DNA of 64,000 bases from Burkholderiales bacterium 39-55-53. Lineage in GTDB: Bacteria; Pseudomonadota; Gammaproteobacteria; Burkholderiales; Burkholderiaceae_C. A program made the position numbers and the translations under genes. Location of the stretch: contig NCJK01000001.1 of NCBI GenBank assembly GCA_002282445.1, positions 124,001-188,000 on the forward strand, in the 5' to 3' direction. Positions 1 through 64,000 of this stretch are shown here, piece after piece. The number at the start of each line of letters is the position of its first letter. The stretch's first letter is position 1. The notes beneath the pieces were generated by a model, which worked only from the letters and a program-made list of their open reading frames with translations, had not been told where the DNA came from and searched no databases.

Positions 1-429
1 GCCACCCGAGTTATAAAAAACCGCAAACACCACCAGCGAAGCTCGCCCCCACACCAACTCAAGAACCACCATCACCATGACCAACATGCTCATGCTGCGA
101 ATATGGGGTTTCCAACACATCATTGAACTGGTAAAACTCGGTGGCTCATCACGCTCTTTGTGCATGCTCACGTCGTATAGGCCCATGGCCAAAAACGGTC
201 CCAATAACAAGCACCCAGAAATGGCAGACAAGGTGTATTCCGGATTGTTGTGAAAGACAGTGGCAACAATCAGCGCCATGACCCAAAAGCATGCACCGTA
301 AAACAAGGAAATCAAAGGCTGCGACAACATGTCTCGCCATCCCATCCATAGCCACCGCAAGGGGTCTAGCAGTCCAATCGGTTCAATATCGATACGATCA
401 CGAGGGGCTTCGTCGTCTTGTGGCTGCAT
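1..429 (-). CDS. DUF2189 family integral membrane protein (N-terminal part, runs off the window)
   Basis: The frame starts with ATG at 429 on the minus strand and stays open for 143 codons to the first base of the window, so the C-terminus lies outside. After a short acidic N-terminus it shows hydrophobic segments near residues 38-56, 68-83 and 117-138, separated by short polar loops. This pattern, with the conserved W-R-D-M-L-S-Q-P-L-I-S entry to the first segment, matches the DUF2189 family of predicted inner-membrane proteins, whose function is unknown. It lies 20 bases downstream of the metC-like gene on the same strand and could be cotranscribed with it. The family call rests on the pattern of the visible half only. 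Confidence 0.75.
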   Translation of the reverse strand, partial: MQPQDDEAPRDRIDIEPIGLLDPLRWLWMGWRDMLSQPLISLFYGACFWVMALIVATVFHNNPEYTLSAISGCLLLGPFLAMGLYDVSMHKERDEPPSFTSSMMCWKPHIRSMSMLVMVMVVLELVWGRASLVVFAVFYNSGG

Positions 430-449
430 GCGGTGTCCTTGAGCTGTAT

Positions 450-1667
450 TTAAGGTAGCAAACCCCCTGCATGCAAGGCTTGCGCGATGTCTCTTTGTAA
501 ATCGTTCACATCCTCTAGGCCTATGCAAAACCGCACCACTCGCCCGCACTTCATGTGCGCAGTTGAGCGAGTACGGCTAGTCCCCAAGTTGTAAGGCATG
601 ACCAAACTCATAGGCCCGCCCCAGCTGTAACCGATCTTGAACAGCTTCAGGCTATCGCAAAAAGCATCCACTTGGTGAGCGGGGAAACGAGCATCTATCA
701 CCACACTGAAAATGCCAGCCGCCAAACCTTCGGGTTCTTGTGATGTCACGCACAGCTGCTGCCAGTGCTCGTGGCCAGGCGAACTGGTCAGGGCAGGATG
801 CAGCACTTGGCTAAACGCAGTTTGCGATGTACAACAAGCAGCTAAGGTGCGTGCAGCCATATCTTGAGCTTTGTAGCGCAGCGGCATACTGGCCAATGAG
901 CGCAGCACCATCTCAGCATCGTTCGGGCCCACGCCCGTGCCCAAGCGCATGTGACTGAGTTTCAACACACGCGCCAATTCATCGCTGCGCGTGACGATGC
1001 TGCCCATCAACACATCGCCACCGCCACTGGGGTATTTGGTGAGTGCATGGATGGTCAGGTCTACTCCGACCTCCCCGTGCCCTGGTGTGAGGTCAAACGC
1101 ATTGAAGGCGAGGCCTGCGCCCCACGTGTTGTCGAGCGCGCACAGCACCCCACGTGCTTTGCAGAGCTGCACCAAGGCCACAAGGTCTGGAAACTCCATC
1201 GTCACCGAGCCCGCCGCCTCAAGCCATACCAAACGCGTGCGCGGTGTGATGCGAGCGGCCAAGTCATTCACATCCAGCGGGTCGTACACCTGATGCGTGA
1301 TGCCAAACTGCGCCAACTCGCCCTCAGCCAAGGACTTGTTGGGCGCATAAGCGTTGTCCGGAATCAGCACCTCGTCGCCTGTTTTGAGCAATGCGAAATC
1401 CACATGCGCAATCGCCGCCAGACCGCTGGGTGCGAGGATGCAATGCTTGCCACCCTCTAACGTAGCCAAGCGTTCTTCCAGCGTGAACGTGGTGGGTGTG
1501 CCGTGCAAACCATAGGTGTAAGCCGACTTGTCCATCCACTCGCGGGTGCGCATGGCAGCCACATTGGGGAAGATCACCGTTGACGCTTTGAACACACCCA
1601 CTTGAGGAGCTTCAAACTCAGCGGGAGGAAGGTAGGCGTGGTGAATGAGGTCTGTGCTTCGCGACAT
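450..1667 (-). CDS. metC: cystathionine beta-lyase-like PLP enzyme
   Basis: A 405-residue Cys/Met-metabolism PLP-dependent enzyme (fold type I aminotransferase family). Family members of this subgroup cleave cystathionine to homocysteine, pyruvate and ammonia in the cytoplasm for methionine synthesis. The PLP lysine is K211 in the H-A-L-T-K-Y context and the cofactor-ring aspartate is D179 in A-L-D-N-T-W-G. The early Y-x-Y-G-x-x-x-T-P-T motif near residues 50-60 is typical of the family. Length is normal. Related gamma-lyases and cystathionine gamma-synthases share these motifs, so substrate choice is inferred from overall resemblance to MetC. It starts 8 bases after an orphan gene on the same strand, so the two are probably transcribed together. 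Confidence 0.85.
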   Translation of the reverse strand: MSRSTDLIHHAYLPPAEFEAPQVGVFKASTVIFPNVAAMRTREWMDKSAYTYGLHGTPTTFTLEERLATLEGGKHCILAPSGLAAIAHVDFALLKTGDEVLIPDNAYAPNKSLAEGELAQFGITHQVYDPLDVNDLAARITPRTRLVWLEAAGSVTMEFPDLVALVQLCKARGVLCALDNTWGAGLAFNAFDLTPGHGEVGVDLTIHALTKYPSGGGDVLMGSIVTRSDELARVLKLSHMRLGTGVGPNDAEMVLRSLASMPLRYKAQDMAARTLAACCTSQTAFSQVLHPALTSSPGHEHWQQLCVTSQEPEGLAAGIFSVVIDARFPAHQVDAFCDSLKLFKIGYSWGGPMSLVMPYNLGTSRTRSTAHMKCGRVVRFCIGLEDVNDLQRDIAQALHAGGLLP

Positions 1668-1675
1668 ACTTTGAC

Positions 1676-2464
1676 TTAAGTTGATTCTTTGTTGTTTTCG
1701 ATGTCTTTGAGTGTCTGATTCACACGCGTCAACTTCTCTTGCATCTTCCTCACTCTCGCTCTAAGTTCGTCTTCATCAAAAGCGCCTAGCTCACCATTGA
1801 GCAGGAATTGAGCATCATCCAAGTTAATTTCATCGCTCAAAGCATCCGTCGTCTGCGCAGCGTCTAAAGCCGCAAGAGTTCTGTCCACATCGGGCAATGA
1901 AGCATCTGTGGGCAAGCTCAGTGCGTCGCGCGGTAAGCCATCCCTCACCGATTGAATATTTGTACCGATGTTCTTTTTTTCACGAAAAAGAATATTGTCT
2001 TTGTACGAAACCTTATCCAAGGGCTGGATGTTGTCTGAAAAGTGCGGCAAGGGGCCTGTGCTTTGGTGGTTGTCCTTGGGATGTTTCTCGCGAAGCGTGC
2101 TGATCCGCTCCTCGATCCGGTGGAGGGATTCCACAAACTTATCGTTGTCCGTGGGATTTTCAAGCGTCAATTTTTGGCGGTTATCTTGGATGTGTTTCTT
2201 CGCCTCAACAAACCCGCTTCGTGTGTCAAAGTGCTCGACGATGCTGGGGTAAGACGGTGCTGGACCAGTCTCAATAGGTTGACTTTCAAGAAACGCGACC
2301 AACGTTTTATCTTTGGTTTCGGAGGCATCCATCTCAATCGCAGGGTCTGCGAGGGTGGCCTTGTCTTGATCTATGAAGCTGTTGCGAGGATTGACCGCGT
2401 TTTTGGTGACGTCGCTCGTTACAACCGAATGAGCCGTCACGCTTCTGACAATTTTTTCCGTCAT
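1676..2464 (-). CDS. hypothetical protein, charged and coiled-coil rich, upstream of metC
   Basis: I do not recognise this 262-residue protein. The frame could open at ATG 2476, but a GGAG six bases before ATG 2464 makes the second start (M-T-E-K) more likely. The product has no cysteine, signal peptide or membrane segment. The N-terminal half is polar and Pro/Asp/Ser-rich, probably disordered. Residues around 100-125 and the last 45 residues are rich in E/K/R/L with heptad-like spacing, suggesting short coiled coils. Base composition is visibly more A+T-rich than the neighbouring genes, a hint of later acquisition. It ends 8 bases before metC. A 156-codon frame on the other strand is taken as a shadow. 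Confidence 0.55.
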   Translation of the reverse strand: MTEKIVRSVTAHSVVTSDVTKNAVNPRNSFIDQDKATLADPAIEMDASETKDKTLVAFLESQPIETGPAPSYPSIVEHFDTRSGFVEAKKHIQDNRQKLTLENPTDNDKFVESLHRIEERISTLREKHPKDNHQSTGPLPHFSDNIQPLDKVSYKDNILFREKKNIGTNIQSVRDGLPRDALSLPTDASLPDVDRTLAALDAAQTTDALSDEINLDDAQFLLNGELGAFDEDELRARVRKMQEKLTRVNQTLKDIENNKEST

Positions 2465-2544
2465 CGCAAACTCCATCCCATCACTTCAAACGTTGCCAAA
2501 CACATCACATAAATGCATTTTGCTGCAATTCCTACCGACAAGAA

Positions 2545-2574
2545 AAAAGGACTTAGAGCGATCTAAGTCCTTTT
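2545..2574 (-). terminator. rho-independent terminator after the purA operon
   Basis: A perfect 13-bp stem (2545-2557 with 2562-2574) closes a GCGA tetraloop. Read on the minus strand it is followed by an uninterrupted T-run and sits 20 bases past the stop of the phosphoribosyltransferase gene. It ends the long minus-strand block and separates it from the orphan gene and metC. Confidence 0.9.
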
Positions 2575-2594
2575 CAATTTTGTGCAGTGAAAGA

Positions 2595-3119
2595 TTACAC
2601 CTTCCACTTCTCCAACAAAGCCGCGGGACGCATGCTGTCATACGGCTCGAAGGGTTGGTGAATCCAAGGGTTCGTGGGCAAGTAGTCCATCGAGTAGTCA
2701 GGTGCAAATGCCGACACACCTTTGGTCCAAATCACAGCTGTACGCAACTCAGTGATGGGAGCGTAGTTATTTTTGAGTTGGTCCACCACAGCCTTCAAGG
2801 TGTGGCCTGTGTCTGCCAAGTCGTCCACCAACAACACGCGACCGGCGATTTCGCCTTTGGGTGTGGTGATGAAGCGAGCGATGTCCAAGTGACCTTGCAC
2901 CGTACCCGCGTCAGCGCGATACGAGCTGGTCGACATGATGGCCAAAGGCTTGTCGAAGATGCGCGACAAGATGTCGCCTGGGCGCATACCGCCACGGGCC
3001 AAGCACAGGATGGTGTCGAATTCCCAGCCAGATTGGTGAATCTTGATGGCGAGTTTTTCAATCAGGTTGTGGTACTCGTCATAAGACACGTACAGGTGTT
3101 TGCCGTCTTCGGTCAACAT
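2595..3119 (-). CDS. purine phosphoribosyltransferase
   Basis: A 174-residue type I phosphoribosyltransferase. The PRPP-binding loop is at residues 95-107 (hydrophobic stretch, then V-D-D-L-A-D-T-G-H-T), and an R-G-G-M-R-P-G-D motif near residue 42 forms the PPi loop. The family transfers a ribose-5-phosphate group from PRPP to a free purine base. Size and motifs resemble the xanthine-guanine/hypoxanthine type (gpt/hpt-like), but the exact base cannot be read from the sequence. It starts 19 bases after purA and is the last gene before a strong terminator, so it pairs de novo AMP synthesis with base salvage. Confidence 0.85.
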   Translation of the reverse strand: MLTEDGKHLYVSYDEYHNLIEKLAIKIHQSGWEFDTILCLARGGMRPGDILSRIFDKPLAIMSTSSYRADAGTVQGHLDIARFITTPKGEIAGRVLLVDDLADTGHTLKAVVDQLKNNYAPITELRTAVIWTKGVSAFAPDYSMDYLPTNPWIHQPFEPYDSMRPAALLEKWKV

Positions 3120-3138
3120 GGTTTGGTCCTTTTAAAAA

Positions 3139-5663
<2,525 letters not shown>

Positions 5664-5712
5664 GAAATTAAGGGAGGCTGTTAAAACCGAGATTTTACAG
5701 GGCTAAACGCCC

Positions 5713-5907
5713 TCAACCCAGCCACCAAAGCATCAAAAGACCGGCGATCACGCAGACCAAGCCAAAAAAGCGGATTTGTCCGTCTTCCAGCACCATCAAT
5801 TGGGCCATCTTGTCGCGCCAACCGTGGGGCGAAATAAACGGGAAGATGCCTTCAAAAATCAGCATCAACCCAAACGCGACCCACAGCGTATCGCTGTCCA
5901 AGCTCAT
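5713..5907 (-). CDS. DUF2065 (YjeT-like) small membrane protein
   Basis: This 64-residue protein has two hydrophobic helices (about residues 8-24 and 46-63) joined by a basic loop. That is the layout of the DUF2065/YjeT family, which usually sits beside hflC or purA. The function is unknown. The start ATG at 5907 lies 12 bases after hflC, so it is an operon member between hflC and hisZ. Confidence 0.85.
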   Translation of the reverse strand: MSLDSDTLWVAFGLMLIFEGIFPFISPHGWRDKMAQLMVLEDGQIRFFGLVCVIAGLLMLWWLG

Positions 5908-5919
5908 ACGAGAAGCCTT

Positions 5920-6828
5920 TTACTTCTTCGGCGCTGGGGCGCTACCGCCACCGCTGCCACGCAGGGCTTTGAAGAAGTCGCTGGATGGATCGACCACCAT
6001 CACGTCGCTCTTTTTGCTGAACGTGGTTTTGTAGGCTTCTAAGCTGCGGTAGAACTGGGCAAAGTTGGCATCGCGGCCAAACGAATCCGCATACAAACGT
6101 GCGGCTTCGGCATCTCCCTCACCTTTGATTTTTTGCGCTTCGCGGTAGGCATTGGCCAAAGTCACTTCGCGTTGGCGATCTGCATCGGCGCGGATCTTTT
6201 CGCCTTCGGCAGCACCCGTAGAGCGCAACTCGTTGGCGACGCGCTTACGCTCGGCCTCCATACGGCGATAGACCGATTCAGTGATGGCATCCACATAGTC
6301 GGCACGGGTGATGCGGACGTCAATCACGTCCACGCCCCAAGGCTTGGCACCTTTGACGGATTCAAGCACTTCGCGCTTCACATCTTCCAACAACTCTTCG
6401 CGTTTCAACGAAAGCAGCTCTTTCACCGTGCGCTTGTTGATTTCCTCTTGGAATGCGTTACGAACCACGCGCGCCAATTGCACTGAACCAGCGTTCTCAT
6501 CCAAACCGACGTTTCGGATGTACTGAGAAGGATCGGTCACGCGCCAACGGGCATACCAATCAATCACCACACGTTGCTTTTCAGCCGTGAGCATAGGCTC
6601 GGTGTCCACGTTGTCCAAGGTGAGCAAACGTTTGTCGATGTAGCTCACGTTTTGGAAAGGAGGCGGTAGTTTGAAATTCAAACCAGGCTCAGTGATGACG
6701 CTCTTGATTTGACCAAATGAATACACCACGCCAAATTGACGCTGGTCCACCACAAACAGCATAGAGCTCAGCAGTGCCAAGACCACGATGCCTGAGGAAA
6801 TATAAAAACCAATTTTGTTTTGTTGCAT
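5920..6828 (-). CDS. hflC: HflC, FtsH protease modulator
   Basis: HflC is an SPFH/prohibitin-family inner-membrane protein. With HflK it forms the large periplasmic HflKC assembly that holds and modulates FtsH. The 302-residue product has one N-terminal membrane helix (about residues 5-22), then the SPFH domain with D-Q-R-Q-F-G-V-V-Y-S-F-G, and a charged helical C-terminal half. The frame extends upstream to a TTG at 6846, but GGGGA seven bases before ATG 6828 marks the real start, 14 bases after the hflK stop. Confidence 0.95.
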   Translation of the reverse strand: MQQNKIGFYISSGIVVLALLSSMLFVVDQRQFGVVYSFGQIKSVITEPGLNFKLPPPFQNVSYIDKRLLTLDNVDTEPMLTAEKQRVVIDWYARWRVTDPSQYIRNVGLDENAGSVQLARVVRNAFQEEINKRTVKELLSLKREELLEDVKREVLESVKGAKPWGVDVIDVRITRADYVDAITESVYRRMEAERKRVANELRSTGAAEGEKIRADADRQREVTLANAYREAQKIKGEGDAEAARLYADSFGRDANFAQFYRSLEAYKTTFSKKSDVMVVDPSSDFFKALRGSGGGSAPAPKK

Positions 6829-6842
6829 GTTCGTGTCCCCTA

Positions 6843-8225
6843 TCAACGGCCATCGCGCTCACGGGCGCGGCCATCGCGTACGCGGGTGTCAGCCGCTTGA
6901 GCGGCCGGGCTGGTGCTGTTGTTGGCCGTGTTGGCTTGCGCCGCAGCATCAGCAGCCTGAGCGGCTCCATTCATTTGACCGGTTTGCTGCATGATTTTGT
7001 CCAAGGGTAAATACAACAGGTTTGAACCCTGCTTGGTATCCACCAACACCTTGGTGGTGTTGCTGTAAATCTGCTGCATGGCGTCGATGTACAAACGGTC
7101 GCGCATGACCTGCGGCGCCTTTTGGTATTCGCCCACGAGTGACTTGAAGCGTTGGGCATCACCCTCAGCTTGCGCCACGATACGGGCCTTGTAACCATCT
7201 GCTTCTTGCTTCAAACGCGAAGCGGCACCCACGGCACGTGGGACCACATCGTTGGCGTAGGCTTCAGCTTCGTTCTTGGCACGTTCGCGTTCTTGACCAG
7301 CTTTGAGCACATCGTCAAACGCGGCTTGCACTTGCTCTGGGGGACGCACGCCACCCTGCTGCAAGTTGATGCCGACAACTTCAACACCCACTTTGTATTG
7401 ATCCAAGATAGCTTGCATGATGGTGCGAATACGTGGACCAATTTGGTCACGCTCTTCAGACATCGCAGCGTCCATCTTCATCTTGCCCACCACTTCGCGC
7501 ACGGCTGTTTCGGCAGCTTGCACCACGGTTTCAGTGGGGTTCTTGGTTTCAAACAAATAAGCACGTGCGTCAGTCAAACGGTATTGCACGGCAAATTTGA
7601 TTTCGAGGATGTTTTCGTCTTCGGTCAGCATCGCTGACTCGCGCAAGCCTGTGGACTTGACGATGGTGTCACGTCCCACATCAACAGAGCGGATTTGCGT
7701 CACAAACACCAGTTCTTGGCGCTGGAACGGGTAAGGCAAACGCCAGTTGAAACCCGCACCCACGGTGGAGTGGTAACGGCCAAACTGCGTGATCACCGCT
7801 TGCTGACCTTCTTGGACGATGAAGAAACCCGTGCTGAGCCAAATGGCCAACACGACAGCGCCAATGACACCCACACCTAAGCGAGCAGCTTTGAAGTCAG
7901 GGCCTTGAGGGCCACTCGGGCCACCGTTGTTCGGAGGCTGAGAACCGCCATTTTTGTTGCCAAACAAGCCAGAAATCTTGGCATTGAAGTCACGCCACAG
8001 TTCATCCAAGTCAGGTGGGCCGCCTGCACCTGCGGATGGACGCTGAGGTGCTGATGGTTTTTTATCATCAGCCGAGCCTTGGGGTGGTTGAGTGCCGCTC
8101 GGGTCAAACGTAGGGTTGCCGTCTTTGTCGCGGCCCCAGCGGCCATCGTTGAGGTTGAACATGCCGAGCAGTCGGGCACGCCAAGACTTGGGGCTGACCG
8201 TGTGGGTAGTTGAGTTCATGCGCAT
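6843..8225 (-). CDS. hflK: HflK, FtsH protease modulator
   Basis: HflK is the partner of HflC in the HflKC-FtsH complex. This 460-residue protein begins with a long Pro/Gly/Asn-rich cytoplasmic tail (residues about 25-110), followed by a membrane helix near 115-135. The SPFH domain starts at V-Q-E-G-Q-Q-A-V-I-T-Q-F-G-R-Y, and an Ala/Glu-rich helical region and an Ala/Asn-rich tail follow. The Gly/Pro-rich N-terminus is usual for betaproteobacterial HflK. A second in-frame ATG lies two codons in (8219); neither start has a convincing ribosome-binding site. It lies between hflX and hflC in one transcription unit. Confidence 0.95.
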   Translation of the reverse strand: MRMNSTTHTVSPKSWRARLLGMFNLNDGRWGRDKDGNPTFDPSGTQPPQGSADDKKPSAPQRPSAGAGGPPDLDELWRDFNAKISGLFGNKNGGSQPPNNGGPSGPQGPDFKAARLGVGVIGAVVLAIWLSTGFFIVQEGQQAVITQFGRYHSTVGAGFNWRLPYPFQRQELVFVTQIRSVDVGRDTIVKSTGLRESAMLTEDENILEIKFAVQYRLTDARAYLFETKNPTETVVQAAETAVREVVGKMKMDAAMSEERDQIGPRIRTIMQAILDQYKVGVEVVGINLQQGGVRPPEQVQAAFDDVLKAGQERERAKNEAEAYANDVVPRAVGAASRLKQEADGYKARIVAQAEGDAQRFKSLVGEYQKAPQVMRDRLYIDAMQQIYSNTTKVLVDTKQGSNLLYLPLDKIMQQTGQMNGAAQAADAAAQANTANNSTSPAAQAADTRVRDGRARERDGR

Positions 8226-8272
8226 GGTTGTTTTATCTCTGAAGTCCTTGATTGTGCCTAAGGTTTAGGGCC

Positions 8273-9436
8273 TCATTCCAATTCCGGTGAATCTACATGG
8301 TCTTCGGGTTCGCTGATGACGGCCTCGTGGGCTAAAAACTCACGCAAAGCAGCCAAACCTTCGCCTGTTTGGGCGCTGACGAAGAAGCGCGGCACACTTT
8401 GACCGTCCACGGTGAAGTGGTCATTCAGCTGAACGGGACGGGTTTCAGGGCTCATGGCGTCTAGCTTGTTGAACACCAAGACTTGCGGCACATCGGCCGC
8501 GCCAATCTCGGCCAAAACCTTTTGCACCTCGACCATTTGTTCGGGGTAATTCGTGTTGGAGGCGTCGACCACATGCATCAACAGCGTGGCGTCTGCCGCC
8601 TCTTGCAAGGTAGCTTGGAAAGCATCAATCAAGCCGTGGGGCAAATCGCGAATGAAACCCACCGTGTCTGACAGCGACACAGAACGGCCCGAGCCATCGG
8701 CATGGCCCAAATATAACTGGCGCGTGGTGGTGTCGAGCGTGGCGAATAGCTGGTCGGCCGCATAAGCGCGGGCTTTGACCAAGGCATTGAACAGCGTCGA
8801 CTTGCCAGCGTTGGTGTATCCCACCAGCGAGATGGTGAAAGCATCTCGGCGGTTACGCTGGCGGCGCTGAGTACTGCGTTGCTTTTTGACCTTGTCCAAA
8901 CGCTCTTTGGTGCGCTTGATGGAATCGTTGATCATGCGGCGGTCCAGCTCAATCTGGGTCTCGCCGGGGCCGCCGCGCATACCGATACCGCCGCTTTGAC
9001 GCTCCAAGTGCGACCAACGGCGCACCAAGCGCGTGCTGAGGTATTGCAGCTTAGCCAGCTCGACTTGCAGCTTGCCTTCGTGGCTGCGCGCGCGCTGGGC
9101 GAAGATTTCCAAAATCAGCAAGGTGCGGTCATTCACCGCCACGCCCATGTGGCGCTCAAGGTTGCGCTGCTGAGCGGGGCTGAGCGACTGGTCAAACAAA
9201 ATCTCTGTCGCACCATGCATCAGAGCCAGCTCTTTGATTTCATCGGCTTTGCCACTACCCACAAACAATGCGGCATCAGGTGCTTTGCGTTTGCAGGTGA
9301 TGCGTGCCACAGGCTTTAAGCCTGCGGTTTCGGCCAGCAAGCCCAGTTCTTCTAACTCGCCATCGAAATGCGGCAAGCCGAAATCGACCCCCACCAAAAT
9401 AGTGGTGCCGGCGGTTTTTTCAGGGGTGTCGTTCAA
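8273..9436 (-). CDS. hflX: GTPase HflX
   Basis: HflX is a ribosome-splitting, 50S-binding GTPase of the Obg-HflX superfamily. The 387-residue protein has the N-terminal HflX domain, the glycine-rich S-G-G-I-G-M-R-G-G-P-G-E-T-Q linker (about 148-161), G1 G-Y-T-N-A-G-K-S-T at 206-214, G3 D-T-V-G-F and G4 N-K-L-D. The frame is closed by an in-frame TAG just upstream, and the first usable start is a TTG at 9436 with no evident Shine-Dalgarno sequence, so initiation may be weak. A hairpin with T-run separates it from hfq, which suggests it is read by partial read-through or from its own promoter. Confidence 0.95.
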   Translation of the reverse strand: MNDTPEKTAGTTILVGVDFGLPHFDGELEELGLLAETAGLKPVARITCKRKAPDAALFVGSGKADEIKELALMHGATEILFDQSLSPAQQRNLERHMGVAVNDRTLLILEIFAQRARSHEGKLQVELAKLQYLSTRLVRRWSHLERQSGGIGMRGGPGETQIELDRRMINDSIKRTKERLDKVKKQRSTQRRQRNRRDAFTISLVGYTNAGKSTLFNALVKARAYAADQLFATLDTTTRQLYLGHADGSGRSVSLSDTVGFIRDLPHGLIDAFQATLQEAADATLLMHVVDASNTNYPEQMVEVQKVLAEIGAADVPQVLVFNKLDAMSPETRPVQLNDHFTVDGQSVPRFFVSAQTGEGLAALREFLAHEAVISEPEDHVDSPELE

Positions 9437-9465
9437 GCGGTCAGTCTAAGAAAAGTGAGACATAA

Positions 9466-9490
9466 AAAAAGGGCTGAAACAGCCCTTTTT
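9466..9490 (-). terminator. terminator/attenuator between hfq and hflX
   Basis: A 10-bp stem (9466-9475 with 9481-9490) around a GAAAC loop is flanked by A-run and T-run and so could act on either strand. It lies 15 bases past the hfq stop and 29 bases before the hflX start. As all genes here run on the minus strand, it should stop or attenuate hfq transcripts. Confidence 0.8.
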
Positions 9491-9505
9491 GCAGAGCGTT
9501 CAAGC

Positions 9506-9772
9506 TCAGACTTCTGGCGAACTGCCAGTGCCGTCGGTTGGGTTGAAGTTCACAGCGCGGCCCGGCACGATGGTCGAGATAGCGTGTTTGTAGACCATTT
9601 GCGTCACAGTGTTGCGCAGCAATACAACGTATTGATCAAACGATTCGATTTGGCCTTGCAGCTTGATGCCGTTGACCAAGTAGATGGACACGGGCACATG
9701 CTCGCGGCGAAGGATATTGAGAAATGGATCTTGCAACAGTTGGCCTTTGTTCTTTGAGTTGTCGGTGTTCAC
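9506..9772 (-). CDS. hfq: RNA chaperone Hfq
   Basis: Hfq is the hexameric Sm-like RNA chaperone that pairs small RNAs with mRNAs. The 88-residue product has the conserved Sm1 region (Q-D-P-F-L-N through [10 protein letters not shown]) and the Sm2 motif V-Y-K-H-A-I-S-T-I, followed by a short acidic/Ser tail. The start is GTG at 9772: a GGAG lies six bases upstream and no ATG is available in frame. Normal length for the order. It follows der by 67 bases. Confidence 0.97.
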
Positions 9773-9839
9773 GATATGCTCCGTGTCTATAAAGTTGAAA
9801 GAAATCGCACGTTACCACATCAACGTAAAGCCTTTGAAA

Positions 9840-11180
9840 TCAATCGTCTTTGCCTGCGTAAGGGTTACTTGAGGTCTTCATCTCAATTCGCAAGGGAGTA
9901 CCTTCTAAATTAAAGGCTTTGCGGAAGCGCCCTTCCAAGAAGCGTTTGTAGGTTTCAGTCACATGCTCCAAAGAATTGCCGTGAATCACGATGATGGGCG
10001 GATTCATGCCACCTTGGTGGGCATAACGCAACTTGGGACGGTACATACCGCCGCGCTGAGGCGACTGGAACTGAACAGCTTCTAACAACAGGCGGGTGAG
10101 CAAAGGGGTTGGCATCTTGCACATGGCCGCGCGGTGCGCTTGTGCGATGGCGCCCCACAACGGGCCCAAACCTTGGCGTTTCTTGGCCGAGATGAAATGC
10201 ATGGCCGCAAACTTCAAGAACGGCAAACGCGTCTCAATCGAGCGCATTAGCAGTTCGCGCTGGTACGAATCCACCGCATCCCATTTGTTCACGGCCATCA
10301 CCACAGCACGGCCGCTTTCCAAGATGTAACCTGCAATGTGCGCGTCTTGGTCGGTTACACCTTGGGTGGCATCGAGCAACAGTAAAACCACATTGGCGGA
10401 CTCAATGGCTTGCAGAGTTTTGACCACCGAGAACTTCTCGATGGCTTCAAATACTTTGCCTTTACGACGCAAACCTGCCGTATCGATGAGCTCAAACATC
10501 TGACCGTTGCGTTCAAACGGCACGCTGATGGCGTCACGCGTGGTGCCCGGCATGTCAAACGCGACCAAGCGCTCTTCACCCAGCCACGTGTTGATGAGGG
10601 TCGACTTGCCCACGTTGGGGCGACCGGCCACAGCCAGCTTGATGATGCCGCTGTCGGAATCGGCATCTTCATCATCTGGATCGGCCAAATTCAGAGGTGC
10701 CAAGGCTTGCGCCATCATGTCGCGAATACCTTGCCCGTGCGAGGCAGACACGGGCAACACTTCTCCCAAGCCCAGCTCATAGAACTCGACCAGCTGTGCG
10801 CCCTCTTTCATGCCCTCGGCTTTGTTGGCCACCAAAATGGTGGGCTTGCCCAATCGGCGCAGGTAGTTGGCGATGTCGTGGTCTTGGGCCGAAATGCCAC
10901 CACGGGCATCCACCACAAACACCACCACATCAGCCTCAGCCACAGCTTGCTGTGTTTGACGCGCCATCTCTTTGTAGATGCCTTTGTCAGCGGTGGGCTC
11001 AAAGCCACCGGTGTCGATGACGATGAATTCGTGTTTGTCAAAACGGGCGTTGCCGTAGTGACGGTCGCGCGTCAGACCCGCGAAGTCGGCCACGATCGCA
11101 TCACGCGATTTGGTCAAACGGTTAAACAACGTGGACTTGCCGACGTTGGGGCGGCCCACCAGAGCCAATACGGGTTTCAA
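9840..11180 (-). CDS. der: ribosome biogenesis GTPase Der (EngA)
   Basis: Der is an essential double GTPase needed for 50S subunit assembly. This 446-residue protein has two complete G domains, each with G-R-P-N-V-G-K-S-T (residues 9-17 and 186-194), D-T-G-G/D-T-A-G switch motifs and N-K-x-D/N-K-W-D specificity motifs. An acidic linker lies between the domains (about 168-177) and a C-terminal KH-like domain ends with a basic tail. It sits 24 bases downstream of bamB, a neighbourhood conserved in many proteobacteria. Confidence 0.97.
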
Positions 11181-11204
11181 AACTTAATCCTTTAACGTTC
11201 CCAT

Positions 11205-12341
11205 TTACGGGATTTGGAGGCCAGTCACGCGACCTTCGCGTGTGACCACCACATAGCGACCGCCTGCAAACACAGGCGCAGTTGCCAATTCTTCCGAGTC
11301 GAGCTTGATGCGGTTGAGCAATGCACCATCGGCCAACGACAACACATACAACCAACCACCGTTGTCGGCAATCAGCACGCCACGCGGCGTTACCAACGGT
11401 GCGCTCAAGATGCGGTATTTCAAACGCTCGGTGTCCCACAGGCGTTCGCCGTTGCTGCGGTTCAACGCTTGCACCACGCCGTTAGACATAGGCGCGATGA
11501 GGAGCGTTTCATTGCCACTCACGCCCATTTCACCCGCAGAAGGACGTGTCCATACACCTTGGCCTCGCTCGGCATTGACGCAGCCCACAGCGGCTTGGAA
11601 GGCACGCACGCACACCACATCGCCTACGCGATCATATGGCGCGACCAGGTCGACCAAGCGTTCAACGTCATTGGTGCCACGTGGCGTCGCAATGGCAGAC
11701 TCCCAGCGAATCACGCCAGTGTTGGGGTCAAGACCCGCCAAGCGGCCAGACAAACCGACCAACAAGGTATTTTTAAAAGCCAGCATCACACCCGCTTGCT
11801 TCAAGACCAAAGGCTCGCCTGGACGCTGCTGTGTCCACAACTGGCGACCTGTTGCGCCGTCAAAGGCAATAACTGAACGATCCGCCGTCAACACAAACAC
11901 ACGTGCACCAGCAACTAATGGCGCTGTGAATGACTGTGCGGGCAAGCTCTTACGCCATTGCACTTTGCCGTCACGCAGTGTGACGAGTTCGTTGTTGCGG
12001 GTGACCACAGCCAGTTGCTGGCCATCGCTGCCAACACCAGCAGAAATGGCTTGGTCAAGCTTGATACGCCACACATCTTTGCCAGTGGTGGCATCCAACA
12101 CCGCCACCACGCCTTGGCTATTGGCCAAAGCAATGCGGTCTTCTCGGGCTGACACGACCAAGGGGAAATCAACCTTGCCGATATTGGCAGTCCAATTGCT
12201 GCGCACATCTTGCAGCACGGGTACGCCCGGAATTTCAGTGGGCTTGGGTCGCGATGGGCCTGAACAGGCAACCAAAGCCACGCACGCGCTGAGCAAGCTC
12301 AGGCGCATGAAAGATGTCCAGCGAGACGGAGTTGTGTTCAC
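11205..12341 (-). CDS. bamB: outer-membrane assembly lipoprotein BamB
   Basis: BamB is the beta-propeller lipoprotein of the Bam complex that inserts beta-barrel proteins in the outer membrane. The 378-residue product has a signal sequence and lipobox L-V-A-C with the lipidated cysteine at residue 26, then about eight PQQ-type propeller repeats with recurring D-x-x-T-G-x-x-x-W signatures. The longest frame starts at a GTG that overlaps the yfgM stop (GTGA). An internal ATG at 12308 would also give a complete lipoprotein signal, so the exact start is open. It is followed by der. Confidence 0.95.
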   Translation of the reverse strand: MNTTPSRWTSFMRLSLLSACVALVACSGPSRPKPTEIPGVPVLQDVRSNWTANIGKVDFPLVVSAREDRIALANSQGVVAVLDATTGKDVWRIKLDQAISAGVGSDGQQLAVVTRNNELVTLRDGKVQWRKSLPAQSFTAPLVAGARVFVLTADRSVIAFDGATGRQLWTQQRPGEPLVLKQAGVMLAFKNTLLVGLSGRLAGLDPNTGVIRWESAIATPRGTNDVERLVDLVAPYDRVGDVVCVRAFQAAVGCVNAERGQGVWTRPSAGEMGVSGNETLLIAPMSNGVVQALNRSNGERLWDTERLKYRILSAPLVTPRGVLIADNGGWLYVLSLADGALLNRIKLDSEELATAPVFAGGRYVVVTREGRVTGLQIP

Positions 12342-13009
12342 TTTTTGGTCTCCACAGCGGTTGTGTCTTCGGGGTCTGCACCCAAAGCGGCCAATTTAAC
12401 AGCCACCAAACGGCGGTAATCGGCATTGGGCTCAAAGCCCTTCCATGCATTTTTGTAATGTTGCACAGCTTCAGCAGGTTGCGCTTGCAGCATGGCCAGG
12501 TCCCCCAAGCGATCCGACATCAACGGCGCAAAGGCTTCAGGCGTTTTGACAGTGAGCTGTTTGCGTGCTTCGTCATAGGCTTTGTCCTCCACCAACAAAG
12601 CAGCCAATCGCAACCGGGCCAAGGCTTGGTAACCCTCGTCGCTGGCTTTGTCGATCACCCACGTCAATTGTTTTTTGGCATCGGCCTTGCGGTCTTTGTC
12701 GTTGTAAACGCGCGCGGCCAACATTGCGGCCTGCTGCGCGTAGGTGGTGCTGGCAAATTTTTCTTCAATGTCGTTGACCGAGCGGTCAAGCAAAGCCAAG
12801 TCACCGTTGAGGGCCGAGCGTTCAACGGTGTCATACAACGCGGCCGATTGCGCGGCTTGCTTGCCTTGGTAAGACTGCCAGCCCATCCAAGAGGCATAGC
12901 CACCCAACACCGCAATCAGCACCCAAGTGATGAGGTCGCCCCAGCGTTTCCAAAAGTGCTTGAGTTCGTCGAGTTGTTCTTGGTCTTCTAGGTTGAGGTG
13001 CGATGACAT
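12338..13009 (-). CDS. YfgM-like TPR membrane protein
   Basis: A 223-residue protein with a short cytoplasmic N-terminus, one membrane helix (about residues 27-44) and a periplasmic helical TPR-like domain. This matches the YfgM/DUF2133 family, described in E. coli as an ancillary SecYEG/periplasmic chaperone contact and commonly encoded between hisS and bamB. The gene order here is the same. Its stop overlaps the bamB start by four bases, so translation is probably coupled. Confidence 0.88.
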   Translation of the reverse strand: MSSHLNLEDQEQLDELKHFWKRWGDLITWVLIAVLGGYASWMGWQSYQGKQAAQSAALYDTVERSALNGDLALLDRSVNDIEEKFASTTYAQQAAMLAARVYNDKDRKADAKKQLTWVIDKASDEGYQALARLRLAALLVEDKAYDEARKQLTVKTPEAFAPLMSDRLGDLAMLQAQPAEAVQHYKNAWKGFEPNADYRRLVAVKLAALGADPEDTTAVETKK

Positions 13010-13058
13010 GGTGTGAATGCTTTGACGTAAAAATTGAGCGAATTGTAGGGGGGTGCTA

Positions 13059-14387
13059 TCAAGCCTTGCCCAGCTTCATTTTGGCGGCCACACGGGCCGT
13101 GACATCAGCCAAGGGCACCGCCTCTTGCGCGCCTGCACCATCGCGCAAGGCTTTGAGGGTGACTTCGCCTCGGGCCAACTCGTCGCCGCCAAAAATGAGG
13201 GCGAAATGTGCACCGCTGCCATCGGCTTTTTTGAACTGCGATTTCATGCTGCCCATGCCCTCGCCCGCCCCTGCGTGCATTTGCACAGACACGCCTTGCG
13301 CACGCAAAGCTTGGAGCGTCTTGAACACCACAGGCAAAGCTGCTGCGTCCGGCACGATGGCGTACACGTCAGGCCCAGTGGCCTCTGGCAATGTGCCCTG
13401 CTCTTTGAGCAACTCCAGCACACGTTCCACGCCTAATGCCCAGCCTACAGCGGGTGCGGTCTTGCCGCCCACTTGCCCAATCAGGTAGTCGTAACGGCCA
13501 CCACCGCAGATGGTGCCTTGCGAGCCCAATCGATCGGTCACAAACTCAAACACAGTGAGGTTGTAGTAATCCATGCCACGCACCAAGCGTGGGTTGATGC
13601 GGTAACTCACGCCACTCGCATCCAAAATGGCTTTGACGGCATTGAAGTGAGCGAGCGAGGCTTCGCCCAAGAAGTCGATCAACTTGGGAGCGGCTTCCAC
13701 CACCGCTTGCATCGCTGGGTTCTTGGTATCCAAGATGCGCAAAGGGTTGGTGTGCAAGCGACGCTTGGCTTCTTCGTCCAACACATCGGCGTGGGCTTCT
13801 AAGTGCGCAATCAAAGCTGTGCGGTGTGCAGCACGTTCGTTAGGCTGGCCCAAGCTGTTGAGCTCCAAGCGAACGTCTTGCAAACCCAGTTCTTGCCATA
13901 ACGTGGCGGCCAACACAATGAGTTCGGCATCCACCTCAGCACCGGGAAAGCCCAAGGCCTCCGCGCCAATTTGGTGGAATTGGCGATAACGGCCGCGTTG
14001 TGGACGCTCATGACGGAACATCGGACCCATGTAGTACAGACGCTTGCCACCTTCGTACAACATGTTGTGTTCGACAACAGCACGTACCACACCGGCAGTC
14101 GCTTCGGGGCGCAAGGTGAGTTGCTCGCCGTTCAGTCGGTCTTCAAAGGAGTACATCTCCTTTTCCACAATGTCGGTCACCTCGCCCAGGCCACGCACAA
14201 ACAAAGCGGTGGGTTCAACAATGGGCGTGCGCAGGTTGCGATAGGCATGGCGCGCCATCAGGCCGCGCACTTTGTCTTCGAGCCATTCCCATTGAGCTGA
14301 GGCGGGTGGCAGCAAGTCGTTCATGCCTTTGACAGCGGTCAAGGCTTGGGCTTTGGCAGGTTTTGTTGTTTTGTTTTCTGTTGTCAC
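13059..14387 (-). CDS. hisS: histidine-tRNA ligase
   Basis: HisS charges tRNA-His. The 442-residue class II synthetase shows motif 2 ([16 protein letters not shown]), the histidine-specific motifs L-V-R-G-M-D-Y-Y and G-G-G-R-Y-D-Y-L, and a C-terminal anticodon-binding domain starting near residue 340. The N-terminal V-K-G-M-N-D-L-L-P is conserved. It lies 18 bases after ispG and 49 before yfgM. Confidence 0.97.
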
Positions 14388-14405
14388 GGTCAGGCTGCGC
14401 GGGAT

Positions 14406-15654
<1,249 letters not shown>

Positions 15655-15665
<11 letters not shown>

Positions 15666-16314
15666 CGGGCACTCCTGAAGCGCTGGCGGGCAATGCAGCA
15701 CTGGCAGCTTGCGCAGCTTGTGCTGCCACAGCGGCCGAATGCACCGTGGTCACCACCACATTGCCAGACACGTTTTCCATCGCAGGCACTGGTGCATCGG
15801 TAGAAGGCAGCGCCACAGCTGGCGTGACAGGCACTAAAACCGTACCTGCCGTTGGCTCTTCTTTGAACACCAGCAAACCATGAATTTCGGGCCAAAAACC
15901 AATCAAAAGCGCCACGCCCAAAATCGCCATCGCAGCCCAACGCAAAGGCGTGAACAAACGTGCGACCACCACAAAGCTGGACTGAGGCAAAAACGAGGGC
16001 CTGTCCAATGGAAAGTCCAGACCACGCTCGTTTTTAGCCGCGAGGCGCGACACATCTTGGCCTGGAAGCAAGGCCAACACAGGTGCAGCGTCCGTCTTCA
16101 ATTGACGGCAAACAGCCAAAGTCAAAGCACGGGCAAACATGGCGTCTGGCAAATCGTCCAAGCGGTCTGTCTCCAGCGCTTCCAATTTAGCGGGTGACAC
16201 GCGCAGTGCTTGCGCCAACACATCAAGCTTAAAACCTGCGTCTTCACGGAGCTGACGCAGCAAGGCACCCGCTGTGGTGCTGGAAGGTGTCGATGTGGTT
16301 GTTTCTTCAGTCAT
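15655..16314 (-). CDS. RodZ-like HTH membrane protein, short form
   Basis: The 219-residue protein has an N-terminal Cro/CI-like helix-turn-helix domain (about residues 15-80) of the HTH_25/RodZ type, a membrane helix near 123-143 and an Ala/Val/Thr-rich periplasmic tail. RodZ links MreB to the cell-wall elongation machinery. The folded DUF4115 domain found at the C-terminus of full-length RodZ is not recognisable; the tail ends in low-complexity Ala-rich sequence. Position between pilF and ispG is the usual place of rodZ. It ends inside the start of ispG. Confidence 0.8.
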
Positions 16315-16353
16315 CAGGCTTTAAAAGAATGAAAGATTTGTTCGATGGTTGCG

Positions 16354-16881
16354 TTAGCGCGTGACTGTTTGAGCAGCACGTTGTTTGCAAAATGCAATGG
16401 CTTTGTTGGTTTTATCTGCACTGGCATAACCCGGCTGAGACATCGCTTGTGCGAACTGGTTTTGCGCTTCAGCGAAGCGATTTTGTTCACACAAAAACCA
16501 AGCGTAGTTGTGTTGAATGGCTGCAAGTTCAGTGGAACGCACAGGCGGCATAGAAGCTAGCTGCAGCGCTTGCTCAAAACTTTGTTGTGCCAACACAGGC
16601 GCATTGGCGCGCTGGTGAATCAGCCCCAGCAAGCTATAGGCATCTGCATAGTTCGAATCAATTTGCAAAGCAGCGCGCACTTCTTGTTGCGCCACGTCGT
16701 TTTGGTTTTGTTCGAAATACGCACTCGCCAAACTCAGGCGGCGCATGGCGCGTTGGCGGGTGCTGTCGGGCTCAGCTTGTGTGAGTGTGTCGAGCTGCTT
16801 CGATGTTGAGCCGCAAGCGCTCAAGCCGCACACGTTCGCAAACAACACGCCCACAACAGTTGCCATACGCCACACGCTCAT
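16354..16881 (-). CDS. PilF/PilW-like TPR lipoprotein, short form
   Basis: A 175-residue lipoprotein with a signal sequence and lipobox L-S-A-C (Cys23), then TPR repeats from about residue 45. Its position between rlmN and rodZ and its sequence match PilF/PilW, the outer-membrane lipoprotein that assembles or stabilises the type IV pilus secretin. Family members are about 250 residues, and this one stops at roughly the fourth helix pair, so the last TPRs are absent. Only 39 bases separate its stop from rodZ, leaving no room for a hidden remainder. The start overlaps the rlmN stop by four bases. Confidence 0.75.
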
Positions 16882-18008
16882 GAGGGCACCTGTGTGAGCG
16901 AAATCACGCGTTGCTTGGCCATGCGCTCGTCAACCTTGGTGCGATCTTTCACATCGCCAGCAAGCTGGCCGCACGCTGCATCAATGTCGTCCCCGCGCGT
17001 CTTGCGTACCGTGGTGATGATGCCGGCTTCGCTGAGCTGCGCTGCAAAAGCTTTGACCGTGGCGGCGTTCGAACGTGTGAGGCCCGACGCAGGAAAAGGG
17101 TTGAACGGAATGAGGTTGAACTTGCAAGGCACGCCCTCACCTAAACCGCGTTTTGGCTTGACCAAATCAATCAAGGCTTGCGCGTGTTCGGGCTGATCAT
17201 TCACACCATCCAACATGCAATATTCAAAGGTGATGAAGTCGCGCGGCGCGTGCGCCAAATAGCGGCGGCAAGCATCCATCAACTCATGCAAGGGGTATTT
17301 GCGATTAAGTGGCACCAAGTTGTCGCGCAAAGCATCGGTAGGCGCATGCAACGACACGGCCAATGCCACTGGCGCATCTAAACCTAAGCGGTCCATCATG
17401 GGCACAACGCCCGAGGTAGACACCGTCACGCGGCGGCGTGACAAGCCATAGCCGTGGTCATCCAGCATCGAGCGCAGCGCAGGCACCAAGGCGCTGTAGT
17501 TTTGCAGCGGCTCGCCCATGCCCATCATCACCACGTTGGAGATGACGCGCTCAGTCGTGTTGAACTGTTTGCGCAGCGTGTGCTCGGCAAACCACAGCTG
17601 CGACAAGATTTCACCGGTGGTGAGGTTACGGCTAAAGCCTTGATGGCCTGTGGAGCAAAAGCGGCAGCCCACAGCGCAACCGGCTTGTGACGACACGCAC
17701 AAAGTGCCTCGATCGTCTTCGGGAATGAACACGGTTTCAACAGCATTGCCGTCGCCCACATCGAACAGCCATTTGATGGTGCCGTCGGCGGAGTCGTGTC
17801 TGGAAATGGGGGTCAGTGGCTGAACCTGTGCGCAGGTTTTCAGCTTTTCGCGCAGAGACTTGGCGAGATCAGACATCTGATCAAAGTCTTGTGCGCCTTT
17901 TTGGTGGATCCACCGAAACAGCTGTGTGGCGCGAAAGCGTTTCTCGCCCAAGCGCTCACAAAAAACGGCCAATCCGTCGAGATCAAAATCAAGCAGGTTG
18001 GCCGTCAT
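16878..18008 (-). CDS. rlmN: dual-specificity 23S rRNA/tRNA methyltransferase RlmN
   Basis: RlmN is a radical SAM enzyme that methylates C2 of A2503 in 23S rRNA and A37 in some tRNAs. The CxxxCxxC cluster motif is C111, C115 and C118. The methyl-carrier cysteine region near the C-terminus ([11 protein letters not shown]) is present. Length 376 residues is normal. First gene of the block running down to purA; ndk lies 44 bases upstream on the same strand. Confidence 0.96.
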
Positions 18009-18052
18009 TTTTATTCGCCAACGCGATGGTTGCCCACCGCGTCGATTGGCTT

Positions 18053-18475
18053 TTAGTGACCGTAAACGTTCATGCCAGCGAAGAAGAAGCTGATTTCAGC
18101 AGCTGCTGTCTCTGGGCCGTCAGAACCGTGCACAGCGTTGGCATCGATGCTGTCAGCGAAGTCAGCGCGGATGGTGCCAGCAGCGGCTTCTTTAGGGTTG
18201 GTAGCACCCATCAAGTCGCGGTTTTTCAAGATAGCGCCTTCGCCTTCGAGCACTTGGATCATGACAGGGCCAGAGACCATGAAGTCAACCAAATCTTTGA
18301 AGAAAGGACGTGCTTTGTGCACAGCGTAGAACTGCTCGGCTTCGCCGCGTGACAGGTGAGCCATGCGAGCGGCCACAACTTTCAAGCCAGCAGCTTCGAA
18401 GCGTGCGTAGATTTGGCCGATGACGTTCTTAGCAACTGCGTCTGGCTTGATGATGGAGAGAGTACGTTCGGTCAT
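18053..18475 (-). CDS. ndk: nucleoside diphosphate kinase
   Basis: Ndk balances NTP and dNTP pools by transferring the gamma-phosphate through a phosphohistidine. The 140-residue protein has the T-L-S-I-I-K-P-D-A start, the nucleotide-binding region and the active-site N-A-V-H-G-S-D motif. It is the usual bacterial length. It precedes rlmN on the same strand, as in many proteobacteria. Confidence 0.97.
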
Positions 18476-18543
18476 TTGGATTTTCCCTAGTTTGACTGTG
18501 ATTGAAACTTTTGTGCGCGATGCGCTTAGCCTGCTATTTTAAC

Positions 18544-18569
18544 CGTTTCAAGGGATTTCCCTTGAACGA
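18544..18569 (-). terminator. hairpin after rluB, weak terminator candidate
   Basis: An inverted repeat (arms 18547-18555 and 18558-18566, extendable to 18544 and 18569 with one bulge) lies between the rluB stop and ndk. On the minus strand the following bases are only partly T-rich, so termination would be weak. It could instead belong to the ndk leader or promoter region. Confidence 0.4.
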
Positions 18570-18600
18570 ACAAGCGTTTTTGGTGCATCTTCGCTGTGAT

Positions 18601-19908
18601 TTATCGGCCGCCTCTGCCACCTTGGCCGCGATTACCGCCACCTGAGCGACCACCGCCGAAACCACCACCGGCTGAGCCACCTCGGCGTGGGGCTGCGCTA
18701 GATGGGCGAGGCCCACCTACTAGGCCAGCTTTGAAGGCTTTTTGGCCGTCTTTTTTGCGTTGACGCTCCTCGGCGTAGCTGTCTGCACCGATGTAGCCCA
18801 CGGAGGTTTGCATTGGATCAGGTTGAGCCGCACGCTCAGGGGCTTTGCCGCCACGGCGACGCTCGGTACGCACCAAACGCTCTGGCCCGCTGCGCTCTTC
18901 AGCCGCACGCGGCGTAGAAGGACGTGGGCCAATGCTGTTGCCACGGCGGCGGCTGTTGGCGCGCTCACTGCGGTCATGGCGTGAAGGGCCGCTTTGCATC
19001 GGGGCTTCAGCACCTGCGGCTTCCATCAAAGCGCGAATGTCGCGCTCACCCAGCTCCACAAACGCACCGCGCTTCAAACCGCGTGGCAACACCATGGCGC
19101 CGTAGCGGATACGAATCAAGCGGCTCACGGCGTGGCCCACCGCCTCGAACATGCGACGCACTTCACGGTTGCGACCTTCAGAAATGGTCACGCGATACCA
19201 GCAGTTAGAGCCTTCGCCACCGCCCTCTTCGATCGAGCCAAATTGAGCTGGACCGTCATCCAGTTGAATGCCGGTGATGAGTTGTTCTTTTTGGTCTTTG
19301 CTGAGTTTGCCCAGCGAGCGCACCGCGTATTCGCGTTGCAAACCAAAGCGTGGGTGCATCAGCTGGTTGGCCAATTCACCCGAGCTGGTGAACAACAACA
19401 AGCCTTCGGTGTTCAAGTCCAAACGGCCCACAGATTGCCATTTGCCTTGGTACAGGCGGGGCAAGCGGCGGAACACCGTGGGGCGGTTTTGCGGATCGTC
19501 GGTCGTCACCACTTCGCCCGCAGGCTTGTGATACGCGATCACGCGCGGTGGCGGTGGCGCAATGCGCACCTTGAGCTGACGGCCGTTGACCTTGATTTGG
19601 TCACCAAATTGCACGCGTTGGCCTGTGTGGGCCACTTCGTTGTTCACGGCCACATGGCCTTCGGCAATCAGGCGCTCCATCTCGATGCGTGAGCCCAAGC
19701 CCGACTGAGCCAAGACTTTGTGCAATTTTGGAGATTCGGGTTGCGGAAGCAGCACACGCTTTTCAGGAGCGGCTTCGGCGCGGATCAGCTCGGCATCAAA
19801 CTCACCAGAAACAACATCGTCAAAGTCAAACGCCGTGTCGTCGTCATCCAAAAATTCGTCGTGTGGTTCGCTTGGCTTGCCACCCAGGTCGTGGTGTTTA
19901 GTGTTCAT
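18601..19908 (-). CDS. rluB: 23S rRNA pseudouridine synthase, RluB type
   Basis: A 435-residue RsuA/RluB-family pseudouridine synthase. It has an acidic N-terminal extension (residues 1-60), an S4 RNA-binding domain, the catalytic motif [14 protein letters not shown] and the N-R-E-V-R-R-M motif. The last 140 residues are basic and low in complexity, ending in Gly/Arg-rich repeats. RluB modifies U2605 of 23S rRNA in E. coli. The frame could extend to a TTG at 19956, but ATG 19908, overlapping the scpB stop by 11 bases, fits better. Confidence 0.9.
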
Positions 19909-20638
19909 GCGTGTCGTCGCCGGTTGGGGCGGGGTCTCTGGGAGAGGAAAGTTCAAAAATAGGGGCTTCTTCGCTGAGCGCCGATGTAGCTTGTGCGGAT
20001 ACTTCAGCTGCCATTTCGCCTTCTACAGACGCAGTGGCTTCGGCAGTTTCAGCGCCTTCGAGCGCCATGTCTAATTGCAATGAAGGATCGTCTTCACCCA
20101 AACGGGCAAACGCATTGGCTTGCGCTTGGGCACTGTCGTACACAGGCAATTGGTCAAGCGAGGCCAAGCCTAAGTCGTCCAAAAACTGGCGCGTGGTGGC
20201 ATACAAAGAAGGACGGCCCACGGTTTCGCGGTGGCCAATGACTTCGACCCATCCACGGTCTTCAAGTTGTTTGATGACGAGTGAGTTCACGGTCACGCCG
20301 CGGATGTCTTCCATGTCGCCACGGGTCACAGGCTGGCGGTAGGCAATGATGGCCAAGGTTTCCATCACGGCGCGAGAGTATTTAGGGGGTTTCTCAGGGT
20401 TCAGACGGTCCAAAAACTCCCGCATTTCTGGGCGGCTTTGGAAGCGCCAACCGGTGGCCACTTGCACCAACTCAACGCCGCGCTGCGCCCAATCGAGTTG
20501 CATTTCTTCGAGCAAAGTACGAATGGTGTCTGCGCCCAAGGCGTCAGCGAACAGCACGCGCAAATCGCGAATCTGGATGGGCTGGTGAGAACAAATCAGG
20601 GCGGTCTCTAGTACGCGCTTGGCATCCACGGTGTTCAT
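19898..20638 (-). CDS. scpB: segregation and condensation protein B
   Basis: ScpB is the winged-helix kleisin-associated subunit of the SMC-ScpAB complex that organises and separates chromosomes. The 246-residue protein begins with L-E-T-A-L-I-C-S, has the two winged-helix domains up to about residue 165 (including [11 protein letters not shown] and [11 protein letters not shown]), and ends with an acidic Ala/Glu-rich tail. The scpA gene is not in this window. It overlaps rluB by 11 bases, a common pairing. Confidence 0.93.
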
Positions 20639-20702
20639 CGTGAGAGTTCCGGGTCAAGGGTCGAGGAAAAGGCCTACGAAAATTCATCTCGAGGCGGTAA
20701 GG

Positions 20703-20764
20703 GTGATGCGGGGCATCACACGAGTCAGAGCCAAAGGGCTCACCGCTTTCACAAGCGTGAGCCC
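20703..20764 (-). other. two consecutive hairpins between rluD and scpB
   Basis: Two inverted repeats fill the 147-base gap: 7-bp arms 20703-20709/20713-20719, and 20736-20748/20753-20764 (12 pairs with one bulged C, TCAC loop). On the minus strand the second follows the rluD stop by 21 bases but has only three T residues after the stem, so it is at best a weak terminator. A role in mRNA stability or scpB regulation is equally possible. Confidence 0.45.
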
Positions 20765-20785
20765 ATATTGTAACGGAGGCTGCTT

Positions 20786-21766
20786 TTAGGCGGATTCAGG
20801 CCGCTTGAGGCCCAAACCGGCCATCAGATTGACCATGTCGTCGGGCAACGGCGCTTCAAACTTGAGCGGCTCACCCGTGATGGGATGGTCAAAGCTCAGG
20901 CGGAAAGCATGCAAAGCTTGGCGATCGATACCCAAGGTCATGGGCCCCGAATAGAGCGAATCGCCCACCAACGGATGACCAAAGTGCGCCATGTGCACAC
21001 GGATTTGATGCGTGCGTCCTGTGTGCAAGGTGCATTGCACCAAACACGCTTCTTCTTGACTGCTCAAACACTCAAACGTGGTGTGGGCTTCTTTGCCTGG
21101 CAAACGCTCCAAATCGACCACTGCCATGCGCAGGCGGTTGCGGTAGTCGCGGCCAATGGCGGCCACGATGTCGCGCACAGGTGTGCCGCTCCATTTGCGG
21201 TAGGCCACGGCCAAGTATTCACGGTGCACTTCGCGCTCAGCAATCATGGCCACCAAGGCGTCCATGGCTCGGCGGCTACGCGCCACAATCATCAAACCAC
21301 TGGTGTCTTTGTCCAAGCGGTGAACGATACCCGCGCGTGGCAGCATCACCGCTTGTGGGTCCAATGCCAACAAACCATTGAGCAGCGTGCCGCTCCAGTT
21401 ACCGGGTGCGGGGTGCACGACCAAGCCTGCGGGCTTGAAGAGCACGCGCAAGTCATCGTCTTCGTAAATGACATTCAACGGGATATCTTCGGGCTTGAAG
21501 GCTTGACTTTGAGGGGTAGGCCTTAAGGTGAGCTGGTAACGCTCGCCCATACGGACCTTGGCTGAAGCCTTGCTCATCACGCGCGGTGCGGGGATGACGC
21601 AACTTACACAACCTTCGCTGAGCAGTTGCTGAGAATAGCTGCGCGAGAACTCGGGCAACAACACGGCCAACGCGCGGTCTAAGCGTTCACCGTGCAAATC
21701 GTTAGGGATCGATAGTTCGCGGGTTTCCACCTCAGGACCATCAATCAGGTCGACATGCTCGTCCAA
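20786..21766 (-). CDS. rluD: 23S rRNA pseudouridine synthase RluD
   Basis: RluD makes the pseudouridines of helix 69 in 23S rRNA. It has an S4 domain (L-D-R-A-L-A-V-L-L-P near the N-terminus) and the catalytic V-H-R-L-D-K-D-T-S-G-L motif. The frame extends to a TTG at 21835, but an AGGAGG eight bases before the TTG at 21766 makes that the likelier start and gives 326 residues, the length of E. coli RluD. It is divergent from bamD, another conserved pairing. Confidence 0.93.
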   Translation of the reverse strand: MDEHVDLIDGPEVETRELSIPNDLHGERLDRALAVLLPEFSRSYSQQLLSEGCVSCVIPAPRVMSKASAKVRMGERYQLTLRPTPQSQAFKPEDIPLNVIYEDDDLRVLFKPAGLVVHPAPGNWSGTLLNGLLALDPQAVMLPRAGIVHRLDKDTSGLMIVARSRRAMDALVAMIAEREVHREYLAVAYRKWSGTPVRDIVAAIGRDYRNRLRMAVVDLERLPGKEAHTTFECLSSQEEACLVQCTLHTGRTHQIRVHMAHFGHPLVGDSLYSGPMTLGIDRQALHAFRLSFDHPITGEPLKFEAPLPDDMVNLMAGLGLKRPESA

Positions 21767-21811
21767 TAAAACATCCTCCTGAATAGGCGTGTCGGATGGT
21801 GGCTGAGCCGA

Positions 21812-21817
21812 TAGAAT
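21812..21817 (+). promoter_or_regulatory. candidate -10 element for bamD
   Basis: TAGAAT lies 30 bases before the bamD GTG, with AAGAGG (ribosome-binding site) between them. The -35 position 17 bases upstream is poor, so this is only a candidate. It falls in the 80-base divergent gap created by the later rluD start. Confidence 0.35.
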
Positions 21818-21846
21818 GGATTTACTTTGCTTCAAGAGGTTGACCT

Positions 21847-22659
21847 GTGGTGTTACGACTCAAATTATCGACGGTGTGGATGGCTATTGGCCTGTCAACA
21901 GCTTTTCTTTTCACAGGATGTGCTGACAGCAACTACGACGCCACCAAAGATTGGAGCAATGACAAGCTCTACAACGAGGCTAAAGACGAAATGGCCGCTG
22001 GCGGCTATGACAAAGCCATTGGCATGTACGAGAAGCTCGAAGGCCGTGCAGCAGGTACCGCCTTGGCTCAACAAGCTCAATTAGACAAAGCTTGGGCTCA
22101 ATACAAAACCAACGAGCCCGTGCAAGCCGTTGCGACGCTAGATCGCTTCATCAAACTTCACCCCGCTAGTCCGGCCCTTGACTATGCGCTTTACCTCAAA
22201 GGCTTGGTGAACTTCAATGACAACCTCGGCTTGATGTCCTCCCTAGCCGAACAAGACTTGGCAGAACGTGACCCCAAACAAGCCAAAGAATCATTTGAAG
22301 CCTTTCGCGAACTGATCAATCGCTTTCCTGCCTCTAAATACTCTGAGGATGCACGCCTACGAATGGCCTTCATCAAGAACTCATTGGCGCGCTCCGATGT
22401 GCACGTGGCTCGCTTTTATTACCAGCGCGGCGCTTATGTTGCTGCCATCAATCGTGCGCAAACCACAGTGCAAGAGTTTCGCGATGTGCCTGCCGTCGAA
22501 GAAGCCTTGTTCATCATGTACCAAAGCTACGACAAGCTGAATTTGGTGCAACTGCGAGACGACACCAAGCGCGTGTTAGAGAAGTCATATCCCGCCAGCG
22601 CATTTCTTCGCGGCGAACAAGCGACGACTAAAAAGTCGTGGTGGAAGCTCTGGAAATAA
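21847..22659 (+). CDS. bamD: outer-membrane assembly lipoprotein BamD
   Basis: BamD (ComL) is the essential TPR lipoprotein of the Bam complex and contacts BamA. The 270-residue product has a signal peptide with lipobox F-T-G-C (Cys25) followed by about five TPR units. It starts at GTG 21847, seven bases after AGAGG; a second GTG directly follows. Its 3-prime end overlaps the 3-prime end of the convergent helicase gene by 32 bases, so there is no room for an intergenic terminator. BamB is encoded 9.5 kb away. Confidence 0.95.
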   Translation: MVLRLKLSTVWMAIGLSTAFLFTGCADSNYDATKDWSNDKLYNEAKDEMAAGGYDKAIGMYEKLEGRAAGTALAQQAQLDKAWAQYKTNEPVQAVATLDRFIKLHPASPALDYALYLKGLVNFNDNLGLMSSLAEQDLAERDPKQAKESFEAFRELINRFPASKYSEDARLRMAFIKNSLARSDVHVARFYYQRGAYVAAINRAQTTVQEFRDVPAVEEALFIMYQSYDKLNLVQLRDDTKRVLEKSYPASAFLRGEQATTKKSWWKLWK

Positions 22660-24805
22660 AGTCTTGGTTGAGCGCTTCCAGCGACTCAGCCAAAGCTTCT
22701 GCAGTCTGCAGCTGATGCATGGGTGGCAAAGCGGCAATCAAACGTCGGCCATAGCCTGTGGTGACCAAACGGTTGTCACACAACACCAACACACCTTGGT
22801 CTGACTCGGTGCGAATCAATCGACCAGCACCTTGCTTCAAAGCCACCACAGCCTCGGGCACAAAGTAATCGTTGAACGGGCTTCGGCCTTGTGACTCTAG
22901 GCGCTTGCTACGTGCCTCTACCAGCGGGTCATTCGGGGGCGGGAACGGCAGCTTATCGATGATGACCAACTGCAGCGCATCGCCCGGCACATCAAAACCC
23001 TCCCAGAAGGTGGCTGAGGCCACCAACACGCAGCCGCCCTCGCCCACTTTGGCGCCTTCTCGGAAGCGCTCCATCAAATGACGTTTGGGCCACTCGCCTT
23101 GTACCAACACCTCAACCCCTGCGCCTTCGAGCTGCTGCTTCATCACATCGCCAATGGCTCGCAAAGCACGCAACGTCGTGGTGAGCACCAAGGTTCGTCC
23201 ACCCAAGCGCCGCACCGCATCGCTGGCAATGGCGGCCACTTGGGCACTATGTGCAGGATCGTTTGGGCGGACGATGTCGCGTGGCACATAAAGTGACGCT
23301 TGCGCAGGGTAATCAAACGGGCTGCTCACGCGAAGCACCGTGGCAGACTCTAAGCCGCAAGGCTCGGTGAACCAACGCAAGCGTGGATCATCGCCCAAGG
23401 TGGCAGATGTGAACACCCAAGCGCGGGGACGCGTGTCTTCCTCTGGTCGCATGGGAAAGGCGGTGTCGAATGCTGAACCATCAAGATCATCACCCTGGGC
23501 AACGGTTGCATCATGTGATGCTGAGTATTCTTCAAACGTAGGCTCATCATGCCAAGGGGGTGGCTCTTGGCTTACGTCGTCTTGTGCGAGGACGGGCGAC
23601 TGTTTCATCAAGCGCTCACGTACAGTCTCTGCAATATCCAAAGGTGCTTCCATCAAGCGCATTTGCGATGCGCTCACGTCTACCCAACGCACAGCATCGG
23701 GCGCGCAAGGATTTAAGAACGCATCTACGCGTTTAGCCACCTCAGCCACGCGGTCATGCAAGCGCATGAAGTCGGGCGCGATTTCGCTCACGGTGTCGAG
23801 GGCTTGCAAGGCCTGCACACATGCAGCGCCCACGTCTTGCAAAGACTGCTCCCACGCACCCGCGTGAATACCTTCTGGCGCATCCTCGGTCCAACGAAGC
23901 TTGACCTGCCCCATGCGCTTGCCACCAATCAGACGCAGCTCACGCGCGGCTCGCTCCAAGCCTGAGCACACACCTTGCCAATCGGCCAAGCCACGCGCCA
24001 ATTGCAAACCCGTGGCCAACATATCGCGCGTCACATCCAATAGCTGCGCTGTGCCCAACTGATGACCTAAGAAATTCACACCCACTTCGTTGAGCTGATG
24101 TGCCTCATCAAAAATCACCACCCGCACACTGGGCAGTAACTCGGCCATGCCAGTTTCGCGCACAGCCATGTCGGCAAAAAATAAATGGTGGTTAATCACC
24201 ACCACATCGGCACCCAAAGCTTCACGACGCGCGGCATTGACGTGGCAGGTTTTGAACTTCGGGCATTGCGAGCCCAAGCAGTTTTCACGGTTAGATGTGA
24301 TCAGCGGAATCAAGGGCGATCGCTCATCCAAGCCTGGCAGCTCAGCCAAGTCGCCCGTGCGTGTGCTGAGCGACCAGGTTTCAACGCGTGACAACAAGTG
24401 CACGGTGTGGCGATCAGGAATCTGCGTGTCGCGTCGTGCGATTTCCATGCGGTGGGTGCACAAGTAGCTGGAGCGCCCTTTGAGTAAGGCGAGGCGAATG
24501 GGTAAATTGAGCGCTTGCACCAAGCGCGGTAAATCACGCGCAAACAACTGATCTTGCAAAGCCTTGGTAGCGGTGGAGAGCAACACACGTTCACCACTGA
24601 GCAATGCAGGCACGAGGTATGCGAAAGTTTTGCCCACACCTGTGCCCGCCTCCACCACCAAGCTACCACCGTGCGCAACCACATCGGCCACGGCAAGCGC
24701 CATCTCAGTTTGACCTTGACGAGGATTGAAGTGATCGGTGGCGCGAGCAAGAACGCCTAGAGGCGCAAAAGCCTCTTGCACCAAGTCACGCAGTGGGTGA
24801 CTCAT
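22628..24805 (-). CDS. ATP-dependent DNA helicase, DinG/YoaA family
   Basis: A 725-residue XPD-like superfamily 2 helicase. Walker A is at 53-60 (A-G-T-G-V-G-K-T) and the DEAH box at 233-236. Four cysteines (116, 176, 181, 187) sit where the 4Fe-4S cluster of YoaA/DinG/XPD helicases is bound. The C-terminal helicase domain has the E-G-F-D-V-P-G motif and Q-G-A-G-R-L-I-R. No exonuclease domain is present. YoaA-type members act in repair of stalled replication forks. It is followed on the same strand upstream by a secreted protein gene with a four-base overlap. Confidence 0.92.
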   Translation of the reverse strand: MSHPLRDLVQEAFAPLGVLARATDHFNPRQGQTEMALAVADVVAHGGSLVVEAGTGVGKTFAYLVPALLSGERVLLSTATKALQDQLFARDLPRLVQALNLPIRLALLKGRSSYLCTHRMEIARRDTQIPDRHTVHLLSRVETWSLSTRTGDLAELPGLDERSPLIPLITSNRENCLGSQCPKFKTCHVNAARREALGADVVVINHHLFFADMAVRETGMAELLPSVRVVIFDEAHQLNEVGVNFLGHQLGTAQLLDVTRDMLATGLQLARGLADWQGVCSGLERAARELRLIGGKRMGQVKLRWTEDAPEGIHAGAWEQSLQDVGAACVQALQALDTVSEIAPDFMRLHDRVAEVAKRVDAFLNPCAPDAVRWVDVSASQMRLMEAPLDIAETVRERLMKQSPVLAQDDVSQEPPPWHDEPTFEEYSASHDATVAQGDDLDGSAFDTAFPMRPEEDTRPRAWVFTSATLGDDPRLRWFTEPCGLESATVLRVSSPFDYPAQASLYVPRDIVRPNDPAHSAQVAAIASDAVRRLGGRTLVLTTTLRALRAIGDVMKQQLEGAGVEVLVQGEWPKRHLMERFREGAKVGEGGCVLVASATFWEGFDVPGDALQLVIIDKLPFPPPNDPLVEARSKRLESQGRSPFNDYFVPEAVVALKQGAGRLIRTESDQGVLVLCDNRLVTTGYGRRLIAALPPMHQLQTAEALAESLEALNQDFISRASTTTF

Positions 24806-25404
24806 CGGCCTGGCACGGGCAGCGGCGCTGCAGGTTCTTTGTTGCGCTCACGCAGTTTCTTCGCAACATCTTCACGATGCTGCTCAGCTTCACGCTGCTT
24901 TTGCTCGTACTCACCGCGTTTGCTACCTTTGAGCGCATGGTCGATTTGCTTTTGGGCATTGGCATCGGCGCGATCTTTGGCTGCCGCAATCGCCTCAGCA
25001 CGATCGGCCTCTTCTTTTTTGAGCTTTGCTTCGCTTTGGCGCTCAGCCAATCGTTGCCTAGCTTCCTCTGTTTTGATTTGTCGTTCCATGGCCTTGAAGG
25101 GCAGTTCTTCTTTGCGCAAAGCAGCCTTGGCATCTATACGGCGATCACGGGCTTTTAACTTGCAACTCGTGACATCAAATTGCTGGTAGCACTGCTTCAT
25201 GTCTTGCTTGTATTGGTCCTCAATCTGTTGACTGATTTGATCCAAACGTTGACGCTCTTGTGCACGCGCCTCCTCCGAGGGATAAACAAAAGCATGTGAT
25301 GCAGCAGTGACAGCCTGAGTTGCCGGCTCGCCCTGCACATCAGCGTCCGCAGCAAAGACTGCCATACACAGATATAAATTCAAAACAACGATGAACTTCT
25401 TCAT
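24802..25404 (-). CDS. secreted coiled-coil hypothetical protein
   Basis: I do not recognise a named function. The 200-residue product has a signal peptide (M-K-K-F then a hydrophobic core, cleavage near A-V-F-A-A at residue 18-19) and a long Glu/Lys/Arg/Ala-rich helical body from about residue 45 to 190, ending in a Pro-rich tail. Two cysteines 11 residues apart in K-Q-C and T-S-C-K-L could form a disulphide in the periplasm. It overlaps zapE by four bases upstream and the helicase gene by four bases downstream, so all three are one operon. GGGG precedes the ATG. Confidence 0.7.
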   Translation of the reverse strand: MKKFIVVLNLYLCMAVFAADADVQGEPATQAVTAASHAFVYPSEEARAQERQRLDQISQQIEDQYKQDMKQCYQQFDVTSCKLKARDRRIDAKAALRKEELPFKAMERQIKTEEARQRLAERQSEAKLKKEEADRAEAIAAAKDRADANAQKQIDHALKGSKRGEYEQKQREAEQHREDVAKKLRERNKEPAAPLPVPGR

Positions 25405-26510
25405 GTCAGCCCCGTATCCACGGTACGACGCTCCAGCGCCAAAAATTCCGCCGATTGCATCTCGTTCAAGCGAGACACCGTGCGCGGAAACTCATGCGAC
25501 ATCGGCCCCTCGGTATACAACTCTTCAGGTGGCACGGCTGCAGACAACATGAGTTTGACGCGACGGTCATACAACACATCCACCAGCCAGGTGAAGCGGC
25601 GTGCTTCAGCGGCTTTGTTCACAGGCATCAGCGGCACATCGCTCAGCAGCACCGTGTGAAATTGGCTGGCAATTTCTAAGTAATCGTTTTGCGAGCGGGG
25701 ACCACCGCACAAGTCTTTGAAATCAAACCACACCACACCACCCGCTCGACGACGGGCCTTGATTTGGCGTGCCTCAATGTGCAGCACTGGATCTTCATCT
25801 TGGCGCTCGGCCAAACGATTGAAGGCATCGGTCATCGCAGCATCGGCCTTCTCACCCAAAGGACGTAAGTAGAGCTCGACCTGCTCTAGCGTGCGGCGAC
25901 GGTAATCCGTGCCGTTGTCAACGTTGATGACTTCCAGCTCTTTGTTCAGCAAAGCAATCGCAGGCATGATGCGGTCGCGGTGCATACCACCTGGGTACAA
26001 ATCATCCGGCTTGAAGTTAGAAGTCGTGACAAAGCCCACACCGTTATCAAACAAAGCATCCAGCAAACGATGCAAGATCATCGCGTCTGTGATGTCAGCC
26101 ACATGAAATTCGTCAAAACAAATCAGCTTGAAGCGCTTAGACATTTGTTTGCCCAACACATCCAGAGGGTTGACAGTGCCTTGCAACTCGCGCAACTCTC
26201 GGTGAACCTCACGCATGAACTCATGAAAATGCAAACGGGTTTTGCGCTTGATGGGCACAGCCTCAAAAAAACAATCCATCAAAAAACTTTTGCCACGCCC
26301 TACACCGCCATACATGTAAACGCCTCGCGGAATGGGCGGGCGATTGACCAATTTCTTCAATGAATTGGATCGCTTGTCTTTGTAGACAGCCCACTCAGAT
26401 GCGCAACGCTCGAGTGCATCGATGGCACGAAGTTGCGCAGGGTCACTTTTGAAACCTCGAACTTCAAGCTCTTTGAGGTAGTTTTGGTGAACAGGTAGCT
26501 GATCTGACAT
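25401..26510 (-). CDS. zapE: cell division protein ZapE (AFG1-like ATPase)
   Basis: ZapE is an AFG1/LACE1-family AAA-type ATPase, reported in E. coli to act on FtsZ rings during division under stress. The 369-residue protein has Walker A G-G-V-G-R-G-K-S at residues 68-75 and Walker B L-I-C-F-D-E-F-H-V-A-D. Length is normal. It is the first gene of an operon with the secreted coiled-coil protein and the DinG/YoaA helicase. Confidence 0.93.
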   Translation of the reverse strand: MSDQLPVHQNYLKELEVRGFKSDPAQLRAIDALERCASEWAVYKDKRSNSLKKLVNRPPIPRGVYMYGGVGRGKSFLMDCFFEAVPIKRKTRLHFHEFMREVHRELRELQGTVNPLDVLGKQMSKRFKLICFDEFHVADITDAMILHRLLDALFDNGVGFVTTSNFKPDDLYPGGMHRDRIMPAIALLNKELEVINVDNGTDYRRRTLEQVELYLRPLGEKADAAMTDAFNRLAERQDEDPVLHIEARQIKARRRAGGVVWFDFKDLCGGPRSQNDYLEIASQFHTVLLSDVPLMPVNKAAEARRFTWLVDVLYDRRVKLMLSAAVPPEELYTEGPMSHEFPRTVSRLNEMQSAEFLALERRTVDTGLT

Positions 26511-26536
26511 AGGTCTCTATTGTGCCTTGCTCAAGA

Positions 26537-26566
26537 AAAAAGCCCGCTGTGTGCAACGGGCTTTTT
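26537..26566 (-). terminator. rho-independent terminator after lpd
   Basis: Arms 26537-26546 and 26557-26566 pair over 10 bp around a 10-base loop, with GC-rich inner pairs and an A-run/T-run outside. It lies 24 bases beyond the stop of the lpd gene and ends the sucA-sucB-lpd unit before zapE. Confidence 0.8.
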
Positions 26567-26589
26567 AGAAGCAAAACAGCACAAACGAA

Positions 26590-28017
26590 TTAGAAGTTCA
26601 GCGTGCGTTTATCGACAGCCAAAGCTGCTTCTTTGGTAGCTTCGCTCAACGAAGGGTGTGCATGGCAAATGCGTGCGATGTCTTCGGCAGAAGCCTTGAA
26701 CTCCATCGCCACCACAGCTTCAGAGATCAGCTCTGACACCTGTGGCCCCACCATGTGCACGCCCAAGATTTCGTCGGTTGTGGCATCGGCCAAGAACTTC
26801 ACCATGCCCGTGGTGTCGCCTAAAGCGCGTGCACGGCCGTTCGCGAGGAACGGGAATGTGCCAGCCTTGTACGCCACACCGTCGGCCTTGAGCTGCTGCT
26901 CTGTGCGGCCCACCCAAGCAATTTCGGGGCTGGTGTAAATGACCCAAGGAATGGTGTTGAAGTTAACGTGACCGTGTTGGCCAGCCATGCGTTCAGCCAC
27001 GGCAACGCCCTCTTCTTCAGCCTTGTGCGCGAGCATCGGGCCACGCACCACGTCGCCCACCGCCCACACGCCGGGAACGTTGGTTTTGCATTCGCCGTCC
27101 ACCACAATCGCACCGCGCTCGTCGAGTTGCAAGCCTATGGCTTCGGCGTTCAAGCCGATGGTATTGGGCACGCGACCGATAGAAACGATGAGCTTGTCAG
27201 CATCCAACACAATGGCTTCGCCTTTGGCGTTGGTGTAGTTGACGGTGACGCCCTTCTTGCCGTTGACGATCTCGCCAACTTTCACGCCGAGTTCGATCTT
27301 CAAGCCTTGCTTGTCGAATGCTTTCTTGGCTTCTTTGGCGATTTGTTCGTCCACAGCGCCGAGGAATGTAGGCAGACCTTCGAGGATGGTCACGTCAGCG
27401 CCGAGACGACGCCACACAGAACCCATCTCCAAACCGATCACGCCTGAACCGATCAAGGCCAGTTTCTTAGGCACAGCGCCTACGCGCAATGCACCGTCGT
27501 TAGACAACACGTTGACTTCGTCAAACGGGGTGCCTGGCAACGCACGGGCGTTAGAGCCTGTGGCGATGATGACTTGTTTAGCAGTAATGGCCTCTTCGGT
27601 TTTGCCAGCCACGTTGATGGTGTAGCCGCCTTCAGCCTTGCCAGCAAAGCTGCCGCGACCGTGGAAGAACGTGACCTTGTTTTTCTTGAACAGGTACAAG
27701 ATGCCATCGTTGTTTTGCTTCACAACGTTGTCCTTGCGGGCAATCATCTTGGCCACATCCATCTTCACGTCTTTGGCCGTGATGCCGTGTTCTGCGAAGT
27801 GGTGGTTGGCATGCTCAAAGTGTTCGCTGGACTGCAGCAAAGCCTTGGACGGGATGCAACCCACGTTGGTACATGTGCCGCCGGGCGCTGGGCCACCGGC
27901 TGCGTTTTTCCACTCGTCGATACAAGCGACTTGGAAACCGAGTTGTGCAGCACGGATGGCTGCGATGTAGCCGCCAGGGCCACCACCAATGACGACGACG
28001 TCGAATTGTTTAGACAT
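26590..28017 (-). CDS. lpdA: dihydrolipoyl dehydrogenase of 2-oxoglutarate dehydrogenase
   Basis: E3 reoxidises the dihydrolipoyl arm of E2 with NAD. The 475-residue protein begins with the FAD-binding G-G-G-P-G-G motif and has the redox disulphide C49/C54 in G-G-T-C-T-N-V-G-C. The NAD domain G-S-G-V-I-G-L-E and the C-terminal H-A-H-P-S-L-S-E active-site motif are present. The frame extends to 28041, but AAGGA before ATG 28017 marks the start. No lipoyl domain, unlike the E3 at 54780. It lies 13 bases after sucB. Confidence 0.95.
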
Positions 28018-28030
28018 GTGAATCCTTTGA

Positions 28031-29269
28031 TCAGATATCAAACAACAGACGAGCTGGATCTTCCAGCGCTTCTTTCATCGCCACCAGGCCCAAGACAGCT
28101 TCACGGCCGTCAATGATGCGGTGGTCGTAAGACATCGCGAAGTAGTTCATGGGGCGAACCACCACTTGGCCGTTTTCCACCATGGCACGGTCTTTGGTCG
28201 CATGCACGCCCAAGATGGCTGACTGTGGTGGGTTGATGATCGGAGTCGACATCATGGAGCCGAAAGTGCCGCCGTTAGAGATAGAGAAAGTACCGCCAGT
28301 CATCTCTTCGATGCCCAACTTGCCATCACGCGCTTTCACGCCGAATTCAGCAATCTTCTTCTCGATGTCAGCAAAGCTCATTTGGTCAGCGTTGCGCAGA
28401 ATTGGCACCACCAAACCGCGTGGCGAGCCCACAGCGATACCAATGTCGAAGTAGCCGTGGTAGACGATGTCGTTGCCGTCGACCGAAGCGTTCAACACTG
28501 GGAATTTTTTCAAGGCGTGCACTGCCGCTTTGACGAAGAAGCTCATGAAGCCCAACTTGCAACCGTGTTCTTTTTCGAACTTGTCTTGCATGCGCTTGCG
28601 CATGTCCATGACCGGAGCCATGTTGATTTCGTTGAACGTGGTCAGGATGGCGTTGGTCGATTGCGATTGCAACAGACGCTCTGCCACGCGAGCGCGCAGA
28701 CGAGTCATGGGCACGCGTTGCTCTGGACGGTCGCCGAGGTTCACGGAAGGAGCAGCCACTTGAGCCAAAACTTTGGTGGGTGCGCCTGTAGGAATCACAG
28801 CGGCAGTGGACTGCACGCCACCAGCCACAGCAGACAGCACGTCACCTTTGGTAACGCGGCCGTCTTTGCCTGTGCCAGACACAGAGCCAGCAGCCAAGTT
28901 GTTGTCAGCCATCAGCTTGGCTGCAGCGGGCATCGCCACGCCAGCTTTGCTGCTAGAAACAGCTGCGGCGGCTGCAGGAGCGGCAGCAGGTGCTGCGGCT
29001 GCGGGAGCTGCAACAGCACCCACTTTGCCATCGGTGTCGATGCGCGCAATGAGCTGCTCAGCAGCCACAGTGCCGCCATCAGCCACCACGATTTCGCACA
29101 ACACACCAGCAGCAGGTGCTGGCACTTCAAGCACAACTTTGTCAGTCTCGATGTCGATCAAGATTTCGTCAGCAGCAACTGACTCGCCCACTTTCTTTTT
29201 CCATTGCAGCATGGTGGCTTCTGCCACGGATTCAGACAGCTGTGGAACTTTGACTTCTACGATTGCCAT
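28031..29269 (-). CDS. sucB: 2-oxoglutarate dehydrogenase E2, dihydrolipoyl succinyltransferase
   Basis: The 412-residue E2 has one lipoyl domain with the modified lysine at K44 (E-T-D-K-V-V-L), an Ala-rich hinge (about 80-110), a peripheral E3-binding domain and the catalytic acyltransferase domain. That ends with S-Y-D-H-R-I-I-D-G, which carries the active-site His and Asp. It transfers succinyl groups to CoA in the TCA cycle. It is 39 bases after sucA and 13 before lpd. Confidence 0.96.
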
Positions 29270-29308
29270 ATCTATTCTTTCTGTATTCGGGTGTTTCGAT
29301 TCAACGAT

Positions 29309-32173
29309 TTATTTGGTCAGCACAAAGCCTTTGATCTTGGCAAACGCGCCTTCGACCAGTGACTTTTGTTGCTCTTGATGCAGGTGTGAGTAACCCACGG
29401 CAGGCGACGCAGAGGCGGCGCGACCTGAATAACCCAGTTTTTGACCTGGCAACATGTTTTCATGGATGTAGTGCTGCACGAAGAACCATGCGCCTTGGTT
29501 TTGTGGCTCGTCTTGCGTCCACACCAATTCAGTGGCATTGGGGTACTTCTTGAGTTCAGCCGCGAAAGCTTTGTGTGGGAATGGGTAGAGCTGTTCGGCG
29601 CGCAAGATAGCCACGTCGTCAACACCCAACTCTTCACGCTTCTTGACCAAGTCGTAATAAACCTTGCCTGAACACACCAACACACGTTTGACCTTATCGG
29701 CCTTGAGCGCTTTGTTTTCAGGAATGATGGTTTGGAAACCACCCTTGATGAATTCAGACACAGGCGATGTCGCGTCTTTGTTACGCAACAAGGACTTCGG
29801 TGTGAAGATGATCAATGGCTTGCGCAAGTCGCGCACCATTTGACGACGCAACACGTGGAAGATCTGGCTGGCCGTGGTGGGCTGCACGATCTGCATGTTG
29901 GTGTCAGCGGCCAATTGCATGAAGCGCTCGAGACGAGCAGAGCTGTGCTCTGGGCCTTGGCCTTCGTAGCCGTGAGGCAACATGACGGTCAAGCCGTTCA
30001 CACGACCCCACTTCACTTCACCAGAGGCGATGAACTGGTCGATCACCACTTGAGCACCGTTGGCGAAATCGCCGAACTGGGCTTCCCAAATCACCAAGGT
30101 GTTGGGATCGTTAGAGGCATAGCCGTATTCGAAACCGAGCACCGCTTCTTCCGACAAGATCGAGTCGATCACGGTGAAAGGCGCTTGGTTTTCAGTCACG
30201 TGTTGCAGAGCAACGTAAGTGCCTGTGTCCCACTTTTCACGCTTTTGATCGTGGATCACAGCGTGGCGGTGTGTGAACGTGCCACGACCGCAATCTTCAC
30301 CCGACAAACGCACGGGGTAGCCGCTGGCCACCAATGATGCGAAAGCCATGTGCTCGCCCATGCCCCAGTCGACATTGACTTCGCCACGACCCATGGCTGC
30401 GCGGTCGTCGTACACCTTCTTCACCAACTGGTGGGGCGTGACAGAATCAGGAATGGTGGTGATCTTCTCAGCCAAGCGCTTCCACTCGGCCATGGGGATG
30501 GCTGTGTCAGCAGCGTCAGTCCACTTCTTGCCCATGAAAGGGGCCCAGTCCACGGTGAACTTGGTTTTGAAGTTGGTCAACACGACATCGCCCACGTGCT
30601 TGCCTGCATCCAAAGCGGCGCGGTAAGCCTTGACCATGTCGTCGCCCAATGTCTCGCCCAAGCCTTGCGTGGCCAACTTGTCGGCAAACAGCTTACGAGT
30701 GCCAGGATGAGCGGCAATTTTTTTGTACATCAGCGGCTGAGTCAGCGCTGGGGTGTCTTGCTCGTTGTGGCCGAGTTTGCGGAAACACACGATATCAAGG
30801 ACCACGTCCTTGCTGAAGGTCATGCGGTATTCGAGGGCCAACTGAGTAGCCAACACCACGGCCTCTGGATCGTCACCGTTGACGTGCAACACAGGTGCTT
30901 CGACCATCTTGACGATGTCAGTACAGAACACGCTTGAGCGCATGTCGCGTGGATCAGAAGTGGTGAAACCAATTTGGTTGTTCACGATGATGTGCACCGT
31001 GCCGCCTGTGGTGTAGCCACGGGTCTGAGCCAAAGCCAGTGTTTCTTGGTTCACGCCTTGGCCACCGAAGGCGGAGTCACCGTGCACCAACACGGGCAAC
31101 ACTTGCTTGCCATGTGGGTCAGCACGGCGGTCCATACGGGCGCGCACAGAGCCTTCCACCACAGGGTTCACGATTTCAAGGTGTGATGGGTTGAACGCCA
31201 AAGACAAATGAACTGGACCACCGGCTGTAGACACATCTGAGCTGAAACCTTGGTGGTATTTCACGTCACCCGCTGGCAGTTCTTCGGGGGCGGTGTGATC
31301 GAACTCGGCAAACAAGTCGGCTGGCAACTTGCGCATGGTGTTGACCAACACGTTCAAACGGCCACGGTGAGCCATACCGATCACAACTTCTTGCACGCCT
31401 TTGACGCCGGCTTGTTGGATCAATTCATCCATCGCGGCGATGAAGCTCTCACCACCTTCGAGCGAGAAGCGCTTTTGACCCACGTATTTGGTGTGGAGGT
31501 AACGCTCCAAGCCTTCGGCTGCGGTCAAGTTTTCGAGGATGGTTTTCTTTTGGTCAGAGTTGAAGTTGGGTTTGCTGCGGATGCTCTCCAACTTCTCTTG
31601 CCACCAACGCTTTTCACCCATTTCGGAGGTGTACATGAACTCTGCGCCCAAAGTGCCACAGTAGGTTTCACGCAAAGCGTTGAGCAATTCGCGCAAGGAC
31701 ATGTTGTTCTTGCCGAAGAAGGTGTTGCTGGTGTCGAACACAGTTTCTTGGTCGGCATCGGTGAAGCCGTAGAAAGCGGGATCGAGGTCAGGAATGTTCG
31801 GGCGCTCTGTGCGCTTCAAAGGATCGAGGTCAGCCCAGCGCTGGCCGACGTTGCGGTAAGCGGCGATGAGCTGCTGCACCGCTGTGCGCTTGCGGCCCAT
31901 TTCAATGTTTTCGCTGGCCATGACGACTTTGGTGCCACCAGATTTGGCGCGTTCAGCAAAGGCGTTGATGACGGGCAAGTGGGGAACGTCTTTGGCGTTT
32001 GAGCCATCAACTGCGGGCACATGCGACAGCGCATCGAAGTATTCGCGCCAAGAATCGGGCACGCTACCAGGATTGGCTAGATAGTTTTCGTACATCTCTT
32101 CGACATAAGGGGTGTTGCCCCCGAAGAGATGGGTATTGCCTGAATAGGCTTGATAGACGGTTGTCTCACTCAT
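29309..32173 (-). CDS. sucA: 2-oxoglutarate dehydrogenase E1
   Basis: The thiamine-diphosphate E1 decarboxylates 2-oxoglutarate and succinylates the E2 lipoyl arm. The start is ATG 32173 (M-S-E-T-T) with GGAGG nine bases upstream; the open frame itself runs on to 32236. The 954-residue protein has the N-terminal E2-binding helix (Y-V-E-E-M-Y-E-N-Y), H-R-G-R-L-N-V-L, the ThDP-binding G-D-x(n)-N region near residue 380-410, and G-Y-E-G-Q-G-P-E-H-S-S-A-R-x-E-R. First gene of the operon. The 186-base gap upstream to prpE is where its promoter should lie; I could not identify a convincing one. Confidence 0.96.
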   Translation of the reverse strand: MSETTVYQAYSGNTHLFGGNTPYVEEMYENYLANPGSVPDSWREYFDALSHVPAVDGSNAKDVPHLPVINAFAERAKSGGTKVVMASENIEMGRKRTAVQQLIAAYRNVGQRWADLDPLKRTERPNIPDLDPAFYGFTDADQETVFDTSNTFFGKNNMSLRELLNALRETYCGTLGAEFMYTSEMGEKRWWQEKLESIRSKPNFNSDQKKTILENLTAAEGLERYLHTKYVGQKRFSLEGGESFIAAMDELIQQAGVKGVQEVVIGMAHRGRLNVLVNTMRKLPADLFAEFDHTAPEELPAGDVKYHQGFSSDVSTAGGPVHLSLAFNPSHLEIVNPVVEGSVRARMDRRADPHGKQVLPVLVHGDSAFGGQGVNQETLALAQTRGYTTGGTVHIIVNNQIGFTTSDPRDMRSSVFCTDIVKMVEAPVLHVNGDDPEAVVLATQLALEYRMTFSKDVVLDIVCFRKLGHNEQDTPALTQPLMYKKIAAHPGTRKLFADKLATQGLGETLGDDMVKAYRAALDAGKHVGDVVLTNFKTKFTVDWAPFMGKKWTDAADTAIPMAEWKRLAEKITTIPDSVTPHQLVKKVYDDRAAMGRGEVNVDWGMGEHMAFASLVASGYPVRLSGEDCGRGTFTHRHAVIHDQKREKWDTGTYVALQHVTENQAPFTVIDSILSEEAVLGFEYGYASNDPNTLVIWEAQFGDFANGAQVVIDQFIASGEVKWGRVNGLTVMLPHGYEGQGPEHSSARLERFMQLAADTNMQIVQPTTASQIFHVLRRQMVRDLRKPLIIFTPKSLLRNKDATSPVSEFIKGGFQTIIPENKALKADKVKRVLVCSGKVYYDLVKKREELGVDDVAILRAEQLYPFPHKAFAAELKKYPNATELVWTQDEPQNQGAWFFVQHYIHENMLPGQKLGYSGRAASASPAVGYSHLHQEQQKSLVEGAFAKIKGFVLTK

Positions 32174-32359
32174 TTGCGCTGACCTCCGTTTCCCTGCAGG
32201 AAACATTAGTTGGTTGAAAAAAAACCTCCGCGACACGGCTGGACCGGATAGCGGATGCGACTGTGGCCAAGACTGACCTAAGTAGCATCCAATATTGTGC
32301 CACCGAAACCCTAGCCGTGGTCGTCTTTTGTTATCGTTATCTCGTCTTCACGCCAAACA

Positions 32360-34255
32360 TCAGACGATTTGGTCTTTGATTTGTTGCAGTGCAGTTGGAT
32401 CGTCGATGGTGGTCAAGTCACCTGGATCGCGTTTTTCACACACCGCTTGGATGGCACGGCGCAGCAATTTGCCACTGCGTGTCTTGGGCAATGCCGTCAC
32501 AAAGATCACGCGTGCAGGACGGGCCACAGCACCGAGCTGGTTGTCCACCACTTTCATGACTTCAGCTTCCAAGACTTTGCGAGCCGCATCGTCGGTCAAG
32601 CCAGAGGTGTCTTTGGCAATGGCAAACGCCATGGCCACTTGACCTTTGAGCTGATCGGCCACACCGACCACCGCCACTTCAGCAATGTTGGGGTGGCTAG
32701 AAATGCTCTCTTCAATTTCGCGGGTACCCAAGCGGTGACCGGCAACGTTGATCACGTCATCGGTACGGCCCAAGATAAAGTAGTAACCGTCTTCGTCACG
32801 CACAGCCCAGTCGAAGGTGCTGTACACGAGCTTGTTAGGCACAGTCTTCCAATAGGTGTTGACGAAACGGTTGTCGTCACCCCAGATGGTTTGCAAGTTG
32901 CCGGGAGGCAATGGGCCTTCGATGGTCAACACGCCTTTTTGGTTTGCGCCGGTCAGCTCTTCGCCGGTTTGGTCGTCGACCAACTTGACGTTGTAGCCAT
33001 ACACCGCCTTGCCGGGTGAACCAAACTTGCTTGGCGCTTTTTCCACGCCGTTGCAGATGGTCAAGATAGGCCAGCCGGTTTCGGTTTGCCAGTAGTTGTC
33101 AATGATGGCTTTGCCGTTCAGACCTTCAGAAATCCACTTGGCAGTTGGCTCATCCAAAGGCTCGCCCGCCAAGAACAAGGCTTTGAGCGTTGACAAGTCG
33201 TACTTGGTGAGCAATGCTGGGTCTTGCTTTTTGAGCACGCGAATCGCGGTGGGCGCGCTGAACATGACCGAGACTTTGTACTTCTCGACCAAGCTCCACC
33301 AAACACCGCCGTCTGGGCGGATGGGCAGACCTTCGTACATGATGGTGGCCATGCCGCCAATCAGTGGGCCGTAGATGATGTAGCTGTGGCCCACCACCCA
33401 ACCGATGTCGCTGGTACAGAAGAAGGTCTCACCAGGCTTGCCTTGGTAGATATTAGGGATGCTGGCGGCCAAGGCCACGGTGTAGCCACCGGTGTCACGT
33501 TGCACGCCTTTTGGCTTGCCTGTGGTGCCTGATGTGTACAGGGTGTAGCTGGGGTGAGTCGACTCGACCCACTCGCAAGGAACCACCGTGTCCATGTGCT
33601 TGGCGCGCTCAGTGGCGTAGTCCACGTCGCGGCCGGCCACGGGCGTGAAGGCCGCCAATTTACGGTCCACCATGATCACGTTGCTGGGCTTGTGTGCAGA
33701 CAGCTTGATGGCCTCGTCGAGCAAAGGCTTGTAAGGCACGCCTTTGCCGCCGCGTGAACCTGCGTCCGCGCTGATGATGACTTTGGGTGATGCATCCTCA
33801 ATGCGAGTCGCCAAGGAGTGAGAGGCAAAACCGCCGAACACCACCGAGTGGATCGCGCCCAAACGCGCACAAGCCAACATCGCAAATGCCGCTTCGGCAA
33901 TCATGGGCATGTAGATCAAGACGCGGTCGCCTTTGACAACGCCCAAGTCTTTCAAAATCGCCGCCATGCGTTGCACTTCGGCGTGCAAGTCGCGGAATGT
34001 ATACGTGTGTTCTTGGTTTGTTTCTGTTGAAACAAAGATCAACGCAGCTTGATCTGCGCGGTCTTTGAGATGGCGGTCAATGGCGTTATGGCAAATATTG
34101 GTTTTGCCACCTACGAACCACTTGGCAAAAGGAGGGTTGCTGTAATCACAGATTTGTTGGGGCTGAGTCTCCCAATCCACCAATTTGGCCTGCTCTGACC
34201 AAAAAGCGTCGCGGTCCTCAATGGAACGGCGGTGAAAATCTGCAAAAGCAACCAT
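32360..34255 (-). CDS. prpE: propionate-CoA ligase / acetyl-CoA synthetase family
   Basis: A 631-residue ANL-superfamily acyl-CoA synthetase. It has the A3 motif Y-T-S-G-T-T-G-K-P-K-G, the A8 hinge region G-R-T-D-D-V-I-N-V-A-G-H-R and the C-terminal catalytic lysine in T-R-S-G-K-L-L-R-R. N-terminal sequence and length fit the PrpE branch, which activates propionate, better than Acs. No other propionate (prp) genes are close. It is upstream of sucA on the same strand, separated by 186 bases. Confidence 0.88.
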   Translation of the reverse strand: MVAFADFHRRSIEDRDAFWSEQAKLVDWETQPQQICDYSNPPFAKWFVGGKTNICHNAIDRHLKDRADQAALIFVSTETNQEHTYTFRDLHAEVQRMAAILKDLGVVKGDRVLIYMPMIAEAAFAMLACARLGAIHSVVFGGFASHSLATRIEDASPKVIISADAGSRGGKGVPYKPLLDEAIKLSAHKPSNVIMVDRKLAAFTPVAGRDVDYATERAKHMDTVVPCEWVESTHPSYTLYTSGTTGKPKGVQRDTGGYTVALAASIPNIYQGKPGETFFCTSDIGWVVGHSYIIYGPLIGGMATIMYEGLPIRPDGGVWWSLVEKYKVSVMFSAPTAIRVLKKQDPALLTKYDLSTLKALFLAGEPLDEPTAKWISEGLNGKAIIDNYWQTETGWPILTICNGVEKAPSKFGSPGKAVYGYNVKLVDDQTGEELTGANQKGVLTIEGPLPPGNLQTIWGDDNRFVNTYWKTVPNKLVYSTFDWAVRDEDGYYFILGRTDDVINVAGHRLGTREIEESISSHPNIAEVAVVGVADQLKGQVAMAFAIAKDTSGLTDDAARKVLEAEVMKVVDNQLGAVARPARVIFVTALPKTRSGKLLRRAIQAVCEKRDPGDLTTIDDPTALQQIKDQIV

Positions 34256-34369
34256 CTAACACTCCTCTAAAGGTAAAACTAGTTCTGAATTCATAATTAT
34301 GAGAAGGAAGGACTTGCAAGAAGCTGACTTTACAGACGGGGAAATACCCTCCCTCCCAAAATCGCTGAC

Positions 34370-34972
34370 TTATTTGATCAATGCCTGAATTTCTTTGAAC
34401 GGGTCGGCCTCAGCCGTACGCAGCCATTCAAACAACACCATCTCGGTCGTGACCAACTCGGCACCTGCCCCAGCCAAACGATCAAACGCCGCATCGCGGT
34501 TGCGCTCGGTACGCGAGCCGCAGGCATCGGTCACCACCCACACTGAATATTCTTCTTCCAGCAAATCCAAAGCGGTTTGCAGCAAGCACACATGCGCTTC
34601 GCAACCCGCGATGACGATGCTCTGGCGCGTGGGCTCTTGCGGCACAGCCTTTTGCAAATGCTTGGGCAAACTGCGGGCGTTACCAGCAGGTGCACGCGCT
34701 GCAGGGCGCAACACTTCGCTCAAGCCGTCTGGGCAAGCACTGAAACTCATCTTGGGGATGGTGCGGCGGCACAAGGCCCGCAGCTCGGCAGGGTTCTGAC
34801 CAAGCTTGTCTGGATTTTGCTCAGTGCCATAGGTGGGCACTTCCATCCAATGCGCAGCTTGGGCCAAACGCATGGCATTGGCCAGCACCAAATCAGCTTC
34901 AAAAATGGCGGGCATCAGACGCGCTTGGTAGTCCACCAGCACGAGTTGGGATTCTTGGTCGTCGAGCAACAT
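34370..34972 (-). CDS. isochorismatase-fold hydrolase
   Basis: A 200-residue cysteine hydrolase of the isochorismatase-like superfamily. The expected triad is visible: D14 (V-L-V-D-Y-Q), K74 (T-I-P-K-M-S-F) and C129 (G-C-E-A-H-V-C). Members hydrolyse small amides, imides or isochorismate; substrate cannot be predicted. It resembles the YcaC-like subgroup. It stands alone, divergent from the NlpC/P60 gene and 114 bases before prpE. Confidence 0.85.
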   Translation of the reverse strand: MLLDDQESQLVLVDYQARLMPAIFEADLVLANAMRLAQAAHWMEVPTYGTEQNPDKLGQNPAELRALCRRTIPKMSFSACPDGLSEVLRPAARAPAGNARSLPKHLQKAVPQEPTRQSIVIAGCEAHVCLLQTALDLLEEEYSVWVVTDACGSRTERNRDAAFDRLAGAGAELVTTEMVLFEWLRTAEADPFKEIQALIK

Positions 34973-35130
34973 GCAATTTAAAAATGAGTGAATGAATACC
35001 TAGAAGTATCGACGATGCTTTGTTTTGCGAGGCTTGATTTCGTTTACTTTAGGATTAACCCTAATTAAATCAACAAGTTACAAGATTCTTATGAGAATAT
35101 TTCACAGATAAAGAGATAGAATCAAATCTT

Positions 35131-35673
35131 ATGTTGAAACATTTCCTCCTCATTCTCTGCTGCGTCGCCAGTGCACATGCTGCACCGTCGAACAATGCTG
35201 CAGACGACATTGAGCGCTATTTGGCCGAGCGCGGCATCGTCGCGCAGATGGACCAAATGCGTCAATCAGTGGGAGATGGCGCGTCAAACTTAGTCATGAA
35301 TGCCATGACGTTTTTAGGTGTGCCCTACCGTCGCGGTGGTAGCAGTGCAGAGACTGGTTTCGACTGCAGTGGCTTTGTACGTTCTGTGTTTGAACAAACG
35401 GTTGGCCGCGTCCTTCCACGTAGCGCTCGCGAACAAGCAGCAGCGACTGAGAAGATCGACAAGCAAGATTTGAAGCCCGGTGACTTGGTGTTTTTCAACA
35501 CCATGCGCCAAACCTTCAGCCATGTGGGCATCTATGTGGGCGACAACAAGTTCATCCACTCCCCACGTTCTGGCAAAAGCGTGCGTGTGGAAGACATGCG
35601 CGATGCCTACTGGGCGCGCCGCTTCACGGGCGCTCGTCGTGTGCCAGCTGCAGGCAACACCGACAACAACTAA
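35131..35673 (+). CDS. NlpC/P60 (C40) peptidoglycan endopeptidase
   Basis: A 180-residue secreted cell-wall hydrolase: signal peptide (residues 1-17, A-S-A-H-A-A cleavage), then an NlpC/P60 domain with catalytic C79 (F-D-C-S-G-F-V), H131 (F-S-H-V-G-I-Y) and H143. Such enzymes cut peptide cross-links in peptidoglycan. No ribosome-binding site is apparent within 12 bases of the ATG; the 158-base upstream region is very A+T-rich. It is flanked by divergent and convergent genes, so it is a single-gene unit. Confidence 0.9.
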   Translation: MLKHFLLILCCVASAHAAPSNNAADDIERYLAERGIVAQMDQMRQSVGDGASNLVMNAMTFLGVPYRRGGSSAETGFDCSGFVRSVFEQTVGRVLPRSAREQAAATEKIDKQDLKPGDLVFFNTMRQTFSHVGIYVGDNKFIHSPRSGKSVRVEDMRDAYWARRFTGARRVPAAGNTDNN

Positions 35674-35707
35674 GCCCTTGCAGGGCTAAACGCTGCAAGC
35701 TGTCAAC

Positions 35708-36550
35708 TTAAAAACGCTCACCCTCGGCAAGGTAGCGCCAAGTCCCCTCTTCCAAATCACCTAAGCTCACGCGTCCCAAGCGGATACGTCGCAGCGCCAA
35801 GATTTCCAAGCCTGCCAATTCGCACAAATAAGGCGCCAAGCCTAGCTGCGAGCCTTTCACCGCCAAACGCAGTTTGCTGCGCTCGGGGTTGGCACTGCCC
35901 ACGCTGATTTTGAAATCAGGCAAACGCAGGCGCTCATCGCGCATGGCGCGTTCAATCGGACGCAAGGCATCGGGCAACACTTCTCCACGCACATCCACGA
36001 TCAGCTCTTGTTCGATGAAGGCCATGTCTTCCATCAGCTTGCGCTGCACACGGAAGTCTTGGGTAAACGCCACCAAACCGCTCGCCTCGTATTCCAGCGG
36101 CACACTGGCATCAAGCTTGGCCAAATGGCTTTTCAAAAAGCGCACGCCGCTTTGGTCGTGCTTGCTGTGCTGCTCAGGGGTGAGCAAAGTGCGAACGTTT
36201 TGCGGGCCTCTGGGTGCGCGGACTGGTCCACTAAGTTTCCCTGCTGGTGCTGACCGAGCTAACGGTTTTTTCAATGGCAAAGGTTCTAAGCCATCGGTCC
36301 ACCCCGCAGGCTTGTTCAAGATCAGTGTGACCGACATGAGGTTGAGCAAACTGGCATGCGCATCCACCGCCACGTTTTGTGTGGTCACACGAAACTGCGG
36401 CTCTTGCACCACCGCCCCGTCCACGCGCACAAAGCCCGCTTCGATGTATTGCTCGGCTTCGCGGCGCGAACAGTCGCGCAGTTGCATGATGCGTTTGGAA
36501 AGGCGTTCGCCTTCGGCTGGGCGCTCGCCCACAGATTTGCTGGAATTCAT
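35708..36550 (-). CDS. degenerate RsuA/RluF-family pseudouridine synthase homologue
   Basis: The 280-residue protein has an N-terminal S4 RNA-binding domain (about residues 15-65) and the fold signature of RsuA/RluF pseudouridine synthases, including L-I-L-N-K-P-A-G near residue 76 and the R-R-I-R-L-G-R-V-S-L-G near 254. The catalytic motif, normally G-R-L-D-x-x-x-x-G-L, reads P-L-E-Y-E-A-S-G-L at 151-159: the catalytic Asp is Glu153 and the Gly-Arg are gone. The N-R-Q-I-R-R-M motif is also replaced (S-Q-L-G-L-A-P-Y-L near 234-242). It is probably catalytically impaired, yet the frame is intact and it may act as an RNA-binding protein. It is divergent from the acyl-CoA ligase gene. Confidence 0.8.
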   Translation of the reverse strand: MNSSKSVGERPAEGERLSKRIMQLRDCSRREAEQYIEAGFVRVDGAVVQEPQFRVTTQNVAVDAHASLLNLMSVTLILNKPAGWTDGLEPLPLKKPLARSAPAGKLSGPVRAPRGPQNVRTLLTPEQHSKHDQSGVRFLKSHLAKLDASVPLEYEASGLVAFTQDFRVQRKLMEDMAFIEQELIVDVRGEVLPDALRPIERAMRDERLRLPDFKISVGSANPERSKLRLAVKGSQLGLAPYLCELAGLEILALRRIRLGRVSLGDLEEGTWRYLAEGERF

Positions 36551-36619
36551 AAGGGCTGAATCCTCCCACAGTTAATCGTTGTATCGTTCACCCATTCAGC
36601 TCTTTGTGGAGAGATTTCG

Positions 36620-38182
36620 TTGAACTTGGCTCATTCACTCCAGCGCATGGCGCGTCAGTTTCCCAAACGCGCTGCTATTTTTCATGGCACACAGGCTGTG
36701 GCTACTTACGCGCAATGGGCACAACGCTGCGCGCATTTGGCCCAACAGTTTCAAAACGCAGGCTTGCTGCCAGGTGATCGTATTGCCATCTTCATGCACA
36801 ACCACCCGCGTTACCTAGAAGTTCTGTTTGGCGCATGGTGGGCAGGCTTGGCCGTAGTGCCCATCAACGCCAAGCTCCATGTGCGAGAAGCGCAGTGGAT
36901 CATCGACAACGCGCAAACCAGCTGGGCCTTTGTGACTTCTGACGTGATGGCCGACGTCTCCACCAACACACGCCAACAATTGACGGGCTTGCAACGTGTC
37001 ATTGATGTGGACAGCGCAGAGGCCAATACCTTATGGACCATGCCTCACACCAGCGATTCGCGACTAACAAAGCCCATCATTGAACGCCAGTCAGACGACC
37101 TCGCTTGGTTGTTCTACACCAGCGGCACGACGGGCCGCCCTAAAGGTGTGATGATCACCCACCGCAATCTGATGACCATGGGCCTCGCCTACTTCACCGA
37201 TGTAGATGCAGTATCAGCGCAAGACGCCATCGTCTACGCCGCACCCATGTCACACGGCGCTGGCTTGTACGCCATCCCGCATTTGATGGCTGGTGCACGC
37301 CATGTGGTGCCAGCTTCAGGCGGTTTTGATGCAGCGGAGTTGTTTGAACTCGGTCAGTCGGTTGGGCCGCTTTCCATGTTTGCAGCCCCCACCATCGTCA
37401 AACGCTTGGTCGATCACGCCGAACAAACTTCACTCACTCCACAAGACTGCACGCGCGCTTTCAAAACGATCGTCTACGGCGGTGCACCCATGTACGCCGC
37501 AGACATTCAGCGTGCCCTGCGCATCATGGGTCCGCGCTTTGTGCAAATTTACGGACAAGGCGAAAGCCCAATGGTGGGCACAGCCCTATCGCGCTTTCAT
37601 TTGAGCGACAGCACGCACCCCGAACACGCCCAACGCTTGGCCTCTATCGGCGTGGCGCAAACACCAGTGCAAATCCGCATCACCGACGAACAAGGCCAAG
37701 ACTTGCCTTTGGGCGAAGTGGGTGAAGTGCTCATCAAAGGTGACAGCGTCATGGCTGGCTACTGGCGCAACCCTGAAGCCACCCAAGCCGCCATCCGTGA
37801 TGGATGGCTCTTCACGGGCGATATGGGCTGCTTAGATACACATGGGTTCCTCACACTCAAAGACCGCAGCAAAGACCTCATCATCAGCGGCGGCTCGAAC
37901 GTGTACCCGCGCGAAGTAGAAGAAGTGTTGTTGCAAGCCCCAGGCGTGAGCGAAGTGGCAGTGGTCGGCGCACCCGACCCCGAGTGGGGTGAAGTCATCG
38001 TGGCTTTTGTGGTGCTACAACAAGGCAGCACAGTCAGGGACCAAGACCTAGACGCGTATTGCCTCAACGAAATCGCACGTTTCAAACGGCCCAAACGCTA
38101 CGAACTGGTCGACAGTCTGCCCAAGAACAACTACGGCAAAGTGCTGAAAACCGAGCTGCGACTCAGACTCACTCAGCCCTAG
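36620..38182 (+). CDS. acyl-CoA synthetase (AMP-forming)
   Basis: A 520-residue ANL-superfamily ligase with F-Y-T-S-G-T-T-G-R-P-K-G, the hinge motif S-K-D-L-I-I-S-G-G-S-N-V-Y-P-R-E-V and a C-terminal catalytic lysine in N-N-Y-G-K-V-L-K. It should activate a carboxylic acid through an acyl-AMP to the CoA ester. The substrate could be a fatty or aromatic acid; the sequence does not decide. The likely start is TTG 36620 with GGAG eight bases upstream. It is followed 17 bases later by a VOC-family gene on the same strand. Confidence 0.87.
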   Translation: MNLAHSLQRMARQFPKRAAIFHGTQAVATYAQWAQRCAHLAQQFQNAGLLPGDRIAIFMHNHPRYLEVLFGAWWAGLAVVPINAKLHVREAQWIIDNAQTSWAFVTSDVMADVSTNTRQQLTGLQRVIDVDSAEANTLWTMPHTSDSRLTKPIIERQSDDLAWLFYTSGTTGRPKGVMITHRNLMTMGLAYFTDVDAVSAQDAIVYAAPMSHGAGLYAIPHLMAGARHVVPASGGFDAAELFELGQSVGPLSMFAAPTIVKRLVDHAEQTSLTPQDCTRAFKTIVYGGAPMYAADIQRALRIMGPRFVQIYGQGESPMVGTALSRFHLSDSTHPEHAQRLASIGVAQTPVQIRITDEQGQDLPLGEVGEVLIKGDSVMAGYWRNPEATQAAIRDGWLFTGDMGCLDTHGFLTLKDRSKDLIISGGSNVYPREVEEVLLQAPGVSEVAVVGAPDPEWGEVIVAFVVLQQGSTVRDQDLDAYCLNEIARFKRPKRYELVDSLPKNNYGKVLKTELRLRLTQP

Positions 38183-38199
38183 TGGTATCGTGCTGCCCC

Positions 38200-38907
38200 A
38201 TGCACACACAAATAGACCACCTCGTCATCGTTGCCCAAAGCCTAGAACAAGGCGTGCAATGGTGCGAAGACACACTGGGCATCACGCCCGGCCCTGGCGG
38301 CGAACACACGCTGTACGGCACACACAACCGTTTGTTCAAAGTGGCCTCGCCCGCTAACCCGATGGCCTATGTCGAAATCATCGCCATCGATCCCAAAGCC
38401 GTGCGCCCCAAACGCGCCTGCCCCACGCGCTGGTTCGACATGGACAACCCAGCCCTGCAAAAGGTCGTCGCTAAAGAGCCGCGCTTGGTGCACTTTGTGG
38501 TCAACACACCCGACATCCGCGCGGCACGCATGGCCATTCGCATGCAAGGCATTGACCGGGGCCCAGCCATCTCGGCCAGCCGCCGCACGAATCGCGGCAC
38601 GCTCAACTGGCAAATCTCGGTTCGTGCCGATGGTCAGCGCTTGTTTGACGGCTGCATGCCCACCCTCATTCAATGGGGCAAGCCCGAAGCAACCGACCCG
38701 CTCAAGCTCCACCCCCGCAACACCCTCACCCGCTCAGGCGTGACCTTGCAAAGCCTTGAGGTGGTTCACCCCAGTGCCGCCAAACTGCAGGCCGCCTATG
38801 ACGCGATTGAGCTCAACCGTGTGACGGTGACCGAAGGCGCTGCCAACTTGAAAGCGACGCTGCAGACGCCTAAAGGTGTGGTGGTGTTGGAAAGTTTAGG
38901 CATCTAA
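38200..38907 (+). CDS. glyoxalase-like (VOC) domain protein
   Basis: A 235-residue protein of the Glyoxalase_3 type within the vicinal-oxygen-chelate fold: D-H-L-V-I-V-A near the start, G-x-G-G-x-H-x-x-Y-G-T-H-N near residue 27-37, and Y-V-E-I-I-A-I-D. The family holds small metal enzymes and binding proteins; function here is unknown. The frame is open from 38059, inside the ligase gene, but ATG 38200 gives the conserved N-terminus. Probably cotranscribed with the acyl-CoA ligase. Confidence 0.8.
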   Translation: MHTQIDHLVIVAQSLEQGVQWCEDTLGITPGPGGEHTLYGTHNRLFKVASPANPMAYVEIIAIDPKAVRPKRACPTRWFDMDNPALQKVVAKEPRLVHFVVNTPDIRAARMAIRMQGIDRGPAISASRRTNRGTLNWQISVRADGQRLFDGCMPTLIQWGKPEATDPLKLHPRNTLTRSGVTLQSLEVVHPSAAKLQAAYDAIELNRVTVTEGAANLKATLQTPKGVVVLESLGI

Positions 38908-38940
38908 TCCCGCAGCGCTGACATCCCAACCACGCATGAA

Positions 38941-38964
38941 AAAGCCGCTTTACAAAGCGGCTTT
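38941..38964. terminator. bidirectional terminator between convergent genes
   Basis: An 11-base inverted repeat (38941-38951 with 38954-38964) with A-run on one side and T-rich sequence on the other lies between the stop codons of the VOC gene (+) and ycaO (-). It can serve both. Confidence 0.8.
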
Positions 38965-38979
38965 CTTGTGGGGGTTCGC

Positions 38980-40707
38980 CTATTTATGCAATTGCACTTT
39001 TTCGTAGGCAGCCCATAGCTTGTGCTGCATCTCGCAGCCTTCCATCATCAAGCCCGGCGCTGAGATACCCATGAATCGGTCGGTCTGCATGATGAGCGCG
39101 TGCGCTTGCTCAAACACACCCGCGCCATACAACTGCCGAATCGCACCCACATAAGGCGCAGTGTCACCCCGATCAGTCAGCAACACCAGCGTTTCGATGC
39201 AGGCGTATACCGAACGACGCTGTTGCGGTATTTGGTCAAAGTGGCGAATCCACTCACAGCCCTCGACGGTGGCGGCCTCTTCACCACAAGCCAAAGCCAG
39301 CAGGGTTTTGAGTTCTCCCACGCGCAAGTCAGCCCAAAAGCTGCCAGCATCGGGCGACATACCGATCAATCCAGCAACAGGGCGTTGATCAGCCAAACTC
39401 GACTCGTTCAACGAAGCCAACAAATCGCTGCACTCCTCATTGTCAAGATCGGTCAAGTTCAAAATAGCTTCGCGCATCTCGTTGGCGATACTGTTGTTCT
39501 CAAAGTCGAGGTCGTCAACTGGGTAAATCTCAGACATGCCCGGTACGAGCACGCGACAGGCGTACACACCCAAGTGTTCAAAGTCGGCAATGTAAATGTC
39601 AAAGCCGTCGTCGTGAATGCGTTTCACACAATACGCATAGTCCTCAGGAGTGGTGTTGGAAAAGTTCCAATCCACAAACACATAGTCTGGAATTTCGCCC
39701 AAGAACTCCCAATGAATCACACCACTCGAATCCACAAAGTGAATCTCGATGTTGGGGGCGCTCGCAGCCTCGTCCAAATCAAACGTGGGGGCAGGAAAGC
39801 CGCCCAGTGTGTCCAGCGCTCGCCCTTGTAGCAGCTCTGTCAAGGCGCGCTCGAGGGCCACCTCAAAACGCGGGTGAGCCCCAAAACTGGCAAAGCAGCC
39901 TTGGTCTTCGGGGTGCAACAAGGTCACGTTCATCACGGGGTACTTGCCGCCGAGTGATGCGTCTTTCACCAAGATGCCAAAGCCCGCCGCGCGCAAAGCA
40001 GCAATGCCTGCGGCAATGCGTGGGTAGCGGTTGATCACTGCCTCTGGCACATCAGGCAAGCAAATACCTTCGCTGATGATCTTGGCCTTCACATGGCGCT
40101 CAAAAATCTCAGACAAAGCTTGCGTGCGCGCCTCTAGCGCGGTGTTGCCGGCCGACATGCCGTTGCTCACGTACAAGTTGCCGATGATGTTGACAGGAAT
40201 GTACGTGGTCTCGCCATCGCGCTGGCGCACGTACGGTATGGCGCAAATGCCGCGATCCACGTTGCCAGAATTGAAGTCCACCAAGTTGGCGCAGTCAATG
40301 TTGCCTTCTGGGTTGTAAAACTTATGCAACTCGTCATTCAGCAAGCCCTTGGGCCATGAACCATCGTCAGTCAAATCAAACCAGCGTTCTTGCGGGTAAT
40401 GCACAAACGAGGCATCTGACGTGAGGGGGCCAAGATAGAAATGCGTCCAAAAATAATTGGTGGCCAGACGTTCAAAGAACTCGCCCAGCGCACTGGCCAA
40501 ACATGCCAAGCGCGTGGCTCCCTTGCCATTGGCAAAGAGCACAGGACAATCGCGATCGCGTATATGAACTGACCAGATTCCCTCAACAGGATTGAGCCAA
40601 CTCTTTTCTTGAATGTGAAAACCCATCGCCTGCAACTTGGCCTGCATGGAGTTGATGGTGGATTCGAGTGGCGCGTCTTTGCCAAGAATAAAACTTTGTG
40701 TGGGCAC
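38980..40707 (-). CDS. ycaO: YcaO-domain ATP-dependent protein, E. coli YcaO type
   Basis: A 575-residue YcaO protein, close in length to E. coli YcaO (586). ATP/Mg-binding residues are present with an offset of one from the E. coli numbers: E76 and E79 in L-G-E-F-F-E-R, then S184-type residues in S-N-G-M-S-A-G-N-T, E192, E200 and E203-R204. The last 180 residues form the helical C-terminal domain of this subgroup. E. coli YcaO supports RimO in methylthiolating ribosomal protein S12; azoline-forming YcaOs need partner genes, which are absent here. So the housekeeping role is the better inference. It stands alone. Confidence 0.88.
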   Translation of the reverse strand: MPTQSFILGKDAPLESTINSMQAKLQAMGFHIQEKSWLNPVEGIWSVHIRDRDCPVLFANGKGATRLACLASALGEFFERLATNYFWTHFYLGPLTSDASFVHYPQERWFDLTDDGSWPKGLLNDELHKFYNPEGNIDCANLVDFNSGNVDRGICAIPYVRQRDGETTYIPVNIIGNLYVSNGMSAGNTALEARTQALSEIFERHVKAKIISEGICLPDVPEAVINRYPRIAAGIAALRAAGFGILVKDASLGGKYPVMNVTLLHPEDQGCFASFGAHPRFEVALERALTELLQGRALDTLGGFPAPTFDLDEAASAPNIEIHFVDSSGVIHWEFLGEIPDYVFVDWNFSNTTPEDYAYCVKRIHDDGFDIYIADFEHLGVYACRVLVPGMSEIYPVDDLDFENNSIANEMREAILNLTDLDNEECSDLLASLNESSLADQRPVAGLIGMSPDAGSFWADLRVGELKTLLALACGEEAATVEGCEWIRHFDQIPQQRRSVYACIETLVLLTDRGDTAPYVGAIRQLYGAGVFEQAHALIMQTDRFMGISAPGLMMEGCEMQHKLWAAYEKVQLHK

Positions 40708-40824
40708 GTTCGTTCGCTTATAAAAAAATAGCAGGGGCGCCCTAGAGCAGGCATCTATTGTGAGGCCTTAGCCACCCCGTCGCAGGCTGGGGTTTTCGCG
40801 CAAGACAGCAGACGTGTTGCGTCC

Positions 40825-41991
40825 TTAGTCGTCTTTGGGCAAGGTCGCCAACAGGGCCATGCCTGCGACCATCACCCCAGCGGTGAGCCACAACGCACTT
40901 TTAAACGTGCCAGTGCTTTGCGCCATATAGCCCGCCACCACAGGTGCCAGCATTTGCGCCGCGCCATAACTGAGTGTGAGTTTGGCCATCGCTTGCCCTG
41001 GGTTGTTGGGCGCTCTGCGCCCCACCAAGGCCAGCGTCATACTGACGATGCCAATGAACGTCGCGCCATAGCCCACAGCACCCGCCAACGCCGCCCACAA
41101 CTCGCCAGACATGGCCGGCAAAATGACAGAAAGGGTTTGCAAACCAAACGCCAACAGCAATGCTCGCTTGTCACCCACACGCCGCGCCACCAAATCCCAA
41201 ATGAACACTGCGGGCATGGCTGCCAACCCCACCATCGCCCAAGCCAACGGGCCAAGCCCTGCCAGTGCAGGCTCACGCTCCACAATCGCCACGGTAAAGG
41301 TGGCGCTGATCACAAAGCCCCAGCCCGCCGCAAAGTAACTGGTCAGCATGGTCCACGCCCAGCGGCGTGAGCCCAATCCTGCTGCAGGCGCTGCGTCATG
41401 CGACACCACCACCTGCGGCGGCACGGGTGGACGCCACTTCCAAGCGGGTACAAAAAACAACAAGCCCAGCGCAGCAAACGCCAACCACTGGTCCGACCAT
41501 GTAGGCCACAGCTGCGACAAGCCCCAAGCACCCAGCGCCGACACCACAATGCCCAGCCCCAAACCAATGAAATACAAACCCAACTCAGGCCTGCGGCCTT
41601 GCCGCATCAGCCAACCCAAAATCAATCCTGAGCCCAGCAACATGCCTGTTGCGCCACACAAACCCCCGATGTAACGAATCAAAGCCCACGCGGGCATCCA
41701 AGTAGTCAGCGCCATCGCCGCCACCGTGACCAAGGCCATCCACAAGCCAGCGCTGTACAGCCAATGCCGCCAGCGCACATCGTCTATCCATGTGGCCGCC
41801 AATGCGCCACTCATGTAGCCGGCGTAGTTGATGGCGGCCAAGCCACCTGCTGCTGCGTCGGTCAATCCGGTTTGCGTTTGCAAGCTAGGCAGCAGCGGCG
41901 TATAGGCAAAACGCGCCAAGCCAATGGTCAACACCAAGCCGCAAATGCCGCCTGCGAGAACTTGCCAAGGATGAAGGTGTTTGTGCGACAT
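40825..41991 (-). CDS. YbfB/YjiJ-type MFS transporter
   Basis: A 388-residue inner-membrane protein with 12 predicted hydrophobic helices. The N-terminal G-L-A-R-F-A-Y-T-P-L-L-P motif is typical of the YbfB/YjiJ branch of the major facilitator superfamily. The substrate is unknown. The start lies 6 bases after the stop of the upstream hypothetical gene, so it belongs to a dusC-hypothetical-MFS operon. Confidence 0.85.
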   Translation of the reverse strand: MSHKHLHPWQVLAGGICGLVLTIGLARFAYTPLLPSLQTQTGLTDAAAGGLAAINYAGYMSGALAATWIDDVRWRHWLYSAGLWMALVTVAAMALTTWMPAWALIRYIGGLCGATGMLLGSGLILGWLMRQGRRPELGLYFIGLGLGIVVSALGAWGLSQLWPTWSDQWLAFAALGLLFFVPAWKWRPPVPPQVVVSHDAAPAAGLGSRRWAWTMLTSYFAAGWGFVISATFTVAIVEREPALAGLGPLAWAMVGLAAMPAVFIWDLVARRVGDKRALLLAFGLQTLSVILPAMSGELWAALAGAVGYGATFIGIVSMTLALVGRRAPNNPGQAMAKLTLSYGAAQMLAPVVAGYMAQSTGTFKSALWLTAGVMVAGMALLATLPKDD

Positions 41992-41997
41992 GTTTCC

Positions 41998-42507
41998 TTA
42001 ATCTCGCGCACCCTTTGGCTTTGCAAAGCCAGCATCCACCCACGCCTGCGCCGTATTGCGGTTGAGCTTGTAGCCCGCGTCCACACGCACTTCGGCCAGT
42101 GTGTCACCGCCCTCGTCTTGCGCGCTGAGTGTGGCGTGGGGGTTGTCGTCATCGGGCACGATGTCTAGCAGCACCGTGATGCGACCCTCGCGACCATTCA
42201 CCGTGACCGACTGGTGCAGCGTGGCGTGCAATTGCTGCTCGCTGCGGCGCACAAACTCAGACGCGGTTTTCACCAAGGTGATGAACGCATTGCTATCCAG
42301 CGGCTTGGGGTTCTTTTTGTCGCGGCCCATGGTCCACGGGCCAATGAGGGCAGCTTCAGATTCACCGTCTTTGAACATCGCCACCGCCCAGCCGTCGTCA
42401 TCGTCGTTTTTGATGACCTTGGCCGTCCACATTTCGTTTTGCCAGAGGCGCGGCTCTTGCGCGAAGGCGTTGTCATCGAGAGCGTGTTGGGTGTTGTCGT
42501 CGTTCAT
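41998..42507 (-). CDS. conserved hypothetical protein between dusC and the MFS gene
   Basis: An unrecognised 169-residue acidic soluble protein with no signal or membrane segment. The central part (residues 25-130) mixes predicted beta strands (W-T-A-K-V-I-K-N, G-W-A-V-A-M-F, G-R-I-T-V-L-L-D-I-V) with Asp-rich loops. Its start overlaps the dusC stop by four bases, implying translational coupling to a tRNA-modifying enzyme. Confidence 0.65.
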   Translation of the reverse strand: MNDDNTQHALDDNAFAQEPRLWQNEMWTAKVIKNDDDDGWAVAMFKDGESEAALIGPWTMGRDKKNPKPLDSNAFITLVKTASEFVRRSEQQLHATLHQSVTVNGREGRITVLLDIVPDDDNPHATLSAQDEGGDTLAEVRVDAGYKLNRNTAQAWVDAGFAKPKGARD

Positions 42508-43472
42508 TGTTGTGCAGGCATGGCATCAAACCAAGCATTGATGTCTTTAGGGCTGGTCAAGGTGCGCACATGCATGTAGGCGGCCTCAGCCTCGGGGTAA
42601 TGCTTGCGCAAGAAGTTCAGCCATTGTTTCAAGCGCCCCGCTTGGTGACGCTCGCTCACATGGCCCGACACGATTTGCCAAAACGTGAGCAGGTGCGGCG
42701 GCAGGTCTTGCCAGCGCACTTGCGCAGAGGGTGCGGCCAAACCATTCGCAGCAGCATCGTTCGCTTGAATGTCCCAGCCTAGGCCGGGGTTGGTCACAAT
42801 GCCGCGGCCCAACATCAAATCAAAGCAGCCTGATTCAGCACGCGCGTTGATGGCGTCTTGCAGATTCCAAATTTCGCCATTCGCCACCAGCGGTGTTTTC
42901 ACCTTGGCTTTGATGTCGGCAATGCGATGCCAATACGCTGGCGGTCGATAGGCGTCGGCCTTGGTACGTGCGTGCACCACGATCTCGCTGGCCCCACCCG
43001 CCTCTAACGCCAAAGCGCACTCTTCCGCCGTGCTGTCGTCGTTAAAGCCCAAGCGCATCTTGGCCGACACCACTTGGTGCGCGGGCACTGCGGCACGGAC
43101 GGCTCGCACAATTTGGTACAGCACTTCTGGGTCTTGCAGCAGCACCGAGCCACCGCCGTGGCGGTTCACTTGTTTGGCGGGGCAGCCAAAGTTCAGGTCT
43201 ACCCCATCGCAGCCCATGCCCGCCACACGCGCGGCGTTGTCGGCCAAACATTGGGGGTCTGACCCCAATAACTGTGGGCGCACAGGCACACCCGCAAAGG
43301 TGCGGCCGCCATTGGTCAGCTCGGGCACGATGCGCAAAAACGTGCGCTCGGGCAGCAAGGTGTTGGTGACGCGGATGAACTCTGACACGCAACGGTCCAC
43401 CCCGCCGATGCGGGTCAGCACGTCGCGCAGCACAAAGTCGAGCAAGCCCTCCATCGGGGCAAGAATGAGCAT
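42504..43472 (-). CDS. dusC: tRNA-dihydrouridine synthase, DusC type
   Basis: A 322-residue FMN-dependent Dus enzyme that reduces uridine in the tRNA D-loop, U16 in E. coli DusC. The FMN-binding A-P-M-E-G start, catalytic Cys97 in N-F-G-C-P-A-K (Cys98 in E. coli DusC), the K-M-R-L-G motif, H-A-R-T and G-R-G motifs are present. Gly/His-rich N-R-H-G-G-G-S after the active site favours DusC over DusA/DusB. First gene of an operon with a hypothetical and an MFS gene. Confidence 0.92.
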   Translation of the reverse strand: MLILAPMEGLLDFVLRDVLTRIGGVDRCVSEFIRVTNTLLPERTFLRIVPELTNGGRTFAGVPVRPQLLGSDPQCLADNAARVAGMGCDGVDLNFGCPAKQVNRHGGGSVLLQDPEVLYQIVRAVRAAVPAHQVVSAKMRLGFNDDSTAEECALALEAGGASEIVVHARTKADAYRPPAYWHRIADIKAKVKTPLVANGEIWNLQDAINARAESGCFDLMLGRGIVTNPGLGWDIQANDAAANGLAAPSAQVRWQDLPPHLLTFWQIVSGHVSERHQAGRLKQWLNFLRKHYPEAEAAYMHVRTLTSPKDINAWFDAMPAQQ

Positions 43473-43596
43473 GGGTTCGGGAGTTTGAAAAAGAAGGCTG
43501 CAAGCAGCGAAGTCTGTACTCTACCTAACTCCAAGCAAGGGGCAGTTTTACTGGGACAATAGCGGTCTTATCTGTTTCCCGAAATTCCCTCTCTCC

Positions 43597-44121
43597 ATGT
43601 CCGAATTGACTACTGTTGAAGTCCGTCCCGCCACCATGCGCGACGCCGCCAAAATCGCCGAGCTGTACGCCGCCACTGCCAAAGAAGCTTTCAAAACCAT
43701 GCAAACAGGCGCCAAAGTGCTGCCTGTGCCCGAAGAAAAAAACACCGTTTACTGGCGCGAAGCCATTGAATACACCGAGCCCCAAGTGCAAGTCGCCGTT
43801 GACGGCAGCAAGATCGTGGGCTTTGTGGGCTACGACCGCTCACGCGACAAAGGCACACCCAACACACTCGGCGAAATTTGGGACATCTATGTGGATGCCG
43901 CTTACTGGGGCAAAGGCGTGGGCCTAGCTTTGTGGGACGCTGCCCGCGAAGGCCTGCAAGAAGAAGGCTGCACCCATGTGTCCATCTGGGTGCCCATCGC
44001 CAACGACCGCGCCATGCGCTTTCACGAGTTGGCTGGCTTCAAACGCGAAATGTCTAGCGCCAAGACCGTGCCCATGGGCCCCGTCAAGGTCGAAGAGATT
44101 CGCCTGAAACAACCGCTTTAA
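43597..44121 (+). CDS. GNAT-family N-acetyltransferase
   Basis: A 174-residue GCN5-related acetyltransferase: V-R-P-A-T-M-R-D-A at the N-terminus, the strand I-W-D-I-Y-V-D, acetyl-CoA loop Y-W-G-K-G-V-G-L-A-L near residue 109 and the C-terminal F-H-E-L-A-G-F-K-R. The substrate could be a small molecule or a protein N-terminus or lysine. It opens a plus-strand cluster: the J-domain gene starts 6 bases after its stop. Divergent from dusC. Confidence 0.88.
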   Translation: MSELTTVEVRPATMRDAAKIAELYAATAKEAFKTMQTGAKVLPVPEEKNTVYWREAIEYTEPQVQVAVDGSKIVGFVGYDRSRDKGTPNTLGEIWDIYVDAAYWGKGVGLALWDAAREGLQEEGCTHVSIWVPIANDRAMRFHELAGFKREMSSAKTVPMGPVKVEEIRLKQPL

Positions 44122-44127
44122 TTTTTC

Positions 44128-44412
44128 ATGTCTGAACACTACGCCGCCTTAGGTCTCAAAAGCGATGCCACGCTGTCGGACATCAAAAAAGCGTTTCGCC
44201 AAAAAGCCTCGCAGTTTCATCCGGACCGCAACAGCGACCCCGATGCGCCTGCTCGTTTTCGCGAAGTGCAAGAGGCCTATGACGTGCTGTCAGACGACGA
44301 CAAACGCAAAGCCTATGACGACAACCGTCGCCGCAACCTGCTGGACGACCCCGCACAAACCGCGCGCGAAATTTGGCTAGGCTACTTTCAGCAAGTGCTG
44401 AACCGGACATAA
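44128..44412 (+). CDS. minimal J-domain (DnaJ-like) co-chaperone
   Basis: A 94-residue protein made almost entirely of a J-domain: Y-A-A-L-G-L, helix II, the H-P-D motif at residues 31-33, then helix III with Y-D-V-L-S-D and a short tail of about 25 residues. It lacks the G/F region, zinc fingers and client-binding domains of DnaJ. It should stimulate the ATPase of DnaK/HscA-type Hsp70 and recruit it to a specific partner. No Hsp70 gene is near. Packed 6 bases after the GNAT gene and 6 before the next gene. Confidence 0.9.
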   Translation: MSEHYAALGLKSDATLSDIKKAFRQKASQFHPDRNSDPDAPARFREVQEAYDVLSDDDKRKAYDDNRRRNLLDDPAQTAREIWLGYFQQVLNRT

Positions 44413-44418
44413 ACAACC

Positions 44419-44979
44419 ATGAGCATTTCCCCATTCTTCCAAGAGCTGCGCTCTGCCTACCAAGCCGAGTTGGACGACCTCAACTCTGACTCCGAAGGCC
44501 ACTACATCCTCGACAAGCGCTTGGCTGAAAAGCGCAAAGAGTTGGACTTCTTGTTGCAAATGATGGACCTCAGCCCCGAGATGGTGGCCGTGGTCTTGCA
44601 CCAAGCGTTTGAGTTTCATGAGCCCGAATTGATGGCCCACTTCATCACTCGCGATGCGGATGACTTGCTGAGCTGGGAAGCTTTGTCTGAAGGCGTGCGC
44701 ATTGCACCGTGGGCACAGCCTATGGTGAATCAAATCTTGGCCGAGCCTGTGGGCGCTTGGTTCATGACCGTGGCCGCTGCACTCGAATACATGCATGGCA
44801 CGCCTATGCGAGCTGGATTACACGGTGGTGCACAGTCAAACGAGGCTGATGCCGATGAAGATTTGCAAAACGTCGAGCGTGGCGACCAAGCCGAGGATGA
44901 CGAAGAGCGCGAAGCCCGTGAACGCGAAGAAGCGGGCAACGCGTGGATGGTCGAACAAGGCTTCGACAGCAAAGAATAA
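44419..44979 (+). CDS. hypothetical acidic protein of the J-domain cluster (186 aa)
   Basis: Unrecognised. The first 130 residues look helical (F-F-Q-E-L-R-S-A-Y-Q-A-E-L onward, with a Leu/Met-rich stretch near 40-60); from about residue 135 to the end it is strongly acidic (repeated D/E runs) and likely disordered. No signal peptide, membrane helix or cysteine motif. It starts 6 bases after the J-domain gene and ends 9 before the next gene. Base and codon use match the neighbours, so nothing suggests recent transfer. Confidence 0.65.
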   Translation: MSISPFFQELRSAYQAELDDLNSDSEGHYILDKRLAEKRKELDFLLQMMDLSPEMVAVVLHQAFEFHEPELMAHFITRDADDLLSWEALSEGVRIAPWAQPMVNQILAEPVGAWFMTVAAALEYMHGTPMRAGLHGGAQSNEADADEDLQNVERGDQAEDDEEREAREREEAGNAWMVEQGFDSKE

Positions 44980-44988
44980 GGAATTGCC

Positions 44989-45744
44989 ATGACCGACAAA
45001 ACAAACGCCATCGCACTGATTACCAAAACGCAAAGCCTCATCGCCGCTGGCGACATCACGGGCGCTGAAGCTGCGTTGGTTGAGTTAGCCGATGCCGAAG
45101 GCGATCAAGCACTGATGGTGGTGCTGGAGCAGCTCCCACCCAAAGACATCTTGGCCGTTATTCGCGAGTACGACACCTCCAAAGAATCGGTCATCAACCT
45201 GCTGGTCACGCCCGAGCAATTTGCCCGCGCCGTGGTGATTGAAAAACAATACAAAGACCTCACCCGCACTCACTTGCGCGGCATGATGAACTCCATCATC
45301 TTTCGCGAAGACGCAGACACGGTTGAGTTCCTCACCGCCATTGGCGATCTTGAAGGCGGCGCTGAAGCCCTGGCCGACTACTTCAGCGAAAAGTGGAGCC
45401 GCATCGAAGCCTTCGCCCGCACAGGCACATTCGACACCATGGAAGACGACGGAGACATGCTGTCTGAAAGCGCCCTGCTCGGCTCGGCCTATGTGAAGCC
45501 CCGCGTTGAAGAAGACGAAGTAGCCGACCAAGACTGGATGCAACTCGCTTGGATCTTGCGCCACAAAATTCCAGACCTCTTCATCGAAATGCTCTTGGTG
45601 CTGCGCGCCAAAGCACGCGCCCACGATGCGGGCCTGTCGGAAGAAGACGAGGAAGAAGACGATGGCAAGGTCGAAACCAGCGCCACCGACCGTGGCCAAG
45701 CCACACCCGCCGCGCGTGACTCGGACGAAGAGTCAGCCATCTAA
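44989..45744 (+). CDS. hypothetical helical protein of the J-domain cluster (251 aa)
   Basis: Unrecognised 251-residue soluble protein. Residues 1-130 look like tandem helical hairpins, including L-E-Q-L-P-P-K-D-I-L-A-V-I near 45-57 and V-T-P-E-Q-F near 72. That rhythm is reminiscent of MgtE-N/HEAT-like superhelices, a resemblance of pattern only. The C-terminal 40 residues are acidic then polar (S-E-E-D-E-E-E-D-D). No secretion signal. AAGGAATT before the ATG is a plausible ribosome-binding site. The next gene starts 11 bases after its stop. Confidence 0.65.
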   Translation: MTDKTNAIALITKTQSLIAAGDITGAEAALVELADAEGDQALMVVLEQLPPKDILAVIREYDTSKESVINLLVTPEQFARAVVIEKQYKDLTRTHLRGMMNSIIFREDADTVEFLTAIGDLEGGAEALADYFSEKWSRIEAFARTGTFDTMEDDGDMLSESALLGSAYVKPRVEEDEVADQDWMQLAWILRHKIPDLFIEMLLVLRAKARAHDAGLSEEDEEEDDGKVETSATDRGQATPAARDSDEESAI

Positions 45745-45755
45745 GCGTAGTGACC

Positions 45756-46961
45756 ATGACGCAATCTGTTGTTGCCCTTTTTGATGACCGCCCTTTCTTT
45801 GAAAAGGCGGTTGCCTACGGTGTGCAACACGGCGTGTTGGACCAAGCCAAACTAGACGCCATCCAAACCGATGCACCCAAAGGGATGGTGCAAATTGCGC
45901 GTTACTTTGGCAGCGAGTTCTTGCGCCCCGAGCTTGAGAAAGCCAAGGACCGCATCGTCAACATGGTCAGCCTTACCCTGCAAATTCAAAGCGGTGGGGA
46001 CTTGAGAAAAGCTGCAGAGCATTTGCGCGAGCATTCGTTCATGTCACGCTCTAAAGCAGCATCAGATATGCTCAAAGCCCTCATCGTCATGCCGCAAAAC
46101 ACGCACTTTGGGATGAACGAGCATGGCAGCTTTAGCGACAAACACATTCCACAACTAGCCAAGTGGTCGCTGTGCAATTTGGCCGAGTACCAAGCCGAGC
46201 TGGCCAAGCGCCAACAAGTGGCCCACGTCATCGACGCCGCCATTTGGATGGCCGACGAGCTGGGCCTCCACGCCGACGATTTAGAAGAAGCCGGCTGCGA
46301 TGCCGAAGCCGTCATTCGCACGGCCTTGTTGGCAGCTGCCACCAAACACAAAGAAATGCCAGACTGGGTGGCCTTCCAAAAAATCATCGCCACCCTGCGC
46401 AAACCCAGCGCCACCAAAGCCATCAACTTGGCTGCGCCTAAAAACCTGCCAGCTGAGTTCAAGGCTGCAGTCGAACAAGTGCGACAAAGCGTGGAAGCCG
46501 ACTTACCCAAAATTTTGGACGCCAAACTCACACCGCAAAAGTTGTTCAACCAAACACCGGCTTTTGTAGGCCGTTACTTTTGGGTGGAAGACGGTTTGTC
46601 CGAGGTCGACCACTTTGACCGCCAAACCTCTGCCGCGTGGACCAAAGCCACCGGCGGCCACAGCGACGACAGCTCGTTGCTCACGCTCTTCTTGTGCATT
46701 GCCACGGGCAGCACAGGCAAAACATTGCTGACCGAAAAAACCGCTGCCACGCTGATTCGCAAAATCCGCAAATCAGGCGTGCAGCCCGAGCTGGCCACTG
46801 AGTTCATCCAAGCTAATGCACCGACTGAGCATCAAGACGATTACATCGACATGTGGGAAGCCTTCATCGACGAATCGCTGGACACGCTGGCGAGTGACCA
46901 CGATTACAAACTGCATGATGCGCTGTCGCTGCTCAGGCGCGAGTGCAATGTGGCTGAGTAA
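45756..46961 (+). CDS. hypothetical protein of the J-domain cluster (401 aa)
   Basis: Unrecognised 401-residue soluble, mainly helical protein, last gene of the cluster. The N-terminal R-P-F-F-E-K-A-V-A-Y-G-V-Q-H-G and the Leu/Lys-rich middle suggest an alpha-solenoid or multi-helix scaffold. There is no catalytic motif, signal peptide or membrane segment. A GTG at 45750 is in frame, but ATG 45756 is preferred; neither has a strong ribosome-binding site, so it may rely on read-through from the upstream gene. Convergent with the beta-barrel gene, only 3 bases between stops. Confidence 0.65.
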   Translation: MTQSVVALFDDRPFFEKAVAYGVQHGVLDQAKLDAIQTDAPKGMVQIARYFGSEFLRPELEKAKDRIVNMVSLTLQIQSGGDLRKAAEHLREHSFMSRSKAASDMLKALIVMPQNTHFGMNEHGSFSDKHIPQLAKWSLCNLAEYQAELAKRQQVAHVIDAAIWMADELGLHADDLEEAGCDAEAVIRTALLAAATKHKEMPDWVAFQKIIATLRKPSATKAINLAAPKNLPAEFKAAVEQVRQSVEADLPKILDAKLTPQKLFNQTPAFVGRYFWVEDGLSEVDHFDRQTSAAWTKATGGHSDDSSLLTLFLCIATGSTGKTLLTEKTAATLIRKIRKSGVQPELATEFIQANAPTEHQDDYIDMWEAFIDESLDTLASDHDYKLHDALSLLRRECNVAE

Positions 46962-46964
46962 GCA

Positions 46965-48212
46965 CTAGAAACGGTAGCCTAGACGTAGGCCTAGCGCCTT
47001 TCCATCGGAAGAAAGATGCTTATTCAATGACGCATCATGTTGATCCGTCATTGCTTTGGAAAATTGCGCCACTGTGAAAAATCCACCACCCCAATCCCTG
47101 CGCCAACTCACAGACATATTGGTGGTCACAAAATGCGGCACACCTTGATACGATGAAATCAGAACCGGAACTCCCAACTGCAGCTCATAGTTGTCTGGGT
47201 TCCCTGTGAAGTCATACACCACACGTGCAACGGACATGACATCTCTCGCATTGACTTGGTAGTTAGCTTCAAGACTTTTGGCTTTGTATGCGCTCAATTT
47301 ATCCAAGCTCACATAGTGAACCGAGTCACGCTTGGTTCGCGTCAAATGTCCTGCATAAGTAAAGTACGTTGCGCGCAATGCAATCTTTGGCGTGGCGTAC
47401 CAGTTTGCACCCAGAAACATCACCTCGGAATGCACGGCGTTGCTGTAGGGCACGCTTTGATTGATGGACTCTCTGTTGCTCGTGAAATCATCGCGCAAGA
47501 AACTCAGTCGAAATTCTGTGCCGTTTCGCAAATTGGTCGCACTCACTGCAATGCCTGATTTGGTGTGGCTCGTGATGGTTGAATGAGATGCCAAGGTGAT
47601 GGTTGGCGACTCTTTCGGTGCGTAGTTCAGCCAAAGCGGCCTATATAAACCCGCGATGGCTTGAATGCTGTAATCACTGACGATGAAGTTGGCATACGTT
47701 TGTGCGCCCGGCGCTGACCCCTTGGTGAAGTTCAAAGGCTGAATCGAACAAAACGGGTTGTTTTCTCGCACCCAAGGTGAATCCACATCATAGGTGCGAC
47801 ACCAACTGATCTTCGGATCTACCACGCCCAATTTAACGCCATATGTATGGAACGCCCAGTCCACACTGGCTTCATCCAAACGACTTCCCGTCGATTGGTC
47901 ACTTCGATATTTCATGCTCAGCAAAAGATCGCGCCCTACACGAATAGCCCCCTCAAATCGCGCCCATTCAGAGGGATTTCGATAACTCCACACTGGATAA
48001 CTATTTGCTAACTGCAGCCGCGATAAGGAATTCATATTGGCGGTGGTGTCTTCGCTGGCAGATGTGTCGATATGCCAAGCATCCACCCCAACTTGCAAGC
48101 TGTGACTGCCCACCGCATCATCTGTCCATTGGTGTTCGGTTTCAGCCGTAATTTGTGCAAACGCACTTCCCGTCAAGATACAAATCAGCGATGCCACTTT
48201 TTTTAAAAACAT
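46965..48212 (-). CDS. predicted outer-membrane beta-barrel protein
   Basis: A 415-residue exported protein: signal peptide (residues 1-19, cleaved after S-A-F-A), then alternating polar/aromatic strands and the C-terminal G-L-R-L-G-Y-R-F, ending in Phe as expected for Bam-inserted barrels. Two cysteines (in W-C-R-T and P-F-C-S-I) may pair. It does not resemble the common Gram-negative porin of the order closely; substrate unknown. More A+T-rich than the neighbours. Its start overlaps the upstream gene by 10 bases. Confidence 0.7.
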   Translation of the reverse strand: MFLKKVASLICILTGSAFAQITAETEHQWTDDAVGSHSLQVGVDAWHIDTSASEDTTANMNSLSRLQLANSYPVWSYRNPSEWARFEGAIRVGRDLLLSMKYRSDQSTGSRLDEASVDWAFHTYGVKLGVVDPKISWCRTYDVDSPWVRENNPFCSIQPLNFTKGSAPGAQTYANFIVSDYSIQAIAGLYRPLWLNYAPKESPTITLASHSTITSHTKSGIAVSATNLRNGTEFRLSFLRDDFTSNRESINQSVPYSNAVHSEVMFLGANWYATPKIALRATYFTYAGHLTRTKRDSVHYVSLDKLSAYKAKSLEANYQVNARDVMSVARVVYDFTGNPDNYELQLGVPVLISSYQGVPHFVTTNMSVSWRRDWGGGFFTVAQFSKAMTDQHDASLNKHLSSDGKALGLRLGYRF

Positions 48213-48685
48213 GGCGCAACCTTTTCGTTGTTGATCGGTTTAGACAGATAACCAAATGCAGGTCCGTTTTTCTCTAAACATTGCTGCATCTCGTCTTCAT
48301 CCGTGACCAACTTCAGACTGCGCTGAACAATGGCACTGCGTCGCGCCAACATTTGCATCGCTGCCGAACTCAAACCTAAGGTTTCTAGCGCACTGATAGA
48401 CAAAGCCTCTTGCCCTGGCATAAAACAGGCAAACAAAGGCTTGCCAGAGATACGAATTGGATAACCTGAATATGTCGCTAGTAAATCATCGAGGGATACG
48501 TCAATCGTGCCATTCACCGAGGCCATCGTAAAAGACATTTCACTGCCACTTTGTGCAGTCTCAGCTTGAGGCATCTTTGTGCAGTGCCAGATGGCAGGGC
48601 CAGTCTCCGATGCATTGGCATTGCCATGCATGACCGACAATGCCACCATGAAGAGTCCCAGACAGGTTCTACTTTTTAAATTCAT
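48203..48685 (-). CDS. hypothetical exported protein, partner of the beta-barrel gene
   Basis: Unrecognised. The frame opens at 48748, but ATG 48685 (M-N-L-K-S-R) gives a clean signal peptide with cleavage after N-A-N-A near residue 25, and a mature periplasmic protein of about 135 residues. Mature cysteines in W-H-C, F-A-C, Q-Q-C and the terminal P-C-F suggest two disulphides. No ribosome-binding site is clear. It overlaps the barrel gene by 10 bases, so the two are coupled and probably act together at the outer membrane. A+T-rich for the region. Confidence 0.6.
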   Translation of the reverse strand: MNLKSRTCLGLFMVALSVMHGNANASETGPAIWHCTKMPQAETAQSGSEMSFTMASVNGTIDVSLDDLLATYSGYPIRISGKPLFACFMPGQEALSISALETLGLSSAAMQMLARRSAIVQRSLKLVTDEDEMQQCLEKNGPAFGYLSKPINNEKVAPCF

Positions 48686-48785
48686 GAGCAATATTTGATA
48701 TGAATTACAAAGTATTAAATCATGCACATCTGACGATTTCATCATCAAATATCAAAAAATAAAGATCTTTTCCCTCTCCCTGTCC

Positions 48786-49514
48786 ATGTCTCATGCCGTC
48801 GCCAGCCTCCGGGCCACACGCCTAGCCCGCAGCGTCAAACCCTTTTTAGCCCGTGGCGGCCCCAAAGGTGAACGCTGCAGCGGTTGCCGCCTAGTGCCCT
48901 CACACTGCCTCTGCAAGCTACGCCCCAACGTGCCCACCCGCGCCGGCATGTGTTTGCTCATGGCTGATATCGAGCCACTCAAACCCAGTAACACCGGCTG
49001 GTTGATTGCCGATGTGGTGGCCGACACCTTTGCCTTTGGCTGGGCGCGCACCGAAGTTGACCCTGCGCTGTTGGCGCTGTTGAGTGACCCGCAATGGCAA
49101 CCCTATGTGGTGTTCCCTGCTGAATTTGCAGATGACGCGCGCGTGGTGCATGAGGTCTCGCACAACGCCAACACGCAACCTGAGAAGCGCCCCTTGTTCA
49201 TCCTGCTAGACGGCACATGGGACGAAGCGCGCAAGATGTTTCGCAAAAGCCCCTACCTGCAAAACTTCCCCGTGCTCAGCCTGCAGCCAGAACACCTCTC
49301 ACGCTACAAACTGCGCCGCGCCCAAAGCGAAGCGCACCTGTGCACCGCCGAAGTGGGCGCGATGTGTTTGGCACTAGCGAACGACACCCAAGCCGCGGAA
49401 GCCCTCAACGCCTACTTTGAAGTGTTCACCGAGCACTACCTCAAAGCCAAGCAACAACTCCCCGTCGATTTGACAGATGACATCCACTTGCGGCTACAAG
49501 CACGAATGCTTTAG
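48786..49514 (+). CDS. DTW-domain tRNA-uridine aminocarboxypropyltransferase
   Basis: A 242-residue DTW-domain protein of the TapT/YfiP family, whose characterised members add 3-amino-3-carboxypropyl from SAM to uridine in tRNA. The N-terminal zinc-type cysteines are C31, C34, C41 and C43. The SAM-loop region carries the K-P-S-N-T-G motif (66-71), and the D-G-T-W signature is at 142-145. It is divergent from the exported-protein/barrel pair across a 100-base A+T-rich gap. Confidence 0.88.
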   Translation: MSHAVASLRATRLARSVKPFLARGGPKGERCSGCRLVPSHCLCKLRPNVPTRAGMCLLMADIEPLKPSNTGWLIADVVADTFAFGWARTEVDPALLALLSDPQWQPYVVFPAEFADDARVVHEVSHNANTQPEKRPLFILLDGTWDEARKMFRKSPYLQNFPVLSLQPEHLSRYKLRRAQSEAHLCTAEVGAMCLALANDTQAAEALNAYFEVFTEHYLKAKQQLPVDLTDDIHLRLQARML

Positions 49515-49571
49515 CACCAAACTTCTCGCGTCTTGGTTGGAACACTTTTCACCACCCATCACTAACGTCAT

Positions 49572-49621
49572 TACCTTAAAGAAACGCATATTCAAATCAT
49601 AGATATGCACCTTTTAAGGTA
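49572..49621. promoter_or_regulatory. nested inverted repeats, candidate toxin-antitoxin operator
   Basis: Two dyads share nearly the same centre (about 49597): outer 9-base arms 49572-49580/49613-49621 and inner 6-base arms 49586-49591/49603-49608. They end 9 bases before the toxin ATG. HigA-type antitoxins bind palindromes at their own promoter, so this is a fitting autoregulatory site. The role is inferred. Confidence 0.55.
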
Positions 49622-49629
49622 CTATTCCA

Positions 49630-49977
49630 ATGACGGTAACGCGAAAAATACCAGCCACCTTTTTTCGACAATCAAGTGGTGATGAACCGGTTCGTGATTG
49701 GCTGATCTCGCTCGACAAGGCAGACCGACAAACCATGGGTGAAGACATTGCTTATGTTCAATACAAGTGGCCCATCGGTAAACCCATAGTTGACCACCTT
49801 CGCGGCCCCATATGGGAGGTTCGAAGCAAGATTGGTAATCGGATTGCTCGCGTGTTGTTTGCTGTTGATGACTCAGAAATGTTCCTGCTTCACGGCTTCA
49901 TCAAGAAAACACAAAAGACAAATCCTGCAGATATTGAACTAGCCATCAAGCGTTTGAAGGAATGGAAAAATGACTAA
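49630..49977 (+). CDS. RelE/HigB-family toxin (Gp49-like)
   Basis: A 115-residue protein of the Gp49/RelE-ParE superfamily: P-V-R-D-W-L-I-S-L near residue 21, an L-R-G-P-I-W-E-V-R-S strand and F-L-L-H-G-F-I-K-K near the C-terminus, which are the hallmark motifs. Such toxins cleave mRNA at the ribosome. Toxin comes first and overlaps the antitoxin gene by 8 bases, the HigBA order. A+T-richer than its surroundings, as usual for mobile toxin-antitoxin pairs. Confidence 0.85.
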   Translation: MTVTRKIPATFFRQSSGDEPVRDWLISLDKADRQTMGEDIAYVQYKWPIGKPIVDHLRGPIWEVRSKIGNRIARVLFAVDDSEMFLLHGFIKKTQKTNPADIELAIKRLKEWKND

Positions 49978-50299
49978 GGCATCTAAAGTAAATCCACATC
50001 GCGGTAGCAACTTTGATGACTTCTTGAAAGAAGAAGGCATCTACAGCGATGTCCAAGCACGTGCCCTCAAACGCGCTTTGGCAGAGCAACTGGATGAAGC
50101 CATGCAAAGCGGCAAGCTCAGTAAGGTCCATATGGCGCAACGCATGGCTACCAGCCGCTCACAGCTTGACCGCGTGCTTGACCCCACCAATTTATCGATT
50201 CAACTCGACACACTCATCAAGGCCGCCAGTGCCGTAGGCCGTACTGTCGAAATTCGATTAAAGCGAAATACCAAGCGCACACGAATAACAGCCGCCTAA
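49970..50299 (+). CDS. XRE-type HTH antitoxin
   Basis: A 109-residue partner of the upstream toxin. Residues 40-95 form a Cro/CI-like helix-turn-helix (K-V-H-M-A-Q-R-M-A-T-S-R-S-Q-L-D-R-V-L), preceded by an N-terminal region that would bind the toxin and followed by a basic tail. It should neutralise the toxin and repress the operon through the palindromes at 49572-49621. The start overlaps the toxin stop by 8 bases. Confidence 0.85.
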   Translation: MTKASKVNPHRGSNFDDFLKEEGIYSDVQARALKRALAEQLDEAMQSGKLSKVHMAQRMATSRSQLDRVLDPTNLSIQLDTLIKAASAVGRTVEIRLKRNTKRTRITAA

Positions 50300-50335
50300 C
50301 AAAGTTGTGGCTCCGCGTGAACGACAATCAAGACT

Positions 50336-51274
50336 ATGGCTATTCAATGGTTCCCCGGACACATGCACCTCACGCGCAAAGCGATTGGGGAGCGCATCAA
50401 AGAGATTGACGTTGTCATCGAAATGCTCGACGCCCGCTTGCCCGGCTCTAGCGCGAATCCGATGCTGGCTGAGCTCATCAAAACAAAGCCCGCACTCAAG
50501 GTGCTGAGCAAGCAAGACTTGGCCGACCCCACTCGCACCGCGATGTGGCTGGCCCACTACAACGCCATGCCCGGCGTGCGCGCCATTGGCCTCGACACCA
50601 GCATGTCGTCGCCCGCCAAAGCGCTGATCGACAACTGCCAGCAACTCGCCCCCAACCGTGGTGGCATGGTCAAACCCATGCGCGTGCTCATTTGCGGCAT
50701 TCCCAACGTGGGCAAGTCCACCCTCATTAACACACTCAAAGGCAAACGCGCCACCAAAACGGGCGACGAAGCCGGCATCACCAAAACCGAGCAACGCATT
50801 GCCTTGGCCGATGACTTTTATTTGTACGACACACCCGGCGTGCTGTGGCCGCGCATCATCGTTGAGCAAAGCGGCTTCAACCTAGCCGCCAGTGGCGCGA
50901 TTGGCGTGAACGCGTTTGACGAAGAAACCGTGGCGCTTGAGCTGCTCAACTACCTCATCCCGCACTACCCCAACGAGCTCAAGCAGCGCTACAACATCGA
51001 CGACGTGGCCAGCCACACCGACGAAGAAATGCTCGAGGCCATTGGCCGCCAACGCGGCGCGGTGCAAAGCGGTGGACGCATCAACACCACCAAAGCCGCG
51101 CACATCGTCATCCACGATTTCCGCACTGCGGCGCTGGGCCGCGTCACACTAGAAACGCCAGAGGAATTTGCCGCATGGTTGGCCGAAGGCAAGATTGCCG
51201 ATGCCGAACGCGCCGTGCGCAAAGAGGCAATTGAGAAAAACAAGAAAACAGCGTTCAAATCTAAGAAGCGTTGA
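50336..51274 (+). CDS. ylqF: ribosome biogenesis GTPase YlqF (RbgA family)
   Basis: A 312-residue circularly permuted GTPase: the G4 motif (S-K-Q-D, residues 58-61) comes before G1 G-I-P-N-V-G-K-S-T (121-129) and G3 D-T-P-G (about 163). The N-terminal W-F-P-G-H-M motif is diagnostic for the YlqF/RbgA branch, which acts in late 50S assembly. It is followed 12 bases later by an exonuclease gene on the same strand. Confidence 0.93.
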   Translation: MAIQWFPGHMHLTRKAIGERIKEIDVVIEMLDARLPGSSANPMLAELIKTKPALKVLSKQDLADPTRTAMWLAHYNAMPGVRAIGLDTSMSSPAKALIDNCQQLAPNRGGMVKPMRVLICGIPNVGKSTLINTLKGKRATKTGDEAGITKTEQRIALADDFYLYDTPGVLWPRIIVEQSGFNLAASGAIGVNAFDEETVALELLNYLIPHYPNELKQRYNIDDVASHTDEEMLEAIGRQRGAVQSGGRINTTKAAHIVIHDFRTAALGRVTLETPEEFAAWLAEGKIADAERAVRKEAIEKNKKTAFKSKKR

Positions 51275-51286
51275 GATCAGCCACAC

Positions 51287-51895
51287 ATGACACAACGCCG
51301 TGACACCCCCGACAAAGAAGCCATCGCATTACTTCCAGAGTTCCCTCGTTTGGGGCTAGACCGCATCACCTTGGTCAACACAGGCAAGCAAGCGCAGCAG
51401 GCACACGATGCCTTGATCACCTCACCCGCTTGGGGCTTTGACACTGAATCAAAGCCAACGTTCCGCGTGGGCGAAGCGTCTGACGGCCCGCATGTGTTGC
51501 AGCTCTCCACGGGTGAACGGGCTTGGGTGTTTCAGCTGCACGACCCGGAGTGCCGTGCTGTAGCGGCCGACTTGTTGGCGCGCGAAGGCATTGCCAAAGC
51601 TGGCTTTGGTTTGGGCGACGACCGCAAACGCATCATCCAAAAATTTGGTGTGGAGCCTGCGGGCATTTTGGAGCTCAACACCATTTTCAAAGCGCAGGGC
51701 TATCGCAAAGAAATGGGTGTTAAGGGCGCGGTGGCTGTGCTGTTTAACCAGCGTTTTCAGAAGTCTAAAAAAGCAGCCACCAGCAACTGGGCCAATTTGC
51801 GCTTGAGCGAATCACAGCTGGTTTACGCCGCCAACGATGCGTATGCCGCATATCGGGTTTGGGAAGAAACGCAAGCCCTCGGTTGGAAACCGTGA
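51287..51895 (+). CDS. DEDDy 3'-5' exonuclease domain protein
   Basis: A 202-residue ribonuclease-D-like exonuclease domain. The DEDDy residues are visible: D52 and E54 (F-D-T-E-S), D111 or D112 (G-L-G-D-D), and Y180/D184 (Y-A-A-N-D). No HRDC domain follows, so it is a single-domain enzyme, acting on RNA or DNA 3' ends. Linked to ylqF by a 12-base gap; convergent with the secreted hydrolase, with one base between stops. Confidence 0.87.
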   Translation: MTQRRDTPDKEAIALLPEFPRLGLDRITLVNTGKQAQQAHDALITSPAWGFDTESKPTFRVGEASDGPHVLQLSTGERAWVFQLHDPECRAVAADLLAREGIAKAGFGLGDDRKRIIQKFGVEPAGILELNTIFKAQGYRKEMGVKGAVAVLFNQRFQKSKKAATSNWANLRLSESQLVYAANDAYAAYRVWEETQALGWKP

Positions 51896-51896
51896 T

Positions 51897-52925
51897 TTAT
51901 TGACCGCGGATCTCAGTCATGATGTCCTTGATGAATTGATTAGCAGCATCTGGACTTGCCCCAGTCCACCCATACCGTGTCATCGCAGTTGGGCCCGTAC
52001 CGTAGACACGCATGCCTCTGTTGAGCGGCCCCGCTAGTAGTCCATGCGCCGCATCGTCGTAATACCAAAACGAGACGGGGAAACCTTTTGATGCCAAGCC
52101 CTCACCCCATGCTTGCGTCGATATGGTCGCAGCATCGCGATTGGCCTTTGGGTTACAGCGCAGCGCAGTTCCTGCTGCTGCCAAATCAGAAGGCCGGTTT
52201 AAAAAACACGGGTCCGTTCGGCTAAACATCCAATCGTCGGCCGTTTTTCCACCGTAGTTATCCAAGCGTCCAAAGATTAACTTTAAAGGCACTTTGATTT
52301 CATCGGGCATCCCAATACCCGTCGATGGCGCACCCTCTGCAAACACCATGCGGACATGCTTGGGGTCAACCACTGCGGCCATGTTCAAGGCCACACTTCC
52401 GCCGTTTGAAAGACCATTCACATAGATGCGAGTCGTGTCAATTTGCGACTGCGTCAGGGCCCATTGATAGGCTCCCAACGTCGCCTTAAAGATCATGCGT
52501 TGACGCGACTCATTGGTCACACCCAGCACAAAGCGCATCGTGCCTTTGTAACGAAACCCATTCAATTCATAGGCATCAAATAGCAAGGTCGCAACGCCCT
52601 CTCCATTAAGCCGACGAACCATCTCTAGCTCTGCACCGCCAGGCCCACCACCGCCATGCGCAATGATCATCAAGGGCGGCTTGTCTCCTAGCTTTTTTGC
52701 CCAAAACGAGGGCATGGATAAACGCACGGAGGAATGACACGGATCAAACTCGGCCAAGGCCCCTTCTACATAATGAAATCCTGAACGGATCTCAATCAAA
52801 CGGGCCACATCAGCTGGTGCGGGTCGGCAGTCATTGGCGCTTTGAGCTTGTGCCGCACTAAACGACACAGCGAAAAAAATCGCCAACAAAGATTGAAAAA
52901 ACGCTGGTTTTAAATTACCGGTCAT
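51897..52925 (-). CDS. secreted alpha/beta hydrolase (dienelactone-hydrolase-like)
   Basis: A 342-residue exported hydrolase. The frame opens at 52955, but ATG 52925 gives a proper signal peptide (cleavage near A-Q-A, residue 28). The oxyanion motif H-G-G-G-G-P-G-G is at 90-97, the nucleophile Ser173 in G-L-S-N-G-G, and the catalytic His in D-D-A-A-H-G near residue 300. Four cysteines suggest disulphides. Substrate unknown: ester or peptide. Its start overlaps the stop of the SUMF1-fold gene by 11 bases, so both secreted proteins are made together. Confidence 0.8.
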   Translation of the reverse strand: MTGNLKPAFFQSLLAIFFAVSFSAAQAQSANDCRPAPADVARLIEIRSGFHYVEGALAEFDPCHSSVRLSMPSFWAKKLGDKPPLMIIAHGGGGPGGAELEMVRRLNGEGVATLLFDAYELNGFRYKGTMRFVLGVTNESRQRMIFKATLGAYQWALTQSQIDTTRIYVNGLSNGGSVALNMAAVVDPKHVRMVFAEGAPSTGIGMPDEIKVPLKLIFGRLDNYGGKTADDWMFSRTDPCFLNRPSDLAAAGTALRCNPKANRDAATISTQAWGEGLASKGFPVSFWYYDDAAHGLLAGPLNRGMRVYGTGPTAMTRYGWTGASPDAANQFIKDIMTEIRGQ

Positions 52926-53625
52926 AGACACACCTAAAGCCAATGTAAACCGCATAAAAATCTGCCGGCTTGAACGCCTTCACATCGGCCCTCATATTAA
53001 ACGCGCCGTACCACCAAGAGCCACCCACCGTTCTGCGTTCGCGGCCTGTGGCGTCGGTGCTGTCGGTGGTCCATTCCCACACATTTGCGCCCATGTCGTA
53101 CAAGCCATTCACGCCTTGGCGCGTTGCACCTGCAGGGGCGGCACGTGGCCATGGGTCGGGGTCACTGGTGTTTGCGCCTTGCGGGTTGTCGCCTGTGCTC
53201 CACGGGTAAGTGCGGCCTTTGGTCCACGGTGCAGGCGGCGCATCGCGCAGCTCGGTAAAGCCTGCCTTTTGCCACTCGTCCCCCGTGGGCAAACGGCCAC
53301 CCGCCCAGCGGCAATAAGCCTGTGCCTCGGCAAAATCCAAATGCACCGCAGGCATGTCGGCACGGGTCGCCTGCCCATCGGGCTTTCGCCAGCTCCAGCC
53401 GGGGCGGCGCTCCCACCCTGCCCCGTACTCAAAACCACCGCCTTCTTTCTCGGCCCGCGTCACCGTGCCCGTGGCTTGCACATAGCGCTCAAACTGCGCG
53501 ATGGTCACCTCGGTTCGGTCTATCGCAAAGCTTGGCAACACCACGCGCCCCTCATCCATTCGTACTTGCGCGTGCGCGGCAGATGCAACCAACAAGAGGA
53601 CCGATAAAGCGTGTTTTTTAGACAT
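52915..53625 (-). CDS. secreted SUMF1/FGE-fold protein without FGE cysteines
   Basis: A 236-residue protein with a signal peptide (cleaved after residue 19, A-A-H-A) and a formylglycine-generating-enzyme-type domain. Its signatures are F-A-I-D-R-T-E-V-T, A-x-A-Y-C-R-W-A-G-G-R-L-P-T-G-D-E-W, N-V-W-E-W-T and a final I-G-F-R-C. In true FGE the copper-binding cysteines follow R-G-G-S; here G-G-S-W-W-Y-G-A-F-N has none, so sulfatase activation is not expected. Family members without them include PvdO-like and EgtB-like proteins. First gene of an operon with the secreted hydrolase. Confidence 0.82.
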   Translation of the reverse strand: MSKKHALSVLLLVASAAHAQVRMDEGRVVLPSFAIDRTEVTIAQFERYVQATGTVTRAEKEGGGFEYGAGWERRPGWSWRKPDGQATRADMPAVHLDFAEAQAYCRWAGGRLPTGDEWQKAGFTELRDAPPAPWTKGRTYPWSTGDNPQGANTSDPDPWPRAAPAGATRQGVNGLYDMGANVWEWTTDSTDATGRERRTVGGSWWYGAFNMRADVKAFKPADFYAVYIGFRCVYDR

Positions 53626-53747
53626 GCATCGAGTCTAAACAAGCTGCCCTTGTTGCGCAGCAAGCGGTCAAGATGCCCTGAGGCAAAGCCCTAAAATTGG
53701 CACATCACTCGCCCGTTGCTCGGGCCTAGCCCTTACCCCTCTTCACC

Positions 53748-54659
53748 ATGTCCACCCCTTCGGGCCACAGCGCCGCCACTCCATCTGAACAAACCAGCTC
53801 GGTGCTGGAATTTGCCAACTGCCAGTGGCGCGTGCACAGGCCCAAGCCCTTTGTGTTGGTGATTGAAGGCGAGGAAAAAGACTTTAAGGGCCATGTACCC
53901 CCTGCCCCCACCGACTACCTGCACAACAAACTGCTGTTGCCTGAATGGCGCGAAGCCTTTTACAAGCTGGTCGATGCCACGGGCTTGGTGGTGTGCCTGA
54001 ACGTACACACCCAACACCCCACCTACCGCGATGTGCGCGGGCGTTCTAGCAAAGGGCGGCTGAGCCAAGGCGAGTACTACCACCACGACGGCTGCACAGG
54101 CCCCGTCAAGCCACGCTTTGTAGAAATTCGCTGCCCCATCCAGCCGCAAACACGCGGCGTGGCCACCGCTGTAGCGCCCCATCACGATGTGGTCAAAGCC
54201 ATGGTGCAAGTTCTACCTGCCGAGCTGGCCGCCACATCTGCGCTGACCACACAAGATATGAGCCCGAAAGCCTTGGAGCAAATGGACTACGCCGCGCTAG
54301 ACCACTTGCAAGGCCTCATCACGCGCACCGTGCGCAAGAAGCTCAACGCCGAAGGCGCACGCAGCTACTTCCGCGAAGTGGATGCAAAGGCCAATGCCTA
54401 CTTTGAACCTTGGGCCTTGGGCGAAAGCCGCTTTATTGCCAACGCCAACAGCGGCGTGACCATGCAACACCGCCGCGCCTACCAAGCCCCACACACCGGA
54501 GGCGTGGCCAATGGCCACTTGGTCAAGCGCTGGACCAATGAAGAGCTGCTGCTACCTGGCCAAGTGGCAGACCTTGCCTTGATTGCTGCGCTGTGCAGCG
54601 AAGAAGGTGATGAAGTGGATGGGGAGCGGGCTGAGGGGTGTTACCTCGGGGCGCATTGA
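53748..54659 (+). CDS. hypothetical protein, possible Fe(II)/2-oxoglutarate oxygenase
   Basis: A 303-residue soluble protein I do not recognise by name. An H-H-D triplet at 112-114 (Y-Y-H-H-D-G) fits the HxD metal motif of Fe(II)/2OG oxygenases, and H241-R242-R243 (M-Q-H-R-R) or H249 could be the distal His with a 2OG-binding Arg. The sequence around them, with Y-H-H-D-G followed by conserved-looking Pro/Arg strands, is consistent with a jelly-roll fold. This assignment is a motif reading only. It is monocistronic and divergent from the SUMF1-fold gene across a 122-base gap. Confidence 0.5.
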   Translation: MSTPSGHSAATPSEQTSSVLEFANCQWRVHRPKPFVLVIEGEEKDFKGHVPPAPTDYLHNKLLLPEWREAFYKLVDATGLVVCLNVHTQHPTYRDVRGRSSKGRLSQGEYYHHDGCTGPVKPRFVEIRCPIQPQTRGVATAVAPHHDVVKAMVQVLPAELAATSALTTQDMSPKALEQMDYAALDHLQGLITRTVRKKLNAEGARSYFREVDAKANAYFEPWALGESRFIANANSGVTMQHRRAYQAPHTGGVANGHLVKRWTNEELLLPGQVADLALIAALCSEEGDEVDGERAEGCYLGAH

Positions 54660-54678
54660 GTGCGGTGAATACAGAGCT

Positions 54679-54705
54679 TAATCACCGCATGAAATGCGGT
54701 GATTA
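54679..54705. repeat. perfect 12-bp hairpin without T-run
   Basis: Arms 54679-54690 and 54694-54705 are perfectly complementary around a GAA loop, 20 bases after the stop of the oxygenase-like gene. No T-run follows on either strand, and a proper terminator lies 22 bases further on, so it is not a standard intrinsic terminator. Confidence 0.6.
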
Positions 54706-54727
54706 AAAAAACCTTCGCAGAATAAAA

Positions 54728-54757
54728 AAGCCGCCAACCCTTTCAGGTTGGCGGCTT
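54728..54757. terminator. bidirectional terminator after the pdh operon
   Basis: A perfect 12-bp GC-rich stem (54728-54739 with 54746-54757) with a CTTTCA loop, A-run on the left and T-rich right side. It lies 23 bases past the lpdA stop on the minus strand and also downstream of the convergent plus-strand gene. Confidence 0.88.
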
Positions 54758-54779
54758 CTTTGTTTGCAGCGCGAAGCGT

Positions 54780-56624
54780 TTACTTCTTGCTGGGCGGCAA
54801 GTCAGTGCAACTGCCATGCGCCACTTCTGCCGCCATGCCGATGCTTTCGCCCAGCGTGGGGTGGGGGTGGATGGTTTTGCCGATGTCCACCGCGTCGGCG
54901 CCCATCTCGATGGCCAGAGCGATCTCGCCAATCATGTCGCCTGCGTGCGTGCCCACCATGCCGCCGCCGAGAATCTTGCCGTGGCCGTGGGCCTCGGGTG
55001 AATCGTCGAACAGCAGCTTGGTCAAGCCTTCGTCGCGGCCGTTGGCAATGGCGCGGCCCGAGGCGGTCCAAGGGAACAAGCCCTTTTTCACCTTGATGCC
55101 TTGGGCTTTGGCTTGGTCTTCGGTCAAGCCCACCCATGCCACTTCGGGGTCGGTGTAGGCGACGCTTGGGATGACGCGTGCGTTGAACGCCGCGGCAGCC
55201 AGCTCTTTGTTGCCTTGCAGTTCGCCCGCAATCACTTCGGCCGCCACATGGGCTTCGTGCACCGCTTTGTGCGCCAACATGGGCTGGCCCACGATGTCGC
55301 CAATGGCAAAGATGTGCGGCACGTTGGTGCGCATTTGAATGTCGACGTTGATAAAGCCACGGTCGGTCACAGCCACGCCTGCTTTTTCAGCCGCGAGTTT
55401 TTTGCCATTGGGCGTGCGGCCCACGGCTTGCAACACCAGGTCGTACACCTGCGGCGCGGGGGCTGTGCCGCCCTCTTCTGCCGGTGCAAACGTGACTTCA
55501 ATGCCTTCGGGCAAGGCGCGTGCGGACACGGTCTTGGTCTTGAGCATGATGTTGTCAAAGCGCTTGGCGTTCATCTTTTGCCAGATCTTGACCAAGTCGC
55601 GGTCAGCGCCTTGCATGAGGCCGTCCATCATTTCCACCACGTCTAGGCGTGCGCCCAGCGTGCTGTAGACCGTGCCCATCTCTAGGCCGATGATGCCGCC
55701 GCCCAAGATGAGCATGCGCTTAGGCACTTCTTTGAGTTCCAAAGCGCCAGTGCTGTCCACCACGCGGGGGTCGTTGGGCATAAAAGGCAAACGCACCGCT
55801 TGAGAGCCTGCAGCGATGATGGCCTTCTTGAAGGCGATCACTTTTTTGCTGCCGTTTTGTTCTTGTGCGGTGCCCGTGGTCTCGCTCACTTCGAGGTGGT
55901 TGGCGCCCACGAATTGGCCCAAGCCGCGCACGGTCGTGACCTTGCGCATCTTGGCCATGGCCGCCAAGCCGCCGGTGAGTTTGCCGATGACTTTTTCTTT
56001 GTGGCCGCGCAGCTTGTCGATGTTGACCACCGGCTTGCCGAAGTCCACGCCGAGGTCGGCCATGTGGCTGACTTCGTCCATGACGGCCGCGACGTGCAAC
56101 AGCGCTTTAGACGGGATGCAACCCACGTTCAAACACACACCGCCCAAGGTGGCGTAGCGCTCGACGATGACGACGTTCAAGCCGAGATCCGCCGCACGGA
56201 ACGCCGCCGAGTAACCGCCAGGACCACCGCCCAACACGAGCACATCGCACTCGATGTCGGCCACCCCTGCATAGTTCTCGCCGAAGGATGATGCTGTGGG
56301 TGCAGGGGCTGATGCCACTGGGGCAGCGGGTGCTGCTGCGGCTGGAGCCGCTGCTGGAGCTGGGGCAGCTGGAGCGCTAGCCGCACCCTCTGCATCCAAC
56401 ACCAACACAACTGAGCCTTCTTTGACCTTGTCGCCCAGCTTGACTTTCAACTCTTTCACCACGCCCGCGTGTGAGGATGGAATTTCCATCGACGCTTTGT
56501 CGGACTCCACAGTGATGAGCGATTGCTCTGCTTTGACGGTGTCGCCGGGTTTGACCAGCAACTCAATCACGGCCACTTCGTCGAAGTCGCCGATGTCTGG
56601 AACTTTGATATCAATCATTGCCAT
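54780..56624 (-). CDS. lpdA: dihydrolipoyl dehydrogenase with N-terminal lipoyl domain (pyruvate dehydrogenase E3)
   Basis: A 614-residue E3 of the pyruvate dehydrogenase complex. Residues 1-78 form a lipoyl domain with modified lysine K43 (S-D-K-A-S-M), and an Ala/Pro hinge runs to about 112. FAD/NAD oxidoreductase domains follow, with G-G-G-P-G-G near 132 and the redox pair C164/C169 in G-G-V-C-L-N-V-G-C. The H-P-H-P-T motif near the C-terminus gives the catalytic His. Lipoyl-bearing E3 is known in Neisseria and other betaproteobacteria. Last gene of aceE-aceF-lpdA; distinct from the E3 at 26590. Confidence 0.95.
56397..56624 (-). repeat. lipoyl-domain coding repeat, copy in lpdA
   Basis: This segment encodes the lipoyl domain of the PDH E3 and is one of three homologous copies in the operon. 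The 33 bases at 56460-56492 are identical to 57786-57818 in the second lipoyl domain of aceF, a sign of recent duplication or gene conversion. Confidence 0.85.
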
Positions 56625-56633
56625 ATCAAATCC

Positions 56634-58295
56634 TTAAAGAAGCACGCGACGGAAGTCGCCGAGGATTTGACCGAGGTACGCATTGAAGCGTGCCGCTGCT
56701 GCGCCGTCGATGACGCGGTGATCCCACGTCAAGCTCAGAGGCAACATCAAACGTGGCACAAATTCTTTGCCGTTCCACACGGGTTCCATGGTGCTCTTAC
56801 ACACACCGAGGATGGCCACTTCGGGCGCGTTGATGATGGGCGTGAAGTACTTGCCACCAATGCCGCCAAGGCTAGAGATGGTGAAGGTTGCGCCTGTCAT
56901 TTCTGCGGGCCCCAGTTTGCCGTCACGGGCTTTCTTGGCCAGCTCTGACATTTCAGCGCTGATTTGCAGCACGCCTTTTTTGTCGCAATCGCGGATGACG
57001 GGAACCATCAAACCATTGGGCGTGTCAGCGGCAAAGCCGATGTGCCAATAGTTTTTGTAGACCAGTGCATCGCCGTCGAGCGAGCTGTTGAACTCTGGGT
57101 ATTTCTTGAGCGCGGCCACGCAGGCCTTGATCAAGAACGCCAGCATCGTGACCTTGACGCCGCTCTTCTCGTTCTCTTTGTTGGTCGAGACACGGAAGGC
57201 TTCGAGGTCGGTGATGTCGCAGTCGTCATGGTTGGTGACGGCTGGAATCATGATGGCATTGCGAAGCAAGTTCGCGCCGCTGATCTTCTTGATGCGGCCC
57301 ATTTCTTTGCGCTCGATCGGGCCGAACTTCGCAAAGTCAACCTTCGGCCATGGGATAAGACCCAAGGCTGCACCATCGCCACCCGCTGATGCGCCACCCT
57401 TGGCTGCTTGAGCCTTGGTTTGTGTCGAGCCCGACATGACGGACTTGGTGAACGTTTGCACGTCGTCTTGTGTGATGCGGCCTTTGTGGCCAGAGCCTTT
57501 GAGTTCTTCCAACGGCACACCGAGCTCGCGTGCGAACTTGCGCACAGAAGGTGATGCGTGTGGCAAGCCCAATGTGGGTGCGCCTGGTGTGTGCGATGGC
57601 GCGGCCACGGCAGCCACTGCGGAAGCCACTGCGGTGGTTGCAGCGACTGCGGCTGGCACAGCAACGGCAACTGCAGATGCGGCAGCAGCCACAGGTGCAG
57701 CAGCGGCAGACACTGTGCCTTCCAAAATAGCCAGCAAGTCACCGATGTTGACGGTGTCGCCCACTTTGACTTTCAGCTCTTTGAGCACGCCCGCGTGTGA
57801 GGATGGAATTTCCATCGAGGCTTTGTCAGACTCAACCGTGATGAGCGATTGCTCCACCTTGATGCTGTCGCCCGGCTTCACGAACACTTCGATGACAGCG
57901 ACGTTTTTGAAGTCGCCAATATCTGGCACGTGAATTTCGATGGGGCCGGATGCCGATGGAGCGGCGGCGGCCACGGGGGCTGCTGCTACAGGTGCAGCAG
58001 CGGCGGCTACAGGAGCAGCTGCTGCGTGTGCGGTGGCTACAGGAGCGGCGGCAGCACCAGCGGCTTCCACCACCAACACCACAGAGCCTTCTTTGACCTT
58101 GTCGCCCAAAGCCACTTTGAGCTCTTTGACCACACCCGCGGTGCTCGATGGAATTTCCATTGAGGCTTTGTCTGATTCGACGGTGATCAGGGACTGTTCC
58201 GCTTTCACGGTGTCGCCCACTTTGACCAGCAGTTCAATGACTGCGACTTCGTCGAAATCCCCGATATCCGGGACTTTTACTTCTACCAATGCCAT
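56634..58295 (-). CDS. aceF: pyruvate dehydrogenase E2, dihydrolipoyl acetyltransferase
   Basis: A 553-residue E2 with two lipoyl domains (lysines K43 and K158, both in [10 protein letters not shown]), Ala/Pro-rich hinges (about 78-116 and 195-245), a peripheral-subunit binding domain (S-P-S-V-R-K-F-A-R-E-L-G) and the catalytic domain ending with D-H-R-V-I-D-G. It passes acetyl groups to CoA and forms the core of the complex. It is 18 bases after aceE and 9 before lpdA. Confidence 0.96.
   Translation of the reverse strand: MALVEVKVPDIGDFDEVAVIELLVKVGDTVKAEQSLITVESDKASMEIPSSTAGVVKELKVALGDKVKEGSVVLVVEAAGAAAAPVATAHAAAAPVAAAAAPVAAAPVAAAAPSASGPIEIHVPDIGDFKNVAVIEVFVKPGDSIKVEQSLITVESDKASMEIPSSHAGVLKELKVKVGDTVNIGDLLAILEGTVSAAAAPVAAAASAVAVAVPAAVAATTAVASAVAAVAAPSHTPGAPTLGLPHASPSVRKFARELGVPLEELKGSGHKGRITQDDVQTFTKSVMSGSTQTKAQAAKGGASAGGDGAALGLIPWPKVDFAKFGPIERKEMGRIKKISGANLLRNAIMIPAVTNHDDCDITDLEAFRVSTNKENEKSGVKVTMLAFLIKACVAALKKYPEFNSSLDGDALVYKNYWHIGFAADTPNGLMVPVIRDCDKKGVLQISAEMSELAKKARDGKLGPAEMTGATFTISSLGGIGGKYFTPIINAPEVAILGVCKSTMEPVWNGKEFVPRLMLPLSLTWDHRVIDGAAAARFNAYLGQILGDFRRVLL
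57717..57944 (-). repeat. lipoyl-domain coding repeat, second copy in aceF
   Basis: Encodes the inner lipoyl domain of E2 (about residues 118-193). It shares a 33-base identical block with the lpdA copy and near-identical sequence with the outer aceF copy at 58068-58295. Confidence 0.85.
58068..58295 (-). repeat. lipoyl-domain coding repeat, first copy in aceF
   Basis: Encodes the outer lipoyl domain of E2 (residues 1-76). Its protein start is nearly the same as that of the lpdA lipoyl domain (shared [17 protein letters not shown]), suggesting that lpdA gained its domain from aceF. Confidence 0.85.
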
Positions 58296-58313
58296 GTTGT
58301 GTCTCCCGAATTT

Positions 58314-61013
58314 TTATGCGTACAGCGGGTTGATCTTGTCGACTTTGATGCCGTACTTTTTGATGGCTTCAGCCACTTGTGCCACTGGCACAGTGCCTTC
58401 TTCGCTGAGGGCTTTGAGGGCTGCGACCACGATGTAGTGGCGGTTGACTTCAAAGTGCTCACGCAGCTTGCTGCGGAAGTCGGAACGACCGAAGCCGTCT
58501 GTGCCCAACACTTTGTAGGTGCGGCCTTTGGGGATGAACGGACGAATCTGTTCGGCATAGGCTTTCATATAGTCGGTCGATGCAACGACTGGACCAACGT
58601 AGGGGTCCAACTGTGCAGAGACAAACGGCACTTTTGGCTTGTCGGTGGGGTGCAACAAGTTGTAACGCTCAGCGTCTTGGCCGTCGCGTGTGAGTTCGTT
58701 GAAGCTTGGGCAGCTCCACACGTTGGCAGCAACGCCCCAATCGGCAGCGAGCAAGTCGCGTGCAGCGATGGATTCGCGCAAGATAGTGCCCGAGCCCAAC
58801 AAGTTCACGCGTGGTGCAGTTTTCTTGCCCTCGCCTTGTTGAAGCAAGTACATGCCCTTGATGATTTGCTCTTCCGTGCCAGCTTTGAGGCCGGGCATCG
58901 CGTAGTTCTCGTTCAACAAGGTGATGTAGTAGAAGACGTTGTCTTGCTTCTCGACCATGCGCTTCAAACCGTGGTGCAGGATGACGCCGACCTCGTGTGC
59001 GAAGGTGGGGTCATAAGACACGCAGTTAGGAATGGTGTTGGCCATGATGTGGCTGTGACCGTCTTCGTGCTGCAAGCCTTCGCCGTTCAAAGTGGTACGG
59101 CCCGATGTGCCGCCCAACAAGAAGCCGCGTGCTTGCATGTCGCCAGCAGCCCATGCCAAGTCGCCAATGCGTTGGAAACCGAACATCGAGTAGTACACGT
59201 AGAACGGAACCATGATGCGGTTGCTGGTGGAGTAGCTGGTCGCTGCTGCAATCCAGCTCGACATACCGCCGGCTTCGTTGATGCCTTCTTGCAAGATTTG
59301 GCCAGCAATGTCCTCTTTGTAATACATCACTTGGTCTTTATCGACCGGTGTGTATTGCTGACCTGCTGGGTTGTAAATACCGATTTGACGGAACAAACCT
59401 TCCATACCAAAGGTACGGGCTTCGTCCACCAAAATTGGCACGACGCGTGGGCCCAAAGCTTGGTCACGCAAGAGCTGCGTGAGGAAGCGCACATAGGCTT
59501 GGGTGGTCGAAATTTCACGGCCTTCGGCTGTGGGCTCCATCACCGATTTGAAGATGTCCAACGATGGCACGGTGAAGTGCTCTTCTGCTTTCGTGCGACG
59601 GTGTGGCAAGTAGCCGCCCAAGGCCTTGCGGCGCTCGTGCAGGTAACGCATTTCGGGCGTGTCGTCTGCGGGCTTGTAGAAAGGAATCTTTGACAGCTCG
59701 CTGTCTGGGATTGGGATGTTGAAGCGGTCACGCATGTACTTGATGTCTTCATCCGTGAGCTTCTTGGTTTGGTGAACGTTGTTCTTGCCCTCGCCTGCTT
59801 TACCCATACCAAAACCTTTGACGGTTTTGATGAGCAACACAGTGGGTTGGTCTTTGTGCTTCACGGCTGCGTCGTAAGCTGCATAGACCTTTTGTGGGTC
59901 GTGGCCGCCGCGCTTCAAAGCCCAGATTTCGTCGTCGCTCATGTGCGAGACCATCTCAAGCGTGCGTGGATCGCGACCGAAGAAGTGCTTGCGCACATAA
60001 GCGCCATCGTTGGCTTTGAACGCTTGGTAGTCGCCGTCCAAGGTGTCCATCATGATCTTGCGCAGTGCGCCGTCCTTGTCGCGCGCCAAGAGCTTGTCCC
60101 ACTCGCTGCCCCACAAGAGTTTGATGACGTTCCAGCCAGCACCACGGAATTCGCCTTCGAGTTCTTGCACGATCTTGCCGTTGCCACGCACGGGGCCGTC
60201 CAAGCGTTGCAAGTTGCAGTTGACCACGAAGATCAAGTTGTCGAGTTTTTCGCGAGCAGCCAAACCGATCGCACCCAAGGATTCGACTTCGTCCATCTCA
60301 CCGTCACCACAGAACACCCAGACCTTGCGGTTTTCGGTGTTGGCGATGCCACGTGCGTGCAAGTACTTCAAGAAGCGCGCTTGGTAAATAGCCATCAATG
60401 GGCCCAGACCCATCGACACGGTGGGGAACTGCCAGAACTCAGGCATGAGTTTGGGGTGTGGGTAGCTTGACAAGCCGTTGCCATCGACTTCTTGACGGAA
60501 GTTGAGCAACTGCTCTTCAGTCAAGCGGCCTTCAAGGTAAGCACGGGCATAAACGCCGGGTGACACGTGGCCTTGGATGTACAAGCAATCGCCACCGTGG
60601 TTTTCGTTTTCAGCGTGCCAGAAGTGGTTAAAGCCCGCACCAAACATATGGGCAAGTGATGCGAACGAACCAATGTGACCGCCAAGGTCGCCACCGTCTT
60701 CTGGGTTGTGGCGGTTGGCCTTGACCACCATTGCCATCGCGTTCCAGCGCATGTAAGCGCGCAGGCGCTCTTCAATTTCAATGTTGCCGGGGCAATGGGC
60801 TTCTTGGTCAGGTTCTAGGGTGTTGACGTAACCCGTGGTGGCAGAGAACGGCATGTCGATGCTGCTCTCGCGTGCATGTTCGAGCAATTGCTCTAACAAG
60901 AAGTGCGCACGTTCAGGCCCTTCTGCATTGATGACGGCGGACAGCGCGTCCATCCATTCACGCGTTTCTTGGCTGTCCACGTCGGTGCGCAGATCGTTCG
61001 GTTGTGCTGACAT
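58314..61013 (-). CDS. aceE: pyruvate dehydrogenase E1 (homodimeric)
   Basis: The thiamine-diphosphate E1 that decarboxylates pyruvate and acetylates the E2 lipoyl arms. It starts at ATG 61013, six bases after GAGGAG; the frame itself is open to 61118. The 899-residue protein has the ThDP motif G-D-G-E-M-D-E near residue 250 ending in N-C-N-L-Q, the G-H-I-G-S-F-A-S motif and the normal length of homodimeric AceE. First gene of the operon; a sensor kinase is divergent across 152 bases. A 464-codon frame on the opposite strand is a shadow. Confidence 0.97.
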   Translation of the reverse strand: MSAQPNDLRTDVDSQETREWMDALSAVINAEGPERAHFLLEQLLEHARESSIDMPFSATTGYVNTLEPDQEAHCPGNIEIEERLRAYMRWNAMAMVVKANRHNPEDGGDLGGHIGSFASLAHMFGAGFNHFWHAENENHGGDCLYIQGHVSPGVYARAYLEGRLTEEQLLNFRQEVDGNGLSSYPHPKLMPEFWQFPTVSMGLGPLMAIYQARFLKYLHARGIANTENRKVWVFCGDGEMDEVESLGAIGLAAREKLDNLIFVVNCNLQRLDGPVRGNGKIVQELEGEFRGAGWNVIKLLWGSEWDKLLARDKDGALRKIMMDTLDGDYQAFKANDGAYVRKHFFGRDPRTLEMVSHMSDDEIWALKRGGHDPQKVYAAYDAAVKHKDQPTVLLIKTVKGFGMGKAGEGKNNVHQTKKLTDEDIKYMRDRFNIPIPDSELSKIPFYKPADDTPEMRYLHERRKALGGYLPHRRTKAEEHFTVPSLDIFKSVMEPTAEGREISTTQAYVRFLTQLLRDQALGPRVVPILVDEARTFGMEGLFRQIGIYNPAGQQYTPVDKDQVMYYKEDIAGQILQEGINEAGGMSSWIAAATSYSTSNRIMVPFYVYYSMFGFQRIGDLAWAAGDMQARGFLLGGTSGRTTLNGEGLQHEDGHSHIMANTIPNCVSYDPTFAHEVGVILHHGLKRMVEKQDNVFYYITLLNENYAMPGLKAGTEEQIIKGMYLLQQGEGKKTAPRVNLLGSGTILRESIAARDLLAADWGVAANVWSCPSFNELTRDGQDAERYNLLHPTDKPKVPFVSAQLDPYVGPVVASTDYMKAYAEQIRPFIPKGRTYKVLGTDGFGRSDFRSKLREHFEVNRHYIVVAALKALSEEGTVPVAQVAEAIKKYGIKVDKINPLYA

Positions 61014-61069
61014 GCTTGTCTCCTCTTGTTGCACTTGTTTTGACTCGAATGTAGGGAGTTTCTCACAAA

Positions 61070-61119
61070 ATTTAAAAATTTCAAATAGCGGGTATTGATT
61101 TCTTATTATGAAATTCAAT
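61070..61119. promoter_or_regulatory. dyad-rich operator region between aceE and the sensor kinase
   Basis: The A+T-rich part of the divergent gap holds an inverted repeat 61094-61102/61110-61119 (nine matching bases with one insertion) and, next to it, two AAATTT-type units at about 61077-61084. The spacing from both starts is suitable for a repressor or activator site. Which protein binds is unknown; the neighbouring FixJ-type regulator is a candidate. Confidence 0.45.
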
Positions 61120-61165
61120 AATTATCCAGAGCTCGGGTTTTCACTGCCGCATAAACTCTCAGCAC

Positions 61166-63673
61166 ATGCTGAATCAGACACCTTCCTCCCTCATCCAAAA
61201 GCTCACAGCCAATTGGCGCGCATGGTGGCGCAAGCAAACACCCAATCGCCAAGACCGGTTTGCCTTTATGGCCCCGCTGGCTGCGGTGGTGCTGTTCATG
61301 GCAGCCATCACGACTGCCTTTTGGTATTTGCGATACGAAGAAATCGCTCGTGAGCAAGAGGTGGTGCGTCGCGATGTGGAGTACGCACAACAGCGCCTGC
61401 GCGTGCGTCTGCTGGACAAGCAAGAACAAATCATGCGCATGGCTCGTGACATTGCCAGCCGCGAGACAAACAACAAAACCTTTTTGGCCGAAGCACAAAC
61501 TTTGCTGAACCAAAGTCCGGAGTTAGCCAGCTTGACCTGGTTAGACCCCCATCTGCAAGTGCTCACAACTTACATCAGCACCAGCAACAACTCGACCATG
61601 AGTCTGAACGTGGGCAGCGCGATCACGCAAGATGAAACGCGCAACACCTTCCAGCTTGCGCGGGATTTATTGCAGCCCATTTACTCGCCACCCATCGTGG
61701 AAAAGCGCCCCAATGCAGCGCCCTATACGCAACTGCAACTGCATGTGCCCATCGTGAACCATGGCAAATTTGAAGGCGTGTTGCTGGCCGAATACACCAT
61801 GGATGGCATGCTGCGGTATGCCGTGCCCAGCGAAATTGCAAACCGTTACGCCGTGTCATTACGCGATGTCAACAACCAAGTGCTGGCTGGCCAAGCTAAC
61901 AAGGCCAAACCAAAGGTGACTGAAGTGTTGCCGATGCTCTTTCAAACCAACGAATACGAAGTACCCATCACGCCTGTGGGCTACGCCTTATCGCTGCACG
62001 CACAGCCTTATCGCACCTCGCAAGGTTTGATTGGCAATGGTGTGTTTTGGTTGGTCGCGCTGCTCAGCGCCATGACGGCATGGATGCTGATAGGTACTTG
62101 GCGTCACACGCGCCGCCGTGTGCAAGCACAGCAAGCCTTGGTGGCCGAGACCAACTTTCGTCGTGCAATGGAAAACTCCATCCTCACCGGTATGCGTGCG
62201 ATGGACATGAAGGGCCGCATCACCTATGTGAATGCTGCGTTTTGCCAAATGACGGGCTGGACCGAAGAAGAGCTGGTGGGTCGTGAACCGCCCTTTCCCT
62301 ACTGGCCTGACGAAGACCGCGAAGTGCTGGAGGAAAAACTCGCCCAAGAACTGCAAGGCGAAACCACCAGCAGCGGTTTTCAAGTGCGCGTCAAACGCAA
62401 AAACGGTGAACTGTTTGAAGCCCGTTTGTATGTGTCGCCCCTCGTCGATGCGCGGGGTCAACAAACTGGCTGGATGACGTCGATGACCGACATCACTGAG
62501 CCCAACCGCGTGCGCGAGCAGCTCAGTGCTGCACATGACCGTTTCACCACGGTGCTCGAGGGCTTGGACGCTTCGGTTTCTGTTGCCCCCTTGGGCAGCA
62601 AAGAATTGTTGTTTGCCAACAAGCTGTATCGCCAATGGTTTGCCAGCACCACACAGGGACATCTGAGCTTGGTGTCGCAAGCGGGTCAACCACGCACGTT
62701 GGGCATGTCTGATGCATCTGACGATGACGCCCAAGATCAAGACGATGGTTTGATGGGTTTACCCACAGAGTCATTGACAGAGACCAAAGCAGAGAACGCC
62801 GAAATCTACGTGCCGGAGCTCGACAAGTGGCTAGAGGTGCGCTCTCGTTACCTCAACTGGGTGGATGGTCGATTGGCGCAAATGGTGATTGCCTCAGACA
62901 TCACACCACGACGACAAGCCGAAGCACAAGCGAAGCTGCAAGCAGAGCGTGCGGAAACGGCCAGCCGACTCATCACCATGGGTGAAATGGCGTCAAGCGT
63001 GGCGCATGAGTTGAACCAACCACTCACGGCCATCAACAACTATTGCAGCGGCATGATCTCGCGCATCAAGGCCAACAACTTGAACGAGGAAGACTTGCTC
63101 AAGGCTCTTGAGAAAACGGCGCACCAAGCACAACGTGCAGGTCAAATCATTCAGCGCATTCGCAGCTTTGTGAAGCGCAGTGAACCCAACCGTACCCCGT
63201 CAGATGTGACATCCATCGTGGCTGAGGCGGTAGAGCTGGCTGGCATTGAAATGCGCCGACGCCAAGTTCGCTTGAACCAAGTGGTTGCAGCGCGTTTGCC
63301 TGAGATCAACGTTGATCCAATTTTGATTGAACAGGTCTTGGTCAATTTGATGCGCAATGCAGCAGAGTCAATTGATTTGGCCCAACGCCCCATGACTCGG
63401 CGTGATGTGGAGCTCAAGGTCTTGCCGCGCACCGAAGGTGGTCAGCCCGTGGTGGAATTCACCGTCACTGACACGGGCTGTGGCTTACCCCCCGAAGTGT
63501 TAGAACGTTTGTTTGAAGCTTTCTTCTCCACCAAGTCAGAAGGCATGGGTATTGGCCTGAATTTATGCCGTTCCATCGTCGAGTCGCACCAAGGCAGGAT
63601 GAAGGCTGAGAACATCTACAATGTTGAGGAAATAACGGGCTGTCGCTTTTCCTTCTGGTTACCGGTCCGATAG
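61166..63673 (+). CDS. PAS-domain sensor histidine kinase
   Basis: An 835-residue membrane sensor kinase. Helices near residues 34-54 and about 289-307 flank a periplasmic sensing region of about 230 residues. In the cytoplasm follow a PAS domain (about 325-450), a second PAS-like segment, a HisKA domain with phospho-His614 (S-V-A-H-E-L-N-Q-P-L) and a HATPase domain with N-A-A-E-S, D-T-G-C-G-L and G-I-G-L-N-L motifs. This is the FixL/TtrS/DctB-like class. The ligand is unknown. The response regulator gene begins 15 bases after its stop, so they form a pair. Confidence 0.93.
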   Translation: MLNQTPSSLIQKLTANWRAWWRKQTPNRQDRFAFMAPLAAVVLFMAAITTAFWYLRYEEIAREQEVVRRDVEYAQQRLRVRLLDKQEQIMRMARDIASRETNNKTFLAEAQTLLNQSPELASLTWLDPHLQVLTTYISTSNNSTMSLNVGSAITQDETRNTFQLARDLLQPIYSPPIVEKRPNAAPYTQLQLHVPIVNHGKFEGVLLAEYTMDGMLRYAVPSEIANRYAVSLRDVNNQVLAGQANKAKPKVTEVLPMLFQTNEYEVPITPVGYALSLHAQPYRTSQGLIGNGVFWLVALLSAMTAWMLIGTWRHTRRRVQAQQALVAETNFRRAMENSILTGMRAMDMKGRITYVNAAFCQMTGWTEEELVGREPPFPYWPDEDREVLEEKLAQELQGETTSSGFQVRVKRKNGELFEARLYVSPLVDARGQQTGWMTSMTDITEPNRVREQLSAAHDRFTTVLEGLDASVSVAPLGSKELLFANKLYRQWFASTTQGHLSLVSQAGQPRTLGMSDASDDDAQDQDDGLMGLPTESLTETKAENAEIYVPELDKWLEVRSRYLNWVDGRLAQMVIASDITPRRQAEAQAKLQAERAETASRLITMGEMASSVAHELNQPLTAINNYCSGMISRIKANNLNEEDLLKALEKTAHQAQRAGQIIQRIRSFVKRSEPNRTPSDVTSIVAEAVELAGIEMRRRQVRLNQVVAARLPEINVDPILIEQVLVNLMRNAAESIDLAQRPMTRRDVELKVLPRTEGGQPVVEFTVTDTGCGLPPEVLERLFEAFFSTKSEGMGIGLNLCRSIVESHQGRMKAENIYNVEEITGCRFSFWLPVR

Positions 63674-63688
63674 GTTGGAGTTTTTTTG

Positions 63689-64000
63689 ATGAGTTTGATT
63701 CCCAAAAAAGGTACGGTCTACGTTGTGGACGACGACGAGGCTGTACGTGATTCCTTGCAATGGTTGCTAGAGGGCAAGGACTACCGAGTTCGATGCTTTG
63801 ACTCCGCCGAAACTTTCCTGAGCCGTTACGACCCACGTGAAGTCGCCTGCTTGATTGTGGACATCCGCATGGGTGGCATGACAGGCCTTGAGCTGCAAGA
63901 CCGCTTGGTGGAACGCAAGTCTCCTTTGCCCATCGTGTTCATCACTGGCCACGGCGACGTGCCCATGGCTGTGGACACCATGAAAAAAGGCGCGATGGAC
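63689..64000 (+). CDS. FixJ-family response regulator (N-terminal part, cut by window end)
   Basis: The first 104 codons of a response regulator. The receiver domain has the acidic pocket D-D-D at 14-16, phospho-acceptor D58 (L-I-V-D-I-R-M-G-G-M), the T/S switch in F-I-T-G-H-G-D and the lysine in M-K-K-G. The P-M-A-V-D-T-M-K-K-G-A-M-D sequence is typical of the FixJ/TtrR branch, which normally carries a LuxR-type DNA-binding domain in the missing part. ATG 63689 has GGAG eight bases upstream. Partner of the PAS kinase just before it. Confidence 0.92.
   Translation, partial: MSLIPKKGTVYVVDDDEAVRDSLQWLLEGKDYRVRCFDSAETFLSRYDPREVACLIVDIRMGGMTGLELQDRLVERKSPLPIVFITGHGDVPMAVDTMKKGAMD

Follow-up and report, generated by a model that had tools for sequence, protein, structure and literature searches.

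A probable diverged atcJABC-like operon with a lineage-specific acetyltransferase gene in front in a Burkholderiales genome

The window, a 64,000-nucleotide stretch of contig NCJK01000001.1 from Burkholderiales bacterium 39-55-53, carries five open reading frames on the plus strand at positions 43597–46961, encoding a GNAT-family acetyltransferase, a J-domain protein and three further proteins (proteins 3, 4 and 5). Do these genes act as a unit, and on what? With a probability of roughly 0.8, genes 2–5 are a diverged atcJABC operon that would work as in the DnaK-targeting scheme of Shewanella oneidensis, and this four-gene set most likely steers Hsp70 to one particular job.

Layout and composition of the gene cluster

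The five genes are separated by 6, 6, 9 and 11 bases when the last one is read from ATG 45756, the final spacer shrinking to 5 bases if protein 5 begins at GTG 45750, and their GC3 values are similar (0.64–0.69); the spacing, common strand and alike codon style described in an initial annotation are thereby reproduced. In comparisons with five of the ten relatives that also carry the GNAT, every frame has a dN/dS below 0.22, so all five behave as genes. Pfam assigns a GNAT domain to gene 1 and a J-domain to gene 2 (E 1.1e-23), and nothing exceeds its cut-off for proteins 3, 4 and 5. These three had been called unrecognised, which holds for Pfam families; they do have known relatives, visible through profile comparison only. 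None of the five proteins matches the PADLOC models of anti-phage defence systems at E 0.01, and a promoter and terminator scan returned no promoter-like site and four terminator-like sites, where shuffled sequence gave 6.1 on average.

Table 1. Features of the gene cluster, in positions of the window
Feature	Coordinates	Strand	Evidence
GNAT-family acetyltransferase, lineage-specific first gene, outside the core operon	43597–44121	+	PF00583 9.8e-18
atcJ-like, 94-aa class C J-domain protein	44128–44412	+	PF00226; NF050028 61.9 bits
HPD, residues 31–33 of the J-protein	44218–44226	+	sequence; 77/77 relatives
J-protein C-terminal extension, corresponding to the tail through which S. oneidensis AtcJ binds AtcC	44344–44412	+	
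P-x7-W within the J-protein tail	44350–44376	+	P75–W83
atcA-like, 186 aa	44419–44979	+	hhalign 88.4%, E 2.8e-6; 0/100 shuffles
atcB-like, 251 aa	44989–45744	+	hhalign 60.6%, E 8.3e-5; 0/100 shuffles
EESAI end of the AtcB-like acidic tail	45727–45741	+	
atcC-like, 401–403 aa, likely start ATG 45756	45750–46961	+	hhalign 92.9%, E 3.7e-7; 0/100 shuffles
C-terminal helical addition to the AtcC-like protein, about residues 282–398	46593–46943	+	model; hhalign

The J-protein consists of the HPD-bearing J-domain and a C-terminal extension of about 21 residues, with no other part. Both HPD and P-x7-W are present in all 77 J-proteins extracted from relatives, which came from 80 loci, the other three yielding none where the contig ends; among the 16 window-type loci of the order sample, the tryptophan is missing or replaced in four (L053, L056, L057 and L059). 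The window tail contributes 12.1 bits to the score on the AtcJ model; the genome's own DnaJ gains nothing from the residues that follow its J-domain. Because this DnaJ scores 61.0 bits on the same model, a J-domain match alone is not specific. The earlier proposal that such a minimal J-protein must draw its specificity from a partner agrees with S. oneidensis, in which the AtcJ tail is reported to bind AtcC with a Kd of 7 nM (PMC6715715).

The AtcA-like protein 3 (pI 4.30) contains an acidic stretch and, at its C-terminus, a QGF motif retained in most relatives. The AtcB-like protein 4 (pI 4.26) is modelled as all-helical with a disordered acidic tail (pLDDT 73), and the AtcB C-terminus reads EESAI in 75 of 80 relatives and EELAI in four; at one locus (L132), AtcB has an in-frame stop near its beginning. 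The AtcC-like protein 5 (pI 5.57) is likewise modelled as helical (pLDDT 88), with helices 282–398 set off at a low-confidence break at residues 283–289, and its residues 270–403 find no match in the reference AtcC (hhalign 0.3%). The acidic character attributed to all three proteins therefore applies to proteins 3 and 4 and much less to protein 5, and the helical character to proteins 4 and 5 as modelled. A PDB sequence search gave no convincing E-value for A, B or C, the best match for AtcB being the MgtE N-domain at E 0.046. The structure prediction once suggested for the unknowns thus delivers helical models of AtcB and AtcC and, since Foldseek with both models returned nothing at E 0.001 or better, no fold-based function for either.

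Relationship to the Atc operons

Profiles were compared with a gammaproteobacterial reference operon whose four proteins all exceed their NCBIfam Atc cut-offs. Each of the window-type profiles, for genes 3, 4 and 5, finds its own counterpart there and no other gene (Table 1), over 82, 105 and 83 aligned columns for A, B and C, respectively, the AtcB match reaching a probability of just 60.6%; all six off-diagonal window-type pairs lie at noise. The shuffles are an imperfect null, in that a wrong pairing of the short-type A profile with reference B (23.7) also beat 100 of 100, at a score below the 37–56 of the window-type matches. The NCBIfam equivalog cut-offs stand at 150 bits for AtcJ (NF050028), 200 for AtcA (NF047888), 440 for AtcB (NF047889) and 370 for AtcC (NF047890). 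Beneath them, the J-protein matches across the full AtcJ model, protein 5 reaches 21 bits on the AtcC model (E 1.9e-4), and the AtcA and AtcB models give no match to window A and B even at E 10. Because none reaches its cut-off, the window proteins are not filed under these equivalogs; the low scores, together with the extra helical part of about 120 residues in AtcC, mark the cluster as a diverged branch. The short Burkholderiales type has an AtcA with which the window AtcA does not align (6.9%). In the wide sense of atcJABC, the short J-protein, the order J-A-B-C on one strand and the homology of A, B and C are all found. Homology, gene order, the conserved tail and HPD, and purifying selection are what the sequences themselves show, and this homology supports the idea that the cluster may encode a dedicated Hsp70 recruitment module, as initially proposed.

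The order J-A-B-C is retained in all 69 loci with enough flank, with median J-A, A-B and B-C gaps of 12, 19 and 26 bases and outliers to 730 (starts chosen by script). This is the outcome that the proposed co-occurrence check looked for, and it supports one conserved gene unit made up of these four genes. The unknowns match a characterised, related system, and are neither scattered nor members of unrelated families. Of 61 relatives, 7 have atcB, and the identical 7 have atcC; within the genus they are seen in just 5 of 37 genomes, many of them incomplete. Across the order sample, an AtcB relative is present in 27 of 399 genomes, ten being of a more distant type. The nearest named relative is Limnohabitans sp. 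Jir61, and others belong to Rhodoferax, Polaromonas (including Polaromonas glacialis) and metagenome bins. The first class samples for AtcC and AtcB, of 369 genomes each, returned the window's own genome as the sole match. A phylum sample of 299 genomes gave one match to short-type AtcC, and another search of 299 genomes gave four, namely the window, G572, the reference G908 and G1126, the last a 24.8-bit match spanning two stops with neighbours unrelated by eye. On plasmids, neither AtcB nor short-type AtcC was found. Among the best 10 of 17 literature matches (at least three of five terms), none pairs Limnohabitans with AtcJ; the operon may still be published.

The acetyltransferase gene and alternative readings

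The GNAT gene lies upstream of atcJ in 10 of the 73 loci with enough flank and is absent from 63; a single change on the tree (support 99) accounts for this pattern, the gene being limited to one clade, and two loci from other families show no GNAT match. A divergent Dus gene flanks it on the other side in each of these 10 loci and in no others, and none of the 12 atc-negative genus genomes examined holds a close copy of Dus, so the co-occurrence of GNAT and atc is explained by clade membership; for another neighbour, a close copy is present in 2 of 9 such genomes. This distribution rules out the GNAT as a core operon member, contrary to the five-gene operon as first drawn, and gives no support to the possible modification step suggested with it: the gene is a local, lineage-specific extra, dispensable for the core mechanism. 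It might still be functional as a fifth member, acetylating an Atc protein or DnaK and so regulating the module, given that it sits 3–39 bases from atcJ in all 10 GNAT-bearing loci, has a dN/dS of 0.07–0.16 against five of those ten relatives and, within the genus, has close copies solely in atc-bearing genomes (4 of 37 genomes). Such a role is nevertheless quite improbable, the gene being confined to one clade and missing from most loci, and the identical distribution of Dus making clade membership a sufficient account.

The remaining alternatives concern the four core genes themselves. That every score falls under the curated cut-offs would fit unrelated helical scaffolds beside a generic J-protein, Atc-like by architecture alone; counterpart-specific profile matches with the off-diagonal pairs at noise, and a gene order and tail motif common to the window and Atc loci, render this barely credible. 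A possible, if rather doubtful, reading keeps the J-C-B chain and lets the added AtcC segment and the distinct AtcB tail aim DnaK at a target unconnected with cold growth. It draws on an AtcC part without counterpart in the reference, on AtcB C-termini that vary by lineage (EESAI here, FSFLD for the reference operon, either DIFS or DIFA for the short type), on the patchy presence of atcB and atcC across the genus, and on the reported near-constant expression of the S. oneidensis operon from 7 to 37 °C, which allows other roles (PMC6715715); nothing positive points to any other target, however, and the relatives include lineages named after cold habitats, such as P. glacialis. Going further, the Burkholderiales long-AtcC branch (about 400 residues, AtcB ending in EESAI) might form a second Atc subtype, in which the AtcC part and the nearly invariant AtcB end select a non-Shewanella target and a GNAT regulator was gained in the Limnohabitans clade, a proposal that we consider unlikely.

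Proposed mechanism and comparison with known systems

In S. oneidensis, atcJABC is described as a DnaK co-chaperone network required for growth in the cold, in which AtcJ works with DnaK and AtcC binds AtcB (Maillot et al. 2019, PMC6715715); the genes that the abstract of that study gives as required for this growth are J, B and C, with A not listed. AtcB contacts RNA polymerase according to a meeting report (PMC7871303), and a further source treats the function of the characterised relative (PMC10939069). The ribosome or assembly task suggested earlier finds no evidence in this background of cold growth and polymerase contact. If the window indeed encodes a diverged atcJABC operon, AtcJ would stimulate DnaK through its HPD-bearing J-domain, its P-x7-W tail would tether it to helical AtcC, AtcC would hold AtcB, and the AtcC–AtcB pair would deliver DnaK to one dedicated target, for which RNA polymerase is a candidate, a delivery that may permit growth in the cold; the acidic AtcA has no assigned place in the scheme. 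We infer by homology that the proteins interact in this way, that DnaK is the partner, that cold growth depends on them and that RNA polymerase is the target. The conserved AtcJ P-x7-W and AtcB EESAI tails are candidate contacts, and the cold-growth role is open to testing in the sequenced Limnohabitans strains Jir61 and B9-3, which carry the operon.

A dedicated J-protein co-encoded with its partner also characterises HscB–IscU, a class C J-protein and its client within one operon; the comparison is taken from PMC6715715. Window A, B and C match no Isc family in Pfam or NCBIfam. With the S. oneidensis operon, the window shares the order J-A-B-C and a 94-residue J-protein with HPD and a tail of about 21 residues, and its A, B and C are homologous by profile to those of an operon over the Atc cut-offs. 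It differs in its remote sequence similarity, in the AtcB C-terminus, in the GNAT gene placed ahead in one clade, and in the length of AtcC, which at about 403 residues exceeds the 297 of the NCBIfam model and has additional helices at its C-terminal end. Weber et al. 2023 (Environ Microbiol) reportedly define an AtcJ subfamily with a PX7W tail, mostly from aquatic beta- and gammaproteobacteria and encoded with atcA, atcB and atcC; by this definition, the window, with P-x7-W in the C-terminal extension of its J-protein, fits that subfamily. Through profile evidence, a cluster of genes without annotation in freshwater Burkholderiales is linked to the operon that targets Hsp70 in cold-growing Shewanella.

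The five genes and their relation to the reference atc operon

The five open reading frames described in the initial annotation are present on the + strand of the window, and the gaps it gave between them (6, 6, 9 and 11 bases) are correct with ATG 45756 as the last start. A GNAT protein (PF00583) is encoded first, followed by a J-domain protein of 94 residues (PF00226); Pfam returned no family above cut-off for the remaining three. In comparison with five of the ten GNAT-bearing relatives, dN/dS is below 0.22 in every gene, and purifying selection acts on all five. By sequence comparison, genes 2–5 of the cluster are a diverged atcJABC operon, a kind already known, and the class of function that had been proposed from gene order alone, an Hsp70 recruitment module, was right.

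The J-protein covers the whole AtcJ cold-adaptation model NF050028 at 61.9 bits (cut-off 150), and residues 11–98 of the last protein match the AtcC model NF047890 at 21 bits (E 1.9e-4; cut-off 370); both matches lie below cut-off and therefore provide a lead only. The window A- and B-like proteins leave NF047888 and NF047889 unmatched even at E 10. The DnaJ of the same genome reaches 61.0 bits against the AtcJ model with and without the residues after its J-domain, so that the J-domain match is by itself not specific; adding the window tail to the J-domain raises the score from 49.8 to 61.9, a gain of 12.1 bits.

A class sample of 299 genomes contained one with AtcC above cut-off, the source of the reference operon, which exceeds all four equivalog cut-offs (AtcJ 183, AtcA 287, AtcB 473 and AtcC 496 bits). 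Profiles of the window type, compared with the single reference sequences, pair A with A (88.4%, E 2.8e-6, 82 columns), B with B (60.6%, E 8.3e-5, 105 columns) and C with C (92.9%, E 3.7e-7, 83 N-terminal columns). The corresponding scores of 43, 37 and 56 were reached by none of 100 shuffles, and the six off-diagonal pairs scored 7–15, inside the range of their own shuffles. A mismatched pair counts against strict reliance on the shuffle test: the A profile of the short Burkholderiales type (see below) scored 23.7 against reference B, above 100 of its 100 shuffles. The window-type AtcC has an additional part, at about residues 282–398, that is unmatched in the reference AtcC. The AtcC model is nearly all-helical and consists of two parts (pLDDT 88, pTM 0.64), and that of AtcB is all-helical (pLDDT 73, below 50 at residues 220–251); for neither model did the PDB yield a match with an E-value of 0.001 or lower.

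Gene order, branches and conserved protein ends

Of 61 relatives, the 7 that have atcB are also the 7 that have atcC; within the genus, both occur in 5 of 37. Across 399 Burkholderiales genomes the AtcB profile matches 27. Leaving aside the window's own locus, 25 of 26 have a J-protein match nearby; at the remaining one (L048) the contig begins before the J position. At L062 (990–3490) the J gene lies downstream of A-B-C on the opposite strand, an exception in order. Ten of the 27 genomes carry a second, more distant J-A-B-C type (the short type, L060–L069), with an AtcC of 286–305 residues in the six loci aligned. Its AtcB ends in DIFS or DIFA, and the proline of the J-tail is alanine in six of the L060–L069 loci. 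Profile comparison places short-type B and C as homologous to the window type (B 98.1%, E 6.8e-14; C 96.5%, E 8.1e-10) and probably also to the reference (B 33.8%, 0/100 shuffles; C 82.6%, 0/60 shuffles); homology of short-type A to either was not established by it.

The named scan retained the best 80 of at least 289 relatives, picked by AtcB; these are close relatives, not mutually independent, and include Limnohabitans, Rhodoferax, Polaromonas, Curvibacter, Acidovorax, Comamonas and many metagenome bins, with sources readable in two titles (pond and groundwater; L077, L121). Among these 80, loci with room carry J in 75 of 75, A in 78 of 78 and C in 74 of 74, and all four genes in the order J-A-B-C in 69 of 69. 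Because selection was by AtcB, the presence of J, A and C and their order are independent of it. In a Polaromonas metagenome bin (L132, 4989–5765), the AtcB reading frame is interrupted at codon 34 by a stop that is either real or an assembly error.

The J-tail motif P-x7-W (P75 and W83 in the window) occurs in all 77 J-proteins extracted from the 80 named loci, the other three being interrupted by contig ends or cuts, and also in the reference J-tail. The 16 further window-type loci of the 399-genome sample yielded 15 J-proteins, 11 with the motif; in four, from some Burkholderiales families, the operon is still kept but S (L053), A (in both L056 and L057) or F (L059) stands in place of the tryptophan. 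A 2023 paper on Atc homologues reportedly describes members in beta- and gammaproteobacteria and, for the tail of AtcJ, a PX7W motif. The AtcB C-terminus is likewise nearly invariant among the best 80 of at least 289 relatives, reading EESAI in 75 and EELAI in 4. This end follows a variable disordered stretch and resembles a short binding motif.

The GNAT gene and neighbouring features

Among the best 80 of at least 289 relatives, 73 loci have room upstream of the atc operon, and 10 of these carry a GNAT gene there; its presence maps as one change (support 99) on the AtcB+AtcC tree of 75 rows. Of 37 genomes in the genus, 4 have a close GNAT, and each of them bears atc. The dihydrouridine synthase (Dus) gene occupies the far side of GNAT in exactly the same 10 loci, the only ones where it adjoins atc within flanks of up to 5 kb, and none of the 12 atc-negative genomes examined has a close copy of it. 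The co-occurrence of GNAT is thus a clade effect, and was rejected as evidence of a function shared with atc. Within the same flanks, the DTW-domain gene adjoins atc in 8 of the 10 GNAT-bearing loci and in L103. The Gp49/HigB-like and HTH genes likely form a toxin-antitoxin pair. Genome G043, which belongs to a different family and carries atc, has a nearly full-length GNAT relative of 31% (L158, 4632–5144, - strand) that is unlinked to atc and adjoins a gene that is TetR-like by eye.

Neighbouring genes and the conserved AtcB end in the window
Feature	Window position	Strand	Basis
Dihydrouridine synthase (PF01207), RNA-modification family	42507-43472	-	Pfam
AtcB C-terminus	45727-45741	+	
DTW-domain protein (PF03942), RNA-modification family	48786-49511	+	Pfam
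Gp49/HigB-like toxin (PF05973, 1.3e-20) and overlapping HTH protein (HTH_37, below cut-off)	49630-50299	+	

Comparison with the Shewanella Atc system

Homology, gene order, motif conservation and selection constitute the demonstrated part of the case. By analogy with S. oneidensis, the J-domain would engage DnaK and the J-tail would bind AtcC, which in turn would bind AtcB, with a role in the cold and possible contact with RNA polymerase. A meeting report has AtcB contacting RNA polymerase (PMC7871303). In S. oneidensis, AtcJ comprises 94 residues, a J-domain plus a 21-residue extension that binds AtcC (Kd 7 nM for AtcJ), and AtcC in turn is bound to AtcB. Low-temperature growth is strongly impaired when J, B or C is lost, operon expression is nearly constant from 7 to 37 °C, and a comparison of 80 genomes from Shewanella, Moritella and Aeromonas showed atc synteny to be kept (PMC6715715).
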